Origin: Bradyrhizobium sp. AZCC 1693
Lineage (GTDB): Bacteria; Pseudomonadota; Alphaproteobacteria; Rhizobiales; Xanthobacteraceae
Length of the DNA: 64,000 nucleotides
Direction of reading: 5' to 3'
NCBI RefSeq assembly: GCF_036924745.1
Contig: NZ_JAZHSD010000001.1
Span: forward strand, 1-64,000
Both the position numbers and the translations under genes were made by a program. A model generated the notes under the pieces. That model made no database searches and had not been told where the DNA came from. It worked only from the letters and a program-made list of their open reading frames with translations. Positions 1-64,000 of the stretch are shown one piece after another (the first letter of the stretch is position 1; every line of letters begins with the position of its first letter).

Positions 1-46
1 CCCGTTTGTTCCCGTGACCGGAAAATTATCTGGAACCGAAAATGAA

Positions 47-72
47 AAACGCCCCGGCAAGCCGGGGCGTTT
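47..72 (-). terminator. Rho-independent terminator of livK
   Basis: An 8-bp perfect GC stem (51-58 with 61-68, two-base loop) is extended by A:T pairs. Read on the minus strand it is followed by a T run. It lies 22 bases past the livK stop codon. Confidence 0.85.
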
Positions 73-94
73 GACGTTCTGATCGATGAAGAGA

Positions 95-1213
95 TCAAGA
101 CCCCTTCGGATTGATCTCGGTGTAGTTGCCCTTGGCGTCCCACTTGTAGACGACGTAGTCGATCACCTTGATGTCGCCCTTGGCGTCGAAGCCCAGCTTG
201 CCGAGCACGGTGTCCCATTCGCCGGCCTTGATGGTCTCCATGACCTTCTTCGGATCGGTGCTCTTCGCCTTCGTCACCGCCTGCGTCCAGACCTGCATCG
301 CGGCGTAGGTGTAGAGGGTGTAGCCTTCGGGATCGATGTTCTTGGCCTTGAACTTCTCGACGATTGCTTTCGCCGTCGCCTTGTTGCGCGGGTCGGGACC
401 GAAGGTGAACAGCGTACCTTCGGCGGCCGGTCCGGTGATCGAGGCGAACTCCTTGTCGTTCATGGCGTCACCCGCCATCAACACCGTCTTGAGGCCCTGG
501 TCGCGCATCTGGCGCAGGATCAGGCCGGCTTCCTGATGGTAGCCGCCGACAAAAACCAGATCGATATTGTCGCGCTTCAGGCGCGACACGATCGAGTTAA
601 AATCCTTGTCGCCCTTGTTGTAGGATTCGAACATCTTCTCGGTGAAGCCGGCCTTGTTGAGCGCCTTTTTGGTTTCGTCGGCAAGGCCTTTGCCGTAGGT
701 GGTCTTGTCGTTGAGGATGGCGACGTTCTTGCCCTTGTAGTTCTTGACGATGTAGTCGGCGGCAACCAGGCCCTGCTGGTCGTCGCGGCCGCAGACGCGC
801 GCCACGTTCCACAGCTTGCGCTCGGTGAACAGCGGGTTGGTCGAGGCCGGCGTAATCTGCAGCACGTTGCCGTCGGCGTAGGCTTCCGACGCCGGGATCG
901 ACGACGACGAGCAGAAGTGACCGGCCACGAACGGGATCTTGGCGCTGGCGAACTTTTCCGCCACCGAGCGCGCCTGCTTGGGATCGCAGGCATCGTCGCC
1001 GATCTGCAGCGCCAGCTTCTTGCCGAGCACACCGCCGGCGGCGTTGATGTCGGCCACCGCCTGTTCGGCGCCGTTCTTCATCTGCCGGCCGAACGCGGAT
1101 TCGCCGCCCGTCATCGGGCCCGCCACTGCGATGGAGATGTCCTGCGCCAGCGCCGTTGTCGACAGCGCCAACGATGCGCCCAGAGCCAGGCCGATAAGTT
1201 TCAGTGATTTCAT
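95..1213 (-). CDS. livK: Branched-chain amino acid ABC transporter, periplasmic substrate-binding protein
   Basis: Binds the substrate in the periplasm for the LivHMGF transporter encoded just upstream. The 372-residue protein begins with a Sec signal peptide (MKSLKLIG, hydrophobic core, cleavage after ALA near residue 24). The mature part has the type I periplasmic binding fold seen in LivJ/LivK, starting with IAVAGPMTG, and a disulfide-type pair near the DACDPKQA segment. A longer reading frame exists, but the start at 1213 is preferred: AGGA sits about 9 bases upstream and the signal peptide follows directly. The gene lies 183 bases downstream of livF on the same strand, so it may be the last operon gene or have its own promoter. 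The exact ligand (Leu/Ile/Val, another amino acid or an aromatic acid) cannot be told from sequence. Confidence 0.93.
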   Translation of the reverse strand: MKSLKLIGLALGASLALSTTALAQDISIAVAGPMTGGESAFGRQMKNGAEQAVADINAAGGVLGKKLALQIGDDACDPKQARSVAEKFASAKIPFVAGHFCSSSSIPASEAYADGNVLQITPASTNPLFTERKLWNVARVCGRDDQQGLVAADYIVKNYKGKNVAILNDKTTYGKGLADETKKALNKAGFTEKMFESYNKGDKDFNSIVSRLKRDNIDLVFVGGYHQEAGLILRQMRDQGLKTVLMAGDAMNDKEFASITGPAAEGTLFTFGPDPRNKATAKAIVEKFKAKNIDPEGYTLYTYAAMQVWTQAVTKAKSTDPKKVMETIKAGEWDTVLGKLGFDAKGDIKVIDYVVYKWDAKGNYTEINPKGS

Positions 1214-1345
1214 GAGATATCCTCGCAGGTCAGTCGATTTCGGGAAGCACCCGGTGACCCGGGTACGAAAATCACGCCTATTGTCGGCTGATTTTACGGC
1301 GAAGTCATCGGCAATTTTCGGGCAAATCCACGGTCGGTTCGCAGC

Positions 1346-1375
1346 ACCTTGCCGCAGCACGCGCCGCGGCAAGGT
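1346..1375. other. Stem-loop between livF and livK
   Basis: Perfect 10-bp inverted repeat (1346-1355 with 1366-1375) 22 bases beyond the livF stop. No T run follows on the minus strand, so it is more likely an mRNA-stabilising or attenuating hairpin than a strong terminator. It could explain uneven expression of livK relative to livHMGF. Confidence 0.5.
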
Positions 1376-1396
1376 GGGAGGCAGGTGGGAACGTGA

Positions 1397-2143
1397 CTAT
1401 TCCCGCCGGCCGCCCTCCAGATAGGCGGCGCGGATTTCCGGGCGCTGCAGCAATTCGCTGCCGGTTCCGGACAGCGTGATCAGGCCGTTGACCATGACAT
1501 AGCCGCGATGGGCCAGTTTCAGCGCATGGTTGGCGTTCTGTTCGACGATCAGGACGGTCAGGCCGTCCTGCCGGTTCAGGGTCCGGATCGCATCGAAAAT
1601 CTGCCGCGCGATCAGGGGGGCCAGCCCCAGCGACGGCTCGTCCAGCATCAACAGGCGCGGCCGGCTCATCAGCGCCCGGCCGATCGCCAGCATCTGCTGC
1701 TCGCCGCCGGACAGCGTGCCGCCGCGCTGGGTCATGCGTTCCTTGAGCCGCGGGAACAGCGCGAAGACGCGTTCCAGGCCGCTCGTCCGGTCGGCCTCGC
1801 TGCTATCGGTCGCGTCGGCGCCCATCTGCAGGTTTTCCGCCACGCTCATGCGCGGGAAGATGCGGCGACCCTCGGGCGATTGGGCGATGCGCAGCCTGGC
1901 GATCTCATGCGTCGGCACGTCCGTGATGTCGTGGCCGTCGAATTCGATCCTCCCTGCGCGGGCGCGCGGCCGGCCGAAGATCGTCATCATCAGGGTCGAC
2001 TTGCCGGCGCCGTTGGCCCCGATCAGGGCGACGATTTCGCCGGCGTTGATGTCGAGATCGACGCCCTTCAGCGCCTCGATCTTGCCGTAGGCCGCGCGCA
2101 GCGAGCGGATCGCGAGCAGGGGCGTCTTCGATGGGGCGGTCAC
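1397..2143 (-). CDS. livF: Branched-chain amino acid ABC transporter ATP-binding protein LivF
   Basis: One of the two cytoplasmic ATPases that power the Liv importer. The 248-residue protein shows Walker A GANGAGKST, the ABC signature LSGGEQQ, Walker B LLMLDEPSLGLAP and the switch histidine region LIVEQN, all typical of LivF. The start is GTG at 2143. It overlaps the livG stop by four bases (GTGA), which indicates translational coupling; longer frames upstream have no support. Last gene of the coupled livH-M-G-F run. Confidence 0.93.
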   Translation of the reverse strand: MTAPSKTPLLAIRSLRAAYGKIEALKGVDLDINAGEIVALIGANGAGKSTLMMTIFGRPRARAGRIEFDGHDITDVPTHEIARLRIAQSPEGRRIFPRMSVAENLQMGADATDSSEADRTSGLERVFALFPRLKERMTQRGGTLSGGEQQMLAIGRALMSRPRLLMLDEPSLGLAPLIARQIFDAIRTLNRQDGLTVLIVEQNANHALKLAHRGYVMVNGLITLSGTGSELLQRPEIRAAYLEGGRRE

Positions 2144-2973
2144 GTTCCGCTCTCCATCACGGCGATGGCTTCTTCCTCGTCGGCGCCGAGATAGGCGGCG
2201 ATCACCTTGGGATCGTCGCGGATGTGCTGCGGCGTGCCCTCGGCGATCTTGACGCCGTAGTCCATCACGACCACGTGGTCGGAGATTTCCATTACCACCG
2301 ACATGTCGTGCTCGATCAAGAGGATCGAGGTGCCCTGATCGGCCCGTATCGAGAGCAACAGTTCGCTTAAAGCGGCGCTTTCGCGCGCGTTCAGTCCGGC
2401 CGCCGGCTCGTCGAGGCAGAGCAGCGCGGGCTGCGTGCACATCGCGCGCGCGATTTCGAGACGCCGCTGGTCGCCATAGGGCAAATTGCCGGCGGCATCG
2501 TCGGCGCGGTCCAATAGCCCGATGCGGTCGAGCCAGGTCCGCGCCAGATCGATTGCGGCCTGCTCGGCCTTGCGCCAGGAGGGTACGCCGATCAGCCCAA
2601 GGAACGTCAGCCCGGAGGCGCGCATCAGCGCATTGTGCTGCGCCACCATCAGGTTCTCCAGCGCCGTCATGCCGGGAAACAGCCGGATGTTCTGGAAAGT
2701 GCGCGCGACCTTGGCCAGCTTGGAAATCCGGAAATCGTTCAGCCGTTCGAGCTGGATGGCATGGCCGTCATCATGCGCGAGCCGCATCGCGCCCGAGGTC
2801 GGCTTGTAGAAGCCGGTGATGCAGTTGAACACCGTCGTCTTGCCGGCGCCGTTCGGTCCGATCAGCGCGGTGATGTTGCGCCGCTCGGCGTTGAAGGAGA
2901 GGTCGTTGACGGCGACGATGCCACCGAAGCGCATCGACAGGCGATCGACGGACAGGATCTGATCGCCGCTCAT
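2140..2973 (-). CDS. livG: Branched-chain amino acid ABC transporter ATP-binding protein LivG
   Basis: Second ATPase of the Liv importer, 277 residues. Visible motifs are Walker A GPNGAGKTT, the signature region NLPYGDQRR (the LivG-type variant of LSGGQ), Walker B LLCLDEPAAGLN and the switch segment LLIEHDMSVVM. It overlaps livM by four bases (ATGA) at its start and livF by four bases at its end. The C-terminal EEEAIAV tail is usual for the rhizobial members. Confidence 0.94.
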   Translation of the reverse strand: MSGDQILSVDRLSMRFGGIVAVNDLSFNAERRNITALIGPNGAGKTTVFNCITGFYKPTSGAMRLAHDDGHAIQLERLNDFRISKLAKVARTFQNIRLFPGMTALENLMVAQHNALMRASGLTFLGLIGVPSWRKAEQAAIDLARTWLDRIGLLDRADDAAGNLPYGDQRRLEIARAMCTQPALLCLDEPAAGLNARESAALSELLLSIRADQGTSILLIEHDMSVVMEISDHVVVMDYGVKIAEGTPQHIRDDPKVIAAYLGADEEEAIAVMESGT

Positions 2974-4289
2974 CCGTGGCCCTCCTTGACGAGGTCGGAT
3001 GAGATCGCCTGGCTGTGCTTCAAGAACACGGTCGGCGCGCGATGGCCGATCAGGCCGCGCGGCCGCCAGATCATCAGCAGCACCATCGCCATGCCGAACA
3101 CCAGCATGCGGTACTGGTCGAGCCCGCGGAACAGCTCGAAGCCGCCGATCATGGCAAGTGCTGCGAGCGCCACGCCGAGTTGCGAGCCCATGCCGCCGAG
3201 CACCACGATTGCCAGCACCAGCGCCGATTCATGGAAGGTGAAGGATTCCGGGCTGATGAAACCCTGCCGCGTGGCGAAGAACGCGCCAGCCAATCCGCCG
3301 AACAGCGCGCCCGTCGCAAACGCCGTGAGTTTGGTCGTGGTGGTGTTGATGCCGAGCGCGCGGCAGGCGACTTCGTCTTCGCGTAACGCTTCCCAGGCGC
3401 GGCCGATCGGAAGGCGTCGCAGGCGGATCGTGACCCAGTTGGTGAGCAGCGCCAGCGCCAGGATCAAATAGAACAGGAACACGATGCGGTGCGTCGGCGA
3501 AAATTCGATGCCGAGCATGGCCGCAAGCCCGTCGTCGCCGGGCGTGAGCGGGATGCCGAACAGGGTCGGGCGGGGAATGCCGGTGACGCCGTTCGGCCCG
3601 CCGGTCAGGCTCTGCCAGTTGATGATGACGAGGCGGATGATCTCGCCGAAGGCCAGCGTGACGATAGCGAGATAATCGCCTCGCAGCCGCAGCACGGGAA
3701 AGCCGAGCAGCACGCCCCAGAACGCGGCGAGGATGCCGGCGAGCGGCAGGCAGACCCAGAACGACAGTCCGAAATTGGTCGCCAGCAGCGCGTAGGAATA
3801 GGCGCCGACCGCGTAGAACGCGACGTAGCCAAGGTCGAGCAGGCCGGCGAGGCCGACCACCACGTTCAGCCCCCATCCGAGCATCACGTAAGTGAGCACG
3901 AGGATGCCGAGGTCGAGAATGTAGCGCTCGTCATAGAACAGGACCGGCACCAGAAACGTGAACACCAGCAGCACGGGCGCGATGGCGCGGCGCGCGACGG
4001 CGAGGGTGCTCTGCACGGAAGGTGGCACGATTCTGACCGTGTCGACCGGTCTCCACCATTGCCGCAGCAACTCGACGACGATGCTGCCGCCGAACACGGC
4101 CGCGACCATGACGGCGAGGTCGCCGAAGCGCGTCCAGTAGATCAATTGTCCCTGCGGTCCGGCCTCGGTGCGCACGCCGATCATCAGCGAAAACAGCACC
4201 AGCGCGACCAGCGCGCTGATCAGCGCTTTCTTGAAGATGAAGGCGGCGCCCGGAGCGCGCGAGGTTTGGGCGGCGGGGGTTGCGCTCAC
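2970..4289 (-). CDS. livM: Branched-chain amino acid ABC transporter permease LivM
   Basis: Inner-membrane permease subunit of the Liv importer. It has about ten hydrophobic segments over 439 residues, including the conserved permease stretch GLDLGYVAFYAVGAYSY and the EAA-like loop GRAWEALREDEVACRALG. Start chosen as GTG at 4289 (VSATPAAQ), 12 bases after the livH stop; no ATG with a good ribosome site lies nearby, so the start is the weak point. The N-terminal extra membrane helices before the core are normal for rhizobial LivM. Confidence 0.9.
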   Translation of the reverse strand: MSATPAAQTSRAPGAAFIFKKALISALVALVLFSLMIGVRTEAGPQGQLIYWTRFGDLAVMVAAVFGGSIVVELLRQWWRPVDTVRIVPPSVQSTLAVARRAIAPVLLVFTFLVPVLFYDERYILDLGILVLTYVMLGWGLNVVVGLAGLLDLGYVAFYAVGAYSYALLATNFGLSFWVCLPLAGILAAFWGVLLGFPVLRLRGDYLAIVTLAFGEIIRLVIINWQSLTGGPNGVTGIPRPTLFGIPLTPGDDGLAAMLGIEFSPTHRIVFLFYLILALALLTNWVTIRLRRLPIGRAWEALREDEVACRALGINTTTTKLTAFATGALFGGLAGAFFATRQGFISPESFTFHESALVLAIVVLGGMGSQLGVALAALAMIGGFELFRGLDQYRMLVFGMAMVLLMIWRPRGLIGHRAPTVFLKHSQAISSDLVKEGHG

Positions 4290-4300
4290 GCTGTCGTCCG

Positions 4301-5218
4301 TCAGACTTTTTCGACTTCGGGCCGGCCGAGCAGGCCGGTCGGAAGGAAGATCAGGACCACGATCAGGATCGAGAACGCAGCGACGTCCTTGTATTCGACG
4401 GAGAAGTAGGCCGACCACAGCGTCTCGATCAGGCCGATCAGGAGTCCGCCCAGCATTGCGCCGGGCAGCGAGCCGATGCCGCCGAGGACGGCGGCGGTGA
4501 ATGCCTTGATGCCGGCGACGAACCCCATGAAGAAATCGACCAATCCGTAATAGAGCAGGTACATCATGCCGGCGACGGCGGCGAGCGCAGCCCCGATCAC
4601 AAAGGTCATGGAAATGGTGCGGTCGACGTCGACGCCGAGCAGCGAGGCCATGGTCTGGTCCTGCTCGCAGGCGCGCATGTCGCGCCCCAGTCGCGTGCTC
4701 GACACCAGCCAGGTGAATAGCGCCAGCAGCACGATCGTGGTGATGACAACGATGATCTGGATGTTGGAAAGCTGCACCACGAAGCCGCCCGCGCCCTCAT
4801 GCAGGGTGTAGCCACCGGTGATGATCGGCGGCACCGGTTTGACGCGCGCGCCCTGCGCAACTTGCGAATAATTGGTCAGCACGAATGACATGCCGATCGC
4901 GGAGAGCATCGGCGCCAGCCGGAACGAATGCCGCAGCGGCCGGTAGGCGATGCGCTCCACCGTCCAGCCGTAGAGCGCCGTAATCGCCATCGATACCAGC
5001 AGTACCACCAGCAGGATCAGGGGGATGGCGGTCAGGCCGAACGAGACCAGGATCAGGAACGTGATCAGCGCGATGAAGCCGCCGATCATGAAAATATCGC
5101 CGTGGGCGAAGTTGATCATGCCGACGATGCCGTAGACCATCGTGTAGCCGATGGCGATCAGGCCGTAGATCGAGCCGAGCACGAGGCCGTTGATCAGTTG
5201 CTGGGCGAAATAATCCAT
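4301..5218 (-). CDS. livH: Branched-chain amino acid ABC transporter permease LivH
   Basis: First gene of the liv operon, encoding the smaller inner-membrane permease (305 residues, about eight hydrophobic segments). Family hallmarks are the N-terminal NGLVLGSIYGLIAIG segment, YGIVGMINFAHGD and the C-terminal GLLGRPEVEKV ending. The ribosome site before the ATG is weak, and a perfect 12-bp hairpin sits 13 bases upstream (see 5231-5256), which could limit initiation. Confidence 0.94.
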   Translation of the reverse strand: MDYFAQQLINGLVLGSIYGLIAIGYTMVYGIVGMINFAHGDIFMIGGFIALITFLILVSFGLTAIPLILLVVLLVSMAITALYGWTVERIAYRPLRHSFRLAPMLSAIGMSFVLTNYSQVAQGARVKPVPPIITGGYTLHEGAGGFVVQLSNIQIIVVITTIVLLALFTWLVSSTRLGRDMRACEQDQTMASLLGVDVDRTISMTFVIGAALAAVAGMMYLLYYGLVDFFMGFVAGIKAFTAAVLGGIGSLPGAMLGGLLIGLIETLWSAYFSVEYKDVAAFSILIVVLIFLPTGLLGRPEVEKV

Positions 5219-5230
5219 GCGCTGCCGCTC

Positions 5231-5256
5231 GGGCCTGTTCAGGACTGAACAGGCCC
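5231..5256 (-). promoter_or_regulatory. Perfect stem-loop in the livH leader
   Basis: A 12-bp perfect inverted repeat (5231-5242 with 5245-5256) with a two-base spacer lies in the presumed 5' untranslated region of livH, ending 13 bases before the ATG. It could occlude the ribosome site or act as an operator. On the plus strand it is followed by a T-rich run, so it could also terminate transcription arriving from the left on that strand. Confidence 0.5.
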
Positions 5257-5580
5257 TGGTTTTCCTTTTGACGCGTTTTCTTCACGCGAACCGGTAACCA
5301 CTTCGCTCGAAAACGCTATGAAGAGCCGCGACGCGGCGAGAGCTCCGGCAGCCCAAGACGACGCGTCGTGTCGTTTTCTAACAGTGGGAACCGGGGGCGG
5401 CAACAGCACCGGGTGCGGCTTAATTGGCTTGTACAGAGCTAGTTTTTGCGCAGCGGTTCCCGCTTCACAGTGCTGCCACGCCTTTGCCGCGCAATGATCG
5501 CAACGGAACCGGCGTTCCCTTGCAACGAATGCCATGTCTCTCCGTTTATCCCGGCTATGGTCAACAACGGAGATCCCCCA
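5257..5580. other. Intergenic region upstream of livH with a short palindromic repeat
   Basis: About 320 bases without a credible gene. It carries an 8-bp inverted repeat (GCGTTTTC at 5273-5280 with GAAAACGC at 5309-5316) that frames a 45-bp block. From memory this block resembles a motif common in Bradyrhizobium intergenic DNA; a degenerate partial match is at about 37837. The livH promoter and the promoter of the small gene at 5581 should lie here, but no convincing -35/-10 pair is seen. Confidence 0.45.
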
Positions 5581-5748
5581 ATGACCAATCAGAACAACCC
5601 GGGCCAGCAGAACCAGAACCCGGGTCAGAAGCCCGGCCAGCAGCAGCAGGGCGGCGGCCAGAAGCCGGGTCAGCAGCAGCAGGATCCGGGCCGTGAGAAG
5701 CCGAACCCCAACCGCCAGGGACAGCAGATGCCTGATCAGGACCGCTAG
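5581..5748 (+). CDS. Small Q/G/P-rich repeat protein, function unknown
   Basis: A 55-residue, highly hydrophilic protein made almost only of Gln, Pro, Gly, Asn and Lys. It contains repeated NPGQ/KPGQQQQ units (residues 6-40) and ends MPDQDR. It has no signal peptide, membrane segment or cysteine and is expected to be disordered. GGAG lies nine bases before the chosen ATG; an in-frame ATG at 5557 is possible. It is followed within 30 bases by a strong terminator, so it is probably a monocistronic expressed gene. No function is known. Confidence 0.7.
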   Translation: MTNQNNPGQQNQNPGQKPGQQQQGGGQKPGQQQQDPGREKPNPNRQGQQMPDQDR

Positions 5749-5773
5749 CCGGACGGGTCAGTGAGTAAAAAGA

Positions 5774-5805
5774 AGGCCCCGCCGAAAGGTGGGGCTTTTC
5801 TTTTT
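5774..5805 (+). terminator. Rho-independent terminator of the Q/G/P-rich gene
   Basis: Eight-bp GC-rich stem (5776-5783 with 5788-5795, one G:T pair) with a GAAA tetraloop, then a T-rich tract to 5805. Confidence 0.88.
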
Positions 5806-5933
5806 CAGCGCGGGCCGCTCCCCGATCGCGTTAAGGTAAACGAATGGTTTAAATTGCCGCTGGCAATCTTGGGGAGTTACGTCGGTCTCGATCCGCGCCT
5901 TAGCGTTGGCCGCGGACTAGGCGGGGAAGCGAC

Positions 5934-6437
5934 ATGTCCGGAAACCGGCGGATCAGCACATTCAACGGCGCGCTGCTGGCGGCCTATTTCATTCCGGCCT
6001 GGACCATCGCGGCCCTCACGATCATCATTTCGCCGATCCACGGTCTCTATGAGCGGCCGAACATCTCGCTGGCGCTGTTCGTCAGCGATCACCTGCAGCT
6101 TTCCGGGATGGCCACCGTTCGCGTCGCATGGCTGTTGGCGCTCGGCCGGATGACCGTGGTGGCGTTCCTGGCGGTGTTTCTGGTTTTCATCGCCCGCGCG
6201 TCGATCCGCCGGAGCGGCGGCTGCGACGAAGCGCTCGGCATGGCGCTTGCAATCGGCAGCGTGATGAGTTTTGCCGGCGTGCTGATGGCCTCGCAGGCCG
6301 GCGAGACGGCTGCGCTTCGGCTGCATGCGGCCGAGCTCATGATGACGCTCGGCACGGTCATCGTCATGCTGATCGAGCGCCCCGCGCAGCCGATAGCCGG
6401 CGCGGCGTCCGCCGCGCTATCTCTTCAGCAAAGCTAG
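5934..6437 (+). CDS. Four-helix membrane protein, function unknown
   Basis: A 167-residue inner-membrane protein with about four hydrophobic segments (residues 12-34, 60-86, 101-123 and 132-150) and short polar loops. No family is recognised; the topology resembles small DUF-type membrane proteins of rhizobia. GGGGA lies about eight bases before the ATG. Its TAG stop overlaps the stop of the convergent MFS gene in a CTAG tetranucleotide, so the two genes share their last four bases. Confidence 0.75.
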   Translation: MSGNRRISTFNGALLAAYFIPAWTIAALTIIISPIHGLYERPNISLALFVSDHLQLSGMATVRVAWLLALGRMTVVAFLAVFLVFIARASIRRSGGCDEALGMALAIGSVMSFAGVLMASQAGETAALRLHAAELMMTLGTVIVMLIERPAQPIAGAASAALSLQQS

Positions 6438-7690
6438 TTCGGCGACAAGCCGTTCTTTGCAGCGCGGCGATACAGGACGAACAGAAAAACCAATAGCACG
6501 ACAGCCGACAGGCCGAGCGACCAGTGAATGCCGATCGCAGCACCGGCGAGGCCCACGGTGATGCCGCTGAAGGCCCGCATGCCGAGGCCTGCCATGTTGA
6601 ACAGGCCGACAACGCGGCCGCGGATATCGGCGGGGGCATTTATCTGGACCAGGGCCTGCGCCATCGTGTTGAACGACAGCTCGAAGAAGCCTGCGGCGAA
6701 CAGCAACGCGATCGCCAGCGCATAAATCCCAACGGACGCGAATGCGAGCAGGGACAGGCTCCATAGAATGGCCAGCACGATGGCTGTCCGGGGATCAGGC
6801 TTGAGCCGTCCCCAGGCTTCCAGGGCGATGCCCGCAAGCAGCGCGCCGGCGGCGTCAGCAGCCAATAGCACGCTGTAGGACACGCCGGGGTCGCCGTGCC
6901 CGAGGTCGCCTGCAAAGCCCGGCATCTGGGCGTGGTAGGCGTTGCCGATCATGAAGGAGGTGAGCCCGGCGAGCAGCGTCATCGAGGTCAGGACCCGCTG
7001 CGTGCCGATGTCGCGGATGGTCTGCACGATGTCGGCAAGGCCGCGGACAGGGATGCGCCGGGGTGCGGCGTCCTTGGCTCTGGTCGGCGCCCAGAACAGC
7101 CAGAGCAGCATCGGCAGATAGAACAGCGTGTTGAAAATGATGCCGTGGGACGGGCCGAGCGCCAGCATGATGACGCCGCCCACGGCCGGACCGACCAGGA
7201 TGCCCAGATAGCGCGCCGTCGCGTTCAACCGCACCGCGCTCGGCAGATCGGCTGGGCCCACGATGTCGTAGAGTAGCAACTGGTTCGGCGTCTGCCACAG
7301 CACGCCGGCACAGCCATGGATGACCAGCAGCAGCATCGCGTGCCACATTTGCAGCGTGTCGGTGATAAAGAAAATTCCCCATCCGCTGGAGGCCACCATG
7401 AACAGCAGCATCCCGCACTGGATGATACGGCGCGGATCGAACCGGTCGGCCAGCCCGCCGACGGCGACCGAAAACAGCAGGAACGGAAGCCAGTGCGACA
7501 GCACTGCAAAACCGGCCAGCGCGGGCGAATGGAATTTCTGGAACACCACCCAATAGCTGATCACGTGCTCGATATTGTCGGCCATCATGGCCAGCACGTA
7601 GGTCAGGAACTGAGCGCGATAGGGCGATGACTTCATGGCTGCAAACGAGCCGGATGCAGCCACGGGATTCGTCGGGGGCTGGGAGTTCAA
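6434..7690 (-). CDS. MFS transporter
   Basis: Major facilitator superfamily permease of about 418 residues with roughly twelve hydrophobic segments. The loop 2-3 signature is visible as GGLADRFDPRR, and a second-half counterpart is present. It resembles MFS_3 (EntS-like) exporters, but the substrate is unknown. The start is inferred as TTG at 7690 because AGGTG lies just upstream at a good distance; ATG at 7636 (MKSSPYRAQF) is the alternative. It converges with the upstream membrane protein gene, sharing four bases. Confidence 0.82.
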   Translation of the reverse strand: MNSQPPTNPVAASGSFAAMKSSPYRAQFLTYVLAMMADNIEHVISYWVVFQKFHSPALAGFAVLSHWLPFLLFSVAVGGLADRFDPRRIIQCGMLLFMVASSGWGIFFITDTLQMWHAMLLLVIHGCAGVLWQTPNQLLLYDIVGPADLPSAVRLNATARYLGILVGPAVGGVIMLALGPSHGIIFNTLFYLPMLLWLFWAPTRAKDAAPRRIPVRGLADIVQTIRDIGTQRVLTSMTLLAGLTSFMIGNAYHAQMPGFAGDLGHGDPGVSYSVLLAADAAGALLAGIALEAWGRLKPDPRTAIVLAILWSLSLLAFASVGIYALAIALLFAAGFFELSFNTMAQALVQINAPADIRGRVVGLFNMAGLGMRAFSGITVGLAGAAIGIHWSLGLSAVVLLVFLFVLYRRAAKNGLSPN

Positions 7691-7841
7691 GATATCACCT
7701 GGGTAGGACTTCACCGGCTCGGCGATTGCGATGCTGCCGACGCCGCACCTCGGCATGATTGTTTATAATCCCGCCACGCGTTCAGATGCCGATCGCATCA
7801 GATCGCTCGTCACATCGCAGCCGGGGCGGGCGCCTTCCCAG

Positions 7842-8234
7842 CTAACCCTTCAGCAAACCTAATTCCGCGATGATCGCGCCCGCTTCCTTCACCGCGTGGT
7901 TGGCCGCCGGCACGCCGCAATAGATCGCCTGCTGCAGCAGGATTTCCTTGATGTCGTCGGGCGTGAAGCCGCCCTCGGCCAGTGCCGCGCGCACATGCAG
8001 GCGGAATTCATCCCATTGGCCGAGCGCCACCATGGTGCCAATCACAAGCACGCGGCGGGTGCGATGGTCGAAATGCGGCCGGGTCCAGATGTCGCCCCAG
8101 GCATAGCGGGTGATCAGGTCCTGGAAATCGGTGTTGAAGGCGTTGCGGTTCTTGATCGACTTGTCGACCCATTCATTGCCGAGCACTTTTCGGCGCTGCG
8201 CCATGCCGTCGTCGCGGCGTTGATTGTCGTCCAT
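7842..8234 (-). CDS. pcaC: 4-carboxymuconolactone decarboxylase
   Basis: Decarboxylates 4-carboxymuconolactone to beta-ketoadipate enol-lactone in the protocatechuate branch of the beta-ketoadipate pathway. The 130-residue length matches free-standing PcaC. The CMD motif region is visible (GQWDEFRLHVRAALAEGG, then LLQQAIYCGVPAANHAV). It follows pcaD by ten bases and pcaB lies before that, which fixes the assignment over a generic AhpD-type protein. Confidence 0.92.
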   Translation of the reverse strand: MDDNQRRDDGMAQRRKVLGNEWVDKSIKNRNAFNTDFQDLITRYAWGDIWTRPHFDHRTRRVLVIGTMVALGQWDEFRLHVRAALAEGGFTPDDIKEILLQQAIYCGVPAANHAVKEAGAIIAELGLLKG

Positions 8235-8244
8235 TGCGGGCCTC

Positions 8245-9027
8245 TCAGCGTTGCGTCAAAAAGCCGACCAGCGCATCGGTGAAGGCGTGCGGTTGCTCGA
8301 CGTTCGAAATATGAGCCGCATCGAGGATGGTCATGCTTGCGCCGGGAATCCGGCTGCGCATGAATTCGGCGTCCGCGATCGTCGTCGACATATCGTGGCG
8401 GCCGGCGATGACCAGCGTCGGGCTCTTGATCCTGGGCAGCAGTTCGCGCTGGTCGAGCGTCGACAGCGCCTCGCAGCAGGCGATGTAGCCCTCGACCGGC
8501 GTGGTCAGCATCATCGCCTTCATGTTGGCCGCGATCTGCGGCTCGCGCTCGCGAAAATCCGCCGTCAGCCAGCCCGCCATCACGGCGTCGGCGACCGCGG
8601 CGATGCCGCCTTGCTTCACCGCCTTGATGCGGTCGTTCCAGCGCGTCGGGTCCGGGTAATGGCAGGTGGTGTTGGCCAGCACGATCTTGCCGAATCTGTC
8701 TGATGCGTTGGCGCCCAGCCATTGCCCGACCATGCCGCCCATCGACAGCCCGCACCAATGGGCTTTTGCGATGTTGAGGTCGTCGAGGATCGCCAGCACG
8801 TCGCGGCCGAAACGCTCCAATGAATAGGGCCCGGGCGGCACGCTCGACTTGCCGTGACCGCGACGGTCGTAGCGGATGACGCGGAACACCTGCGTCAGCG
8901 CCTTCATCTGCGGCTCCCACATCTGCATGGTCGAGCCCAGCGAATTCGACAGCATTAGCGTCGGGCCGCCGTCGCGGCCTTCGACGGATACGTTGAGCAG
9001 GCACCCGTCGGCGTCGATCATCGGCAT
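8245..9027 (-). CDS. pcaD: 3-oxoadipate enol-lactonase
   Basis: Alpha/beta-hydrolase (260 residues) that opens beta-ketoadipate enol-lactone to beta-ketoadipate. It shows the oxyanion segment SNSLGST, the nucleophile elbow GLSMGG (Ser near residue 94), an acid region AGRHD and the catalytic His in DAAHISNVEQP. The MLSNSLG and RYDRRGHG blocks are typical of PcaD. It sits between pcaB and pcaC with gaps of 18 and 10 bases. Confidence 0.92.
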   Translation of the reverse strand: MPMIDADGCLLNVSVEGRDGGPTLMLSNSLGSTMQMWEPQMKALTQVFRVIRYDRRGHGKSSVPPGPYSLERFGRDVLAILDDLNIAKAHWCGLSMGGMVGQWLGANASDRFGKIVLANTTCHYPDPTRWNDRIKAVKQGGIAAVADAVMAGWLTADFREREPQIAANMKAMMLTTPVEGYIACCEALSTLDQRELLPRIKSPTLVIAGRHDMSTTIADAEFMRSRIPGASMTILDAAHISNVEQPHAFTDALVGFLTQR

Positions 9028-9045
9028 TTGGAATTCTCCGGTCTC

Positions 9046-10401
9046 TTATTTGTCGTCCAGCGAAGCGAGCAGGCGGTCGATCAGCGCCTGCGAGGCGCCC
9101 TGATAGGCCATCGGCTCGAACAGTGCAGTGATTTTATCGGCGCTGAGCTGCGCGGTGATCTTGGCATCCGCCGTCAGGACATCGCGCAAATGCTTTTTGT
9201 CGGCAACCGCCTTCTTGCTCGCCGCCTCGACCAGATGATGCGCATCGCTCTTGCCGATCTTTTCGGCCAGCGCCATCGTCACCGCTTCGGCCATAATCAG
9301 TCCGCCCGTCGCGTCGAGGTTGACGCGCATGCGCGCGGCATCGACTTCCAGCCCCTCGGCGATATCGACGATCGCCGCCAGCGCGCCCGAGGTGACCAGC
9401 AGCAGTGTCGGCAGCGTCGGCCATTCGGCGTGCCAGGGACCGGCGCTGCGCTCGTGGTCCTGCACCTGCGCCGCAAAAATCGTCGCCGCGAGGTTGGGCG
9501 CCATCGTGGCCGCCGCCAGCGCACTGGCTGCCGCCACCGGATTGCGCTTGTGCGGCATGGTCGAGGAGCCGCCGCGGCCTTCGCCCGAGGGCTCGAACGC
9601 TTCGCCGACATCGGTCTGCATCATCAGCGAGATGTCGCGCGCGATCTTGCCGCAGGTGCCGGCGATGATGGCGAACACCGAGGCCGCTTCCGCGATGCGG
9701 TCGCGGTGGGTGTGCCAGGGCGCATCGGGTAGCGGCAGGTCGAGTTCTTGCGCCAGCCGTTCCGCGACCGGCAAGCCCTTGTCGCCGAGGGCGGCGAGTG
9801 TGCCGGCCGCGCCGCCGAATTGCAGCGCCAGCGTCTCGCGGCGCACGCGCTGCAGCCGCAGCTTCGAGCGGTGCAGCGCCGCGGCATATTCGGCGAGCTT
9901 GAGCCCGAACGGCATCGGCAGGGCATGCTGCAGCCAGGTGCGGGCGACCACGGGGGTATGGCGGTATTGACGCGCCAGTGCGGCAAAGCCCGCGATCGCG
10001 CGATTGGTGTCGGCGAGCAGCGCGTCGATGCCGGCGCGGAGGCCGAGCATGGCGCCGGTATCGATCACGTCCTGGCTGGTCGCGCCCCAATGCACATAGC
10101 GCGCCGCCTCGGCATCCACCTTGGCGACATTTGCCGTGAGCGCCTTGACCAGCGGGATGGCGAGGTTACCGGAGCGGGTGGCGGCGTCGGCCAGCGCGGC
10201 GAGGTCGAACGATTCGGTCCTGCACGCATTCGTGATCGGTCTCGCGGCGCTTGCCGGAATCACCCCCAGCGCGGCCTCGGCGCGCGCCAGCGCAGCCTCG
10301 AAATCCAACATGTTTTGCAAGGCCGCGGCATCGTCGCATGTCGCGCGCATCGCGGCGCTCGACAGCATCGGGGCAAGCAATGGGGAGAGTGAGGCGCTCA
10401 T
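9046..10401 (-). CDS. pcaB: 3-carboxy-cis,cis-muconate cycloisomerase
   Basis: Fumarase/aspartase-superfamily enzyme (451 residues) that lactonises 3-carboxymuconate to 4-carboxymuconolactone. The family signature GSSTMPHKRNPV is clear, as are the WGATSQD and TWLQHALP blocks. The start at 10401 (MSASLSPLL) is chosen over an in-frame ATG 66 bases upstream because the protein aligns with the family from there. It is the first gene of pcaB-D-C; pcaGH are not in the window. Confidence 0.92.
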   Translation of the reverse strand: MSASLSPLLAPMLSSAAMRATCDDAAALQNMLDFEAALARAEAALGVIPASAARPITNACRTESFDLAALADAATRSGNLAIPLVKALTANVAKVDAEAARYVHWGATSQDVIDTGAMLGLRAGIDALLADTNRAIAGFAALARQYRHTPVVARTWLQHALPMPFGLKLAEYAAALHRSKLRLQRVRRETLALQFGGAAGTLAALGDKGLPVAERLAQELDLPLPDAPWHTHRDRIAEAASVFAIIAGTCGKIARDISLMMQTDVGEAFEPSGEGRGGSSTMPHKRNPVAAASALAAATMAPNLAATIFAAQVQDHERSAGPWHAEWPTLPTLLLVTSGALAAIVDIAEGLEVDAARMRVNLDATGGLIMAEAVTMALAEKIGKSDAHHLVEAASKKAVADKKHLRDVLTADAKITAQLSADKITALFEPMAYQGASQALIDRLLASLDDK

Positions 10402-10461
10402 CTGCGCGCGACCTAACCATCCCGGCCGGTCAATGCCAATGCCCTTGTCGGATCGCTCGTG

Positions 10462-10481
10462 TTGCACTTGCGAATATGCAA
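10462..10481. promoter_or_regulatory. Candidate operator between pcaB and coxG
   Basis: TTGCA and TGCAA form a perfect 5-bp inverted repeat with a 10-bp spacer in the divergent pcaB/coxG region. The geometry suits a LysR-type T-N11-A site, but it does not match the PcaQ consensus I know, and no regulator gene is adjacent. Confidence 0.25.
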
Positions 10482-10568
10482 CGCTTATCGCATTGGGCGG
10501 CCTTCCTTTTGGCCCGGCCGTGCTTTACTTGGGAGATATCAGGTTGAGGCGATCCAGGAGGCACCCCC

Positions 10569-11015
10569 ATGGCCATGACGATGAACGGCGAAGTCCAGCT
10601 TGCGGCGTCGCGCGAGGCCGTGTGGGCCAAGCTGAACGATCCGGAAGTGCTGAAGGCCTGCATCCCAGGCTGCGAGGAGCTGGAAAAGACCGAAGACAAC
10701 GGCTTCCGCGCCACCGCCAAAATGAAGGTCGGGCCGGTCTCCGCCCGGTTCAAGGGCAAGGTCATGCTGAGCGATCTCGACCCGCCCAACGGCTACAAGA
10801 TCTCGGGCGAAGGCGAGGGTGGCGTCGCCGGCTTTGCCAAGGGTGGCGCCACCGTGGCGCTCGCCGAAAAGGATGGCGGTACCCTGTTGAGCTATAATGT
10901 CGAGGCCCAGATCGGCGGCAAGCTTGCCCAGCTCGGCCAGCGCCTGATCAACGGCGCGGCCAAGAAACTGGCCGACGAGTTCTTCGCCAATTTCGCCAAG
11001 GCCGTGCAAGGTTGA
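10569..11015 (+). CDS. coxG: CoxG-like SRPBCC protein (carbon monoxide dehydrogenase subunit G family)
   Basis: A 148-residue START/SRPBCC-fold protein. Known CoxG proteins are linked to membrane anchoring or maturation of CO dehydrogenase and related molybdenum hydroxylases. Family blocks are visible: VWAKLNDPEVLKACIPGCEEL near residues 18-38, then FKGKVMLSDLDPPNGYKISGEG. A strong AGGAGG lies nine bases upstream of the ATG. It leads the CODH-like cluster; the gap to coxS is 201 bases and contains an 11-bp tandem duplication. Confidence 0.88.
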   Translation: MAMTMNGEVQLAASREAVWAKLNDPEVLKACIPGCEELEKTEDNGFRATAKMKVGPVSARFKGKVMLSDLDPPNGYKISGEGEGGVAGFAKGGATVALAEKDGGTLLSYNVEAQIGGKLAQLGQRLINGAAKKLADEFFANFAKAVQG

Positions 11016-11097
11016 TCAAGGCTGACCAAGGCTGATTCTGCGCGGCCCACCCCGGTCGAACAGGCCCGTCAAGTCCATCTGGCCATGCCCCAGGAGA

Positions 11098-11119
11098 GGG
11101 GCTCGTGAGGGGCTCGTGA
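11098..11119. repeat. 11-bp tandem duplication in the coxG-coxS gap
   Basis: The unit GGGGCTCGTGA occurs twice head to tail without mismatch. It lies 97 bases upstream of coxS and has no known role. Confidence 0.8.
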
Positions 11120-11216
11120 GGTTGCTCATTATCGGGATGGCCCATATTATGGCTTTTGGAATGACTTTAAACGCCTGCGCGGCCGATATGCGGCGGTGCA
11201 GCTCAAGAGAGTGCTG

Positions 11217-11696
11217 ATGGCCAAGATTTCCCTGATCGTGAACGGTAATCCCGTAAACGCCAATGTCGATTCCCGTACCCTGCTGGTCCAGTTTCTGCGG
11301 GAAAATCTGCGGCTGACGGGCACCCATGTCGGCTGCGACACCTCGCAATGCGGCGCCTGCGTCGTGCATATCGACGGCAAGGCGGTGAAATCCTGCACCA
11401 CGCTCGCAGTGATGGCCGATGGCCACGAGGTTCGCACCATCGAGGGGCTGGCCGCGGACGGCGCGCCGCTGCATCCGATGCAGGAAGCCTTCCGCGAACA
11501 TCATGGCCTGCAGTGCGGCTTCTGCACCCCCGGCATGATCATGACCGCGGTCGATCTGGTCAATCGCAAGGGCCATGATCTTTCGGACCAAATCATCCGC
11601 GAAGAGCTCGAAGGCAATCTGTGCCGCTGCACCGGCTACCAGAACATCGTCCAGTCGATCGCCGCCGGCGCCAAGGCGATGGCCAAATCCGCTTAA
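11217..11696 (+). CDS. coxS: Molybdenum hydroxylase 2Fe-2S small subunit (CoxS-like)
   Basis: A 159-residue electron-transfer subunit of the xanthine oxidase/CODH family. It has the plant-ferredoxin-type cluster Cys40, Cys45, Cys48 and Cys60 ([10 protein letters not shown]) and the alpha-helical cluster Cys100, Cys103, Cys136 and Cys138 ([19 protein letters not shown]). Start at 11217 is chosen over one 21 bases upstream because AAGAGAG precedes it and the family begins [11 protein letters not shown] coxL gene is expected next but coxM follows after 43 bases. Confidence 0.93.
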
Positions 11697-11739
11697 TCGA
11701 CAAATCGATTTCATCGCGACTGCGATCAGGAAGTTCTCA

Positions 11740-12543
11740 ATGTACGAATTCAAATATCATCGTCCGGCGACCGTGCGGCAGGCCGCCAATCTCCTGGTGA
11801 AGAACGAAGACGCCAAGGTGATCGCCGGCGGCCACACGCTGGTGCCGGTCATGAAGCAGCGGCTCGCCAGCCCGCCGCATCTGGTCGACCTCTCCCATAT
11901 CGAAGGGCTCGACGCGATCGAGATGAAGGGCCGTTCGCTGGTGATCGGCGCGACCGCCAGTCATGCCGCCGTCGCGACGTCCCCGATCGTCGGCGAAGCC
12001 ATTCCGGCGCTGGCCGAACTCGCCGGCGGAATCGGCGATCCCGCGGTGCGTCACAAGGGCACGATCGGCGGCTCGCTCGCCAACAATGATCCCACCGCGG
12101 ATTATCCCGCAGCGGTGCTGGCGCTCGGCGCCACCATCGTCACCAACAAGCGCCGCCTGAAGGCGGAAGAATTCTTCCAGGGCCTGTTCACGACCGCGCT
12201 GGAAAGCGACGAGATCATCACCAAGGTGATGTTCCCGCTGCCGAAGAAAGCGGCCTATATCAAATTCCGCAACCAGGCCTCGCGTTATGCGTTGGTTGGC
12301 GTGTTCGTCGCCAAGCGTCCGTCGGATGTGCGCGTCGCGGTCACCGGCGCGGGCTCGGACGGCGTGTTCCGTGCCACCGCGTTCGAAGAGGCGCTGAAAA
12401 AGCGCTTCTCGCACAAGGTGCTCGACGGCATCTCGGTATCGTCGGAAGGGCTGAACAGCGATCTGCACGGCAGCGCCGAATATCGCGCGCACCTGATCGG
12501 CGTCCTGACGCGCCGCGCCGTCGAAGCCGCGACGGCGAAGTAA
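11740..12543 (+). CDS. coxM: Molybdenum hydroxylase FAD-binding medium subunit (CoxM-like)
   Basis: FAD-binding subunit of a CODH/xanthine dehydrogenase-type enzyme, 267 residues. It begins MYEFKYHRPATV and carries both flavin motifs: AGGHTLVP near residue 29 and TIGGSLANNDPTADYP near residue 108. The CO dehydrogenase C-terminal flavoprotein domain follows. AGGAAG lies six bases before the ATG. It sits directly after coxS with no room for the large subunit. Confidence 0.93.
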   Translation: MYEFKYHRPATVRQAANLLVKNEDAKVIAGGHTLVPVMKQRLASPPHLVDLSHIEGLDAIEMKGRSLVIGATASHAAVATSPIVGEAIPALAELAGGIGDPAVRHKGTIGGSLANNDPTADYPAAVLALGATIVTNKRRLKAEEFFQGLFTTALESDEIITKVMFPLPKKAAYIKFRNQASRYALVGVFVAKRPSDVRVAVTGAGSDGVFRATAFEEALKKRFSHKVLDGISVSSEGLNSDLHGSAEYRAHLIGVLTRRAVEAATAK

Positions 12544-12580
12544 GTTTGCCGGTTTCTGGCTTATCAAGATTGGCTATCCC

Positions 12581-13489
<909 letters not shown>

Positions 13490-13511
13490 GTCGCGCGTCG
13501 TTGTAGAGTTC

Positions 13512-13611
13512 GTCATTCCGGGGCGACGCGTCAGCGTCGAACTATGGTGCGCAATTGCGCACCTGAGAATCTCGAGATTCCGGGTTCACGCTTCGCGTGC
13601 CCCGGAATGAC
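13512..13611. repeat. Palindromic intergenic repeat, GTCATTCCGG family (copy 1)
   Basis: A 100-bp element bounded by GTCATTCCGGGGC and its inverse GCCCCGGAATGAC, with internal dyads (CTCGAGATTCCGG and ACGCTTCGCGT). Related copies lie at 31661-31738, 55663-55736 and 63490-63602. REP/BIME-like; it sits between the MoxR gene and the coxE remnant and could form a stable RNA hairpin. Confidence 0.85.
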
Positions 13612-13628
13612 GAAAGCAGAGTTGTCCG

Positions 13629-14832
13629 ATGACCATCGATCATCTCAATCCACCGACCGGGCATATGGCCGACAATGTTGTCGGCTTCGCCCGCGCACTC
13701 CGCGCGGCCGGGATTCCCGTAGGTCCCGGCGCGGTCATCGACGCGCTCAACGCGCTGCAGGCGATCGAGATCGGCCACCGCGCCGACGTCTACGCCACGC
13801 TGGAGGCGATCTTCGTCAAGCGTCACGAGCATATGCTGATTTTTGCACAGGCGTTCGACCTGTTCTTCCGTGCCGCCGAAGACTGGAAGCACATGCTGGA
13901 TTCGGTGCCGCTGCCGGACCACGCCAAGAAGAAGCCGCCGCCGGCCTCGCGCCGGGTGCAGGAGGCCATGGCGCAGCCCTCTGCGCGGGATGACGCACCG
14001 CAGGTTCAGGAGCAGGAACTGCGGCTGTCGGTTTCCGACAAGGAGATCCTGCAGAAAAAGGATTTTGCGCAGATGAGCGCGGCCGAGATCGCCGAGGTCA
14101 CCCGCGCCATCGCCAACATGAAGCTGCCGCAGGCCGAATTGCGCACCCGCCGCTACCAGCCTGACGCCAAGGGGCTGCGGCTCGACATGCGGCGCACGCT
14201 GCGCAGTTCCCTGCGCACCGGCGGCGAGATCATCGATATCCGAAAGCTCGGCCGGATCGAGAAGCCGGCGCCGATCGTGGCGCTCCTGGATATATCGGGA
14301 TCGATGAGCGAATATACCCGCCTGTTCCTGCATTTCCTCCATGCCATCACCGACGCGCGCAAGCGCGTCTCCGTGTTCCTGTTCGGCACGCGGCTGACCA
14401 ATGTGACGCGGGCGCTGCGGGCGCGCGATCCGGATGAGGCGCTGGCGAGTTGCTCGTCTTCGGTGGAGGACTGGGCCGGCGGCACCCGCATCGCCACCTC
14501 GGCTGCACAGCTTCAACAAATTGTGGGGCCGCCGCGTGCTGGGGCAGGGCGCCATCGTGCTCTTGATATCAGACGGGCTGGAGCGGGAGGCCGACGCCAA
14601 GCTGGCGTTCGAGATGGACCGGCTGCACCGCTCCTGCCGCCGCCTGATCTGGCTCAACCCGCTGCTGCGCTACAGCGCCTTCGAGGCCAAGGCCCAGGGC
14701 ATCAAAATGATGCTGCCGCACGTTGACGAATTCCGCCCGGTGCATAATTTGACATCGATGGAAGGGCTGATCGAGGCGCTTTCGGCGCCGCCCCCGCCGC
14801 ACCACATGAGCCGTATCCGCTCAGCAGCTTGA
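13629..14832 (+). pseudogene. coxE: VWA-domain protein (CoxE-like), frameshifted
   Basis: Partner of the MoxR ATPase in maturation of CODH-type enzymes. The first frame encodes residues 1-291, with a VWA MIDAS motif DISGSMS near residue 220 and the EDWAGGTRIATS segment. The reading then shifts: the expected continuation LHSFNKLWGRRVLG...LLISDGLERE lies in the next frame to 14832. Removing one G of the GG at 14501-14502 restores a continuous 400-residue CoxE. Either a real inactivating insertion or a base-calling error; it is not in a long homopolymer. Confidence 0.82.
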
Positions 14833-14844
14833 AAGGGCATCAAA

Positions 14845-15174
14845 ATGCTCAACCGCGATGACGACATCCTGCAGGCCGCCGAGAACTGGCAGAAAGCCGG
14901 CCATGGGGTCGCACTGGCGACCGTGGTCGAAACCTGGGGCTCGGCGCCGAGGCCGGCGGGTTCGAGCCTTGTCATCAACGATGACGGCACGTTCTTAGGG
15001 TCGGTCTCCGGCGGCTGCGTCGAGGGCGCCGTCGTTACCGAGGCGCTGGATGTGATCGCCAATGGCAAGCCAAAAATGCTCGAATTCGGCGTCGCCGACG
15101 AGACCGCCTGGAATGTCGGGCTGTCCTGCGGCGGCACCATCCGCGTTTTCGTCGAGAAGGTCGCTCAGTCGTGA
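14845..15174 (+). CDS. XdhC/CoxI-family protein, N-terminal module
   Basis: A 109-residue protein matching only the XdhC_CoxI N-terminal domain (ETWGSAPRPAGSSL, then VSGGCVEGAVV and LSCGGTIRVFVE). XdhC proteins bind and sulfurate or deliver molybdenum cofactor to xanthine dehydrogenase-type enzymes. In this cluster the two XdhC halves are separate genes, as in other cox loci. Its stop overlaps the next gene (GTGA). It follows the coxE remnant by 12 bases. Confidence 0.88.
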   Translation: MLNRDDDILQAAENWQKAGHGVALATVVETWGSAPRPAGSSLVINDDGTFLGSVSGGCVEGAVVTEALDVIANGKPKMLEFGVADETAWNVGLSCGGTIRVFVEKVAQS

Positions 15175-15875
15175 AACTGGAAACCCTGACGCAGGTAAAC
15201 GCCGAGCGCGCCGCGCGCCGCCCGGTGATCGTGGTCACCGATACCGCCAATGGCGAACAGCGGCTAGTAAAGGCGAAGGATATCGCGACCGATCCGCTCG
15301 GTGCCGAACTTGCCAAGCAGTTGCGCATGGGCAAGAGCGGCACAATCGAGGCCGGCGGCAAGAAACTGTTTCTCAACGTCTACGCGCCGACCGCAAAACT
15401 CGTGATCGTCGGCGCGGTCCACATCAGCCAGGCGCTCGCGCCGCTCGCACGCGCACTCGACTACGACGTGACGGTGGTGGATCCGCGCACCGCCTTCGCC
15501 AGTCCCGAGCGCTTTCCCGACGTGCCGCTGATCGCCGAATGGCCCGACGTGGCGCTGCCGCCGCTCAACGTCGATCATTACACGGCGTTTGTTGCCCTTA
15601 CGCACGATCCCAAGATCGACGATCCGGCGCTCTTGCACGCCTTCGAGCGCGACTGCTTCTACATCGGCGCGCTCGGCTCGCGAAAAACCCATGCCAAGCG
15701 CGCCGAGCGGCTGAAGGCGCAGGGCGCTGATGACGCCGATATCGCGCGCATTCATGCGCCGATCGGGCTTTCGATCGGCGCGGTATCGCCATCGGAGATC
15801 GCGGTCGCGATCATGGCCGAGATCACCGCCGAGCTGCGTCTGTCGAAAGAAACCGCGAAGGTGCAGGCGGCATGA
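15171..15875 (+). CDS. XdhC/CoxF-family protein, Rossmann-type C-terminal module
   Basis: A 234-residue protein with an XdhC C-terminal Rossmann domain (LVIVGAVHISQALAPLA near residue 80, ALGSRKTHAKRAERL near residue 165) and the ending IGLSIGAVSPSEIAVAIMAEI that marks the family. It starts with GTG, overlapping the preceding stop by four bases, and its own stop overlaps the next ATG. Expected to work with the preceding N-terminal module in molybdenum cofactor insertion. Confidence 0.88.
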   Translation: MKLETLTQVNAERAARRPVIVVTDTANGEQRLVKAKDIATDPLGAELAKQLRMGKSGTIEAGGKKLFLNVYAPTAKLVIVGAVHISQALAPLARALDYDVTVVDPRTAFASPERFPDVPLIAEWPDVALPPLNVDHYTAFVALTHDPKIDDPALLHAFERDCFYIGALGSRKTHAKRAERLKAQGADDADIARIHAPIGLSIGAVSPSEIAVAIMAEITAELRLSKETAKVQAA

Positions 15876-17476
15876 AGTTCGGTCCCGCCAGTCCGGCTGA
15901 TGCGATTGGCGGCGTTACTGTGCATACGCTGCGGCAGGGTTCGCTGGTGCTCAAGAAGGGCACCACGATTGGCGCGGCCGAAGTCGAGGCGCTTAACAAC
16001 GCCGGCGTCAAAGAAATCGTCGTGGTGCGGCTGGAGCAGGGCGATGTCTCCGAGGACGTCGCTGCCGCCAGCATCGCGCAAGCCGTTGCCGGCGAGGGCG
16101 TCACGGTCGAGCGCGCCTTTACCGGCCGTTCCAACCTATTCGCGGCGCAGGCCGGCGTGCTGGTGGTCGATCGTGCCGCGGTCGACCGCATCAACGGCGT
16201 CGACGAGGCCATCACTTTTGCGACGCTCGCAGCCTTCAAGCCGGTGGTCGAAGGCGAGATGATCGCGACCGTAAAACTGATTCCGTTCGGCGTCGAGGCG
16301 AAGCTGCGCGATGCGGCCGTTGATGTCGCGGGCAAGGGTGCGCTGCGGATCGCGCCCTACACCATCAAGAAGGTCGGCGTGGTCTCGACGCTGCTGCCCG
16401 GGCTTGCGCCAAAGGTGATCGACAAGACCTTGCGGGTGACGGCGGAGCGGCTTGCGCCGGCCGGTGCCAGCATCATCGCCGAGCGCCGCGTGCCGCATGA
16501 CGAGGCTGCTCTGGCGTCCTCAATCAAGGAATTGCTCGGCCTCGGCGCCGAACTCGTCATCGTGTTCGGCGCCTCCGCAATCGCCGACCGCCGCGACGTC
16601 ATTCCGGCCGCCATCACGGAGATCGGCGGCCAGATCGAGCATTTCGGCATGCCGGTCGATCCCGGCAATCTGCTGCTGATCGGCAGCGCCGGCGGCGTGC
16701 CGGTGCTGGGCGCCCCGGGCTGCGCGCGCTCGCCGGTCGAAAATGGTTTTGACTGGGTGCTGATGCGGCTTCTCGCCGGCCTGAAGGTCACGCGCGCCGA
16801 ACTCACCGGCATGGGCGTCGGCGGTCTGCTGATGGAAATCGTCACCCGCCCGCAGCCGCGCACCGTTGCCGACCTCGAAGCCAACCGCAACGTCACCGCC
16901 ATCGTGCTCGCAGCCGGTCGCTCGACGCGGATGGGTGGCCCGAACAAGCTGCTGGCTGAAATTGACGGCAAGAAGCTGGTGCGGATCGTCGCGGAGCAAG
17001 CGCTGGCCTCGAAGGCGACCGAAATCATCGTCGTCACCGGCCATCAGGCCGAACTGGTCGAACAGGCGCTGGCGGGGCTGAACGTAAAGTTCGTCCGCAA
17101 CCCGGATTTCGCCGGTGGGCTGGCGTCTTCCGTCAAGGCGGGCATTGCGGCAGTGCCCGAGAATGCCGACGGCGCCGTCGTCTGTCTCGGCGACATGCCG
17201 CTGATATCAGCAAAATTGATCGACCAGTTGATCGAAACCTTTGCGCCGGACCGCGGCCATCTGATCGCCGTCCCCGTCAGCGACGGCCGCCGCGGCAATC
17301 CCGTGCTATGGTCGCGCCGCTTCTTCAGGGAGCTGATGACGCTGGATGGCGACGTCGGCGCCCGTCACCTGATCGCCAAGCACGCCGAGGCCGTGGCCGA
17401 AGTCCCGGTCGACGGCCAGAGCGCGTTTCTCGACATCGACACGCCGCAGGCGCTGGAAGCGGCGCGAGGATCGTAG
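15872..17476 (+). CDS. Molybdopterin-binding domain / molybdenum cofactor cytidylyltransferase fusion
   Basis: A 534-residue two-domain protein. Residues 1-335 resemble the MoeA/MogA molybdopterin-binding fold (TIKKVGVVSTLLPG, VIVFGASAIADRRDVIP, GTPP-loop-like GSAGGVPVLGAPGCARSP). Residues 340-534 are a MobA/MocA-type nucleotidyltransferase with LAAGRSTRMGGPNKLL, CLGDMPLI and DIDTP. It probably converts Mo-MPT to the cytosine dinucleotide form used by CODH and xanthine dehydrogenase-type enzymes. ATGA overlap with the preceding gene; last gene of the cluster. Confidence 0.9.
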   Translation: MKFGPASPADAIGGVTVHTLRQGSLVLKKGTTIGAAEVEALNNAGVKEIVVVRLEQGDVSEDVAAASIAQAVAGEGVTVERAFTGRSNLFAAQAGVLVVDRAAVDRINGVDEAITFATLAAFKPVVEGEMIATVKLIPFGVEAKLRDAAVDVAGKGALRIAPYTIKKVGVVSTLLPGLAPKVIDKTLRVTAERLAPAGASIIAERRVPHDEAALASSIKELLGLGAELVIVFGASAIADRRDVIPAAITEIGGQIEHFGMPVDPGNLLLIGSAGGVPVLGAPGCARSPVENGFDWVLMRLLAGLKVTRAELTGMGVGGLLMEIVTRPQPRTVADLEANRNVTAIVLAAGRSTRMGGPNKLLAEIDGKKLVRIVAEQALASKATEIIVVTGHQAELVEQALAGLNVKFVRNPDFAGGLASSVKAGIAAVPENADGAVVCLGDMPLISAKLIDQLIETFAPDRGHLIAVPVSDGRRGNPVLWSRRFFRELMTLDGDVGARHLIAKHAEAVAEVPVDGQSAFLDIDTPQALEAARGS

Positions 17477-17484
17477 ATTCGTAT

Positions 17485-17598
17485 GGTGGGCAAAGCGACT
17501 TGTCCGCCGTAGCTCTGAGAGCGAAGGCGGGAGCGAGCCCGCCACCCTTGTTCGCGCTGTGGATTGGTGGGCATGGCGCTTGTGCGCCTTTGCCCATC
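17485..17598. repeat. Palindromic intergenic repeat, GTGGGCAAAG family (copy 1)
   Basis: Starts GGTGGGCAAAGCGACTTGTC and ends TTTGCCCATC, with an internal core (AGCGACTTGTCCGCC and the GCGAAGGCGG dyad) shared with 27732-27877 and, inverted, with 54931-55040. It lies between the MoCo transferase gene and the convergent hypothetical gene and may act as a bidirectional terminator. Confidence 0.75.
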
Positions 17599-17613
17599 AA
17601 GCTGCTCCTTTGT

Positions 17614-18408
17614 CTAGAATCCTCCGGCAAGCCTGAAAACGAGCTTCGGCTTATCTTGTGAAACATCGTGAATCAGAGTTGCCGAAAAGGAGTCGCTTTC
17701 GCAAGAAAATGCGTGGCTCAGAACATAGGTGCGGCCAGAAAGGGCGAATGCGAACTCGATGCCGCCGCAGGTATGTTCCACATTCACCTTGGTCGAGCGA
17801 ACGTCTTTGAAGAGGTCCATCAATTTCTGTCCAACCAGTATTGGCACATTTTCACAATAGCTGCAGCCGCTCGATAATTGCTTTTCCAGGTCGGGCACGT
17901 CGTTAGGCGGCGACAAAAACGTCTCAGACAACAAGATGGTTGGCGACAACCGGAGCAGTCGGGTCTTTAGCAGTCGGATATCCGGATCGAGATTTAATTC
18001 CTTCGTGTTCTGGATATGTCGACCTATCCTTCCGACGAGCGCTCCGTCCTGAACTTCCTCGAATGGGAGTTCGTTGACCATCGATGTGTCAGCCAAGATG
18101 GCAATCATGGTGGCGTCCTTCGGCGGTGATGCGGCGACCCGCAGCCGAGTGCTTGTTCTGATGCCGTTCTGGATATCTTCGTTTGCGTTTGAGAATTTTT
18201 CTTTTGGCAGGGCTGAACTCTTCCAGCCTTTGGCGATTACGGTCACCTGCTTTCCTTTTGGAATTGTGCCGTAGACACATACTGAAGAGGATCCGCGTTC
18301 CGGGCACGCGTAGACATCACGAAAAAGGTTACTTTGTTCGCTGGCGCGGCAAGTAGCAGTCGTCAGCAAGATGGCGAATGCCGCCAGTGACAAATATTTC
18401 ATGACCAT
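17614..18408 (-). CDS. Exported protein of unknown function, low G+C
   Basis: A 264-residue protein with a clear Sec signal peptide (MKYLSLAAFAILLTTATCRA; cleavage near residue 22, or lipoprotein-like processing is possible because a Cys is close). The mature part has six or more cysteines (YACPERGSSSVC, CSYCEN, HTCGG, SCES), suggesting disulfides in the periplasm. No family is recognised. By eye its G+C is clearly lower than its neighbours and codon use differs, suggesting recent acquisition. The start may be ATG 18408 or 18402. Confidence 0.7.
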   Translation of the reverse strand: MVMKYLSLAAFAILLTTATCRASEQSNLFRDVYACPERGSSSVCVYGTIPKGKQVTVIAKGWKSSALPKEKFSNANEDIQNGIRTSTRLRVAASPPKDATMIAILADTSMVNELPFEEVQDGALVGRIGRHIQNTKELNLDPDIRLLKTRLLRLSPTILLSETFLSPPNDVPDLEKQLSSGCSYCENVPILVGQKLMDLFKDVRSTKVNVEHTCGGIEFAFALSGRTYVLSHAFSCESDSFSATLIHDVSQDKPKLVFRLAGGF

Positions 18409-18613
18409 CAGGACTCAGGTTTTTCCGGTTTCCGCGCCATTGCGGAGACCTGCCAATCGATGTCGATCAGACCAATCTACCGCATGTGAAGCTTCTCGGT
18501 AACGGGCCGGTACGGCGACAAGAGTGGCTTTTGCCCTGAATTTCAACCACCCGTTCACCAAGTTGAAACTCCCTCCCGGCTAGATTCTGTCTGTTACCTC
18601 GGGGGAGGGGATT

Positions 18614-19006
18614 TTGATCGTTTCGACCGTCGCGGCACAGCGCCGCGCGCTCTTTGTCCTTGCGCTGACGTTGATACTGGGCGTCTCGGGCTTCATCACC
18701 AAGGCATGGGCGGCCGGCGCCTTCGCCGTCGGCAAGTGCGGCGCCTATGGCCAGGCCTATGACTATCCCGCCGAGGCCACTGCGCGCGCCGCGGCGCTGA
18801 AGCAGTGCAGGGGCAGTTGCACCGCGCTCACCATGAAGCGCGCCTGCGCCGCGCTTGCGGTCGACATGACCAACCCCTGCGGACCCCACGGCTATGCCGT
18901 GAAACCGAAAATTTCCAGCTCGCTCAACGCCGCGACAAAGAAGTGCTACGATTTCGGCGGCAAGGAATGCGTCATCCGCGCCTGGGCCTGCGACGCAAAG
19001 GGATAG
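18614..19006 (+). CDS. DUF4189-type secreted cysteine-rich protein
   Basis: A 130-residue protein with an N-terminal signal sequence (residues 1-33, ending AWAAG) followed by a DUF4189-like domain: GAFAVGKCGAYGQAYDYP, AAALKQCRGSC, CAALAVD and a final AWACDAKG. Six or more cysteines imply an extracytoplasmic location. Start is TTG at 18614, supported by GGGAGGGG five bases upstream. Members occur near rhizobial envelope genes, but no function is established. Confidence 0.75.
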   Translation: MIVSTVAAQRRALFVLALTLILGVSGFITKAWAAGAFAVGKCGAYGQAYDYPAEATARAAALKQCRGSCTALTMKRACAALAVDMTNPCGPHGYAVKPKISSSLNAATKKCYDFGGKECVIRAWACDAKG

Positions 19007-19105
19007 CGCCAGGGGACAGCGTCAAGGGCATGCACCCATAAAGCCTGCGACGTGAGAATGCTGCGTCGCTCACTCCGAGTTAAGCGACGCAGCACTCAGG
19101 CTTAC

Positions 19106-21001
19106 TTACTCCCAGTCGAAATGATGCAATTCATTCGGCCTTACACCCTGCAGGTCGATGGTCTCGTTGCCGACTTGCAACAATGTTCCCCCGTGATGGT
19201 CAGATGATTTCCTGACATGGGCATCGGTCACGAGTTGCAGCTTGTCTTCGTTCGGATCGAAGTCGGTGATAACAGCAGTGTTGTGCCGACCCTTGATTTG
19301 ATCAAGGTTGATCACGAAGGTGTCGGCACCATCACCACCGGTCATCGTCATGTGGCCGCGCGCCGCCACCAGCGTGTCATCCAGCTCCCCGCCGGTCAGC
19401 GTATCCTTGCCGGCCGATCCGACCACAAGTTGCGCCATGCCTTCGGCGGCCTCTTCTCCGGTCGGGTCTACGCCTCCCAGGGTGCCGCTGTGCCGCTCGG
19501 TGGCGACGAAGGCATCACTCTGCATGGCGGTGGTATCGGTGTCGCGCAGGATCAGGTCCGACAGGGTGGTGCTCTCGATTTCCCTTAGCGTCTCCCTGTC
19601 GAACTTCTGATTCTCGAAATAGTACCGATCGCCGTCGCGCAATGCGGTGAACTGATCGCCGATGATCTTGCCGAAGGTAGGTCCGATGATGGCGCCTTCG
19701 GCATGGTCCTCCGCCAATCCGCCAGCCCACAAATCGACGGCATTGATATCGCCATAGGCTTTCTCGAACGCGGCTGCTGTCTCCGGATCAGAGCTCAGCT
19801 GATCGAAGCTGGTGTATGGCGCAAGCCCCAGCGCCTCCCGAGTCTGGTTCAGCGTACCCAGCCCAAGATCATGGCCGCGCTGGATATTGATCGCCGCCAG
19901 ATCCATGCCATCGGGAGGATCGACCAGAAAATTCCGCAAGCCGTCGACGATGTGGGCGTCCAGCGGGTTGGCCAGGTCTCCCGACAGATGCCGAAGCAAG
20001 CCATCGGCACCCGTAGCGTTGAAAGTCGCCGGGTTTTCGAAGAACGATTCCGCCAGCGTCTGCTCCGACGTGAAGGCACCCAGATTGCTGATCGCGCTGA
20101 TTTCGTCTGACACGATGGAGTGACCGAAGCGGTAGGCAGCGCCGGCAAACTCCTCGGTGATCCGCGAGTCTACCGCAGGATCGTAGCCGTGGTACGGCTT
20201 GATCGCGTCCTCGCCCAACAGATGCGGCAGGAACTCGCTGTAGGTGATGTTGACCATCTCAGCCGTGGTGATGGCCTTGGCCGTCTCGTACAGCCTGTCG
20301 CCGCTCCAGTTCGGATGTTCCTCGTGCAGTCGATCGACCTGATAATTGTGTTCGCGCACAAACAGGACCTGCAAGGCCGTCAGGTCGGGGTTCTCCTGCG
20401 CCCGCACGTCGCCGGCCGCAAAGGCCGGGCCCTGAGGGGTATCGACGATGGGCAGATTATCGCCCTCCGACATCTTCATATGACCGTCGGCGGTCCGCAG
20501 GTTCGCGGCAGTGGCTGCGTCGGATCCGTATATTTGTGATCCATCCAGCCAACCCGTGACCGTATTGATGGCGGTTGCGGGGTGCCCGGGAACGCCGGTC
20601 GCAGGATCGATCGCGACCCGCGTCAACGGGATGCTGCTGCCGGGCGGCAGAAACTGATCATCCGCCGGGACCGGGATCGAGATGTCAGTGGTTGTGGCCG
20701 ACTTTTGCAGATCCAGATCATGATCGATGAACTGGCCCCACGCATACATCATGCCTGACAGCGCGACGCCGTTGTCGTCAGTCAAATGCGGGCCGTCCTC
20801 TCCGGCGTCCTCCTGCGCCACAACGATGTTACTGATCTCGCGGGGATTAGGCCCCGTTGTCATTTCGTTGAACCCATCGGCGAAGTTCGCCGGACCCACG
20901 CGAGTAAAGTCGGTGCCGGCCTGGTTCAGGGTGGGATCGGCAAGATTGTTGTTGGAGCCGTCGATGGTACGGAAGTCGAGTGTACGGAATCGGTGTGCCA
21001 T
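19106..21001 (-). CDS. Heme peroxidase (animal/peroxicin type) with RTX-like C-terminus
   Basis: A 631-residue enzyme of the peroxidase-cyclooxygenase superfamily. It shows the distal His94 in WGQFIDHDLD, the catalytic Arg200 region GDVRAQENPDLTALQVLFVREHN, and the proximal His294 in YRFGHSI. The domain ends near residue 510. Residues 530-600 contain RTX/hemolysin-type calcium-binding nonapeptide units (GSAGKDTLTGG, TMTGGDGADTF) and an ITDFDPNEDKLQL block as in type I-secreted proteins. There is no N-terminal signal, so export by a type I system is inferred; none is encoded nearby. GGGAGGG precedes the ATG. Confidence 0.88.
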   Translation of the reverse strand: MAHRFRTLDFRTIDGSNNNLADPTLNQAGTDFTRVGPANFADGFNEMTTGPNPREISNIVVAQEDAGEDGPHLTDDNGVALSGMMYAWGQFIDHDLDLQKSATTTDISIPVPADDQFLPPGSSIPLTRVAIDPATGVPGHPATAINTVTGWLDGSQIYGSDAATAANLRTADGHMKMSEGDNLPIVDTPQGPAFAAGDVRAQENPDLTALQVLFVREHNYQVDRLHEEHPNWSGDRLYETAKAITTAEMVNITYSEFLPHLLGEDAIKPYHGYDPAVDSRITEEFAGAAYRFGHSIVSDEISAISNLGAFTSEQTLAESFFENPATFNATGADGLLRHLSGDLANPLDAHIVDGLRNFLVDPPDGMDLAAINIQRGHDLGLGTLNQTREALGLAPYTSFDQLSSDPETAAAFEKAYGDINAVDLWAGGLAEDHAEGAIIGPTFGKIIGDQFTALRDGDRYYFENQKFDRETLREIESTTLSDLILRDTDTTAMQSDAFVATERHSGTLGGVDPTGEEAAEGMAQLVVGSAGKDTLTGGELDDTLVAARGHMTMTGGDGADTFVINLDQIKGRHNTAVITDFDPNEDKLQLVTDAHVRKSSDHHGGTLLQVGNETIDLQGVRPNELHHFDWE

Positions 21002-21237
21002 GGCTCACCCTCCCTATGGAGTGTATGACCCCAGCTCCTCTACATTGACGACCCCTTGACGGCCCTTGAAATGGCGCTTTCATGAATCATTGTGATTGTT
21101 GGGTGACTGTTGAGAGACGGCATGCTGGCTTTTCGGAGGCGTCGCCGAGTCGATCAGCTTTCATCGCTCGACCTATCCGTGCTCGACATATTCGCTGCTG
21201 GCGACGCAAGCCGGAATGACATCTTTGGGGCAATCCA

Positions 21238-21648
21238 ATGCAATTCGACACCAAGATCGCGGTCGTGATCCGGACCGATCTTGAACCGTGGCAGAAGCTC
21301 AACGTCGCTTCGTTCCTGGCCGGCGGGATTGCCGCCGCCTTTCCCGAATGTATCGGCGAGCCCTATGGCGACGCATCAGGCACGAAATATCTGTCGCTGA
21401 TCGGCCAGCCGATCCTGATCTACGGCGCCGATCGCCCGGCGCTCTCCCGCGCGCTCGAGCGGGCGCTGACGCGCAACGTCACGCCCGCAGTCTATACCGA
21501 GGACATGTTCAGGACCACGCACGACGCCGCCAACCGCGAGGTGGTCAAGGCCGTGATCCGCGCCGAGCTCAATCTGGTAGGCCTCGCGATGCGCGCCGAG
21601 CGCAAGGTGATCGACAAGATCGTCGACGGGCTGAAGTTTCATGGCTAG
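21238..21648 (+). CDS. DUF2000-family protein
   Basis: A 136-residue cytoplasmic protein of the DUF2000 family (start MQFDTKIAVVIRTDL, GEPYGDASGTKYLSLIGQPILIYGAD, ending VDKIVDGLKFHG-like). The fold is related to peptidyl-tRNA hydrolase 2, but no activity is proven. It is a single gene with no operon partner. A decayed second copy of its 3' end lies at 25757-25875. Confidence 0.85.
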   Translation: MQFDTKIAVVIRTDLEPWQKLNVASFLAGGIAAAFPECIGEPYGDASGTKYLSLIGQPILIYGADRPALSRALERALTRNVTPAVYTEDMFRTTHDAANREVVKAVIRAELNLVGLAMRAERKVIDKIVDGLKFHG

Positions 21649-21974
21649 CAGCGGACTGCTGAATTCAGAGCGAGGTCCTCAGGCGGTTACGCGCCTTCAC
21701 AGGTGCGAAAGCCCTGATCGCAAATTCCGTGCCTTTAGAATGCCGAACGGGTCTTCTCGTTGGGCCAGCTTCGCGCCGTGCGCCGATTTCTTCCGCCCCA
21801 GCTCCGCGTGGTCCGGTCTGCTTGCGGGGGGGGCACGCCGGCGGCTTCCCCTGGCCGTCTTCCCCTGGCCATCTTGCGGCAGGCGCGCAAAACGCAAATA
21901 CTCCGCCCAGTCGGGATTCCCGAAGGGGAAACCGGCCAACAAAGCCCGGGAGCGGGCAACAAGGGAGAGAAGTC
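21649..21974 (+). other. Intergenic leader upstream of sorA
   Basis: About 325 bases without a supported gene. The reading frame of sorA is open upstream, but the Tat signal and ribosome site place the start at 21975. The stretch holds a G8 run (21827-21834), a near-direct repeat CCCCTGGCC at about 21846 and 21860, and a dyad TTCCCGAAGGGGAA at 21925-21938. No clear promoter is seen. Confidence 0.5.
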
Positions 21975-23264
21975 ATGGCGCGGGAAACCGGAGCCAATTC
22001 GGCTGATGGCAACAACTTCGAGACCAGCCGGCGCAGATTTTTGGGCAGTTCAGGTCTGGCGGCGATCGGCGCCGTCATCGGCGGCGCGCTGCCGCTGTCA
22101 CGCAACGGCGGCATGCCTCAGGCCCACGCGCAGGCCGCCGCGCCCGCTGCGGCGAAGGCGCCGCAATATCTGAAATTCCCCGGCAAGAACGAAGGCCTCG
22201 TCGTGCTTGGCGAAAAGCCGCTGGTCGCCGAGACGCCGGAAAGCCTGCTCGATGACGACACCACGCCGATCGAGAAATTCTACATCCGCAACAACGGACA
22301 GATCCCCGAGGAGGCGAAGGACCCCGACGGCTGGAAGATCACCATCGACGGCGAGGTCAACAACAAGATCGAGATCACGCTCGGCGAACTGAAATCGAAA
22401 TACAAGGCCGTGACGCGGCGCATGGTGCTGGAATGCGGTGGCAACGGCCGGGCGGGCTTCTCGCCGCCGGCGCGCGGCAACCAGTGGACCAATGGCGGGG
22501 CGGGCTGCGCCGAATGGACCGGCGTGCCGCTCGCCGACCTGCTCAAGAAGGCCGGGCTGAAGTCCAGCGCAAAATACACCGCGCATTATGCCGCCGATTT
22601 GCATCTGTCGGGCGACGCCGGCAAGCCGAGCATCTCGCGCGGCGTGCGCATCGAGAAGGCCATGGATCCGAATACGATGATCGTGTGGGCCATGAACGGC
22701 AAGCCGCTGCCGAACATCCATGGCGGACCGGTGCGTCTGATCGTGCCGGGCTGGGCGGGCTCGGCCTCGCAAAAGTGGCTGACGCGCATCACCATCCGCG
22801 ACAAGGAGCATGACGGCCCCGGCATGACGGAATTTTCCTATCGGCTCGCCATCAAGCCGATGGTGCCCGGGGGCAAGGCCGATCCGGCGAATTTCCGCAT
22901 CCTGGAATCGATGCCGGTGCGTTCCATCATCACCAATCCGGCGAACGGCGCCAAGTTCGCCGCCGGCACCAAGGAGCTGAAGCTGCGAGGCGCCTCCTGG
23001 GCCGGCGATCTCACCGTCAAGCAGGTGGATATCTCGACCGATTTCGGCGCGAGCTGGCAGCGGACCACGCTGCAAAAGCCGAAGAACAAATACGACTGGC
23101 AGCGCTGGACCGCGACCTTAAAACTGCCGACCGACGGCTATTTCGAAATCTGGGCGCGCGCCACCGATTCGAAGGGCGCGATGCAGCCGCATCAGGCCGG
23201 CTTCTGGAATCCGCAAGGCTATGGCGGCAACGCCATGCACCGCATCGCCGTGCTGGTCGGATGA
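21975..23264 (+). CDS. sorA: Sulfite dehydrogenase molybdenum subunit
   Basis: Periplasmic sulfite:cytochrome c oxidoreductase (sulfite to sulfate), catalytic subunit, 429 residues. A Tat signal SRRRFLGSSG is at residues 19-28 and cleavage is expected after AHAQA. The Mo-cofactor cysteine lies in RMVLECGGNGR (about Cys154). The moco-binding domain is followed by a dimerisation domain (from about residue 300: MPVRSIITNPANG). The start is chosen for AAGGGAGAGAAG just upstream of ATG 21975. The partner sorB overlaps by four bases. Confidence 0.92.
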   Translation: MARETGANSADGNNFETSRRRFLGSSGLAAIGAVIGGALPLSRNGGMPQAHAQAAAPAAAKAPQYLKFPGKNEGLVVLGEKPLVAETPESLLDDDTTPIEKFYIRNNGQIPEEAKDPDGWKITIDGEVNNKIEITLGELKSKYKAVTRRMVLECGGNGRAGFSPPARGNQWTNGGAGCAEWTGVPLADLLKKAGLKSSAKYTAHYAADLHLSGDAGKPSISRGVRIEKAMDPNTMIVWAMNGKPLPNIHGGPVRLIVPGWAGSASQKWLTRITIRDKEHDGPGMTEFSYRLAIKPMVPGGKADPANFRILESMPVRSIITNPANGAKFAAGTKELKLRGASWAGDLTVKQVDISTDFGASWQRTTLQKPKNKYDWQRWTATLKLPTDGYFEIWARATDSKGAMQPHQAGFWNPQGYGGNAMHRIAVLVG

Positions 23265-23611
23265 TGGTGCGTTTTGCGTGGCTCGCATTGGCCGGCGTGC
23301 TCTGGATAGCGCCGGCCATGGCGCAAACAACCTTTACCCCGCGCGACGAAAGTCCGGAGCAGTTTGCCGCGGGCGCCGGCCGCGACGAGGCCTTCTACGC
23401 CTGCACCGCCTGCCACGGCTTCCGGCTGGTGGCGCAGCAGGGTATGACGCGCGCGCAGTGGGAGGATTCGATCAACCTGATGGTCCGCCGCCACAACATG
23501 CCGCCGCTCGACGACAAGGACCGCGAAAAAGTGCTGAATTATCTCGAGACGGCCTATCCGCCGCGCGCGCCGGCGGGCCGGGGAGGCTGGGTGAACCCGT
23601 TTGCGAAGTGA
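23261..23611 (+). CDS. sorB: Sulfite dehydrogenase cytochrome c subunit
   Basis: A 116-residue periplasmic c-type cytochrome with a Sec signal (cleavage after MAQ, residue 22) and one heme site, CTACH at residues 48-52. A likely axial Met is in RRHNMPPLDD. It accepts electrons from the SorA molybdenum centre. ATGA overlap with sorA indicates coupling. Confidence 0.9.
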   Translation: MMVRFAWLALAGVLWIAPAMAQTTFTPRDESPEQFAAGAGRDEAFYACTACHGFRLVAQQGMTRAQWEDSINLMVRRHNMPPLDDKDREKVLNYLETAYPPRAPAGRGGWVNPFAK

Positions 23612-23704
23612 ATGCCTGGATATGAATGATGCGGCCAGCTGTGCCCTTGACGCAGCCGCTCGCCAAGCCAGAATGGCCGGTGGTTTGCGCCGGGAGGCGA
23701 TCAT

Positions 23705-23926
23705 ATGAGGTTTTTGATTACTGCGCAGGATACGGCGGGAAACGTGACCCTTAATCGGGCGTCGGTTCCAGCTGCGTTGAAGAAAGCCACAGAACTGATA
23801 TCGGACGGCTGCTGGAACGTCGAGATCGTAACGCCCGATGGGGCCACCTATCACCCCGGTGAGTTCGATCAGTTGAGAGAGCGAGCTGGCCCGGCGGACC
23901 CCGATCTATCGCTGACCGCGCAATAG
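23705..23926 (+). CDS. Small hypothetical protein
   Basis: A 73-residue soluble protein (MRFLITAQDTAG..., with the segment LISDGCWNVEIVTPDG). A similar arrangement is seen in small DUF-type proteins of Bradyrhizobium. GGAGG lies eight bases before the ATG, which is the main support. No signal or membrane segment and no known function. Confidence 0.65.
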   Translation: MRFLITAQDTAGNVTLNRASVPAALKKATELISDGCWNVEIVTPDGATYHPGEFDQLRERAGPADPDLSLTAQ

Positions 23927-24075
23927 CGGAGCTCCATGCTTCGCCCTCAATCAGCTTCGTGCCGGAAGCTGCTGACCGGGTGAGTGCGCATTGATAAGCC
24001 GCCAGGCAAGTCCGTACGCGGTAGATGCGCCGGGTTTCTTGGCGTGCTCTGCTCGTCCTGCTGCCTCGCCGCGAA

Positions 24076-24303
24076 TTACCCTTCCAGGGTAAATCCAACC
24101 CGCAAGGCGACCTGGTAGTGGCGCACGGATCCACCCTCGATGTGGCCGCGCGTTTGCACCACTTCGAACCATTTCATGCCGCGAACGGTCTTTGATGCGC
24201 GGGTGATCGCGTTCTGAATGGCATCCTCCATGCTTTTTTCCGAAGATCCGACGAGTTCAAGGATCTTGTAAACGTGGTCTTTCATTTCGGCTGGATCTGG
24301 CAC
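24076..24303 (-). CDS. Dodecin (flavin-binding dodecamer)
   Basis: Small flavin-storage or buffering protein that assembles as a hollow dodecamer. It matches the family across its length: [21 protein letters not shown], then [15 protein letters not shown] and [13 protein letters not shown]; the flavin-stacking Trp is in MKWFEV. Start taken as GTG at 24303, with GGAGG six bases upstream, giving 75 residues; ATG at 24285 gives 69, closer to the family length. Confidence 0.9.
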
Positions 24304-24650
24304 GGCGAACCTCCGTTGCAATAGGCGTGGGGCAATCCGGGTTTATCGCCCACGGCGGTGTCTCGATCCGCGTGAGCCAACGCCATGCTCTCATCGGAGT
24401 TCCGACGGCCAGGCATGATTGTCGGGGGCAGGCGGCTGGGCCGTCCGACAGGTGCGTGCCTGAGACGAAGTGCCATCGAGGATTTGCAGCGGCTCGCATT
24501 GGGTTTTAGTGTAAGGCGACGGCACGCTAAATTGACCGGTTTCGCGCTTCCACGCATGCCCCGAAGTTCGTTATGCTGAGGGCCAAATGGTCCCGGGCTC
24601 TATGCGCGCCCTACGCCAATGGACTTGCATCTCGAGGGAGTGAGCACATC
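24304..24650. other. Divergent intergenic region dodecin/TRAP binding protein
   Basis: About 345 bases between divergent genes. Only short unsupported frames are present. Promoters of both genes should lie here; I see no confident -35/-10 pair or operator. Confidence 0.4.
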
Positions 24651-25739
24651 ATGAAACGCCGGACGTTCCTCAAAGGCAGCGCCCTGGCCGGCGCGACGGC
24701 GCTGGTTGCGGCGCCTGCGATCGCGCAAGTGGCGCCCGAGATCAAGTGGCGCCTGACCTCGAGCTTTCCAAAATCGCTCGATACCATCTTCGGCACGGCG
24801 CAGACCTTTGCGAAATACGTCGCCGACGCCACTGACAACAAGTTTCAGATCCAGACGTTTTCGGCCGGCGAGATCGTGCCCGGCCTGCAGGCGCTCGACG
24901 CCGTGAGCAACGCGACCGTCGAGATGGCGCAGACGCCGCTCTATTTCTACATCGGCAAGGAGCCGGCGCTGGCCTATGCGACAGGGGCGCCGTTCGGCAT
25001 GAACCACCGCCATCAGCATTCGTGGTGGTCGTTCGGCGGCGGCGCCGAACTCTGCAACGAGGCGCTGAAACCCTTCAAGACGCATGCCATCCTGTGCGGC
25101 AATTCCGGCACGCAAATGGGCGGCTGGTTCCGCAAGGAGATCAAGACACCGGATGACCTCAAAGGCCTCAAGTTCCGCATCGCGGGCATGGGCGGCCATG
25201 TGCTGGCAAAGCTCGGCGTGGTGCCGCAGCAGATCGCGGGCGGGGATGTATATCCAGCGCTCGAGAAGGGGACAATCGATGCCGCGGAGTTCGTCGGTCC
25301 CTATGATGACGAGAAGCTCGGTTTCTACAAGGTCGCGAAGTACTACTACTTCCCCGGCTGGTGGGAAGGCGGCGCCATGCTGCACATGATCATCAACGAA
25401 GAGAAGTGGAATGCGCTTCCCAAACAATACCAGGCGGTCCTCAACCAGGCCGGTTCGGCCGCGGGCGCGTGGATGATCGAAAAATACGACAGCGTCAATC
25501 CCGCCGCCCTGAAGCGGCTGGTCGCGGGAGGAGCTGAGCTGCGCGCTTTCCCGCAACCGGTCATGGAGGCCTGCTACAAGGCCACGCAGGACCATCTGAA
25601 CGAGATTGCCGAGAAGAGCGCGCTCTTCAAGAAGACCAAGGAGAGCCACGACGCGTATATGAAGGAAGTGCTGTTCTACACGCAGATCGCGGAAAACTAT
25701 TACGACAACTACCTGCTCAGCAAAATGCGCAAGGGGTGA
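24651..25739 (+). CDS. TRAP transporter periplasmic substrate-binding protein
   Basis: DctP-type binding protein, 362 residues. It has a Tat-like signal (KRRTFLKGSALAG, cleavage after AIAQ near residue 27). The mature domain shows family blocks WRLTSSFPKSLD, the GGWFRKEIKTPDDLKGLKFRIAGMGG substrate-Arg loop and EFVGPYDDEKLGFYKVAKYYYFPGWWEGG. The last block resembles the 2-oxoacid/lactate-binding TakP subgroup. No DctQ or DctM membrane gene is adjacent, so it is an orphan here. GAGGGAG precedes the ATG. Confidence 0.9.
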   Translation: MKRRTFLKGSALAGATALVAAPAIAQVAPEIKWRLTSSFPKSLDTIFGTAQTFAKYVADATDNKFQIQTFSAGEIVPGLQALDAVSNATVEMAQTPLYFYIGKEPALAYATGAPFGMNHRHQHSWWSFGGGAELCNEALKPFKTHAILCGNSGTQMGGWFRKEIKTPDDLKGLKFRIAGMGGHVLAKLGVVPQQIAGGDVYPALEKGTIDAAEFVGPYDDEKLGFYKVAKYYYFPGWWEGGAMLHMIINEEKWNALPKQYQAVLNQAGSAAGAWMIEKYDSVNPAALKRLVAGGAELRAFPQPVMEACYKATQDHLNEIAEKSALFKKTKESHDAYMKEVLFYTQIAENYYDNYLLSKMRKG

Positions 25740-25756
25740 GCGCGCCCCGGTCGGCG

Positions 25757-25875
25757 CGGCCAACTGCGGGGTGGCGAGGGCAGTGATCCGCGCCGAACTC
25801 CATCTGCTCGGCTCGCGATGCGCGCAGGGCGCAAGGCGATCGACGAGATCGTCGACGGGCTGAAGCTTCACAGCT
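25757..25875 (+). pseudogene. Remnant of a second DUF2000 gene (3' end)
   Basis: DNA closely similar to 21525-21648 of the intact DUF2000 gene: matching runs include GTGATCCGCGCCGA, CTCGCGATGCGCGC and GATCGTCGACGGGCTGAAG. The 5' two-thirds are missing and there are small indels that break the frame. It lies 17 bases after the TRAP binding-protein stop. Confidence 0.8.
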
Positions 25876-25916
25876 GGCGCGCAGACCGATAAATTCGGAG
25901 CGGCCGGCGATGAATC

Positions 25917-26228
25917 CTACATTCCAATAAATCCACGCAGCTTCTTGACCGTTTCGGCGGCGTCCCTGGCTTCCTCGGTTGTCAGGACGATGATCTCGCC
26001 AGTACGCTCGTGCAAGACGCTGTGATGGATTGCCGCGCCTGAAAGGCCGTCCACGTCCGACTTCACCGCGATGTCGTCGATATTGGAGAGCGCGAATTCG
26101 ACGGGCTTTTTGTTCCACAGCAGTATTTTTTGCTGAAGCGTTGCCTTGCCGGAATCCTTGTCGAGCGTCAGTGTCGTTGAGCCGGCTTTCAAAACGAGCC
26201 TGCGCGGAGTTTCTTCGATACTAGCCAT
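25917..26228 (-). CDS. Conserved hypothetical protein
   Basis: A 103-residue soluble protein (MASIEETPRRLVLKAGSTTLTL..., then SNIDDIAVKSDVDG and TTEEARDAAETVKKLRGFIGM). The pattern of beta-strands followed by one helix suggests a small PH-like or DUF fold, but no family is recognised. GAGGGGA lies about ten bases before the ATG. It is a lone gene. Confidence 0.68.
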   Translation of the reverse strand: MASIEETPRRLVLKAGSTTLTLDKDSGKATLQQKILLWNKKPVEFALSNIDDIAVKSDVDGLSGAAIHHSVLHERTGEIIVLTTEEARDAAETVKKLRGFIGM

Positions 26229-26463
26229 GGCAGGTCCCCTCGCTGGTTCCCTACATTCACATGTCAGATATCGGGTGATGCACCGATAGACGGTTATATC
26301 GCCGAAAATTTTCGCAAGGTTTATGTGCCGTGTCGAGCGGCAAATTGACGCCAGCGCCAGACCTATGTCCTTGGGCGGCTTCCGACATGGTCTGCCGGCC
26401 GGCGACGGCTGGATCGCCCAGCGGACATTTGCCGGGACGTCGAATCAACCGGCCATCCCGGGC

Positions 26464-26835
26464 TCACTCGACGAGTTTCCAATATGAGTCTTTTCGAACC
26501 ACTTTGCCGTCGCGGAAGCTGTAGAAGTCGCAACCCCGCACTTCCAGCTTCTTGCCATCCCGACCAGTGCCAGTGAGGCACCATTTCGAAATGCCGGTTT
26601 GAGTTTGCGAATCCACAAAATGCTCGGCGTTTCCGTAATGGACGTCGGGCAGTCCTTCAAAACGCCCAGCCAGCCCTTGCCGCACATTCTGCTTGCCCTC
26701 AGAACGGGAGCCATACGGCTTATTCCCCCTTGGCATCTCCAAAACGCAATCATCGGCAAAGAAACTCATGATCCGGTCCAGATCGTGCGCATTAAACGCA
26801 TCGCACAGCTCTGTTAGCTTGGCTCGAATATCCAT
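26464..26835 (-). CDS. NTF2-like/SnoaL-fold protein
   Basis: A 123-residue cone-fold protein (MDIRAKLTELCDAFNAHDLDRIMSFF, GNKPYGSRSEGKQNVRQGLAGRF, then DFYSFRDGKVVRKDSYWKLVE). The pattern AFNAHDLDRIMSFFADDC and the DGKV ending are typical of SnoaL-like ketosteroid-isomerase relatives. The substrate is unknown. Start at 26835 is chosen over one 45 bases upstream because GAGG precedes it. Confidence 0.8.
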   Translation of the reverse strand: MDIRAKLTELCDAFNAHDLDRIMSFFADDCVLEMPRGNKPYGSRSEGKQNVRQGLAGRFEGLPDVHYGNAEHFVDSQTQTGISKWCLTGTGRDGKKLEVRGCDFYSFRDGKVVRKDSYWKLVE

Positions 26836-28013
26836 CTGCGCCTCGCTCGACTTCAACACGCTGCCATTTCGGCAGGCCAACGCTTCATGGCCCAGTCAAT
26901 CATGTCATCCTGGCGCGGACAACGCATTAGGCCGAGGCCTCGGACGACGTATTGGCTGTGCGTACGCTCACCAGCGCGGGCAACCGCGCTGGAAAAGCAG
27001 TGCGCGCAAAATCTAATTTGCTGAACAGATTCAATCTGATTTGGGTCGTCCAGCCTGCCTTGCAAAAATTTCCCGCTTTTAATTGACCCCAAATCAGTGG
27101 CTATTTCCGCGCTGTCTCGTCTCGACAAGAGGGGCGTATCGCGATCGTCACGAACGCGAGGCGGGATGTGGTGGACGCGGCAGCGTCGGCGCACAAGGTG
27201 GTCGCAGGGTGGGTTGAACCTCATGAGCGGCAAACGGTGCGCAAGACGTACGGCGCTGACGCGTACGGCAAAACCGTGTGGTCCCGACACCCGTGGCTGG
27301 TGCCAAGCTGCCGGTGGCGAGGTCGATCCAACCGGATCGATTGAGCCATCAAGCCGGCAGTGATGGAGGCAAGACGAATTCGTCTCCAGGGAGAGCGCGG
27401 CATAAGCCGTCAAGCCATTGCGCAGGGAATGCCGGAGTGCTCCGGCTGTACCTGTATGCTCGTGTGCGCATTTCTCTGCATATTGCACACGAGACCGCGG
27501 GTGCAGCAAGCACCCGGCATTCCCTGTTCCCTCTCGTTTGAGGGAAAGGCTTTTAAGCAAATCTCGGGCGCAATGCGTCGCGAGAACGCGAACACACATT
27601 CATCTGTCATCGTCCGCCTTGTGCGCACTTGCGCACTGGGGCGGACGATCCAGTATTCCAGAGACAGCAGTGATTGAATCGATAGGCCGCAGCGTACTGG
27701 ATACCCGCCTTCGCGGGTATGACGTTCCTTCGTCATTGCGAGCGAAGCGACTTGTCCGCCGAAGCTCAGCGAGCGAAGGCGGAAGCAATCCATCCATTCT
27801 TTATGCCGCGGGGTGGATTGCTTTGCGGAGCCTGTCATCCGGCGGCGCTTTGCGCCGACCGGGTGGCTCGCAATGACGCGGATAAGCCGCAGCGTACCGG
27901 ATACCCCGCATCTGTGGCGTATACGCGCCATTGGAGCCGCGCAATATCCTACAGCCAGCCAGCGCGATCGAGGTTCGGTCACGCCCATGTGAAAGGTCGT
28001 TTTCCGGTCCAAA
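26836..28013. repeat. Gene-free repeat region with a recurrent overpredicted frame
   Basis: About 1.2 kb with no credible gene. The minus frame 26853-27599 is long, but its composition is that of chance translation. From memory, its segments (SGPHGFAVRV, RCRVHHIPPR, DDMIDWAMKRWPAE) recur in many copies in Bradyrhizobium and relatives, so I read it as a dispersed intergenic repeat. The right part holds the palindromic element at 27732-27877. Confidence 0.55.
27732..27877. repeat. Palindromic intergenic repeat, GTCATTGCGAG family (copy 1)
   Basis: Bounded by GTCATTGCGAG and its inverse CTCGCAATGAC, with inner dyads GCAATCCATCCATTC / GGTGGATTGC and the AGCGACTTGTCCGCCGAAGC core also present at 17485-17598. 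The second copy is at 47080-47162. Confidence 0.85.
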
Positions 28014-28042
28014 TTGACAATGACTGACTAGTCAGTCATAAT
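28014..28042 (+). promoter_or_regulatory. Promoter with palindromic TetR operator, probably giving a leaderless mRNA
   Basis: TTGACA (28014-28019), a 17-base spacer and CATAAT (28037-28042) form a near-consensus sigma-70 promoter. An 18-bp perfect palindrome, TGACTGACTAGTCAGTCA (28021-28038), fills the spacer, the standard place for autorepression by a TetR protein. The -10 box directly abuts ATG 28043, and the predicted transcription start coincides with a second ATG at 28049. Confidence 0.8.
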
Positions 28043-28759
28043 ATGAGCATGAAAAAGGAAGCTACCAAAAACGTCCGGAAATCGGCCCCGAAACCCGCCA
28101 ATCGCCGGGCCGGGGAGACGGCATCGGCCGCTCCGGCGTTGCCCAGGCCTACCTCCAACCGCGCCGAACGCGCGGCCGAACGGCGCGGGGCCATTATCGA
28201 GGCGGCGATGGACGAGTTCATTGCGCGCGGGTTTGCGGCGACGCGGCTCGATGACGTCGCCAGGCGCGCCGGCGTCGCCAAGGGCACGATCTATCTGCAC
28301 TTCAAGGACAAGGAATCGATGTTCGAGGAATTGATCCGCACCGCCATCGTGCCGATGATCACCCGTCTCTGGGGCACGCCACCTCAGCCCGGCGCGTCGG
28401 TACGCGACATGGTGGAGGCGTTTGCCAAAACCTTCATCGAGGAGGTGGCGACCACGCGGCGCGGCGACCTCGTGCGGCTGATCGTCGCCGAAGGCCCGCG
28501 ATTTCCTGAAGTGGCCGACTTCTATTACCGCGAGGTGGTGTCGCGCGGCCTCGCCGGCATGCGCGCGCTGATCGAACTCGGCATCGCGCGCGGCGAGATC
28601 AAACAGAAAAACCTGGCGCGGTTTCCGCAAATCATGGTGGCCCCGGCGCTGATCGCCGTGATCTGGCAGAGCCTTTTCAGCAGACATGCGCCACTGGACG
28701 CCCTCGAAATGTTTCGGGTGCATCTCGATCTGATTTTTGGCGAACGGAGGACGACATGA
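28043..28759 (+). CDS. TetR/AcrR-family transcriptional repressor of the efflux operon
   Basis: A regulator of about 238 residues. A basic, disordered N-terminal tail (residues 1-40) precedes the TetR DNA-binding domain: AIIEAAMDEFIARGFAATRL, then DDVARRAGVAKGTIYLHFKDKESMFEEL. The C-terminal ligand domain includes RLIVAEGPRFPEVADFYYREV. Coordinates use the first ATG; ATG 28049 is more likely if the mRNA is leaderless. Its stop overlaps the HlyD gene (ATGA), so it co-transcribes with the pump it presumably represses. Confidence 0.9.
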   Translation: MSMKKEATKNVRKSAPKPANRRAGETASAAPALPRPTSNRAERAAERRGAIIEAAMDEFIARGFAATRLDDVARRAGVAKGTIYLHFKDKESMFEELIRTAIVPMITRLWGTPPQPGASVRDMVEAFAKTFIEEVATTRRGDLVRLIVAEGPRFPEVADFYYREVVSRGLAGMRALIELGIARGEIKQKNLARFPQIMVAPALIAVIWQSLFSRHAPLDALEMFRVHLDLIFGERRTT

Positions 28760-29541
28760 CCTCGTCGCGAATGACGGCAATTCTGGCCGCGCTGGCGCTC
28801 GCCGCCGTGCTCACGGGCTGCAAGGAGCGCAAGGATCCCGGCTTTCAGGGCTGGGTCGAGGCCGACATGATCTTCGTCAGCCCGGACGAAAGCGGGCGCG
28901 TGACCAAGCTCAACGTGCGCGAGGGCGACGAGGTCAAGCCCGGCATGCAGCTCTATTCAGTCGACGACGATCTGCAGCAGGCGGACCTCAATCAGAACAA
29001 GGCCACGCTCGCCAATGCACAGCAGACCTTCGATCGCGCGTCGTCGTTGAGCAAGACAGGTTCCGGCACGCAGGCCAACCTGGATTCGGCGACCTCGGCG
29101 TTGCGCGTGGCCGAAGCGCGCGTCAACACCTCGCAGACCCGGCTGGCGCGGCGCGGCGGCTTTGCGCCGGTCGGCGGCACCATCCAGCAGATCTATTTCC
29201 GCGAAGGCGAAATGGTGCCGGCGCAGCGGCCGGTATTGTCGATCATGCCGCCCGGCAACATGAAGCTGCGCTTCTTCGTGCCGGAGACGGAACTGCCGAA
29301 GCTTGCGATCGGTGACGATGTGAAGGTGACCTGCGACAATTGCGCGGCCGACCTGACGGCGAAGATCTATTTCATCGCGACCACGGCCGAATACACCCCG
29401 CCGGTGATCTACAGCCTCGATGAGCGCAACAAGCTGGTCTATTTGATCCAAGCGCGGCCGAGCCGGGCTGATGTGCTGCGCGTCGGCCAGCCGATCAGTG
29501 TATTCCTTAATCCCCAAACACCGGTGGCGGAAAAGCGATGA
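28756..29541 (+). CDS. HlyD-family periplasmic adaptor lipoprotein
   Basis: Membrane-fusion protein of an ABC exporter, 261 residues. The signal ends in a lipobox, VLTGC (Cys near residue 22), so it is probably a lipoprotein. Barrel-sandwich halves are visible (DESGRVTKLNVREGDEV and GFAPVGGTIQQIYFREGEMV) around a short coiled-coil hairpin (DLNQNKATLANAQQTF to RVNTSQTRLA). It resembles YbhG. ATGA overlaps on both sides place it between the regulator and the ATPase. Confidence 0.9.
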   Translation: MTSSRMTAILAALALAAVLTGCKERKDPGFQGWVEADMIFVSPDESGRVTKLNVREGDEVKPGMQLYSVDDDLQQADLNQNKATLANAQQTFDRASSLSKTGSGTQANLDSATSALRVAEARVNTSQTRLARRGGFAPVGGTIQQIYFREGEMVPAQRPVLSIMPPGNMKLRFFVPETELPKLAIGDDVKVTCDNCAADLTAKIYFIATTAEYTPPVIYSLDERNKLVYLIQARPSRADVLRVGQPISVFLNPQTPVAEKR

Positions 29542-30482
29542 GCGCAGCGCCAACCTCAGCGCCAGACATCGCCATCAACGTCGAAGGCCTGTCAAAATCG
29601 TTCGGCGGCCGCGAGGTCGTGCATGACCTCTCGATGCAGGTGAAGCGCGGCTCGATCTATGGCTTCCTTGGGCCCAACGGCTCCGGCAAGACCACCACCA
29701 TCCGCATGCTGTGCGGGTTGCTGACGCCGGATGCCGGCGAGGGCACCTGCCTCGGCTACGACATCCGCCGCGACGCCGACAAGATCAAGCGCCAGGTCGG
29801 CTACATGACGCAGCGCTTCAGCCTGTACCAGGATCTCTCGGTGCGCGAGAACCTCGAATTCGTCGCGCGGCTTTACGGCCTGCGCGATGCGCGCGGCGCC
29901 GCACGCGACATGATCCAGCGCATCGGGCTGAACGGCCGCGGGGAGCAGCTTGCCGGCGAGCTTTCGGGCGGCTGGAAGCAGCGGCTGGCGCTCGGCGCCT
30001 GCACGCTGCCAAATCCGCGATTGCTGCTGCTGGACGAGCCGACCGCCGGCGTCGATCCCAAGGCGCGGCGCGATTTCTGGAACGAGATCCACGCGCTCGC
30101 CGCCGACGGCCTGACGGTGCTGGTCTCGACCCATTACATGGACGAGGCCGAGCGCTGTCACGAGATCGCTTATATCGCCTATGGCCACCTCTTGGCGCAC
30201 GGCACGGTGGACGAGGTGATCGCGAAATCGGAATTGTCGACCTGGACGGTTTCCGGCGACGACCTCAACGGGCTTGCGGCAGAGCTTGCCGGCAAGCCCG
30301 GCGTCGACATGGTGGCGCCGTTCGGCACCAGCCTGCACGTCTCGGGGCGCGATAAATCCGCGCTCGAGGCGACCATCGCGCCTTACCGGGACCACCGGGG
30401 ATGGCAGTGGCAGGATAGCGAGCCGTCGCTGGAAGACGTGTTCATCGACCTCATGAACCGCTCAAAGGACAATTTCCAATGA
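29538..30482 (+). CDS. ABC exporter ATP-binding protein (YbhF-like)
   Basis: ATPase of 314 residues with Walker A GPNGSGKTT, signature LSGGWKQR, Walker B LLLLDEPTAGVDP and switch STHYMDEAE. The C-terminal region after residue 225 is the accessory part seen in DrrA/CcmA-type multidrug exporters. It energises the permease encoded next (ATGA overlap). The substrate is unknown; the YbhFSR type exports small cationic drugs or dyes. Confidence 0.92.
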   Translation: MSAAPTSAPDIAINVEGLSKSFGGREVVHDLSMQVKRGSIYGFLGPNGSGKTTTIRMLCGLLTPDAGEGTCLGYDIRRDADKIKRQVGYMTQRFSLYQDLSVRENLEFVARLYGLRDARGAARDMIQRIGLNGRGEQLAGELSGGWKQRLALGACTLPNPRLLLLDEPTAGVDPKARRDFWNEIHALAADGLTVLVSTHYMDEAERCHEIAYIAYGHLLAHGTVDEVIAKSELSTWTVSGDDLNGLAAELAGKPGVDMVAPFGTSLHVSGRDKSALEATIAPYRDHRGWQWQDSEPSLEDVFIDLMNRSKDNFQ

Positions 30483-31645
30483 GTGCAACCGAAGCGACCA
30501 ATCAGAATCGTGACGTCCCGGAGCCGGCTTTCGGCTTCTGGCGGCGCAGCTATGCGATGCTGGTCAAGGAATTCATCCAGCTCCGCCGCGACCGCGTCTC
30601 GTTCGCGATGATCGTGATGATCCCGGTGATGCAGCTATTGCTGTTCGGCTATGCCATCAACACGACGCCGCGCCATCTGCCGACGGCGGTATTGATCCAG
30701 GAGGACAGCGATCTGGCGCGCTCGGTGCTGAAGGCGATGGAGAATACCAGCTACTTCCGCTTCACCCGCGAAGTGCACAGCGTCGCCGAATTCGACGATC
30801 TCCTGCAGTCCGGCAAGGTGCTGTTCGGGGTGGAGATTCCGCGCGGCTTTGAACGCGCGGTGCGGCGCGGCGACAAGCCGGCGCTGCTTGTCGCAGCGGA
30901 CGCCACCGATCCGGTCGCTGCGGGCTCTGCACTTGGCTCCCTCGGCGCCCTGGTGCAGACCGCGCTCGCCCACGACCTCCACATCGGCGATCCGCCCGAG
31001 ATGCCGTTCGAGATCAGGGCGCATGCCCGCTACAACCCGGCGGCCGAGTCGCGGCTCAACATAGTGCCGGGCCTCGTCGGCACTATCCTGACCATGACCA
31101 TGCTGATCTTCACCGCGTTGTCGGTGACGCGCGAGATCGAACGCGGCACCATGGAGAGCCTGCTGTCGATGCCGATCAAGCCGGTGGAGGTGATGTTCGG
31201 CAAGATCATTCCCTATGTGATCGTTGGCTTCATCCAGGCCTCGCTGATCGTCAGCATCGGGGTCCTGCTGTTCGGGGTGCCGATCCTCGGCAGCGTGGCG
31301 CTGCTGGCGGCGCTGACGACGCTTTTCATCACCACCAATTTGTCGATCGGCTACACCTTCTCCACCATCGTGCAGAACCAGTTGCAGGCGATGCAGATGT
31401 CGATGATGTTCTTCCTGCCCAGCATTCTGTTGTCCGGATTCATGTTTCCATTCGCGGGCATGCCGGTATGGGCGCAATATCTCGGCGAGGGGCTGCCGCT
31501 GACCCATTACATCCGCATCGTCCGCGCCATCATGCTGAAGGGCGCCGCGCCTTCCAACCTGCAATACGATACGATTGCACTCATTGCACTGATGCTGATT
31601 GCGATGACGATCGCCGTGACGCGCTTCCGTCGCACGCTGGATTGA
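30479..31645 (+). CDS. ABC-2 type exporter permease (YbhS/YbhR-like)
   Basis: ABC2 permease of 388 residues. The first membrane helix (residues 38-58) is followed by a large periplasmic domain (about 60-195), then five helices and the conserved ERGTMESLLSMPIKP segment near residue 223. Only one permease gene is present, so it probably homodimerises. Last gene of the tetR-hlyD-ATPase-permease operon; a repeat element follows within 20 bases. Confidence 0.9.
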   Translation: MSATEATNQNRDVPEPAFGFWRRSYAMLVKEFIQLRRDRVSFAMIVMIPVMQLLLFGYAINTTPRHLPTAVLIQEDSDLARSVLKAMENTSYFRFTREVHSVAEFDDLLQSGKVLFGVEIPRGFERAVRRGDKPALLVAADATDPVAAGSALGSLGALVQTALAHDLHIGDPPEMPFEIRAHARYNPAAESRLNIVPGLVGTILTMTMLIFTALSVTREIERGTMESLLSMPIKPVEVMFGKIIPYVIVGFIQASLIVSIGVLLFGVPILGSVALLAALTTLFITTNLSIGYTFSTIVQNQLQAMQMSMMFFLPSILLSGFMFPFAGMPVWAQYLGEGLPLTHYIRIVRAIMLKGAAPSNLQYDTIALIALMLIAMTIAVTRFRRTLD

Positions 31646-31660
31646 GGTTATATGCGCATC

Positions 31661-31738
31661 GTCATTCCGGGGCGATGCGCAGCATCGAACCCGGAATCTC
31701 GAGATTCCGGGTTCACGCTTCGCGTGCCCCGGAATGAC
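31661..31738. repeat. Palindromic intergenic repeat, GTCATTCCGG family (copy 2)
   Basis: A 78-bp element with the same ends as copy 1 (GTCATTCCGGGGC ... GCCCCGGAATGAC) and a shared 35-bp middle-right part. It lies between the exporter operon and the cyclase gene and ends 11 bases before the cyclase ATG, so it occupies the cyclase leader. Confidence 0.88.
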
Positions 31739-31749
31739 AAGGGGCAATA

Positions 31750-33060
31750 ATGCTGGGATTCCGGGGCAAGAAAACAAAAGACCAAGACACAGGAGTGTCG
31801 GCTGACTTCCAGCGCGCGCTGATGCAGGAAGTGATGACGACCGAACTGTTGCGGATCAAGGCGCTGATCGCAACTACCGCGCTGCTCGCCGTCATCCTAT
31901 GGACCGTCTACTTCTTCGCTTCCGACGCGGTGAGCCGCGTCTGGCACGGCAATTTGAAGCCGCAATACCTCTATTCGATCATCCTGCCGTTCATCCTGTT
32001 CGAGCTGTGGGTGCATGGCCAGATCACCCGACACATGCAGCATGGCCGCGACCTGCCGGTGGTCCGGCGCTATATCGGCGCGCTCATCGAGACCTCGATG
32101 CCGACGGTCGCGCTGGCGCTGCACATCAACAGCATGGGATCGGTGGCCGCGCTCGGCTTCGTGACGCCGATGACCTATTTCATCTTCATCATCCTCTCGA
32201 CCCTGCGGCTGGATTTCTGGCTCTCGACCTTCACCGGCGCCGTCGCCGCCGTTCAGCTGTTTTGCATGGCGATGTTCTATCATCCGGCCATCGGCGATCA
32301 GGCCGAACCCATCTATTATCACGCCGCGCGCAGCCTGATCCTCCTGATCTGCGGCGTGCTCGCAGGCGCGGTCGGGCACCAGTTGCGTCGCCAGTTCGAA
32401 GCCAGCATCAAGGCCGCCACCGCGCGCGACCGCATCACCAATTTGTTCGGCCAGCACGTCTCGCCGCAGGTGGTCGAACGCCTGATGGCCGAGGGCACGC
32501 GAACCGACAGCGACGTCCGCCGGGTCGCCGTCATGTTCGTCGATTTTCGCAGTTTTACGGCCGGCGCGCGCACCCGCACGCCGCAGGAAGTGGTCGACCG
32601 GCTCGATGGTGCCTTCGCAATCCTGGTCGATATTCTGGATCGCCATGGCGGCATCGTGAACAAGTTTCTGGGTGACGGATTCCTGGCGCTGTTCGGCGCG
32701 CCGCTGGAGGCGCCGGACCCGGCGCACCGCGCGGTCGCCGCGGCGCGCGAGATGCTGGAAGCCAATGCGCGGGTCAATGAGGCGACGAGTTGGCCGCTGC
32801 GCATGGGCATCGGCATCCACATCGGCGAGGTGGTCGCCGGCAATATCGGCTCGCCGCGGCGCAAGGAATACACCGTGATCGGCGACACCGTGAACTTCGC
32901 CTCGCGGTTAGAGGCGCTCAACAAGGACTTCAATTCGCAATTCCTGATCTCGGAAGCGGTTCGCGACGCGCTCGGCGAAGCATGCGGCGATGCCGTCTCG
33001 CTCGGCGAGGTCGAGGTCAGGGGCTATGAGCAGCCGATGGCCGTGTGGCGGCTGGGATAA
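31750..33060 (+). CDS. Membrane-bound class III adenylate/guanylate cyclase
   Basis: A 436-residue protein with about six membrane helices in residues 30-210, a linker LFGQHVSPQVVERLMAEG, and a class III cyclase domain (about 250-436). Catalytic motifs are intact: metal Asp in MFVDFRSFT (about 263), FLGDGFLALFG (about 306) and GDTVNFASRLEAL (about 378). It probably makes cAMP in response to an unknown membrane signal. AAGGGG precedes the ATG. Confidence 0.9.
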   Translation: MLGFRGKKTKDQDTGVSADFQRALMQEVMTTELLRIKALIATTALLAVILWTVYFFASDAVSRVWHGNLKPQYLYSIILPFILFELWVHGQITRHMQHGRDLPVVRRYIGALIETSMPTVALALHINSMGSVAALGFVTPMTYFIFIILSTLRLDFWLSTFTGAVAAVQLFCMAMFYHPAIGDQAEPIYYHAARSLILLICGVLAGAVGHQLRRQFEASIKAATARDRITNLFGQHVSPQVVERLMAEGTRTDSDVRRVAVMFVDFRSFTAGARTRTPQEVVDRLDGAFAILVDILDRHGGIVNKFLGDGFLALFGAPLEAPDPAHRAVAAAREMLEANARVNEATSWPLRMGIGIHIGEVVAGNIGSPRRKEYTVIGDTVNFASRLEALNKDFNSQFLISEAVRDALGEACGDAVSLGEVEVRGYEQPMAVWRLG

Positions 33061-33073
33061 CGGGAGTATCGAA

Positions 33074-33988
33074 ATGAAGCGGCGTTATATCACTTTGGAT
33101 GTTTTCACCGACCGCGCCTTCGGCGGCAATCCGCTGGCCGTCGTACTCGACGCCGGTGGAATGTCGACCGAACAGATGCAGGCGATCGCCACCGAGTTCA
33201 ACTATTCGGAGACGACGTTCGTGCTGCCGCCGGCCGATCCCGCCCACGACGCGCAGGTGCGCATCTTCACGGTGAACAGGGAGCTACCCTTCGCGGGCCA
33301 CCCCAATGTCGGCACCGCCTTCGTGCTGGCGACGCAGGCTACAAAGCCGTCGGCGCGGCTGCTGTTCGAGGAGGGTGCAGGTCTCGTGCCGGTCGAGATC
33401 GTGACCGTGCAGGGCAGGGTCGTCAGCACCGAATTCACCGCGCCGCAGCCGCTGAACCGGATGTCGCATCTTCCTGTCGAACAGGCGGCTGCCTGCCTCT
33501 CGCTGCCGGCTGGCGACATCAAGACTGACCGTCATGCGCCGCAGATCATCTCGGTCGGGCTGTCGTTTCTGGCCGTCGAAGTCGCCTCCCGCGAGGCGCT
33601 GCGACGGGCCAGGCCCGATGCTGCGGCGTTCGCAAAAACTTTCCCATGTGACGGCAGCGACGCCGTTTACTTCTACACACGCGACGTGCCGGCCGGCGAA
33701 AAGCCATGCGAGCTGCAGGCGCGGATGTTTCATCCCGGCGCCAGCGGGCTGTCCGAAGATCCCGCGACCGGCAGCGCGACGGCGGCCTGCGCGGCGCTGC
33801 TTGCCGATCTCGACGACATCAAGGACGGCGAACTGAAATTGAAGATCGGGCAGGGCGTCGACATGGGCCGGCCCAGCCTCTTGCTGACGCGCGTCCGCAA
33901 GAAGGATGGCACAGTCGTTTCCATCCATGTCGGCGGCAGTTGCGTGCAGATCATGGAGGGAACGTTCGGGCTTGATGGCAAGGGCTGA
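33074..33988 (+). CDS. PhzF-family isomerase/epimerase
   Basis: Two-domain diaminopimelate-epimerase-like protein of 304 residues. Family blocks: YITLDVFTDRAFGGNPLAVV at residues 5-24, EFNYSETTFVLPP (catalytic Glu near residue 42), ELPFAGHPNVGTAFVLA and a C-terminal EDPATGSATAACAALL. The substrate of most PhzF-like proteins is unknown. GGGAG lies eight bases upstream of the start; the longer open frame overlaps the cyclase gene and is not used. Confidence 0.9.
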   Translation: MKRRYITLDVFTDRAFGGNPLAVVLDAGGMSTEQMQAIATEFNYSETTFVLPPADPAHDAQVRIFTVNRELPFAGHPNVGTAFVLATQATKPSARLLFEEGAGLVPVEIVTVQGRVVSTEFTAPQPLNRMSHLPVEQAAACLSLPAGDIKTDRHAPQIISVGLSFLAVEVASREALRRARPDAAAFAKTFPCDGSDAVYFYTRDVPAGEKPCELQARMFHPGASGLSEDPATGSATAACAALLADLDDIKDGELKLKIGQGVDMGRPSLLLTRVRKKDGTVVSIHVGGSCVQIMEGTFGLDGKG

Positions 33989-33994
33989 TGACCT

Positions 33995-34068
33995 CGTAGA
34001 TCCTATGGGTGGCAAGTGGTCAGGGGTAAGCTGAGTTTGCGACCACCCACTCACCCAGAGGATCTACG
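33995..34068. repeat. Long imperfect palindrome between convergent genes
   Basis: Seventeen-bp arms (33995-34011 and 34052-34068) pair with one mismatch, and GTGGTC/GACCAC adds an inner pairing. It fills nearly all of the gap between the PhzF gene and the convergent DUF488 gene and reaches the last bases of the latter. It may serve as a bidirectional terminator or be a small mobile palindrome. Confidence 0.7.
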
Positions 34069-34071
34069 GCT

Positions 34072-34536
34072 CTACACTTGCGGCGCGACCAGATTCTCCA
34101 CCTTCACGCCGTCGCGCTCCTCGATGATCTCGGCAATCCATTGCCGGTGGCAATGGGTATGATCGCGCTCATAGCAGAGAATGCAGACAGGACCGGACTT
34201 GTTCACCAGCGCCGACAGCTCGTCGAGCTCCTCCTTCGCCTGCGCCGTCTTCAGATGCGCCGAATAGATCTTGTGCAGCAGGCCGAACTTGCCGCTGCGC
34301 GCCGCCTCACGGCCGCTCTTCGGCGTCCCGAGCCCCTTGAGGTGAAGATAGGAAATGCCGCGTTCGTCCAGACCTGCCGCGAGCTGATTCTTGGAGAACC
34401 CCGGCCGCCGCGAGGATGCGACCGCGCGCACGTCTACGAGCAGCATGACACCGGCGCTTTCCAACTCGTCGAGCACCGCCTTGGCCGGCGTCTGCTCATA
34501 GCCGATGGTGAAGAGACGCTTTGTCCTGCGGGCCAT
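34072..34536 (-). CDS. DUF488-family protein
   Basis: A 154-residue protein with the DUF488 signature: LFTIGYEQTPAKAV at the start, LLVDVRAVASSRRPGFSK, YLHLKGLGTPK and a C-terminal CYERDHTHCHRQWIAE with clustered Cys/His that may bind metal. Function is unproven; members often neighbour DUF72 genes, and one is found 1.1 kb away here. The frame is open far upstream, but the family starts at ATG 34536. Confidence 0.88.
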   Translation of the reverse strand: MARRTKRLFTIGYEQTPAKAVLDELESAGVMLLVDVRAVASSRRPGFSKNQLAAGLDERGISYLHLKGLGTPKSGREAARSGKFGLLHKIYSAHLKTAQAKEELDELSALVNKSGPVCILCYERDHTHCHRQWIAEIIEERDGVKVENLVAPQV

Positions 34537-34674
34537 ATCGATCCAGACATTATGTCGCTGGCACAAGGCTACGGTAATGATCGATCGATTGCTACATCCG
34601 CGTTGCGGCCGGAAGTGGCGTGTCGCATAGTTCCGGGAAAGAGCGTGTCGATGGCCATTCTCCGGGGGGACAAG

Positions 34675-35646
34675 ATGAACCGAATTAGCCGCTCGCTGAC
34701 ATGGACACTCGCGCTGCTCGTCTGCGGCGCTGCGGCGGCGCACGCACAGACCGGCTATCCCGATCGGCCGGTGAAGATCATCGTCCCGATCGGGCCGGGC
34801 GGCAGTTACGATCTGGTCGGGCGGCAGCTTGCGGATGCGCTGTCGAAGCGGATGGGGCAGGCCTTCGTGGTCGAGAACAAGCCGGGCGCCGGCACCGTGG
34901 TCGGCACGCAGGCGGCAAGCCAGAGCGAGCCGGACGGCTACACGCTGGTGGTCGGCGGGCTCTCCAACATGGCGTTCAATTCGGCGCTGTATTCGAAGCT
35001 CGGCTACGATCCCCGCAAGGATTTCGTGCCGGTCGCGCTGATCTACAAGTTCGGTTACGTGATGGTCGGCCGCAAGGATTTGCCGCATGGCAAGCTGGCG
35101 GACATCGTCGCGGCTGCAAAGGCCAACCCCGGCTCGATTTCGGTCGCGACGGCCGGCGTCGGCACCGGCCAGCATCTGGTGGCGGCTGCGTTCATGAAGG
35201 CGGCAGGCGTAAAATTTCAGGAGATCCCCTACAAGGGCTCGCCGCCGGCCTTCACCGACCTGCTCGCCGGCCGCATCGACCTGTTCTTCGATTCGAACGC
35301 TGCCGGGCTGCCTTACGTGCAGTCGGGGCAGGCTAAGGGCATTGCGGTGCTGTCGTCGAAACGCAGCCCGCTGGCGCCTGACGTGCCGACCATGTCGGAA
35401 GCCGGCGTGCCCGGCCTCGATGTCGATTCCTGGCTTGGGATTTTTGCGCCCGCAAAAACCCCGCCGGATGCGATCGCAAAACTGCGGAAGGAAATCCGCG
35501 CCTCACTGCCCGAGCTCAAGGAGCGTTTTGAGAAGAGCGGCGGAGAGGTGTGGGATCTCCCGGACGACAAGCTCGATGCCTTCGTCGCGTCGGAATACGA
35601 CAACTGGACAAAGCTGATCCGCGAGGCCGGCATCAAGCTGGATTAG
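34675..35646 (+). CDS. Bug-family (tripartite tricarboxylate transporter) substrate-binding protein
   Basis: Periplasmic TctC/Bug-type binding protein of 323 residues. The signal peptide is cleaved after AHAQ (about residue 25). Family blocks are YPDRPVKIIVPIGPGGSYDLVGR, NKPGAGTVVGTQAA and DLLAGRIDLFFDSN. The start is chosen at ATG 34675 because GGGGGGA lies four bases before it. No TctA/TctB genes adjoin, as is usual for Bug orphans; the ligand is unknown. Confidence 0.9.
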   Translation: MNRISRSLTWTLALLVCGAAAAHAQTGYPDRPVKIIVPIGPGGSYDLVGRQLADALSKRMGQAFVVENKPGAGTVVGTQAASQSEPDGYTLVVGGLSNMAFNSALYSKLGYDPRKDFVPVALIYKFGYVMVGRKDLPHGKLADIVAAAKANPGSISVATAGVGTGQHLVAAAFMKAAGVKFQEIPYKGSPPAFTDLLAGRIDLFFDSNAAGLPYVQSGQAKGIAVLSSKRSPLAPDVPTMSEAGVPGLDVDSWLGIFAPAKTPPDAIAKLRKEIRASLPELKERFEKSGGEVWDLPDDKLDAFVASEYDNWTKLIREAGIKLD

Positions 35647-35649
35647 GAG

Positions 35650-36474
35650 TTACTTCACACGCTCGATCAATTCCATCGCGCCGGCCGGTGCGCGCACCTT
35701 GCCCTCGTGGATGACATAGGCGAACACGTCGCGCGGCGCCTTCGTCGGCTTGGCCTTGTCGACGCGCGGCAGATCATCGGGCTCGCCGCCACCGGCCCAG
35801 GCCTGGAAGCGCTTGGCCCAGGCGTCGAGCTGCTTCGGCGGATAGCAGGTCTTGAGCTCGTCATTGCCCTTCTGCAGCCTCGCATAGACGAAGTCGCTGA
35901 CGACATCGGCAATCGCCGGATATTTGCCGTGCTCGGCGAACACGACGGGCGTCTCGAACTTGCGCAGCAGCGCGATGAACTCCGGCACGCAGAAACTGTC
36001 ATGCCGCACCTCGACTACGTGACGCAGCGCGCGGCCTTCGTGCTTGCGCGGCAACAGTTCGAGGAACTTGCCGAAATCGGCCTCGTCGAATTTTTTGGTC
36101 GGCGCGAACTGCCACAGCACCGGACCGAGCCGGTCGCCGAGCTCCAGCACGCCGGAATCGTAGAAGCGCTTTACGGAATCGCCGGCTTCCGCCAGCACGC
36201 GACGGTTGGTCGCGAAGCGCGGTCCCTTCAGCGAGAACACGAATCCGTCCGGCACCTCGCGCGCCCATTTGCGAAAACTCTCCGGCTTCTGCGAGCCGTA
36301 ATAGGTGCCGTTGATCTCGATCGAGGTCAGCTTCGATGCGGCGTAGGACAGCTCCTTCGCCTGCGCGAGCTTTTCGGGATAAAACACCCCGCGCCACGGC
36401 TCGAAGGTCCAGCCGCCGATGCCGATAAAGATGTTGCCGCTGTTTTTCGCGGTCGATTTGGAAGGCCTGCTCAC
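35650..36474 (-). CDS. DUF72-family protein
   Basis: TIM-barrel-like protein of 274 residues (FIGIGGWTFEPWRGVFYPE, EINGTYYGSQKPESFRKWA, LGPVLWQFAPTKKFDEADF, VEVRHDSF). Known DUF72 proteins have no firm biochemical role. Its stop lies three bases from the stop of the convergent Bug gene. It may be functionally linked to the DUF488 gene, because the two families often occur together. Confidence 0.9.
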   Translation of the reverse strand: MSRPSKSTAKNSGNIFIGIGGWTFEPWRGVFYPEKLAQAKELSYAASKLTSIEINGTYYGSQKPESFRKWAREVPDGFVFSLKGPRFATNRRVLAEAGDSVKRFYDSGVLELGDRLGPVLWQFAPTKKFDEADFGKFLELLPRKHEGRALRHVVEVRHDSFCVPEFIALLRKFETPVVFAEHGKYPAIADVVSDFVYARLQKGNDELKTCYPPKQLDAWAKRFQAWAGGGEPDDLPRVDKAKPTKAPRDVFAYVIHEGKVRAPAGAMELIERVK

Positions 36475-36575
36475 GGGAGGGCTCGTCGGAAATGGGGGAG
36501 GGCAAGGCGCATGTTAACCAAATCGGCCCGGATTGGCCAGTTTGCCGGGGCTGGCTTAAGGCGTGGTCTCTCGAC

Positions 36576-36601
36576 AAAAAAGGCTCCGGAAAACCGGAGC
36601 C
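36576..36601 (-). terminator. Rho-independent terminator of the phasin gene
   Basis: Eight-bp perfect stem (36582-36589 with 36594-36601) with a four-base loop, followed on the minus strand by a six-T run. It lies 45 bases past the stop of the gene at 36646. Confidence 0.9.
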
Positions 36602-36645
36602 TCTTGATTCCACCAATTTTGCGCCAAACCGGTTTCGCGTTCGGC

Positions 36646-37275
36646 TCAGGACTTGCCGTGCGTCGCCGGCGTCTTGCCCGTCAACCCCTTGAATGGGTCG
36701 AGGGTCTGCTTGGCGAGCCGGTTGTGGAGTTCGCAGATCTTCTGCGACTCGGCGACCGAAGTTTCATAGGCCCGCTTCACGAATTCGCTCTGAACCGTCA
36801 TCGCCTTGTCGAGCGAGCGAACGCCGCTGAGCTGTTCGACAAACGATCCGAACTCCTCGATCGATTTCCTGGTGTAGTCGCGATAGGCATTCGCGATGGT
36901 CTGCAGGCTAACCGGTACCGGCTCCGCCGCGGACTCGGCTGCTGCGGGCTGGATCGACGCGGCCTCGGCGGGCGCGGCCTTGACTGGTGCGGGCTCGGGC
37001 GGCGAGGGCGCCGCGGCCGGCTGCGGCTCGGGCGGCGCGGCAACGGCCTCCACTGGTTCGTCGATGGCCGGCTGATCCACCTTCGGGCTTTCCGCGTGAA
37101 CCGGCTCCGGTCGCGGTGGTTGATCCTGATCCGGGCTCTGCAATTCAACCGGCGCCGGGCTCACGGTCGAACTCACGGTCGAACTCTCTTGGGGAGCGGC
37201 TTTTTTGCCCCGCTCTCCCTTCCGGTTGCGCCGTCCGGATTTCCCGGCCGGTTTGCCCTGATCTGTATTCGACAT
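36646..37275 (-). CDS. Phasin_2-type protein with long Pro/Ala-rich N-terminal tail
   Basis: A 209-residue protein. Residues 1-25 are basic (KSGRRNRKGERGKK) and residues 30-120 are a Pro/Ala/Glu-rich disordered tail. Residues 125-195 are a helical phasin domain (YRDYTRKSIEEFGSFVEQLSG, EFVKRAYETSVAESQKICEL). Phasins coat polyhydroxybutyrate granules; related proteins bind DNA or stress aggregates. The basic start plus phasin domain fits a PhaM- or PhaF-like role, but this is inference. Confidence 0.8.
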   Translation of the reverse strand: MSNTDQGKPAGKSGRRNRKGERGKKAAPQESSTVSSTVSPAPVELQSPDQDQPPRPEPVHAESPKVDQPAIDEPVEAVAAPPEPQPAAAPSPPEPAPVKAAPAEAASIQPAAAESAAEPVPVSLQTIANAYRDYTRKSIEEFGSFVEQLSGVRSLDKAMTVQSEFVKRAYETSVAESQKICELHNRLAKQTLDPFKGLTGKTPATHGKS

Positions 37276-37489
37276 CTTCTTCCCCTATTCCCTGTCAACC
37301 CGAAGGTCGAGACTCCGCCATGTTTGCGATGGAATCGCGGTTCTTGCTTGTCCGTCGCGCGGCGCTCGCGTGGTGAGATTTTGGAGGCCTGGTCGCGGCC
37401 GGTATTGTTGGTGGCTAACGCCGAGACTATTCCTCCACAAGCTTTTTCCGTGATATCAGTTCCCGATCAGGCGTAGGGGATGGTTGAGT

Positions 37490-37687
37490 ATGAATTCGCA
37501 GTCAGTCGCCGGTCTTTTGGGAGCCATCGTCGCGTCGATCGTGATGGTCGTTGCAATCGCCTACGGGCCGATCGGCCAGTTCGGAAAGCCCCCCAAGCCG
37601 GCGACCCTTCAGCAGCCCGCGCCGGTTCAGCAGGTTCCTGCGGCGCCAGCCCCCCGCGGGCCGGTGATTCGGGAAGTGCCGAACTAG
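37490..37687 (+). CDS. Small single-span membrane protein
   Basis: A 65-residue protein with one N-terminal membrane helix (residues 7-28, GLLGAIVASIVMVVAIAYG) and a Pro/Ala/Gln-rich tail. No family is recognised. AGGGGA lies nine bases before the ATG; a TTG two codons upstream is too close to it. It is divergent from the phasin gene. Confidence 0.65.
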   Translation: MNSQSVAGLLGAIVASIVMVVAIAYGPIGQFGKPPKPATLQQPAPVQQVPAAPAPRGPVIREVPN

Positions 37688-38011
37688 GGGCGGGATCGCC
37701 ATTGCGAAATCGCCGGGGCATTCCTATCTAGCCGCCAACGGCGACGTTGACGCTTCAAGGCTCCGGCGCCGGGACGACCATGAATAGTTTGGCTGCGCCG
37801 GATGTACGCGCGCCCTCTGTTCGTGGTCGTTGGCATTTTCAGAGCATTTTCAAGCGAAGCAGGCCCTGGATCCGATCCCGCGGAAGGCCACCGGGCAGCC
37901 CATGACGGGCAGACACCGGGTCGGTTTCATCCACCGTTTTCACCGTCCAGTCACTTCGTTCCTGACGCTCGCCTTGGCATGTCGGGCGGCTGCGGATATA
38001 CGCTGGCGATC
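37688..38011 (+). other. Intergenic region before the glycosyltransferase operon
   Basis: About 320 bases. The glycosyltransferase frame is open upstream, but the family starts at 38012. A degenerate partial match to the 5270-5317 repeat is seen near 37837. No convincing promoter is visible. Confidence 0.4.
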
Positions 38012-39142
38012 ATGAATGACGCCATCAAACCGGGCCCCGAAACCCCGTCGCAGGCCGGTTTGCCTGAGCTTTCGGTCGTTGTGCCGACCTTCAACGAGCG
38101 CGACAACGTCACCGTGTTGTACCGGCGGCTGGAAGCCACGCTATCAGGCATTGCCTGGGAAGTGGTCTTTGTCGACGACAATTCCCCTGACGGAACCTGG
38201 GAAGTGGTGCGAGGGCTGGCGCGGAGGGATTCCCGCGTCCGCTGTGTCCGCCGGATCGGGCGGCGGGGCCTGTCGGGGGCATGCATCGAGGGCATTTTGG
38301 CATCGAGCGGCCCCTATGCAGCGGTCATCGACGCCGATCTGCAGCACGACGAAACGCAACTGCCGAAGATGGTCGCGCTGTTGCGGACCGGCGAGACGGA
38401 ACTCGTGGTCGGCAGCCGCTATGTCGAGGGCGGCAGCGCCGACAGTTTCAACAAGCAGCGGGCAGGGGCCAGTCAGCTTGCAACCGAGGTTGCCAGGCGC
38501 GTCCTGAAGGTTGAGGTCGCCGATCCCATGAGCGGCTTCTTCATGATCCGCCGCGACCGCTTCGAGCAACTGGCGCCAGAGCTCTCGACCCAGGGCTTCA
38601 AGATCCTGCTCGACGTCATTGCGACCGCGCAGGGCAAGCTGCGCGCCATCGAAATTCCCTACACTTTCGGTTCGCGCCAGCACGGCGAGAGCAAGCTCGA
38701 TTCCATGGTGGCGCTGGATTTCCTCGGCCTGGTGCTGGCGAAGCTGACGCACGACGTGGTGTCGCTGCGTTTCCTGTTGTTTGCAATGGTCGGGGGCACC
38801 GGCCTTGTCGTGCATCTCACGGCGCTGTTCATTGCGCATGAAATCCTCCAGATGCCGTTTGCGGAGGCGCAGGCCATCGGCGCGCTGGTTGCCATGACCA
38901 GCAATTTCATCCTGAACAATTTTCTCACCTATCGCGACCAGCGGCTGAAGGGATTTGCGATCCTGCGCGGCCTGTTGCTGTTCTATCTCGTCTGCGGGGT
39001 CGGACTGCTCGCCAATGTCGGCGTCGCGTTCGCGGTCTTCGACCAGGAACCGATCTGGTGGCTCGCGGGCGCCGCAGGCGCGCTGATGGGCGTGGTCTGG
39101 AATTACGCGATGTCCGGACTGTTCGTCTGGCGCAAGCGATGA
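38012..39142 (+). CDS. Polyprenyl-phosphate glycosyltransferase with GtrA domain
   Basis: A 376-residue fusion. Residues 20-240 are a GT2 dolichol-phosphate-mannose-synthase-like domain (SVVVPTFNERDNV, FVDDNSPDGTW, DADLQHDE metal-binding motif, FGSRQHGESKL). Residues 255-376 are a GtrA-type four-helix membrane domain. It likely transfers a sugar to undecaprenyl phosphate and flips or presents it. The next gene, a GT39-like transferase, is the probable user. The start lacks a strong ribosome site. Confidence 0.9.
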   Translation: MNDAIKPGPETPSQAGLPELSVVVPTFNERDNVTVLYRRLEATLSGIAWEVVFVDDNSPDGTWEVVRGLARRDSRVRCVRRIGRRGLSGACIEGILASSGPYAAVIDADLQHDETQLPKMVALLRTGETELVVGSRYVEGGSADSFNKQRAGASQLATEVARRVLKVEVADPMSGFFMIRRDRFEQLAPELSTQGFKILLDVIATAQGKLRAIEIPYTFGSRQHGESKLDSMVALDFLGLVLAKLTHDVVSLRFLLFAMVGGTGLVVHLTALFIAHEILQMPFAEAQAIGALVAMTSNFILNNFLTYRDQRLKGFAILRGLLLFYLVCGVGLLANVGVAFAVFDQEPIWWLAGAAGALMGVVWNYAMSGLFVWRKR

Positions 39143-39149
39143 CGGGAAG

Positions 39150-40652
39150 ATGAATCCGAACGAAGCGCGGGTTGCCCTCAACACTGGTCTGGCAATCCTG
39201 GGGCTGGTGGCGCTACGCCTGATCGCCGCGGCGTTCACGCCAATCACCTTCGACGAAGCCTATTACTGGATGTGGTCGAAGCATCTCGCCGGCGGCTACT
39301 ACGATCATCCGCCGATGGTCGCCGTGGTGATCCGGCTCGGCACGCTGATCGCGGGCGATACCGAGTTCGGCGTGCGGCTGGTTTCTATCCTGCTGGCGCT
39401 GCCGATGAGCTGGGCGATCTATCAGGCCGGCGCCATCCTGTTCGGAAGCCGGCGCGTGGCCGCGTCGTCGGCGATCCTGCTGAACATCACGCTGATGGCC
39501 GCGGTCGGCACCATGATTGTCACGCCGGACGCGCCGTTGTTGGTCGCTTCCAGTCTCCTGCTGTTTGCGCTCGCCAAGGTGCTGCACACCGGTCGCGGCG
39601 TATGGTGGCTGGCGGTCGGCGCCGCCGCCGGTTGCGCGCTGCTGTCGAAATACACCGCGCTGTTCTTCGGACCGGCGATCCTGATCTGGCTGGTCGCCGT
39701 TCCCAAGCTGCGGCATTGGCTGATCTCGCCGTGGCTTTATCTCGGCGGGCTCGTCGCGCTGCTGCTGTTTGCGCCGGTCATTCTCTGGAACGCTGATCAC
39801 CACTGGATTTCCTTCATCAAGCAGATGGGGCGGGCGAGGATCGAGGATTTTCATCCGGTCTTCATTGCCGAGCTGATCCCGACACAGATCGCGTTCGCGA
39901 CGCCGCTGGTGTGGATGCTCGGTGCGATGGGCCTTTACGCGCTGTTCCGCCGGCGCGCCGGCGCGCCGGCGGGGAGCGTGCTCGTCAATGCGATGTTCTG
40001 GGTTATCGTCGCCTATTTCGTCTGGCACTCGCTGCATGCCCGCGTCGAGGCCAACTGGTTTGCGCCGGTCTACCCGGCGTTTGTGATCGCCGCCGCCGTC
40101 GCCGCGCATCTGGTCGAATGGCAGCCGCGCTGGCAACGGCTGGTCGATTTCTGCCGGCGCTGGGCGGCGCCGGGCGGTGTCGCGATGTTCGTGCTATTGG
40201 TCGTGCAGGCCGACACCGGCATGCTGTCGGGCTATCGCCGCGATGCCACCGTGCGCAGCGTCGGCATCGGCTGGCGCAAAACGGCCGATGAAATTGAGGC
40301 GGTGAGGGCGCGCGTTGGCGCGACATGCGTGCTCGCGGCGGATTACGGCACCACCGCCTGGCTCGCCTTCTATCTGCCGAAGGGGACTTGCGTCGCACAG
40401 CACAGCCAGCGCATCCGTTGGGTTAATATGCCCGAACCGGATGCAGCGCAGCTCGACGGCAAATCGCTGTATGCATATGAGGCGTGGCTCGGCGATGCCC
40501 CCTTCATGAAGGACAGGTTCGCTCGCGTCGAGCGGGTGGGCGAAGTTGCGCGCAAGCGCGGTCCGCTGGTGATCGAGACCTATGCGCTCGATGTGCTGGA
40601 AGGGCCGAAGGATGAGGTGTTCGACCGTAGGCCGCCGCCGGAGTTGCAATAG
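39150..40652 (+). CDS. GT39/ArnT-like membrane glycosyltransferase
   Basis: A 500-residue protein with about eleven membrane helices and the GT-C motif FDEAYYWMWSKH at residues 34-45 (catalytic DE), then YYDHPPMVA. It belongs to the PMT_2 group, which transfers a sugar from a polyprenyl-phosphate carrier to protein, lipid A or another acceptor. It follows the GT2-GtrA gene by seven bases, so the pair forms donor synthesis and transfer. The acceptor is unknown. Confidence 0.9.
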   Translation: MNPNEARVALNTGLAILGLVALRLIAAAFTPITFDEAYYWMWSKHLAGGYYDHPPMVAVVIRLGTLIAGDTEFGVRLVSILLALPMSWAIYQAGAILFGSRRVAASSAILLNITLMAAVGTMIVTPDAPLLVASSLLLFALAKVLHTGRGVWWLAVGAAAGCALLSKYTALFFGPAILIWLVAVPKLRHWLISPWLYLGGLVALLLFAPVILWNADHHWISFIKQMGRARIEDFHPVFIAELIPTQIAFATPLVWMLGAMGLYALFRRRAGAPAGSVLVNAMFWVIVAYFVWHSLHARVEANWFAPVYPAFVIAAAVAAHLVEWQPRWQRLVDFCRRWAAPGGVAMFVLLVVQADTGMLSGYRRDATVRSVGIGWRKTADEIEAVRARVGATCVLAADYGTTAWLAFYLPKGTCVAQHSQRIRWVNMPEPDAAQLDGKSLYAYEAWLGDAPFMKDRFARVERVGEVARKRGPLVIETYALDVLEGPKDEVFDRRPPPELQ

Positions 40653-40665
40653 AGCGCGCGGCCGG

Positions 40666-42561
40666 TCACTCCGCGGCGTCGGGATGCGTGCGTTGATCCT
40701 GCGTGGGATGTTCGCCCCGCCACAGCCAGACGGTGAGCGAGCCTGATCGGCCGCGAATCTGTGTCTCGACGGGGCCGGCAAGGCTGCCGGTCTTCAGCCG
40801 GGCGCCGGTGCGCTCCGCCGCGATGCGCAGCGTATCGCTCAGCGCCAATCGAACCTCGTGGCGGGCCGCCACTTCCATCAGACGGCTCGCCACGTTCACG
40901 GTGTCGCCGGTCGCGGTGATGTGCTGATGGTTTCGGCCGCCGAGCCGGGAAGCGACGATCGGTCCGAAATGTGCGCCGATCTTGAAGCCGATGCGCTGGG
41001 CGATTGCCGGCGGCAACGCCTCGATCCAGCGTTCGGTCTTGACGCAGAGCGCGATCGAACATTGCGCCGCGCGCGTGGCGTCATCCGGCGCTGCCTCCGG
41101 CAGGCCGAACAGGATCATGGCGCCGTCGCCGAGAAAACTCGTGATCATGCCGCCGCACCGCGTCACTTCCTTGTCGACCAGGGCGTGAAACTCCTTCAGG
41201 AGCCCCCGCGTGGCATCCGGATCGAGCGTTTCGCTGAGCGAGGTAAATCCGGAGAGATCGACGAACACGACGGCGGCATTCTGCCTGACCGGCGCCAGCA
41301 GGAAATCGGGATCGTGCGTCAGCCATTGCTGCAGGCCCGGCGTCTGGAATTGTTCGAGCAACCTGTTTTGCGTGGCGAGATGCTGGGCGCTGCGGCGGCC
41401 CGACCACAATTGCAACGTACCGAACAGGACGACCGGCGGCGCGGCGGCGGCAATGGTCGTCGCGGCGTCGAACCATATGCCATGCGCGAAGGAAATCGCA
41501 TTCGCCGCCGCCCATGCCAGCACGACCACGCTGACCGTCAAGAGGCCGATCGCGTTTCGCCGCCAGGCCAGCAGGCTGATCAGCAGCATTGGAAGCAGGA
41601 TCGTCATAATGGCCTCGACAAGACGAACCGGCCGGTCGCGCACGACGCCGTCCCCTGCGACCAGATGCGTAATCGCGGTGGAAATGATTTCCACCCCCGG
41701 CATCAGTGAATCGAATGGCGTCGGAAAAAAGTCGCCGGCGCCGGTTGCGGTCGCACCGAGGACGACGATCCGGCCCCGAATGGCTTCCTTGTCGATCTGG
41801 CCATCGATCAGATTTGCGGCGCTGACGGTGCGAATGCTGTGGCGCGGGCCGTAATAGGAAATCGGCAGCGCATAATCGGAAGCGGTCGCGATCGGCCGGT
41901 CGCCGAACAGCAGGCGGTCGGGCTCGATCGTCAGCTTCTGGCCGATCGCTATGGAGGCGACACGAAGCGGAAACGACAATTCGATTCTGTCGCGCGTTCG
42001 GAACAGCATCGGGACCGACAGCGGCGTGCCGGTCTGGCCCGTCGCCACATTGGCGATGCCGACTTCCGCACGGTCTGCAAAGGCCGGGAGTGGCAGCAGG
42101 AAGCGGTCAGCCTTCGGCAGCCGGGCCAGCGGCCCGTCGTCCTCTGCAGCAGGCTGAACGGTGTTCGAAAATACCGCCGCCGCCGCAAGCACGGCCGGAC
42201 GCGCCGCGAGCGATTCCGCGAGCGCCGCATCGCCATCGGCGGGTCCCTTGTCGACCAGCAAGAGATCGATCGCAATGACCTTCGGCTCCAGCTGTGCGAT
42301 CGCCTCGACGATTTTGGCGATCTCAGCGCGCGGCAGCGGATAGGTGCCGGCGAGCTTGACGATGGTGTCGTCAATCGCGACGATCGTGACGAGGTCAGGC
42401 GGCGCCTTTACGCCGCGCGCCAGCGTTCGCATATCGGTCAATGCCGATTCGAGCCGGTCCAGAAACCGCAAATGGCCGCTCGAATGGCCGAGCCATATCG
42501 CGCCTGCCCACAATCCCGTGCAAAGCAACGCAGCCAGAATATGAAGACGTCGACGGCTCAT
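40666..42561 (-). CDS. CHASE2-domain class III adenylate cyclase
   Basis: A 631-residue receptor cyclase. A short N-terminal helix (residues 8-25) precedes a periplasmic CHASE2 domain (about 30-315: DLVTIVAIDDTIVKLAG, VIAIDLLLVDKG, VLGATATGAGDFFPTPFD). Three helices (about 320-400) lead to the cyclase domain (about 420-600) with FVDLSGFTSL, FLGDGAMILFG and GDTVNVASRLM intact. It senses an unknown envelope signal and makes cAMP. The FecR-domain gene precedes it by eight bases. Confidence 0.92.
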   Translation of the reverse strand: MSRRRLHILAALLCTGLWAGAIWLGHSSGHLRFLDRLESALTDMRTLARGVKAPPDLVTIVAIDDTIVKLAGTYPLPRAEIAKIVEAIAQLEPKVIAIDLLLVDKGPADGDAALAESLAARPAVLAAAAVFSNTVQPAAEDDGPLARLPKADRFLLPLPAFADRAEVGIANVATGQTGTPLSVPMLFRTRDRIELSFPLRVASIAIGQKLTIEPDRLLFGDRPIATASDYALPISYYGPRHSIRTVSAANLIDGQIDKEAIRGRIVVLGATATGAGDFFPTPFDSLMPGVEIISTAITHLVAGDGVVRDRPVRLVEAIMTILLPMLLISLLAWRRNAIGLLTVSVVVLAWAAANAISFAHGIWFDAATTIAAAAPPVVLFGTLQLWSGRRSAQHLATQNRLLEQFQTPGLQQWLTHDPDFLLAPVRQNAAVVFVDLSGFTSLSETLDPDATRGLLKEFHALVDKEVTRCGGMITSFLGDGAMILFGLPEAAPDDATRAAQCSIALCVKTERWIEALPPAIAQRIGFKIGAHFGPIVASRLGGRNHQHITATGDTVNVASRLMEVAARHEVRLALSDTLRIAAERTGARLKTGSLAGPVETQIRGRSGSLTVWLWRGEHPTQDQRTHPDAAE

Positions 42562-42569
42562 TTGCGTGT

Positions 42570-43088
42570 CTATTGTCCCAATCTTGCCATCAGGGCCGTA
42601 ACGCGCGCGGGCGGCCAGCGCTTGACGATCAATTCGCCCGATGGCTCGACATCGACGCCGTCACCGGCGCCGAGTACGACGCTGCCGCGGCCGGCGGGCC
42701 GCGCCACGCTGACGCGGCCGTCGACGACGAAGACCGATGTCTTTGCGCCTTCGGCGTCCACCGCCCATTTGGTGCCGCGCACCGCCGCAATCGCCTGCGG
42801 CGTCACCACGTCGAACCTGGCGCGGCCCAGCTTTTTCGGCACCTCGAGCAGCAGGGCCTTGTTGCTGAGTTCGACGGAATCGATATGGCCGTCACGGTTG
42901 CGATCCCCCAGTTCGAACTTCGCACCGCTCTCGGCCACGATCGTGATCGCCGTTGGGCAATGCACGGTTTGCGTCCCTTGAGCTGTCGGCGCGGACGTAC
43001 AGCCCAATTTCGGCTGGGCCAACGCAGGTCCAGCGAGGAGGCCGAGGCTTGCAACAGCGATACTTCCGGCGCGTGCCAGCTTTGTCAT
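42570..43088 (-). CDS. Secreted FecR-domain protein
   Basis: A 172-residue periplasmic protein. The signal is cleaved after ALAQ (about residue 25). The FecR core is TAITIVAESGAKFELGD, then VVTPQAIAAVRGTKWAVD and SVFVVDGRVSVARPAGRGSVVLGAGDGVDV. An EF-hand-like stretch, GDRNRDGHIDSVELSN, interrupts the FecR domain near residues 61-75. It pairs with the CHASE2 cyclase and may present the signal to it. Confidence 0.88.
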   Translation of the reverse strand: MTKLARAGSIAVASLGLLAGPALAQPKLGCTSAPTAQGTQTVHCPTAITIVAESGAKFELGDRNRDGHIDSVELSNKALLLEVPKKLGRARFDVVTPQAIAAVRGTKWAVDAEGAKTSVFVVDGRVSVARPAGRGSVVLGAGDGVDVEPSGELIVKRWPPARVTALMARLGQ

Positions 43089-43363
43089 GGCAGCTTCCCC
43101 TTCGGGGTATGGGCGGAACAGGCGTGGTGGTGATACGGTGCCGTATCACAGCGCCAGCCTCCAATGCAAAGCCATCGGCAGGCGATAGTATGTCTGCCTC
43201 CGGCGGTTAAGGTTCGGCGATAGCTCCCATGCAGAATATCCACGCAAAATAGCTCGAAAACGGGCGGAATCTGCGGTTGTAGGTCGAATTTTTTTCCCGC
43301 GGGTGTCGGACCCCCGAGGCGCAGAGCGTCTTGTAGCTGAGCAACCAACGCAGAGGTCATGCC

Positions 43364-44059
43364 ATGTCCGGTTCCGCCCTGAAACCCGCCACTGAGCTCG
43401 CACGCGGCAACGGCGTGCGCGTCCCCAACGAGAGCGCCGAGTATCGCCGCGCCCGCGAGCAATTGCTGGCGGAGGAGATCGAGCTGCGCCGCCACATCGA
43501 GCGCGTCGCCGAACTGCGCCGCGCGCTGCCGCCGGGCGGGGTGGTGACGAAGAACTATGCGTTCGAAGGCGAGGGCGGCAAGGCAACCTTGCCCGACCTG
43601 TTCGGCAACAAGCAGACGCTCGTGATCTATAGCTATATGTTCGGACCCCAGCGTGAGCAGCCGTGCCCGATGTGCACCTCCTTCATGAGCACCTGGGAAG
43701 CGAAGCTGCCCGATGTCGAGCAGCGCATCGCCTTCGTGTTCGTGGCGCGCTCGCCGATCGCAAGGCTGATCGAGGCGAAGAGGGCGCGCGGCTGGACGCG
43801 GCACCGGATCTACTCGGACGCATCGGGCGACTACACGCGCGACTATGTCAGCGCTGCGGATGCGGACGCGCCCGGCTACAACGTGTTCACGCGCCGCGAC
43901 GGCAGCATCCGCCATTTCTGGTCCGGCGAAATGGGACCATCGACCGCCGATCCCGGACAGGATCCGCGCGGTGCGCCGGACTTCGATCCGCTGTGGACCA
44001 TCCTGGACACCACACCGGAAGGGCGCGGCAGGGATTGGTATCCGAAGCTGAGTTATTAG
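43364..44059 (+). CDS. DUF899-family thioredoxin-like protein
   Basis: A 231-residue protein. An N-terminal helical arm (YRRAREQLLAEEIELRRHIERVAELRR) leads to a thioredoxin-like fold with the CPMCTSF motif near residues 103-109, and a C-terminal SGEMGPSTADPGQDPRG...PLWTILDTTPEGRGRDW block that defines the family. The redox substrate is unknown. AGAGGT precedes the ATG. It lies 148 bases upstream of rtcB on the same strand. Confidence 0.9.
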   Translation: MSGSALKPATELARGNGVRVPNESAEYRRAREQLLAEEIELRRHIERVAELRRALPPGGVVTKNYAFEGEGGKATLPDLFGNKQTLVIYSYMFGPQREQPCPMCTSFMSTWEAKLPDVEQRIAFVFVARSPIARLIEAKRARGWTRHRIYSDASGDYTRDYVSAADADAPGYNVFTRRDGSIRHFWSGEMGPSTADPGQDPRGAPDFDPLWTILDTTPEGRGRDWYPKLSY

Positions 44060-44207
44060 TACTCGCGGCGCGCAAAGCCATTCCTGGCATGCTCGACGTT
44101 GTGATACTTCACTGCGAACCGAACGGACCTCTGTTGCGAGCGACATGGGATCCTTCGAAGCCTTGAACGGCTTTCGGTATGAGGCGTTTGCAGTGAAGGA
44201 GGATCAA

Positions 44208-45548
44208 ATGCGATCCGATCCCTACCAGGAGCGGGCCCGGGCTTTGGCCGTTGAAGCCGGGCTTGACCCCGACGCGAAGATCGATCGGCCCGGCCAGCGG
44301 CCGATGCCGACCTGGTGCCTGTTTCGGGACGCCGCGCGCAAGGAGAAGCTCGCGCGCGACGTGGAGGCCGTGGCGGCCGATATCGCGCTCAAGCCGCAGG
44401 CGGCGCAATACCAGAACAGCCCGCTCAAGATCTTTGGCAAGCAGGATGACGCCACCATCGCGCAGATGCGCAATTGCATGTCGGTCGGCAATGTGGTCGC
44501 CGGCGTGATTTGCGCGGACGGTCATCTCGGCTATGCGCAGCCGGTCGGCGGCGTGATCGCCTATGAGAAGCAGATCAGCATCTCCGGTGTCGGCTTCGAC
44601 ATCGGCTGCGGCAACATGGCCGTGCGTCTCGACACGCCGTTCAGCCAGATCGAAGGTAACGTCGGCACGATCATCAAGGACGTGCACAACGTGATTTCGT
44701 TCGGTGTCGGGCGCACCAACGACGAGCGCGTCGAGCATGAACTGTTCGACGACGCCGATGCGTGGCGCGAGTCCGACATGGGCGGCTACCGGCAGAAGGC
44801 GATCTCGCAACTCGGCACCGTCGGATCGGGCAACCATTATGTCGATCTGTTGCGCGACGAGGAGGGCCTTGTCTGGATCGGCGTGCACTTCGGCAGCCGC
44901 GGCCTCGGACACACCAGCGCGACCCGCTACCTCAAGGCCGCGGGCGGCAAGGACGGCATGAACGTGCCGCCCGCCGTCATCGACGAGGACAGCGAGATCG
45001 GACGGCGCTACATCGCGGCGATGCAACTCGCCGGGCGTTACTCCCATGCCGGCCGCGAATGGGTGATCGAGCGCGTGCGCCGGATCATCGGTGGCGAAGT
45101 CACCGACATGGTTCACAACCACCACAATTATGCGTGGCGGGAGAACCATGGCGGCAGGGATTTGTGGGTGGTGCGCAAGGGCGCTACTCCGGCATTTCCC
45201 GGCCAGCGTGGCTTCATCGGCGGATCGATGGGCGACGACGCGGTCATCGTTGAAGGCGTCGACAGCGAGGAGGCGAAGGCTTCGCTGTACTCGACGGTGC
45301 ACGGCGCAGGCCGTCTGTTTGGCCGCAAGGAGGCCAAGCGGCGGTTCACGCGCGCCGAGATGGACGCCTGGCTGCAATCGCGTGGCGTGACGCTGGTAGG
45401 CGCCGACCTCGATGAAAGTCCGATGGCCTATCGACGGCTGCCGGAGGTGCTGACCGAGCACGCTCGCTCGATCAAGGTGCAGCATACGCTGCGTCCGTTC
45501 GCGGTCGCGATGGCCGGCGAGAACGAGTTCGATCCGTTCAAGGATTGA
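44208..45548 (+). CDS. rtcB: RtcB-family RNA ligase
   Basis: GTP-dependent ligase that joins 2',3'-cyclic phosphate (or 3'-phosphate) to 5'-OH RNA ends; in bacteria it repairs tRNA and rRNA cleaved by nucleases. In the 446 residues the metal-site motifs are GVGFDIGCGN (Asp131, Cys134), HFGSRGLGH and HNHHN (about 302-306), and the guanylated histidine is in VHGAGR (about His365). The start at 44208 has AAGGAGG five bases upstream; an upstream in-frame ATG at 44145 is less likely. The tRNA-like genes and slipin downstream suggest an RNA-repair locus. Confidence 0.92.
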   Translation: MRSDPYQERARALAVEAGLDPDAKIDRPGQRPMPTWCLFRDAARKEKLARDVEAVAADIALKPQAAQYQNSPLKIFGKQDDATIAQMRNCMSVGNVVAGVICADGHLGYAQPVGGVIAYEKQISISGVGFDIGCGNMAVRLDTPFSQIEGNVGTIIKDVHNVISFGVGRTNDERVEHELFDDADAWRESDMGGYRQKAISQLGTVGSGNHYVDLLRDEEGLVWIGVHFGSRGLGHTSATRYLKAAGGKDGMNVPPAVIDEDSEIGRRYIAAMQLAGRYSHAGREWVIERVRRIIGGEVTDMVHNHHNYAWRENHGGRDLWVVRKGATPAFPGQRGFIGGSMGDDAVIVEGVDSEEAKASLYSTVHGAGRLFGRKEAKRRFTRAEMDAWLQSRGVTLVGADLDESPMAYRRLPEVLTEHARSIKVQHTLRPFAVAMAGENEFDPFKD

Positions 45549-45568
45549 GGCCAAACTTGGCCCGATGT

Positions 45569-45601
45569 GGGACACCCGGCGAGCAATTCGCCGGGTGTCC
45601 C
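45569..45601. other. Perfect 14-bp stem-loop after rtcB
   Basis: Arms 45569-45582 and 45588-45601 pair without mismatch around a five-base loop. It begins 20 bases after the rtcB stop. There is no T run, so it may be a Rho-dependent end, an mRNA 3' stabiliser or a processing site. Confidence 0.7.
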
Positions 45602-45814
45602 TGATTGGGACTAATCCCCGGATCATTACGGGGGTAATTTCCCCAATAGTTCCATGTATTTGAACCCGCCTTACATCCGCCCGCGTTTAAGCCGGATTTA
45701 ACTAAAAGTCGCCTTAATGACGCTCTGTGCCTCTGCGAGATGCTGTCGGGGACCTATCCGGACGCGGCATCAAACGGGGGACTTGGTGGAATTGTTGTTC
45801 TGGGCGTTGTGTGA

Positions 45815-46990
45815 ATGAGTAAGCGTATGCGTGCGTTCGGCCCTGCGGTGCACAACCGCAGGAAACCTTCCCGTAAAGGCATTCCCCAACATTTCCTCGG
45901 CGGTGTCGCGGTCGCGGGGCTCGTGCTGGGCTGCGCCTGGACCGTTTACACCAACGTGCTTGGCGCCAACGTCTATCCATCCGTGAACAGCGCCGCCTTT
46001 GAGGCGCCTGTCGTCAAGAACCCGACCGTGGTCGCTGCCCGCACGGTGCGGCCGGCCTTCAACGAAATATTCGCGTCGCTGCCGCAACAGTCCCTGGTGA
46101 TCCCTGCGCCGGAGAACGTCGCGAGCTCGCTGATGTTCAACGAACGGTTTGCCGCGGCGGCGCCGCAAGGCGAGCCGTCCAGATCTCTTGAGCCCCAACC
46201 GGTCGAAGCGACGAAGCTGGCGGAAGCTTCGCCGCCGGCGGAAGCGCCGAAGGCCATTCAGGCGTCGAAGCCTGCTGAGACGCCGAAGCCGAAAGTTTCC
46301 ACGCCGGCTACCAAGCTCGCCTTGAACGTTCCGGCCGCGGCGCCGAAGGAGACCGAAGCCAAGGCTGCGGAGGACAAGACCGCGAAGGCATCCTCCGGCT
46401 CCACCGTTCGCGACATGGCGCAGCGCGCCAAAGCCGCCGTGATGTCGATTGCTTCCAACGAGAAGCAGTCGATGGTTGAAAAGCTATGGGGCAAGCAGCC
46501 TGCGCAGAACGCGCTGCTCGCTTTCGCATCCGCCGACGCCAGCGTCACCGGCAGCATCATCGACACGCGAAGCCAGAACCCGATGATGGGCGGCGCGCCG
46601 CCCTATGACCGCCAGACCGCGGTCTACGATATCGCCGCCAAGATGGTGTATCTGCCCGACGGCACCAGGCTGGAGGCGCATTCGGGCCTCGGCTCGAGGA
46701 TGGACGATCCCAAATCTTCGCATGTGCGGATGCAGGGCGTGACGCCGCCGCACATCTACGAACTGAAGCCGCGTGAAGCGCTGTTTCACGGTGTGCCGGC
46801 GCTGCGGCTGACGCCAATCGGCGGCGAGGAAAAAATCTACGGTCGCGACGGCCTGCTCGCGCACACCTACATGCTCGGGCCGAGCGGCCAGTCCAACGGC
46901 TGCGTCTCGTTCAAGGACTACTACGCGTTCCTCGATGCCTACAAGAACAAGGGCATCCGTCGTCTCGCGGTGCTGGCGAAGGTCCAGTAG
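45815..46990 (+). CDS. DUF2778 (Tlde1-like, L,D-transpeptidase-related) envelope protein
   Basis: A 391-residue protein. A basic N-terminus and one membrane helix (residues 27-50) precede a long Pro/Ala/Glu/Lys-rich linker (about 110-210). The DUF2778 domain spans residues 265-391 with the catalytic-type His and Cys in HTYMLGPSGQSNGCVSF. DUF2778 relatives act on peptidoglycan peptide stems. Neighbours are rtcB and the tRNA-like genes; a functional link is not evident. The ribosome site is weak and the start could be ATG 45827. Confidence 0.82.
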   Translation: MSKRMRAFGPAVHNRRKPSRKGIPQHFLGGVAVAGLVLGCAWTVYTNVLGANVYPSVNSAAFEAPVVKNPTVVAARTVRPAFNEIFASLPQQSLVIPAPENVASSLMFNERFAAAAPQGEPSRSLEPQPVEATKLAEASPPAEAPKAIQASKPAETPKPKVSTPATKLALNVPAAAPKETEAKAAEDKTAKASSGSTVRDMAQRAKAAVMSIASNEKQSMVEKLWGKQPAQNALLAFASADASVTGSIIDTRSQNPMMGGAPPYDRQTAVYDIAAKMVYLPDGTRLEAHSGLGSRMDDPKSSHVRMQGVTPPHIYELKPREALFHGVPALRLTPIGGEEKIYGRDGLLAHTYMLGPSGQSNGCVSFKDYYAFLDAYKNKGIRRLAVLAKVQ

Positions 46991-47366
46991 GCGCCGCCGC
47001 CTCAATTCAGATTCGAATTTCAAACGGCCTACCGAGGTCGTCGTCCGGCTTGATCGGACGATCCGGGACGCCGTCCCACGTCATTGCCAGGAGCGCTTGC
47101 GACGAAGCAATCCATTCCTCTGCAAGCGGCGAAATGGATTGCTTCGCTTCGCTCGCAATGACGGTGGAAGGTTCTGGGCTGCTCCCTGCGCTGTGGTCGC
47201 CGCGCTACAGCCCACGCTCGTCGGCAAAAATTTTCGCACGCAGGCTTGCAACTGAAAGATGTTTCGTCTATTGACCCGCTCCTTCGCTTTGGCCATGGGT
47301 TCGGGCTCGTTGTGATCCCGACTGGCGCGGGCCGGTTTCCGGTTTCGTGTTCCGCCAGGTGAAGAC
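46991..47366 (+). other. Region upstream of the tRNA-like pair
   Basis: About 375 bases holding the GTCATTGCGAG-family repeat (47080-47162) and then 200 bases that must include the promoter of the tRNA-like genes. Only a poor TTGACC (47273) -17- CATGGG pair is seen. A GG-N10-GC core at 47176-47189 is too weak to call a sigma-54 site. Confidence 0.4.
47080..47162. repeat. Palindromic intergenic repeat, GTCATTGCGAG family (copy 2)
   Basis: Ends GTCATTGCCAGGAG and CTCGCAATGAC; inner dyad GAAGCAATCCATT / AATGGATTGCTTC. A shorter relative of 27732-27877. Confidence 0.85.
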
Positions 47367-47437
47367 GCGACAGTGGCTCAGCGGTAGAGCGTCGGGATGA
47401 TACCCGAAGGTCGCCGGTTCGATTCCGGTCTGTAGCA
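47367..47437 (+). ncRNA. tRNA-like RNA 1 with six-base anticodon loop
   Basis: Cloverleaf can be drawn: acceptor 47367-47373 with 47430-47436 (six of seven pairs, one G:A), D arm GCTC-AGCGGTA-GAGC, anticodon stem TCGGG/CCCGA with a six-base loop ATGATA (47397-47402), variable AGGTC, and T arm GCCGG-TTCGATT-CCGGT. A normal loop has seven bases, so this is not an ordinary tRNA; the loop looks like tRNA-Ile(GAT) lacking one base. No CCA is encoded. It lies in tandem with a second copy before the slipin gene. Confidence 0.75.
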
Positions 47438-47441
47438 CAAA

Positions 47442-47513
47442 CGAAGGATAGCTCAGTGGTAGAGCAGATGACTACGAATCATCGTGACGCGGGTTCGAAT
47501 CCCGTTCCAACGC
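47442..47513 (+). ncRNA. tRNA-like RNA 2, Arg(ACG)-type anticodon, defective acceptor stem
   Basis: D arm GCTC-AGTGGTA-GAGC, perfect anticodon stem GATGA/TCATC with a standard loop CTACGAA (anticodon ACG at 47474-47476), variable GTGAC and T arm GCGGG-TTCGAAT-CCCGT. The acceptor arms 47442-47448 and 47506-47512 pair at only five of seven positions with two adjacent A:A mismatches, and no CCA follows. It starts four bases after tRNA-like 1, so the two are probably co-transcribed. Annotation programs may call it a pseudo-tRNA or tRNA-Arg. Confidence 0.75.
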
Positions 47514-47851
47514 TCCGGTTCAGCCTGAAAAGCTGATTCCCATTGAAGGGGACCGGACGCGCGCTTCAGTCGCAGTCCGGCCGTGTTGCCGAAAGGCTTT
47601 TCGTCCGAACCTAGACACTGTGAGACCGGCTTTGCGCCGCGGTGGATACCGCTTGCGTTGATGCCGGGTGGCAACGCTCGACCGCTCGACACATGTCGGG
47701 CGATCGCGCGCGTGCGCCCGCTATCTGCGCAAGCTCAAACCCGGCCCGCCGAGCTTTCAGGAAGTGTCGTCCGCGTCCCCACGTCCTTTGCAAAAACGAG
47801 ACCCGCTTTCCGACCCGGCGAGGGCCGGAGGGCAAACCATGGAGGCGTGCC
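47514..47851 (+). other. Structured leader between tRNA-like genes and slipin
   Basis: About 340 bases without a supported gene. Short stem-loops are visible: CAGC/GCTG at 47521-47535, CCGGAC/GTCCGG at 47553-47580, and CGAAA/TTTCG near 47592-47605 with a T run. No strong terminator separates the tRNA-like genes from slipin, so one transcript may cover both. Confidence 0.45.
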
Positions 47852-49003
47852 ATGACCTGGCATTTGCTGATGAAGACGCTGACGGTGAAGGATGGCGAGC
47901 GCGCGTTGCTGACGCGTAACGGCAGGCTCGAGCGCGTGCTCGAACCCGGTCGTCACCGGCTGCTCGATCTGCGGCGTCAGTTGACGGCGGAGATCTTCAA
48001 CGTCGTTCGCGCCGAATTCCCCGCGGAGCGTTACGCGGTGCTGAAGGCCGCGCGGCCCGATCTTGCTGCAGAGCTGTTCGAGGCTGTCGAGACGAAGGCG
48101 AACGAGATCGCCATCGTCAGCCTTGACGGCCGTCCCGTGCACCTGATGACGCCCTGGCAGGCGCGCGTCTACTGGAACGTCGCGACCTCAGTCGATGTCG
48201 AGCGCATCGATGTAGCCAGCGATCCCCGTGTGACCGCACGTCACCTCGCGATGATCGAGCGCAACCGTCCTACCATCGTGACGGAAGCGGTGGTCGAGAA
48301 CCACGAAGCCGGTCTGCTCTACGTCGAGGGCCGGCTGGTGGAGCGGCTTGCGCCCGGCCGGCACGCCTTCTGGATCGCCGGCCGCAAGATCGAGGTGAAG
48401 CGCCTCGATCTGCGTCCCCAGGCGGTCGAGATCACCGCGCAGGAAATGCTGACCAGAGATCGCATCGCGCTGCGTGTGACCCTGACGGCATTCCGCCGGA
48501 TCGTCGACCCCGAGCGCGTGGTCGCGGCCGTGCCCGACGTGGATGCGTGGCTGTACCGGCTGGTGCAGTTCGCGATCCGCGAGGCGGTGGCCGGTCGTAC
48601 GCTCGACGAGGTGCTGTCGGCGAAGGCGTCGCTCGACGCGGAGCTGCGCGACTACGTGCGCGAGCGTATCGCCGATAGCGGTGTCGAGGTCTCCGAACTC
48701 GGCGTGAAGGACGTGATCCTGCCCGGCGAGATCCGCGAGCTCGTCAACAAGGTGGTGGAGGCGGAGCGGGTCGCGAAGGCGAACCTGATCCGCCGGCAGG
48801 AATCGACCGCGGCGACGCGCTCGCTCCTGAACACCGCCAGGCTGATGGAGGAGAACCCTCTGCTGCTGCGGCTCAAGGAGCTGGAGTCGCTGGAGCGGCT
48901 GGTGGAGAAGGTCGGCCGGATCGACCTTCATGCGGGTGACGGGCAGGGCCTCGACGCCCTGCTCACCAAGCTGGTCCGCCTCAAGCCTGCGGAGAACGCG
49001 TGA
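47852..49003 (+). CDS. Slipin (SPFH/band-7) family protein
   Basis: A 383-residue stomatin/prohibitin-like protein. The N-terminal 160 residues hold a duplicated motif (ERALLTRNGRLERVLEPGRH at about 16-35 and EAGLLYVEGRLVERLAPGRH at about 150-169). The SPFH domain follows (ITAQEMLTRDRIALRVTLTAF, WLYRLVQFAIREAV, GVEVSELGVKDVILPGEIRELV), then a coiled C-terminal helix with EAERVAKANLIRRQE. There is no strong membrane helix. In other bacteria such slipins accompany RtcB RNA-repair genes. GGAGG lies six bases before the start; a good terminator follows. Confidence 0.88.
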   Translation: MTWHLLMKTLTVKDGERALLTRNGRLERVLEPGRHRLLDLRRQLTAEIFNVVRAEFPAERYAVLKAARPDLAAELFEAVETKANEIAIVSLDGRPVHLMTPWQARVYWNVATSVDVERIDVASDPRVTARHLAMIERNRPTIVTEAVVENHEAGLLYVEGRLVERLAPGRHAFWIAGRKIEVKRLDLRPQAVEITAQEMLTRDRIALRVTLTAFRRIVDPERVVAAVPDVDAWLYRLVQFAIREAVAGRTLDEVLSAKASLDAELRDYVRERIADSGVEVSELGVKDVILPGEIRELVNKVVEAERVAKANLIRRQESTAATRSLLNTARLMEENPLLLRLKELESLERLVEKVGRIDLHAGDGQGLDALLTKLVRLKPAENA

Positions 49004-49008
49004 CAGGA

Positions 49009-49040
49009 AGGGTCGCCCACGGGCGGCCCTTCACTTTTTT
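49009..49040 (+). terminator. Rho-independent terminator of slipin
   Basis: Ten-bp stem (49009-49018 with 49021-49030, one T:G pair) and a six-T run at 49035-49040. It closes the tRNA-like/slipin unit. Confidence 0.9.
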
Positions 49041-49078
49041 GTTTTCAGACATCGCAGAGCAACGCTGCATTCGCATCC

Positions 49079-49310
49079 ATGTCCCAGCCCGATTTTCAGC
49101 CGACGCTTGTCGGCCCACCGTCACCGTCAGGCCAATTTCCAGGGACGACTGGACCGACATGTTTGCAGCCGGCTCCGACCCGGAGATCTGGTAAGTGCAT
49201 CCGGTGCCGGATCGCTACACCGAAGCGGGGTTTCAGAAATTCCTTGATGGCGCAGTCGATTCCAGGATGGGGTTTGCATTCGTCGACCGAACGACTGGAC
49301 GCATCAGCGC
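49079..49310 (+). pseudogene. Decayed GNAT acetyltransferase fragment
   Basis: Translations in two frames give a GNAT N-terminal half: MSQPDFQPTLVG at 49079, then after a one-base loss near 49112 TVTVRPISRDDWTDMFAAGS, DPEIW, an in-frame TAA at 49192-49194, then [20 protein letters not shown] and [13 protein letters not shown]. The acetyl-CoA binding half is missing. It is joined to an inverted groEL fragment. Confidence 0.75.
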
Positions 49311-49365
49311 GTGTTCTCCGCCCAAGCAGGAGGGGCACGGCGTGCGCCACGCCCTTCCGCATGAG

Positions 49366-49495
49366 CCGTCTTCACCAGCATTGACCGCGATCTGGCGGGC
49401 CGGCGCGGAGAGTGCGTTGCGCACCATCTCAGCGTGTGTCTTCTGATCATGACGGCGCCGCTCGTTGCGGAGAGGCTGCGCCCGTAGTTTGCGAG
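49366..49495 (-). pseudogene. groEL fragment, inverted
   Basis: On the minus strand the DNA encodes [20 protein letters not shown] and AVNAGEDGS, matching the groEL at 52198 ([29 protein letters not shown]). Similarity ends abruptly after GEDGS and fades before DQKT. It covers about 40 codons of the C-terminal third of GroEL and is not expressed as a protein. Confidence 0.82.
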
Positions 49496-49811
49496 CGGAG
49501 TAGCCTCGCCGTTCGAGAGCAGCTTTGCCGTCCGCCGGAATTGGAACCGCAAGTTCCCGCAGTCTTACGGTGTTACCCATGCGCATTTTACTGTTGCGTC
49601 GAACGGCCCATTTGCATCTAACTCATGCTGCTGCGAGCAGAAAAGTCCGCCTCGCGGCCGCGTTTGAAGTTTGTTGTTGGAGTGAGTGTTGTTAAGAGTG
49701 AGGGCGTATTTGAGTGAGTGCGTGTAGCGAAAGTTTTAAACTTGGTTTAACGCCGCCGTTCCGTGACCCTTTATATGGAAAAGGTCGCAGGTTCACTGCG
49801 GGGGCCCGGCA
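49496..49811 (+). other. Region upstream of the Crp/Fnr gene
   Basis: About 315 bases with no supported gene. It is more A+T-rich after 49660, with repeated GAGTG words (GGAGTGAGTG, AAGAGTGAGGG, TTGAGTGAGTGCG). The promoter of the Crp/Fnr gene should be here, and the A+T-rich stretch 49725-49780 is the likely place. Confidence 0.4.
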
Positions 49812-50591
49812 GTGACGCCTCACGGCGGAGTGGGCAATCGCCTTCTTTCAGCATTGCCGGCATCGGACCTCGATCTGCTGAGGCCCGAGCTCGAGACGAT
49901 CGCGCTCGATCAGGACGCGGTCCTTTCGTGGGCGGGTGACGATATCGAGTACGTCTTCTTCCCTCATAGCGGAGCGATCTCACTGATGATCGACATGGCG
50001 GACGGACACACGGTCGCCACCGCCGTAATTGGGCGTGAGGGGGCAGTCGGCACGCTTTCGGTGCTCGGGCCGTCACCTTCGGCCAATACCGCGGTCGTTC
50101 GCGCGGCCGGCACGGCCGCCCGGATCCCTGCATCGCGATTTCACGCCGCCTTCGGCCGGAGTCCCGCGATCCGGCATGCGGTCCAGAATCACGTCAGGTC
50201 GATGCTGATACAGTTCCAACTCGGCTCGGCCTGCAATGCGTTGCATCCGGTCGAAGCCCGCATGGCGCGCTGGTTGCTCCAGCTTCGCGACCGCGTCGAC
50301 CATGACGTGCTCCCGCTCACCCAGCAGGCGCTGTCGCAAATACTCGGCGTGCGACGCACGACGGTGACGCTCCTGATGCGTAATCTGCGCGCGCGCGGAG
50401 CGATCAGGTCCGATCGACGGGGCCTGATCGAGATCGACCGAACGCGGCTCGCGGCGGCAGCCTGCGAATGCCACAGCGTCATGCGTCTCGAAGTCGAGGA
50501 GATTTTCTCGACGAATGCGGACCGATCTCGCGCGACGGCTCGGCCCGTAGATCGGCGCATCCCTGAAATTGAATCGGGCGATGCCATGTGA
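49812..50591 (+). CDS. Crp/Fnr-family transcriptional regulator
   Basis: A 259-residue regulator. A cyclic-nucleotide-binding-type beta barrel (residues 15-130; IEYVFFPHSGAISLMIDMADGHTV, VIGREGAVG) is followed by a dimer helix and a winged helix-turn-helix (about 160-225; LTQQALSQILGVRRTTVTLL, NLRARGAIRSDRRGLIEI). There are no N-terminal Fnr cysteines, and the barrel lacks the cAMP signature, so the effector is unknown. The start is GTG 49812. Such rhizobial regulators often control stress genes; small stress-type genes follow. Confidence 0.88.
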   Translation: MTPHGGVGNRLLSALPASDLDLLRPELETIALDQDAVLSWAGDDIEYVFFPHSGAISLMIDMADGHTVATAVIGREGAVGTLSVLGPSPSANTAVVRAAGTAARIPASRFHAAFGRSPAIRHAVQNHVRSMLIQFQLGSACNALHPVEARMARWLLQLRDRVDHDVLPLTQQALSQILGVRRTTVTLLMRNLRARGAIRSDRRGLIEIDRTRLAAAACECHSVMRLEVEEIFSTNADRSRATARPVDRRIPEIESGDAM

Positions 50592-50680
50592 GCGCGTTTC
50601 CGCGCGACCGCGTGACTTGCCACGTCGCGACGCGCCGCGGCGGCGTTTCTGGCCCATCAACGAGCGGATCCTCCGCTCGA

Positions 50681-50878
50681 TCAGGTTCTCTGCCGCCGAT
50701 CACGTTCGAGGGCTTGCTCGGATGCCGCCTCGAGTTTCGCAAGCTCGCGCAGCACCTTCGCCGTCTCGCGCAGCTCGTTGCGCGCAGGGCCCGGCTTCTG
50801 CCGTCGTGCTTCGTCGAGAAAGTCCTTGGCCTGCAGCAGCCAGGTTGAGGTTTCAGATGAGATTTGCATGCGCGCCAT
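50681..50878 (-). CDS. Small helical hypothetical protein
   Basis: A 65-residue, charged, probably all-helical protein (SSETSTWLLQAKDFLDEARR, NELRETAKVLRELAKLEAAS). GGAGGGAC lies before the ATG. No function is known. Confidence 0.65.
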   Translation of the reverse strand: MARMQISSETSTWLLQAKDFLDEARRQKPGPARNELRETAKVLRELAKLEAASEQALERDRRQRT

Positions 50879-50920
50879 GGTGTCCCTCCATCGCGATCGT
50901 CACTTGATCTGTGTCGACGA

Positions 50921-51133
50921 TTAGGCCGGGGAGCCCGCGCTGCGACGCCGCACCCGGATGCTCGACTCGTCGACCCAGGCTTCGCGTGCAAACCACGCGT
51001 GATCGGTGTGGCAGATCACACAACGCGTGCGCGAGAAAAACACCGCGCGACGCCCGAAGCTTTCGCGATCAGTCTTGATGCCCGTCGGAATCGCGTATCC
51101 GGTTTGCGGACATTTGATCATCACCATACCCAT
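50921..51133 (-). CDS. Small zinc-ribbon-like hypothetical protein
   Basis: A 70-residue protein with two Cys-containing knuckles, MIKCPQTGYAIPTGI and SRTRCVICHTDHAWFAREAWV, suggesting one zinc site. The first part of the open frame upstream is unlikely to be coding; start at 51133 has GGAGG about nine bases before it. Relatives are small proteins of unknown role in Bradyrhizobium. Confidence 0.7.
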   Translation of the reverse strand: MGMVMIKCPQTGYAIPTGIKTDRESFGRRAVFFSRTRCVICHTDHAWFAREAWVDESSIRVRRRSAGSPA

Positions 51134-51340
51134 GTCGCCCTCCCTTATCGTCTTCATAGTTTCTTGCAAAAAAGCACCGGCCGGTTGGAGTACGCCTGTT
51201 GTCGGTGCGGTCACTTGGGGGGCATCGCGCACCTTGTTTGGTCGAGCAAGGCCAGTGGGGGCTGCATGCTCGCCGGGCTTGTTCCAACCGGCCGGATCCC
51301 TCCTCAAAACGAATCCTTGGACGTGAACTGAGCAGGCTTG

Positions 51341-51802
51341 TTAGCCTGCTTGGCGGATGACCTTCGTGAAGTGCTTCCTGATCGGCTCACCCGTTTCAGT
51401 CGCCAGCTTCTGGGCAAGCGCCCACAATTCCCTGTTCTGGTCGGAAGCGGTGTCGAACGCCTTGCGCGTCTGCGCTGCGGACAATTTGAAAACATCGGTC
51501 GCTGACTTGCTGCCGCAGAGATGGATCAAGAAATCGAGCGCAGAGGCGGCATTGGCGTTTGAGATTTCAAACACTTTCAGCCCGTAGTCGGTCGCGCTTC
51601 TGGCATTGCCCGAATAGGCCTCGCCCAGCGCCACCGTCATCTCCTCCGACGCGGCCTTGATCTTCTCGAAGCCTTCCCGTGCGCGGGAGAGGACCTGCTC
51701 GTTGCCGCCGATGCCAGGCAAGGCGATCTTCGAGAGGTCCAGCAGCGGCATCCCGAAAACATTGGTTCCGTTCGTTGTCGCTTTCATTTCACTTTCACTC
51801 AC
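51341..51802 (-). CDS. Phasin_2-family protein
   Basis: A 153-residue granule-associated-type protein, mostly helical (NEQVLSRAREGFEKIKAASEE, GLKVFEISNANAASALDFL, TRKAFDTASDQNRELWALAQ). This is the typical rhizobial phasin arrangement, and binding to poly-hydroxybutyrate granules is inferred from the family. The start is GTG at 51802 with AAGGAG eight bases upstream. It lies near groESL but is separately transcribed. Confidence 0.88.
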   Translation of the reverse strand: MSESEMKATTNGTNVFGMPLLDLSKIALPGIGGNEQVLSRAREGFEKIKAASEEMTVALGEAYSGNARSATDYGLKVFEISNANAASALDFLIHLCGSKSATDVFKLSAAQTRKAFDTASDQNRELWALAQKLATETGEPIRKHFTKVIRQAG

Positions 51803-52137
51803 GCAACATTCTCCTTCTCAAGCGAAAGCATTCTCCGCAACGCTCGCTTGCGTCACGAGAGCTCACGCTCCGTGTTCGATCAGATTTTGGATGAGCTTTG
51901 GTTTAGCCCCGACCCAATACGACTTTGGCGTAAGAGAAGCGAAGCGTCGGTTCGAAATGCGACTCTCGCAAAAATTTTTTTTGAGATTGTCAACACAAAC
52001 GAACGTATAATTACGGAGCGCTGTGTATAACAGGGATATCTCAGGGAGCAGGAAGCCTTTTCTTCAGCGTAACGTTGCGAGGGCGGCGTCGGCATTCGCT
52101 GTGGTGTGGCGGGCATCTACATCGTCTGCCCAAACAA
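51803..52137. other. A+T-rich intergenic region between phasin and groEL
   Basis: About 335 bases, clearly A+T-rich around 51965-52030 (runs of T and A, TATAAT-like 52006-52011). It should contain the phasin promoter on the minus strand. I could not fit a -35/-10 pair at proper spacing on either strand. No gene is supported. Confidence 0.45.
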
Positions 52138-52165
52138 AAAACCCCGGCATTTCTGCCGGGGTTTT
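52135..52165 (-). terminator. Rho-independent terminator of groESL
   Basis: Stem AAAACCCCGGCA/TGCCGGGGTTTT (52138-52149 with 52154-52165), TTTC loop, then a T run on the minus strand. It lies 32 bases past the groEL stop. Confidence 0.92.
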
Positions 52166-52197
52166 GCATTTCTTGAGTATCGCCTGAAAGGCTGGAC

Positions 52198-53871
<1,674 letters not shown>

Positions 53872-53932
53872 TCACCCTGTCGGGGAGGCGCCTCGCGGGC
53901 GCTCCTCAGGGTGAGCGATGCGGGCGAAGCGC

Positions 53933-54247
53933 TTAGGCAGCCTTCTTCTTGGTGGCGGGGACGTCGAGCACGCCCATGATGTCGCTCTCCTTCATGATCA
54001 GGAGATCTTCACCGTCGATCTTGACCTCGGTGCCCGACCACTTGCCGAACAGGACGCGGTCGCCGACCTTGAGGTCGATCGGGATTAGCTTGCCGGCTTC
54101 GTCGCGGCCACCCGGGCCGACGGCGGTGATTTCGCCCTGCGAGGGCTTTTCCTTGGCACTGTCCGGAATGATGATGCCGCCAGCGGTCTTCTCTTCGGCG
54201 TCGATGCGCTTGACCACGACGCGGTCGTGAAGCGGACGGAATTTCAT
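53933..54247 (-). CDS. groES: Co-chaperonin GroES (10 kDa)
   Basis: Lid of the GroEL chamber, 104 residues. The sequence runs [20 protein letters not shown], with the mobile loop [22 protein letters not shown] and the roof loop [21 protein letters not shown] lies five bases before the ATG. First gene of the operon. Confidence 0.97.
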
Positions 54248-54291
54248 GCAGTCCTCCTAAGTTTCTGAAGATGTTATCAGAATTGGAAATT

Positions 54292-54318
54292 TTGGCAGTC
54301 CGGGCTGGCGAGTGCCAA
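54292..54318 (-). promoter_or_regulatory. CIRCE operator (HrcA site) 1
   Basis: On the minus strand TTGGCACTC-N9-GACTGCCAA, one base off a perfect inverted repeat and close to the CIRCE consensus. It lies 44 bases upstream of the groES ATG, at or just after the predicted transcription start. Confidence 0.88.
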
Positions 54319-54331
54319 CTCGGCTGCGGCT

Positions 54332-54360
54332 GATTTAGGCCAGACTTGTTCGGGGGACAA
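54332..54360 (-). promoter_or_regulatory. Predicted groESL promoter
   Basis: On the minus strand TTGTCC (54360-54355), a 17-base spacer and TAAATC (54337-54332). It lies between the two CIRCE elements, with CIRCE 1 overlapping the predicted early transcript. Confidence 0.5.
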
Positions 54361-54379
54361 GGGGCTTCTAGCAGAAAAA

Positions 54380-54406
54380 TTGGCACTCAAATATGACGCC
54401 TGCCAA
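54380..54406 (-). promoter_or_regulatory. CIRCE-like operator 2
   Basis: TTGGCACTC (54380-54388), nine bases, then GCCTGCCAA: one half-site is identical to that of CIRCE 1, the other matches seven of nine. It lies 88 bases from CIRCE 1, centre to centre, upstream of the predicted -35. Confidence 0.65.
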
Positions 54407-54629
54407 TTTCGTTAATCATGATTAATTCGGCGGCCGGGGCCTCCAGCCCCATATTAGCACGTGCGGTAAGCTGCTGCTAACGCGCGAATTTTCAACAATT
54501 CATTAAACATTTAGGCTTGTGATGGGTTGGTATCGTGCGTCACATTTCTCTCATGTGAGCGCATCTCCGCCGGGGTGGCTCGGTGTGCGGCCACCACGTG
54601 AAATGCGCTTCCAGCAATGGAGGTTTGGC
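54407..54629. other. Region between groES operators and usg
   Basis: About 220 bases, divergent promoters. It contains a perfect 14-bp palindrome TTAATCATGATTAA at 54412-54425 and an A+T-rich stretch at 54489-54515. No gene is supported; the usg promoter is not clearly visible. Confidence 0.45.
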
Positions 54630-54917
54630 ATGGTCTCGCGGGTTGGAGTTGCTTCCGACGATTTTCGGAAGCAGGTGCTGGGTTACGGGCTGACGACGGC
54701 GCAAATCCTGTATCGGATGCCCGATCACCCGTCGTTGCTGCAGACCTATGTCTGGCAGAATTACGATCTGTTTCCGAAATTCCCGGCGCTGAAAGATTTC
54801 CTCGCCTTCTGGGAGGAAAAGCTTGATGGCCCGCTGTATTCCGTCACGGTCGCGCATTCCAGGCTGATCAAGCCGGCCGAACTGCGCGCGGTGGATGGCG
54901 TGTTCAGGCTGCATTGA
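54630..54917 (+). CDS. usg: Usg family protein
   Basis: A 95-residue protein of the Usg family, named from its place near trp genes in other proteobacteria; function unknown. Family blocks: GYGLTTAQILYRMPDHPSLL, YVWQNYDLFPKFPALKDFLAFW and a final ELRAVDGVFRLH. Start at 54630 is chosen because GGAGG lies eight bases upstream; the open frame extends further but is not conserved. Confidence 0.9.
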   Translation: MVSRVGVASDDFRKQVLGYGLTTAQILYRMPDHPSLLQTYVWQNYDLFPKFPALKDFLAFWEEKLDGPLYSVTVAHSRLIKPAELRAVDGVFRLH

Positions 54918-54930
54918 TTGAGATGCCGCA

Positions 54931-55040
54931 GGGTGGGCAAAGGCGCTTGGCGCCTTGCCCACCATCTGACACTCCGCCCGCGGGCACGCTTCCGCCTTCG
55001 CCCTGCGGGCTACGGCGAGACAAGTCGCTTTGCCCACCCT
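54931..55040. repeat. Palindromic intergenic repeat, GTGGGCAAAG family (copy 2)
   Basis: Ends GGGTGGGCAAAG and CTTTGCCCACCC; contains GGCGCTTGGCGCC dyad and, inverted, the CGACTTGTC core of 17485-17598. It overlaps the upstream part of the cupin open frame, which argues against a longer cupin start. Confidence 0.82.
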
Positions 55041-55093
55041 ACAAAATCCGATTTGTGTTAGCCTCCCGCCACAAACAAAAAAGGGAGGCACCC

Positions 55094-55642
55094 ATGGCCA
55101 AGAAGAAAGTCGCGTCGCGCGCCGCGGCGCAGCCCGCCGTAAAGAAGAAATGGTCGGGCCACAAGACGGCAGCCAAATCCTCAGCCCGCAAGACCATCAA
55201 GTCGAAGGCGAGAGGCGTTGCGGCGGCCAAGTCGAAACCGGCCAGGAAGGCGCGGCCGAAACAGCGCATCGCCATCAGCCATCACCGCGAGGAAGATTTT
55301 AGGGCGGACGGCCTGCGTACCTACGCAAAGTACCGCGACCTCGGCATCGCTGACGCCACCCACGGTTTGGCGCGGGCGCATGTGATCCGCCTGCAGGGTC
55401 CGTGCAATCCGGCCGAAGTTTCAAAGCTGCACTACCACGACGTCGAATTCCAGATGGTCTACGTGCTCAAGGGCTGGGTGAAGACCTACATGGAAGGCCA
55501 GGGCGAGACGCTGATGAAGGAAGGCAGCGCCTGGACGCAGCCGCCGCGTATCAAGCATCTGATCATGGATTATTCCGACGACGTTGAACTGCTGGAAGTG
55601 ATCCTGCCGGCGGAGTTCAAGACGGTGGAATTGGCGAGTTGA
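55094..55642 (+). CDS. Cupin-domain protein with lysine-rich histone-like N-terminal tail
   Basis: A 182-residue protein. Residues 1-60 are strongly basic, Ala/Lys/Ser-rich (KKKWSGHKTAAKSS, KAKSKPARKARPKQR type), as in histone H1-like tails. Residues 65-182 are a cupin fold (SKLHYHDVEFQMVYVLKGWV, LMKEGSAWTQPPRIKHLIMDY), with the metal-type HxH...E pattern HYHDVEF. GGGAGG lies before the ATG. The tail suggests nucleic acid or membrane association; function unknown. Confidence 0.85.
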   Translation: MAKKKVASRAAAQPAVKKKWSGHKTAAKSSARKTIKSKARGVAAAKSKPARKARPKQRIAISHHREEDFRADGLRTYAKYRDLGIADATHGLARAHVIRLQGPCNPAEVSKLHYHDVEFQMVYVLKGWVKTYMEGQGETLMKEGSAWTQPPRIKHLIMDYSDDVELLEVILPAEFKTVELAS

Positions 55643-55662
55643 GATGCCGTCATTGAGATGCC

Positions 55663-55736
55663 GTCATTCCGGGGCGCGAAGCGAACCCGGAATCTCGAGG
55701 TTCCGGGTTCGACGCTGACGCGTCGCCCGGAACGAC
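55663..55736. repeat. Palindromic intergenic repeat, GTCATTCCGG family (copy 3)
   Basis: A 74-bp copy with ends GTCATTCCGGGGC and GCCCGGAACGAC and the CCCGGAATCTCGAGGTTCCGGG dyad in the middle (two 11-bp arms). It lies between the cupin gene and the convergent nupC gene, where it can act as a bidirectional terminator. Confidence 0.85.
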
Positions 55737-55746
55737 GGCGAGAGTA

Positions 55747-56997
55747 TTACGTCATCACTCCCACGATCGCCCCCATCAAACACGTCGTCAGCGTCCCCGA
55801 TACGATCGACTTCAGCCCGAGCGCATTGATCTCCTCGCGCCGCTCCGGCGCCATGGTACCGAGGCCGCCGATCATGATGCCGAGGCTCGCGAAGTTGGCA
55901 AAGCCGCACATCGCATACAGCATGATCAGCCGCGAGCGCGGATCGAGCGTATCAGCGCCGAGCTTTGAAAGTTCGACATAGGCGATCAGCTCGTTGAGGA
56001 TGGTCTTGATGCCCATCAGGCTTCCCGCCGTGATCGCTTGCGGCCATGGCAGGCCCATCAGCCAGCACACCGGCGCCATCAGGTAGCCCAGCACGCGCTG
56101 GAGAGAAATTCGCGCCCCACCGATCTCGGGCAGCAGTCCAAGGATAGCATTGGCGAGATAGACCAGCGCCACCAGCACCAGGAGCATGGCGACGATGTTG
56201 AGCAGCAGCTCAAGCCCGGCCGTGGTGCCCTTGACGATCGCATCCATGGTGCTCGAGGTTTGCATATCTGGATCTTCCAATGATCCGCCGGTGCGCTTGT
56301 CTGAAGTCTCCGGCACCATGATCAGGCTAACGAGTATGGCTGCCGGTGCTCCAAGCACGGATGCAATGACAAAATGCGCCGCGGCGTCCGGGATCAATGG
56401 CGCGAGGAACGTGGCGTAGAGCACCAGTACGGTGCCGGCGATGCCGGCCATGCCGCCGGTCATCACCAGAAACAATTCGCTGCGGGTGAGCTGCGCCAGA
56501 TAGGGGCGGATGAACAGCGGCGCCTCGACCATGCCGAGGAAGATATTGGCCGCGGTCGACAGCCCCACCGCGCCGCCGACGCCGAGCGTGCGCTCCAAGA
56601 GCCACGCCATGCCGCGCACGATCGGCGGCAGCACGCGCCAGTAGAACAGCAGCGTCGTCAGAACGCTCATGACCAGCACGATCGGCAGGGCCTGAAACGC
56701 CAGGACGAAATCCGCGCCCGGCGCCTTGAGGTCGAAGGGCAGTGCACCGCCGCCGAGATAGCCGAATACGAAGGAAGTGCCGGCGCGCGTCGCTGCCGCG
56801 ATCGTGTTGACGGCGTCATTGATGGCGCCGAACGCCTTTGCCACCGGCGGCAGCTTGAGCAGCACCAGCGCGGTCACGACCGTGACGGCGAGGCCAACCG
56901 CGATTTGCCGCAACGAGACCGCGCGGCGGTTCTCACCAAGTGCCCACGCGATCGCCAGCAACGCCAGCACGCCAAACGCCGATTGCAGTTGCAGCAT
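55747..56997 (-). CDS. nupC: NupC-family concentrative nucleoside transporter
   Basis: Proton- or sodium-coupled nucleoside importer of 416 residues with about ten membrane helices. Family blocks: TSFVFGYLGGGALPFD, FQALPIVLVMSVLTTLLFYW, GMVEAPLFIRPYL, the SELFLVMTGGMAGIAGTVL motif and GIKTILNELIAYVEL. The start at 56997 has a GGGGGA site directly upstream; an IS481 element begins 16 bases upstream of the ATG and separates the gene from its original promoter. Confidence 0.92.
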   Translation of the reverse strand: MLQLQSAFGVLALLAIAWALGENRRAVSLRQIAVGLAVTVVTALVLLKLPPVAKAFGAINDAVNTIAAATRAGTSFVFGYLGGGALPFDLKAPGADFVLAFQALPIVLVMSVLTTLLFYWRVLPPIVRGMAWLLERTLGVGGAVGLSTAANIFLGMVEAPLFIRPYLAQLTRSELFLVMTGGMAGIAGTVLVLYATFLAPLIPDAAAHFVIASVLGAPAAILVSLIMVPETSDKRTGGSLEDPDMQTSSTMDAIVKGTTAGLELLLNIVAMLLVLVALVYLANAILGLLPEIGGARISLQRVLGYLMAPVCWLMGLPWPQAITAGSLMGIKTILNELIAYVELSKLGADTLDPRSRLIMLYAMCGFANFASLGIMIGGLGTMAPERREEINALGLKSIVSGTLTTCLMGAIVGVMT

Positions 56998-57008
56998 GGA
57001 TCCCCCGC

Positions 57009-57013
57009 CAACC
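57009..57013. repeat. Target-site duplication, left (CAACC)
   Basis: CAACC abuts the TGTTTAG end of the insertion sequence and is repeated at 58281-58285 beyond its other end. Confidence 0.85.
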
Positions 57014-58280
57014 TGTTTAGTCCGGAGACATGGCTGACACCTGTTCGGACACATCACTGACAGGTTGGTCATTGGTCAAGTCGATCGATGCGACCTGCCA
57101 ACTGGCAAAGAAGATACCGTAGTGGCCGTCGCGATCGAGCGGGCGGATGGCAAGGCGCTCGCCGACGAAGGCTTTCGGAACTTTCCAGAACTGTCCCTTG
57201 AAAGAGATGTAGCTTCGGGTCGGCGAGACGGTCCGAACCGTCTCGCCGAGGTCGTATTGCACCTCCGGAATACGGGCCGGCATCGCACGTGAACTCGGCC
57301 GAAAGCGGTCGGCGGGGACGCTCATATCGAGGCCTTGGTGAGGCCGCTCCAGATTGTAGACCATGCGCCAGGCGTCGAGGGCGCGCTGGACCTCCGGCAG
57401 GGTGCGGAAGGGGCGCATGGCAAACACTTCGGCGTTGAGGGTGCGATGGAAGCGCTCGTTCTTGCCGCGGCCCTGCGGGTGGCACGGTCTGGCATGCACC
57501 ACCCTGATGCCGAGCTTGAGCAGCCACACCTTCAGCCCGGTCCAGCGACCGCCGGACGTATCACCCCAAGGTGAGCCGTTATCGATATAGAAGGCCTCCG
57601 GCAGGCCATAGCGGCGGAACGTGGCCGTCAGATGCTCCTGCACCGTGGGACGCTGCTCGTTCTCACACGCCTTCAGGCACGGGACATAGCGCGAATGATC
57701 GTCGATCACCGTCAGCGGATGGCATCGCGTCCCGTTGGCGAGTGGCATGTGGCCCTTGAAGTCCATCTGCCACAACTGATTGGGAGCTTCCTTCTCGAAG
57801 CGATGGCCTGGATTGGGCGGCGCATTCTCGCTCGGCTTGATCCGGTCGTTCCGACACAGGATCCGATGCACGGTGGACGGCACTGGCACAGCCTGCCCAT
57901 TGCGCTTCAGGCAATGGGCGATCTTGCGTGCTCCCCAAGCAGGATGCTTGTCGCGCACAGTTACGACCCGCGCCTCCACGGCAGCGGCGCTGCGCTTGGG
58001 CATCCGCTTCGGACGACGGGACTGATCCGAAAGCTCCCGATCGCCGGCCTGCCATCGCCTCAGCCATTTGTAGCCCACATCAGGACTGATCCCGAACCGC
58101 CGGCAGAGCTCCCGGCGGTTCGCTCCTTCCTGCAAGGCAAGTCGCACGAACTCGCGTCGCTGATCCATTACTGACACCTCGCTCCACGGCATGGACGGCT
58201 CCCGAATCGACCAATCCAGCCAATTTTGATGTGTCAGCTATGTCTCCGAACACCCGTCAGTGATCTGTCCGGGCTAAACA
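57014..58280 (-). mobile_element. IS481-family insertion sequence
   Basis: A 1267-bp element with inverted ends TGTTTAGtCCGGA and TGTTTAGcCCGGA (right end read in reverse). Subterminal repeats of GGAGACATrGCTGACAC and CGGACA-ATCACTGACrGG blocks occur at both ends. It carries one transposase gene and is flanked by 5-bp CAACC duplications. It looks intact and recently inserted. Confidence 0.92.
57017..58192 (-). CDS. IS481-family transposase
   Basis: A 391-residue DDE transposase. The family start MPWSEVSVMDQRREF is followed by a helix-turn-helix (ANRRELCRRFGISPDVGYKW, RRPKRMPKR). The catalytic domain (about 130-310) has QMDFKGH (first Asp), YIDNGSPW (second Asp) and KNERFHRTLNAE (Glu). Its stop codon lies inside the left inverted repeat. 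GGGAG precedes the ATG. Confidence 0.93.
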   Translation of the reverse strand: MPWSEVSVMDQRREFVRLALQEGANRRELCRRFGISPDVGYKWLRRWQAGDRELSDQSRRPKRMPKRSAAAVEARVVTVRDKHPAWGARKIAHCLKRNGQAVPVPSTVHRILCRNDRIKPSENAPPNPGHRFEKEAPNQLWQMDFKGHMPLANGTRCHPLTVIDDHSRYVPCLKACENEQRPTVQEHLTATFRRYGLPEAFYIDNGSPWGDTSGGRWTGLKVWLLKLGIRVVHARPCHPQGRGKNERFHRTLNAEVFAMRPFRTLPEVQRALDAWRMVYNLERPHQGLDMSVPADRFRPSSRAMPARIPEVQYDLGETVRTVSPTRSYISFKGQFWKVPKAFVGERLAIRPLDRDGHYGIFFASWQVASIDLTNDQPVSDVSEQVSAMSPD

Positions 58281-58285
58281 CAACC
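58281..58285. repeat. Target-site duplication, right (CAACC)
   Basis: Matches the CAACC at 57009-57013, flanking the insertion sequence. Confidence 0.85.
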
Positions 58286-58381
58286 CCGGGAGCGATTATG
58301 CCAGCGCCGCGCGGTCGCGCAATGCCGTGTTGCGGGCCTGCCCGTTGACATCTGCACCGCGCTCGGCCACCGGTCTCACCC

Positions 58382-59605
58382 ATGTCCTCGACGATGCCGG
58401 TGGGCGCCCGCGACCTGCTCAGGCACGGGCCGTTCCTGTTCTTCCTGTTGTCGCGAAGCCTTTCGCGCTTCGCCAGCCAGATCGCGGCGGTTGCGATCGG
58501 CTGGCAGATCTACGACATGACAGGCAGCGCCTTCCAGCTCGGCATGGTCGGGCTGGTGCAATTCCTGCCCACGGCGCTGCTTGTTTTCGTAGCCGGCCAC
58601 GCGGCTGATAGGTTCGAGCGCAAGCGGGTGGTCCAGCTTTGCCAGTTCGCGGAAGCGGCGACGGCGCTGTTTCTGGCGGTCAGCACCTTTGCCGGCTCGC
58701 TCACCGTGGCGCAGATCTTCATCGCCACCTTCGTGATCGGAATCGCCGGCGCCTTCGAGAGCCCCGCCACGGCCGCGCTGCTGCCGCTGATAGCGCCCAA
58801 GGGCTCGGTTCAGCGCGCGACCGCGATCTCCTCCGGCGCCGCCCAGGTCGCGACCATCACCGGGCCCGCGCTCGGTGGGCTGGCTTATGTGTTCGCGCCG
58901 AGCCTGCCTTACTTCGTCATCGTCGTGTTCTGGCTGGCGGGCGCGGTTCTTACCGGCTTCATCCATACGACGAGGCAGGAGCTTGCGAAGGAGGATTCGA
59001 CGGCAGACGATGTGTTTGCCGGCGTCCGCTTCATCCGCAACAATCCGGCGATCCTCGGCACCATCTCGCTCGACCTGTTCGCGGTGCTGCTCGGCGGCGT
59101 CACGGCGCTGTTGCCGATTTATGCGCGCGACATCCTGCAGGCCGGCCCGCTTGGGCTGGGCATCCTGCGCGCCGCGCCCGCGGTCGGCGCGCTGCTGATG
59201 ACCATTGTGCTGGCGCGCTACGCCATCAGCCGGCATATCGGATTACGGATGTTTCAGGCCGTGATCGTGTTCGGCGCGGCGACGGTGATATTCGCCCTCT
59301 CGCAGTGGATGTGGCTATCGGTGCTGGCGCTGGCGTTGCTGGGCGCCGCCGACACGATCAGCGTGGTAATCCGTTTTTCGCTGGTGCAGCTTTCGACGCC
59401 CGACGAGATGCGCGGCCGGGTCGGCGCGGTCAATTTCCTGTTCATCAATGCGTCCAACCAACTCGGCCAGTTCGAGAGCGGCGTCACCGCGGCGCTGTTC
59501 GGCACCATGCCGGCTGCGGTGCTCGGCGGCGTCGGAACCATCGCCATTGCGCTACTCTGGATGAAGCTGTTTCCGGCGCTGCGGAAGGTGGAGAGGCTGG
59601 AGTAG
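58382..59605 (+). CDS. MFS transporter (EntS/MFS_3-like)
   Basis: A 407-residue permease with about twelve helices and the loop 2-3 motif GHAADRFERKRVV. The closest general type is MFS_3 (enterobactin exporter EntS-like), but the substrate is unknown. It starts 101 bases past the insertion sequence and lacks a clear ribosome site. It was presumably divergent from nupC before the insertion. Confidence 0.87.
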   Translation: MSSTMPVGARDLLRHGPFLFFLLSRSLSRFASQIAAVAIGWQIYDMTGSAFQLGMVGLVQFLPTALLVFVAGHAADRFERKRVVQLCQFAEAATALFLAVSTFAGSLTVAQIFIATFVIGIAGAFESPATAALLPLIAPKGSVQRATAISSGAAQVATITGPALGGLAYVFAPSLPYFVIVVFWLAGAVLTGFIHTTRQELAKEDSTADDVFAGVRFIRNNPAILGTISLDLFAVLLGGVTALLPIYARDILQAGPLGLGILRAAPAVGALLMTIVLARYAISRHIGLRMFQAVIVFGAATVIFALSQWMWLSVLALALLGAADTISVVIRFSLVQLSTPDEMRGRVGAVNFLFINASNQLGQFESGVTAALFGTMPAAVLGGVGTIAIALLWMKLFPALRKVERLE

Positions 59606-59745
59606 GGGGAGTTAGCTGCATGTCCCGGACGCCGCGCGGCATGAAATGACGCGCTGCAGAGCCGGGATCCATTGTGCCGCAAGCATAGGCCCCGGCTCAG
59701 CAGCGCAGCACTTCGCGCCGCGCTGTGTCCGGGGCACGAAACGAG

Positions 59746-60510
59746 CTACCCCCGTCCCACGAACGGCATCTTGCTCGCCATCACCGTCATGAACAGCACG
59801 TTGGCGTCGAGCGGCAGGCCGGCCATGTAGGCGACGGCATCGCCGACGGCCTTCGCGTCCATCCGCGGTTCCTGTTTCATCGTGCCATCGGGCTGCATCA
59901 CGCCGGGGCCGGCGACCATGCGGTCCGTCATGGGCGTCGCTGCATTGCCGATGTCGACCTGGCCGACTGCGATGTCGTACATGCGGCCGTCGAGATTGGA
60001 GGCCTTGGTCAGGCCCGTGATCGCGTGCTTGGTTGACGTATAGGCCGCCGAGAACGGCCGCGGCGCGTGCGCCGAGATCGAGCCGTTGTTGATGATGCGG
60101 CCGCCGCGCGGCTTCTGATCCTTCATGATGCGGAAGGCGTGCTGCGTGCACAGAAAGGGGCCGGTGAGGTTGGTGTTCACCACCGCCTGCCACTGTTCAA
60201 GGCTGAGGTCCTCGAAATTCACCGGCGGCGCGCCCATGCCGGCATTGTTGAAGAGCACGTCGAGCCGGCCGTAGGTATCCATCACCTTGGCGAACAGGGC
60301 GGCGATCGAGCCGGGATCGGTCATGTCGGCGGACACGCACAGGCTCTTGCCGACATTGTCGCCGAGCTTCTTGGTTTCTTCCAGCATCTCCATGCGCCGT
60401 CCGGCGAGCACCACGGTGAAGCCGGCATTCATCAGCGCCAGCGATGCGGCGCGCCCGACGCCGGTGCCGGCACCGGTGACGATTGCGATCTTGTTGGTTG
60501 CGTCGGCCAT
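59746..60510 (-). CDS. Short-chain dehydrogenase/reductase (SDR)
   Basis: NAD(P)-dependent oxidoreductase of 254 residues with the Rossmann motif TGAGTGVG (about residues 12-19), NNAG (about 90), catalytic Ser in GSIS and YTSTK (about 158-162). Substrate unknown. It follows the Anbu gene by 13 bases, so it may be co-transcribed with it. AGGAA precedes the ATG. Confidence 0.92.
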
Positions 60511-60523
60511 TGGTTCCTCGCCT

Positions 60524-61282
60524 TCAGTTTTTTGTTTCTGTTTCGGATTTGTAGGGTGGTCTCGGAATATTCTGGTGCGCCGCCCGCAGGGCCGCCGACC
60601 AGCGCGAGCGCAGGTCGTGGAAGTAAGGCTCGCCCGCCTCGATGCGGTGGTTGAGATCGGCCTCGCAGGCATCCGTGCGCACCACCAGCACGTCGATCGG
60701 CAGCCCGACGCCGAGGTTCGAGCGCATGGTCGAATCCATCGAGATCAGGCCGGTCTTCAGCGCCTCATACAGTTCGACGTCGTAATGCATCGCGCGGTCG
60801 AGAACCGGCTTGCCGTATTTGTGTTCGCCGATCTGCAAATAGGGGGTGTCGGTGGTGCATTCGATGAAATTGCCGGCGGTGTAGACCATGAACAGCCGCA
60901 TCCGCGAGCCCTTGATCTGTCCGCCGAACAGGAAGGAGACGTCGAAAGAGACGTCTTCGGATCGCAGTGCCGGGCCTTCGGTGGCATGGACCAGGCGGAT
61001 CGCCCGCCCGATGCGCTGCGCCGCCTGGAACATGGTCGGCGCGTTCGTCAGCGTCTCGACCTCGCCGGTGTTGGGGTCTTCGACGCCCTCGGTCAATGTC
61101 GACAGCACCGACTGGCTGATGGCCAGATTGCCGGCGCTGGCAATCGCCATGATGCGCTCACCGGGCTTGCTGAAAATATGGAGCTTGCGGAAGGTCGAGA
61201 CGTTGTCGAGACCGGCATTGGTTCGGGTATCCGCGATCATCACGAGACCGTCCCGCACCAGAATTCCGCAACAATAGGTCAT
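60524..61282 (-). CDS. Anbu, ancestral-beta-type proteasome-like peptidase
   Basis: A 252-residue Ntn-hydrolase of the Anbu/proteasome-type family. The start [12 protein letters not shown] places Thr2 as the nucleophile after Met removal, and [20 protein letters not shown] and [14 protein letters not shown] are family blocks. Anbu forms open-ring assemblies; a physiological substrate is not established. It is usually encoded with a transglutaminase, an alpha-E protein and a circularly permuted ATP-grasp; here a transglutaminase gene on the same strand lies 2.3 kb away, beyond two plus-strand genes. Confidence 0.9.
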
Positions 61283-61416
61283 TCCAAGTCCCCGAACGCG
61301 CCTGATTTTTTCGGCGCCAGACTAGTAGCCAATTTCGCGGAGCCATCCAACCCCAATTCCCGTGGCGCGGCATGCGCCGGGCGGGTAAAATCGGTCCTCG
61401 GGAGGGTGGGGTAGGC

Positions 61417-61803
61417 ATGCAGAAATCAGCTTTGATCGGCACGATCGTGGCCGCGGTGTTCCTGGACAGCGCCAATGCGCTGGCAGGCCCCTGGGAAGAC
61501 GGCATGGTGGCTTATAACCGCGGCGACTACGTTCCGGCGATCCGCCTGTTCCGCCCGCTGGCGGAAGCGGGCAATCCGAAGGCGCAAACCCAGATTGGAA
61601 CGATGTACCGCAAGGGCGAAGGCATGCTGTCCAGCCCGACCCGCGCCTTCATGTGGTTCAGTGTCGCTGCCAAGCGCGGAGATGCCAAGGCGAAGGCCGG
61701 TCTCCGTGACGTCTCCAGGAAAATGACGCCTGCGGAAATGTCGCAGGCCAAGCAGATGGCGCAGGCCTGCGAGGCTTCGAATTACCGAAGCTGCGAGTAT
61801 TGA
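61417..61803 (+). CDS. Secreted Sel1-like repeat protein
   Basis: A 128-residue protein with a Sec signal (cleavage after ALAG, residue 24) and about two Sel1/TPR-like helical repeats (WEDGMVAYNRGDYVPAIRLF, AEAGNPKAQTQIGTMYRKGEG, PTRAFMWFSVAAKRGDAKA). Sel1 repeats mediate protein contacts; partner unknown. Start at 61417 is preferred because GGAGGG lies about ten bases upstream. Confidence 0.85.
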   Translation: MQKSALIGTIVAAVFLDSANALAGPWEDGMVAYNRGDYVPAIRLFRPLAEAGNPKAQTQIGTMYRKGEGMLSSPTRAFMWFSVAAKRGDAKAKAGLRDVSRKMTPAEMSQAKQMAQACEASNYRSCEY

Positions 61804-61865
61804 TTAAGCCGGCGGCCTCCGGCAGTCTGACTGTTCGACAAGAACAAAAAGATTGGGAGGCCACC

Positions 61866-63476
61866 ATGCGCGCCATGCGGTCGTCATTCAAACCAGCCGC
61901 GTCCATCGCGCTCCTTTGCGTTGCAATGGTCGCCGCATTCCCCGCTGCCGCGCAGAAAAAAGGCGGCACGCTCCGCCTCTATCACAACGACAATCCGCCC
62001 TCGACCTCGCTGCGCGAGGAAGCGACGATTGCCTCGGTGACGCCGTTTGCTGCGATCTTCAACAACCTCGTGGTGTTCGATCCCGCAAAGGTCCACGAAA
62101 GCATCGATACCGTCCTTCCGGATCTGGCCGAAAGCTGGTCCTGGGATTCCACCAGCACCAAACTGACCTTCAAGCTTCGGCAGGGCGTGAAGTGGCACGA
62201 TGGCCAGCCGTTCACGGCAAAGGACGTGCAGTGCACCTGGCGGATGCTGATCGGCAAGACCGAGACCCAGGACTTCAAGCGCAATCCGCGAAAAGTCTGG
62301 TACACGAAGCTGCAGGATGTCAGCGTCAACGGCGATTACGAAGCGACCTTTGAGCTGAGCGAGCCGCAGCCCAGCCTGCCGGTGCTGCTGGCGAGCGCAT
62401 TTTCACCGGTCTATCCCTGCCATGTGCCGCAGCAGGTAATGCGCACCAAGCCTGTCGGCACCGGGCCTTTCAGATTCGTCGAATTCAAGCGCGGCGAGTC
62501 GGTGCGACTCGTGCGCAACCCCGATTATTGGAAGAAGGATCGGCCATATCTCGACGAGATCGCGTTCCGGATGATCGACAGCCGCGCCACGCGCATGCTG
62601 GCGTTCGCCACCGGCGAATACGACATCACCTTTCCCTCTGACGTCAGTATTCCCCTGATGAAGGACATCAAGGCGCGCGCACCGCATGCGATCTGCGAGA
62701 TGACGGCGACGGGAGTTCAGATCAATCTGATGGTCAACCGCGTCAATCCGCCGTTCGACAATCCGGATATCCGGAAAGCGATGTCGCTGGCGCTGGATCG
62801 CAAGCCCTTCAACACCATCCTGATGGAGGGGTTGGCGCGGATGGGCGGCGCGATGCTGGCCAAGCCCCAAGGCGAGTGGGGCATGCCGCCGGAGACGGTG
62901 TCGTCGCTGACCGGGTACGGTCCCGACACCGAAAAGAACATCGCCGAGGCGCAGGCCATCATGCAGAAGCTCGGCTACAGCGACGCGAAACCGCTGCAGA
63001 TCAAGATCCAGACGCGGAACCTGCCGACCTATCGCGATCCCGCCGTGATCCTGACCGACCAGCTCAAGAAGATCTACATCACGGGCGAACTCGACATTCT
63101 TGATACGCCGCGCTGGTACGCGCGGCTGGCGAAGAAGGATTACACGATCGGATTGAACCTGACCGGCGTCAGCGTCGACGATCCCGACGGCAATATCGTC
63201 GAGAATTATTCCTGCAAGTCGGAGCGCAACTACACGCAATATTGCAATGCCGAGGTCGACCGGCTGCTGGCCGCGCAATCGAGCGAGCTCGACAAGGAAA
63301 AGCGCAGGAAAATAGTCTGGGATATCGAGCGGTTGTTGGTCGAGGACGCCGCGCGGCCGATCATCCTGCACTCATCGGCCGGCAATTGCTGGCAGCCTTA
63401 CGTGAAGAATTTCCGGCCGCACGACAACAGCCAGTACAACAATCTCAGGTTCGAGGACGTGTGGCTGGATAAGTGA
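61866..63476 (+). CDS. Peptide/nickel-type ABC transporter substrate-binding protein (SBP family 5)
   Basis: A 536-residue extracytoplasmic binding protein of the DppA/OppA family. The signal is cleaved after AAAQ (about residue 28). Family blocks: KKGGTLRLYHNDNPPS, LAESWSWDSTSTKLTFKLRQGVKWHDGQPF, FRFVEFKRGESVRLVRNPDYW, and PDIRKAMSLALDR. GGGAGG lies before ATG 61866. No Dpp permease or ATPase gene follows in the window, so it may be an orphan. It may not be peptide-specific. Confidence 0.92.
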   Translation: MRAMRSSFKPAASIALLCVAMVAAFPAAAQKKGGTLRLYHNDNPPSTSLREEATIASVTPFAAIFNNLVVFDPAKVHESIDTVLPDLAESWSWDSTSTKLTFKLRQGVKWHDGQPFTAKDVQCTWRMLIGKTETQDFKRNPRKVWYTKLQDVSVNGDYEATFELSEPQPSLPVLLASAFSPVYPCHVPQQVMRTKPVGTGPFRFVEFKRGESVRLVRNPDYWKKDRPYLDEIAFRMIDSRATRMLAFATGEYDITFPSDVSIPLMKDIKARAPHAICEMTATGVQINLMVNRVNPPFDNPDIRKAMSLALDRKPFNTILMEGLARMGGAMLAKPQGEWGMPPETVSSLTGYGPDTEKNIAEAQAIMQKLGYSDAKPLQIKIQTRNLPTYRDPAVILTDQLKKIYITGELDILDTPRWYARLAKKDYTIGLNLTGVSVDDPDGNIVENYSCKSERNYTQYCNAEVDRLLAAQSSELDKEKRRKIVWDIERLLVEDAARPIILHSSAGNCWQPYVKNFRPHDNSQYNNLRFEDVWLDK

Positions 63477-63489
63477 CGGCGATATAGCC

Positions 63490-63602
63490 GTCATTCCGGG
63501 GCGCGCTTAGCGCGAACCTCAGATGTGCAATTGCACATCAGGGAATCTCGCGCGACAACTTCGAGATTCCGCGTTCAGCCCTGCGGGCTGCCCCGGAATG
63601 AC
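63490..63602. repeat. Palindromic intergenic repeat, GTCATTCCGG family (copy 4)
   Basis: A 113-bp copy with ends GTCATTCCGGGGC and GCCCCGGAATGAC and inner dyads GATGTGCAATTGCACATC (perfect 18 bp) and GGGAATCTCG / CGAGATTCC. It lies between the convergent SBP and transglutaminase genes. Confidence 0.88.
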
Positions 63603-63612
63603 GTACCAAAAT

Positions 63613-64000
63613 CTACTGCTGCGACTGCCACTGGCCCGGCCGCCCGGCCTGTTCGACCTTGACCGCCACCGTCAGTGTTTCCGCGCCGCCGCCATAGCGG
63701 GTGCCGCGCACCGGCGCGGCGCCGAGGTAGTCGAGCCCGATCGCGACACGGGCATGGGCGTCGGTGATGCAGATGCCGTTGGCGGCATCGAAGCCGACCC
63801 AGCCCAAATCTGGCACGTAGGCCTCGGCCCAGGCATGGCCCGCCTGCTGGTGCACGGTGCCGTCGGAACGCAGGAAGTGGCCGGAGACGAAGCGCGCCGG
63901 CACGCCGCCGGAGCGGGCGCAGGCGATGAAGATGTGGGCGTAGTCCTGGCAGACGCCGCGCTTGAGCGCAAAAGCTTCCGCCGCCGACGTGCCTGAATTG
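63613..64000 (-). CDS. Transglutaminase-like protein, 3' part
   Basis: The window cuts the gene; about 128 C-terminal residues are visible. The papain-like triad is present: Cys in RGVCQDYAH, His in GHAWAEAYV and Asp in GWVGFDAANG. This is the transglutaminase-like family found beside alpha-E and ATP-grasp genes and Anbu; the remaining partners would be to the right of the window on the minus strand. Confidence 0.88.
   Translation of the reverse strand, partial: NSGTSAAEAFALKRGVCQDYAHIFIACARSGGVPARFVSGHFLRSDGTVHQQAGHAWAEAYVPDLGWVGFDAANGICITDAHARVAIGLDYLGAAPVRGTRYGGGAETLTVAVKVEQAGRPGQWQSQQ

Follow-up and report, generated by a model that had tools for sequence, protein, structure and literature searches.

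What does a slipin gene do when two tandem RNAs resembling tRNAs stand in front of it and rtcB, an RNA ligase gene, lies farther upstream on the same strand? This arrangement is found in the 64,000-nt stretch of DNA from Bradyrhizobium sp. AZCC 1693 that was analyzed here (the window). In an earlier note on this DNA, it was taken for an RNA-repair locus without its usual regulator, perhaps a Bradyrhizobium variant, in which the tRNA-like RNAs could be decoys, sensors, or substrates of RtcB and the slipin a membrane scaffold. An SPFH/Band-7 protein accompanied by a novel tRNA-like RNA has reportedly been described in RNA-repair systems by Burroughs and Aravind in 2016 (Nucleic Acids Res), and to our knowledge the role of tRNA-like RNAs beside SPFH proteins in such systems is unsettled. 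The reading that we favor, with a probability of roughly 0.55, is that the locus represents an orphan, RtcR-less branch of this module of SPFH protein and tRNA-like RNA, with a predicted bait or sensor RNA on a soluble SPFH oligomer.

Organization of the locus

Sequence and profile searches found rtcB, two tandem tRNA-like domains (TL1 and TL2), and the slipin gene, which is followed by a terminator-like stem as the earlier note had described (Table 1). The motifs GSGNH, HFGSRG, HNHHNY, and HGAGR, which we take to be catalytic, are readable in the RtcB translation, and an upstream ATG at 44145 offers an alternative start. rtcB ends 2.3 kb upstream of the slipin gene on the same strand, with a gene in between, whose product was assigned by Pfam to PF10908 (Tlde1 domain, formerly DUF2778) and which looks like an unrelated syntenic neighbor. 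The perfect 14-bp hairpin 3′ of rtcB argues for a separate rtcB transcript; it has no T-run and was not called by the terminator scan.

Table 1. Features of the rtcB-TL-slipin locus (positions in the window)
Feature	Position	Strand	Evidence or remark
rtcB, RNA ligase	44208..45548	+	PF01139 215 bits; sole RtcB match in genome
Perfect 14-bp hairpin 3′ of rtcB, candidate 3′ terminus of an independent rtcB transcript	45569..45601	+	-32.0 kcal/mol, z -6.4
Candidate sigma-70-type promoter TTGCAA-N17-TATTGA	47246..47274	+	pattern kept in relatives' leaders
5′ domain of leader RNA, conserved	47290..47366	+	79-95% column identity, 30 genus loci
TL1 tRNA-like domain	47367..47438	+	Rfam tRNA 56.7 bits; loop lengths; fold
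TL1 anticodon-like loop, 6 nt	47397-47402	+	4-8 nt in relatives
TL2 tRNA-like domain, 3-bp acceptor remnant	47442..47513	+	Rfam tRNA 57.7 bits; fold; rate test
TL2 loop CTACGAA	47472-47478	+	hypervariable triplet 47474-47476
Leader RNA hairpin and large structured domain	47514..47790	+	RNAalifold, 25 loci; leader fold z -2.73
Slipin gene	47852..49003	+	Band_7 108.8 bits; structure model pLDDT 82; internal repeats
Terminator-like stem with T-run	49007..49032	+	-23.1 kcal/mol, z -5.3

The absence of the usual regulator was confirmed for the whole genome, in which searches for RtcR, TROVE, RtcA, and RlaP gave 0 matches each, while every one of these searches gave a match in at least one control genome. 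The locus carries neither the RtcR gene nor, in its leader, the sigma-54 promoter that define an RtcR-regulated RtcB operon, and the Ro60/TROVE protein that defines an rsr-Y RNA system is missing as well.

The tRNA-like domains

In a covariance-model search of the window against known RNAs, TL1 and TL2 scored well above the Rfam tRNA gathering score of 29 and were the only matches to reach gathering; matches within the leader were weak and below it. Both tRNA-like genes of the earlier note are hence upheld, with a spacing of 3 nt and not the four bases given there. TL2 has a cloverleaf as its minimum-energy fold. Folded singly, TL1 and TL2 were no better than shuffles (z -0.7 and -0.2); structural support comes from covariation. 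Across 46 TLs that do not belong to the main Bradyrhizobium group, the anticodon stem is 99.6% paired versus 53% when shuffled, with four Watson-Crick types at 4/5 pairs. The D, anticodon, and T arms are kept in both domains, the D and T arms ranking among the most conserved TL parts, and the acceptor stems are reduced (68% paired; 3 bp in TL2).

Conservation was assessed in 96 slipin leaders, comprising 17 distant loci and 79 unique loci that were left from 101 candidates after removal of 2 incomplete and 20 duplicate loci. A strict pattern finds the tRNA-like domain in 95 of them, the sole miss being L177, and matches 10/3718 control pieces of 900 nt from the same loci, real tRNAs counted in. 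ARAGORN reported at least one TL in 26/30 genus loci and a TL at most 900 nt from the slipin in 20/26 less related loci. Outside the 96, one TL was found by ARAGORN at L167, and only T-arm-like elements, judged by eye, at L163, L164, and L166; at locus L178/L172 (L178 again outside the 96), ARAGORN placed a tRNA-Leu-like element ~530 nt upstream of the slipin. Depending on the locus, the TL lies between ~195 and 750 nt away from the slipin.

Turnover of the anticodon triplet

Relative to four-fold sites of the slipin gene, the TL2 anticodon triplet has undergone 3.4 times as many changes (P 1e-4 to 1e-3); four-fold sites are themselves constrained in a GC-rich genome, so that part of the excess could reflect an unconstrained loop. 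The rate test covered the 52 of 64 loci with 7-nt loops (excluded were 5 loops with 8 nt, 4 with 6 nt, and 3 loci without a match). Positions 32-38 of the loop changed 14, 4, 19, 10, 15, 1, and 13 times, compared with a mean of 4.3 changes at 128 four-fold sites, and the excess of the triplet was found on three trees (P 1.1e-4, 1.2e-4, and 1.3e-3). The TL2 loop differs in 17/24 independent close pairs. An anticodon loop that changes unusually fast between relatives suggests a bait or sensor for tRNA-cutting enzymes.

Strict mimicry of host anticodon loops is not claimed. Although 42 of the 52 TL2 loops bear an anticodon used by the genome's own tRNAs, this fraction was not significant (P = 0.11); the loop flanks match those of real tRNAs with the same anticodon no better than chance (flank score P = 0.15), and 5 of the 20 distinct TL2 loops with a host anticodon match at 7/7 positions (permutation P = 0.17). 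The host set for these tests comprised 46 tRNA loci, 45 of which were parsed. These results leave some room, which we put at about one chance in four, for an anticodon loop that drifts without constraint while the tRNA elbow formed by the D and T arms suffices for protein binding or modification. The strong conservation of these arms and TL1 loops of 4 to 8 nt fit such drift, but U33 and A37 are held while positions 32, 34-36, and 38 change, the rate exceeds that of four-fold sites, and the anticodon stem covaries.

The leader RNA and its promoter

The promoter pattern TTGC[AC]A-N16-18-TA[TC][TG] is found in 61/64 close Bradyrhizobium leaders and a sigma-54-like pattern in 1/64; the leader in the window has none of the latter by this search. 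The candidate promoter was not called by a generic promoter scan of the window. A short 5′-domain motif is present in 69/96 leaders, nearly all of them from close relatives (0.1% in shuffles), and absent from 27/96, among which are most of the distant leaders. RNAalifold on 25 loci predicts 96 pairs over the leader, 30 of which show a double compensatory change at least once, including a long-range helix that pairs about 47554-47559 with 47769-47774, and the fold of the leader outscores those of 100 shuffled versions. The terminator scan gave no terminator-like site between TL2 and the slipin gene. On these grounds, the promoter and a single leader-slipin transcript are predicted.

It is conceivable, although we consider it about as improbable as a drifting loop, that the TL pair and the structured domain form a cis-regulatory leader, which would sense the state of the tRNA pool or of enzymes that bind tRNA and accordingly turn slipin translation or RNA decay on or off. 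The uninterrupted position directly upstream of the slipin and the covarying long-range helices of a stable fold are in keeping with this, whereas the variable TL-slipin distance and the T-arm-only forms are not, and a regulator of a single gene leaves triplet turnover above the four-fold rate unexplained. For such a leader, the slipin protein need not bind the RNA.

The slipin protein

The structure model and internal repeats reveal three tandem beta modules, an SPFH domain, and a long helix. Membrane scaffolds of the slipin/stomatin kind carry an N-terminal membrane hairpin. The slipin of the locus has no transmembrane segment by hydropathy (19-residue maximum 1.06), which leaves the membrane-scaffold role proposed earlier unsupported; it differs in this and in two extra N-terminal beta modules from stomatin, HflK, and QmcA (PDB 9z7u, 7vhq, and 8z5g). 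A 21-row alignment includes full-length relatives from RtcR, RtcB, or RlaP loci; Band_7 was found in 21/21, and the SPFH/Band-7 match extends over the full length with the N-terminal modules. Major vault protein combines MVP repeats with an SPFH shoulder and a cap helix. Whole-model alignment with it (PDB 9mxv) spans residues 8-333, with a weak match for the N-terminal modules alone; there is no sequence match between the two, and the N-terminal part by itself gave no Foldseek match at E < 0.001. A slipin tblastn of phage records gave no match.

Distribution and linkage to rtcB

Within the genus, the TL leader and the slipin co-occur in the identical 36/117 genomes, and as judged by sequence, the conserved unit is the tRNA-like leader together with the slipin. 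rtcB is present in 23 of these 36 genomes and missing from 13; it lies within 7 kb of the slipin in 11, at least 0.7 Mb away in 4, and on another contig in 8. The genus total for rtcB is 48, which leaves out short or distant matches among 56 and includes the broken-frame copies of G044, G097, and G113. rtcB as a fixed slipin partner in the genus was rejected on the 12/23 unlinked and 13/36 missing cases. The unlinking in relatives that the earlier note had named as fatal to its proposal is thus largely what was found, while its other such outcome, a lack of TL conservation, was not.

The pair is also not restricted to Bradyrhizobium, as it recurs in other Pseudomonadota and in Acidobacteria MAGs. 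In a phylum sample, a relaxed pattern finds a TL upstream of the slipin in 20/21 loci (control pieces 13/3718), the exception, L246, being a contig end without upstream sequence; ARAGORN alone finds it in 16/21. By tblastn, RtcB lies within ~6 kb in 14/21 of these loci, RtcR is found in 8/21, and RlaP in 5/21. Outside Alphaproteobacteria, RtcB adjoins the pair in 14/14 phylum-sample loci, often with RtcR or RlaP, and Pfam confirms these families at the Burkholderia, Photobacterium, Citrobacter, and Subdoligranulum loci, which bears out the assignment to RNA-repair loci. In the fetched flanks, RtcB was found in 0/7 phylum-sample loci from Alphaproteobacteria of other genera and was also absent from the Steroidobacter (L154 and L155) and Acidobacteria loci. 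The 13/36 slipin genomes without rtcB and these 0/7 loci imply that repair by a linked RtcB is not obligatory.

An operon centered on RtcB, with the TL RNAs as its substrates and the slipin as membrane anchor, appears highly improbable: the neighborhoods with RtcB (11/36 genus slipin genomes and 14/21 phylum-sample loci) are outweighed by the frequent unlinking or lack of rtcB, the hairpin behind it, and a slipin without membrane segment. Least probable of all is that the TLs are genuine tRNAs, perhaps ones specific to stress, or tRNA genes in decay, since strong tRNA model scores, the shared anticodons, CCA encoded in some relatives, and ordinary-looking tRNAs at two distant loci stand against acceptor stems short of the full 7 bp of a functional tRNA, an anticodon that is not constant, TL1 loops that are often other than 7 nt, a canonical tRNA-Arg(ACG) encoded elsewhere (L196), and a cross-phylum conservation that speaks against decay. 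The reading as a functional tRNA-Arg was rejected for the reduced acceptor and changing anticodon.

Relation to known systems

The locus shares with the SPFH and tRNA-like RNA module reportedly described by Burroughs and Aravind 2016 a slipin with a tRNA-like RNA upstream, and RtcR, RtcB, and RlaP adjoin the pair in its distant relatives. It differs in having no RtcR, RlaP, or sigma-54 site, a loosely linked rtcB, two TL copies, and a hypervariable anticodon; the fast turnover of the TL2 triplet is apparently new here. Our literature search gave no paper joining slipin and tRNA-like RNA, none joining slipin, rtcB, and tRNA-like RNA or Bradyrhizobium and slipin, and none on SPFH, tRNA-like RNA, and RNA repair, the 2016 work lying outside the searched set.

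A paper on the Salmonella rsr-yrlBA-rtcBA operon with its Y RNAs suggests that YrlA might competitively inhibit the anticodon nuclease (PMC7790460). Both loci have RtcB together with an RNA that contains a tRNA-like domain; the locus here is without Rsr/TROVE, RtcA, and RtcR and has an SPFH protein as protein partner. In Anabaena, rtcB is listed along with a slipin and HNH genes as repressed by TrcR and co-regulated with a tRNA operon, which is described as 26 tRNA genes (PMC10272220). The regulon differs from the locus here in that its genes lie at separate loci under a repressor.

Proposed function and implications

In the favored reading of an orphan, RtcR-less module, one sigma-70-type promoter would give rise to a transcript that carries the 5′ domain, TL1, TL2, and the large structured domain ahead of the slipin coding sequence. 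The TL RNA may act as bait or sensor for anticodon-loop nucleases, its specificity letters turning over as local nucleases change, and would be held by a soluble SPFH oligomer, as family structures suggest, while RtcB, where the cell has one, could reseal cut TL copies. More speculatively, the unit may be an immune-like chromosomal decoy, in which tandem tRNA mimics with anticodons under diversifying selection against anticodon nucleases sit on a soluble, vault-like SPFH cage, the orphan form working in the absence of RtcR and, in many cases, of a linked RtcB.

The fast triplet in an otherwise frozen tRNA fold predicts that the interaction partners of the RNA are set by the letters of its anticodon. 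The strict coupling of leader and slipin without RtcR would also offer a pared-down system for finding the ribonucleoprotein, one in which the RtcR regulon plays no part.

Locus content

The features of the locus are collected in the table. With the Rfam tRNA model, the two tandem tRNA-like domains (TL1 and TL2) score 56.7 and 57.7 bits, and a terminator-like stem with a T-run is found at the 3' end of slipin. A perfect 14-bp hairpin, which has no T-run, lies 3' of rtcB, and rtcB therefore probably has a transcript of its own. The AZCC 1693 genome contains exactly one RtcB match, while whole-genome searches returned 0 matches each for RtcR, TROVE, RtcA, and RlaP; the absence of the regulator RtcR, RtcA, and TROVE, which the earlier note had claimed for the visible stretch, holds genome-wide. 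The short ORF 3' of slipin clusters with GNAT acetyltransferase genes of the relatives L032 and L034 and is likely a remnant of such a gene.

Features of the window locus and of related loci
Feature or gene order	Source	Positions	Strand
rtcB, Tlde1-domain (formerly DUF2778) gene, two tandem tRNA-like domains, slipin gene	window	44208-49003	+ (all)
rtcB (RNA ligase gene)	window	44208-45548	+
5' leader motif	window	47320-47360	
TL1	window	47367-47438	+
TL2	window	47442-47513	+
slipin (SPFH/Band_7 protein gene)	window	47852-49003	+
Short ORF, likely GNAT acetyltransferase gene remnant	window	49195-49446	
RtcR (divergent), sigma-54-like site, leader, slipin, RtcB, RlaP	Burkholderia L162		
RtcR, two tRNA-like domains, slipin, RtcB	Photobacterium L165		
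RtcR facing leader, slipin, RlaP	Citrobacter L163		
HNH nuclease, protein without Pfam match, RF-1-domain protein, tRNA-like domain, slipin, RtcB	Chromatiales MAG L157	3034-8661	
Extra odd tRNA-Asp-like sequence with CCA	L128	8397-8471	

Pairing of the tRNA-like leader with slipin

A full-length slipin ortholog is present in 36 of the 117 genomes of the genus, and the leader (47290-47700) has a long match in the same 36. Three more genomes (G003, G010, and G080) carry slipin remnants, and their fetched loci gave no tRNA call. The best 80 of 142 relatives from a named scan were kept; they include Bradyrhizobium, Rhodoplanes, Dongia, Methylopila, Steroidobacter, and Acidobacteria MAGs. Among 26 less related loci, whose gene neighbors vary by lineage, ARAGORN placed a tRNA-like call at most 900 nt 5' of slipin in 20.

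For a broader leader set, 101 candidates were reduced to 99 and then 79 by removing incomplete and then duplicate loci, and 17 distant loci were added (96 in total). By a strict pattern scan, 95 of these 96 leaders hold one or more tRNA-like domains: the 64 close Bradyrhizobium loci, with slipins above 85.5% identity, have two (62 loci) or one (2), and the 32 others, four more distant Bradyrhizobium loci among them, have two (15), one (16), or none (1). In control 900-nt pieces from the same loci, the strict pattern matched 10/3718 and the relaxed pattern 13/3718. Full-length slipin was found in 6 of 385 genomes of the class (AZCC 1693 counted; a seventh match, in G135, is partial), and a profile search of the phylum gave 23 of 398. 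Of the latter, 21 lie outside the genus, and a tRNA-like domain is located at most 900 nt 5' of slipin in 20 (relaxed pattern) or 16 (ARAGORN) of their loci. The tRNA-like leader and slipin form a conserved pairing, which is an orphan in the window.

Linkage to RNA-repair genes

rtcB of the window's type occurs in 48 of the 117 genus genomes, with an apparently broken frame in three: the first 95 residues are in another frame in G113 (locus L036), G097 has two pieces and a stop, and G044 has two stops. It is present in 23 of the 36 slipin genomes versus 25 of the 81 others (Fisher P 0.001, without phylogeny correction). The earlier proposal that rtcB and the slipin/tRNA-like pair form a linked unit largely did not hold up across the genus, as in the 23 genomes with both they are at most 7 kb apart in 11, at least 0.7 Mb apart on the same contig in 4, and on different contigs in 8. 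Irrespective of rtcB, slipin has the Tlde1-domain gene and groEL at its flanks in most fetched Bradyrhizobium loci.

In flanks of about 6 kb (less for L246) fetched for the 21 non-genus phylum loci, RtcB was found in 14, RtcR in 8, and RlaP in 5; RtcB was present in all 14 loci outside the window's class versus 0 of 7 within it. The occurrence of these genes beside the module in distant loci argues that the window locus is an orphan that is related to an RNA-repair operon.

A second RtcB-family gene (RtcB2, about 30% identical) lies within ~5 kb 3' of slipin in L033, L034, L035, L045, L051, L128, L129, L131, L084, and L143, with a 2OG-Fe(II) oxygenase gene in between in L045, L128, and L129; four copies tried scored 24-30 bits with NCBIfam TIGR03073 (cut-off 272). 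The gene row of L157 is interrupted by one small ORF, and the tRNA-Asp-like sequence of L128 overlaps an HNH-gene ORF 5' of the slipin leader.

Conservation and fold of the leader RNA

Across 30 genus loci, column identity is mostly 78-98% in the leader (47255-47850; one 20-nt block 70%) and 54-71% just 5' of it. Of the 64 leaders from close Bradyrhizobium loci, 61 have a promoter-like block, TTGCAA-N17-TATT, and one has a sigma-54-like pattern. RNAalifold on 25 leaders yielded 96 pairs, of which 30 show one or more double compensatory changes; long-range helices 3' of TL2 are included. TL2 itself folds into a cloverleaf whose acceptor has 3 bp. For the 46 tRNA-like domains that do not belong to the close Bradyrhizobium group, 99.6% of anticodon-stem cells are paired (53% after shuffling) and 99.1% of T-stem cells (81% after shuffling). 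These two values arise partly by construction, because the strict scan requires at least 3/5 anticodon-stem and 4/5 T-stem pairs; the variety of pair types does not. For the acceptor stem, the value is 68% versus 43% after shuffling.

Turnover of the TL2 anticodon

The 52 seven-nucleotide TL2 loops from Bradyrhizobium carry fifteen different triplets (positions 34-36). On the slipin gene tree, loop positions 32-38 underwent 14, 4, 19, 10, 15, 1, and 13 changes, with U33 and A37 being kept, versus an average of 4.3 at four-fold degenerate slipin sites in the same taxa. The probability for three four-fold sites drawn at random to reach the triplet total is 1.1e-4 on the slipin tree, 1.2e-4 on the joined tree, and 1.3e-3 on the leader tree. 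Close leaders, no more than 8% apart once the loops are left out, form 24 independent pairs, and 17 of these differ in the loop, as do 20 of 27 leader pairs at no more than 5%. By these comparisons the TL2 anticodon is unusually mobile. The triplet excess may reflect selection or a fast neutral loop, four-fold sites being an imperfect neutral standard. Mimicry of the host's own tRNAs by the TL2 loop did not reach significance.

Proposed role and relation to known systems

The SPFH/tRNA-like association itself was reportedly noted by Burroughs and Aravind in 2016. Slipin and the tRNA mimics would form an RNP, in which the mimics could act as a bait or sensor that anticodon-loop nucleases encounter. 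For the tRNA-like domain of Salmonella YrlA, a possible role as competitive inhibitor of an anticodon-loop nuclease has been proposed (PMC7790460). In the Anabaena TrcR regulon, rtcB, a slipin, and HNH genes are grouped with a tRNA operon (PMC10272220). Reminiscent of this trn operon are L249 and L258, where eight and three ordinary-looking tRNAs, respectively, lie beside the slipin module, together with an HNH gene and RtcB.

The 5' leader motif, GGYRCR ... CGYRTNCC, seems by eye to be present in the window and in L162-L166. Its strict pattern matches 69 of 96 leaders, with Photobacterium and most distant leaders having no match; judged by eye, the motif seems common to Bradyrhizobium, Burkholderia, E. 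coli, Photobacterium, and Subdoligranulum, and it could found an RNA family.
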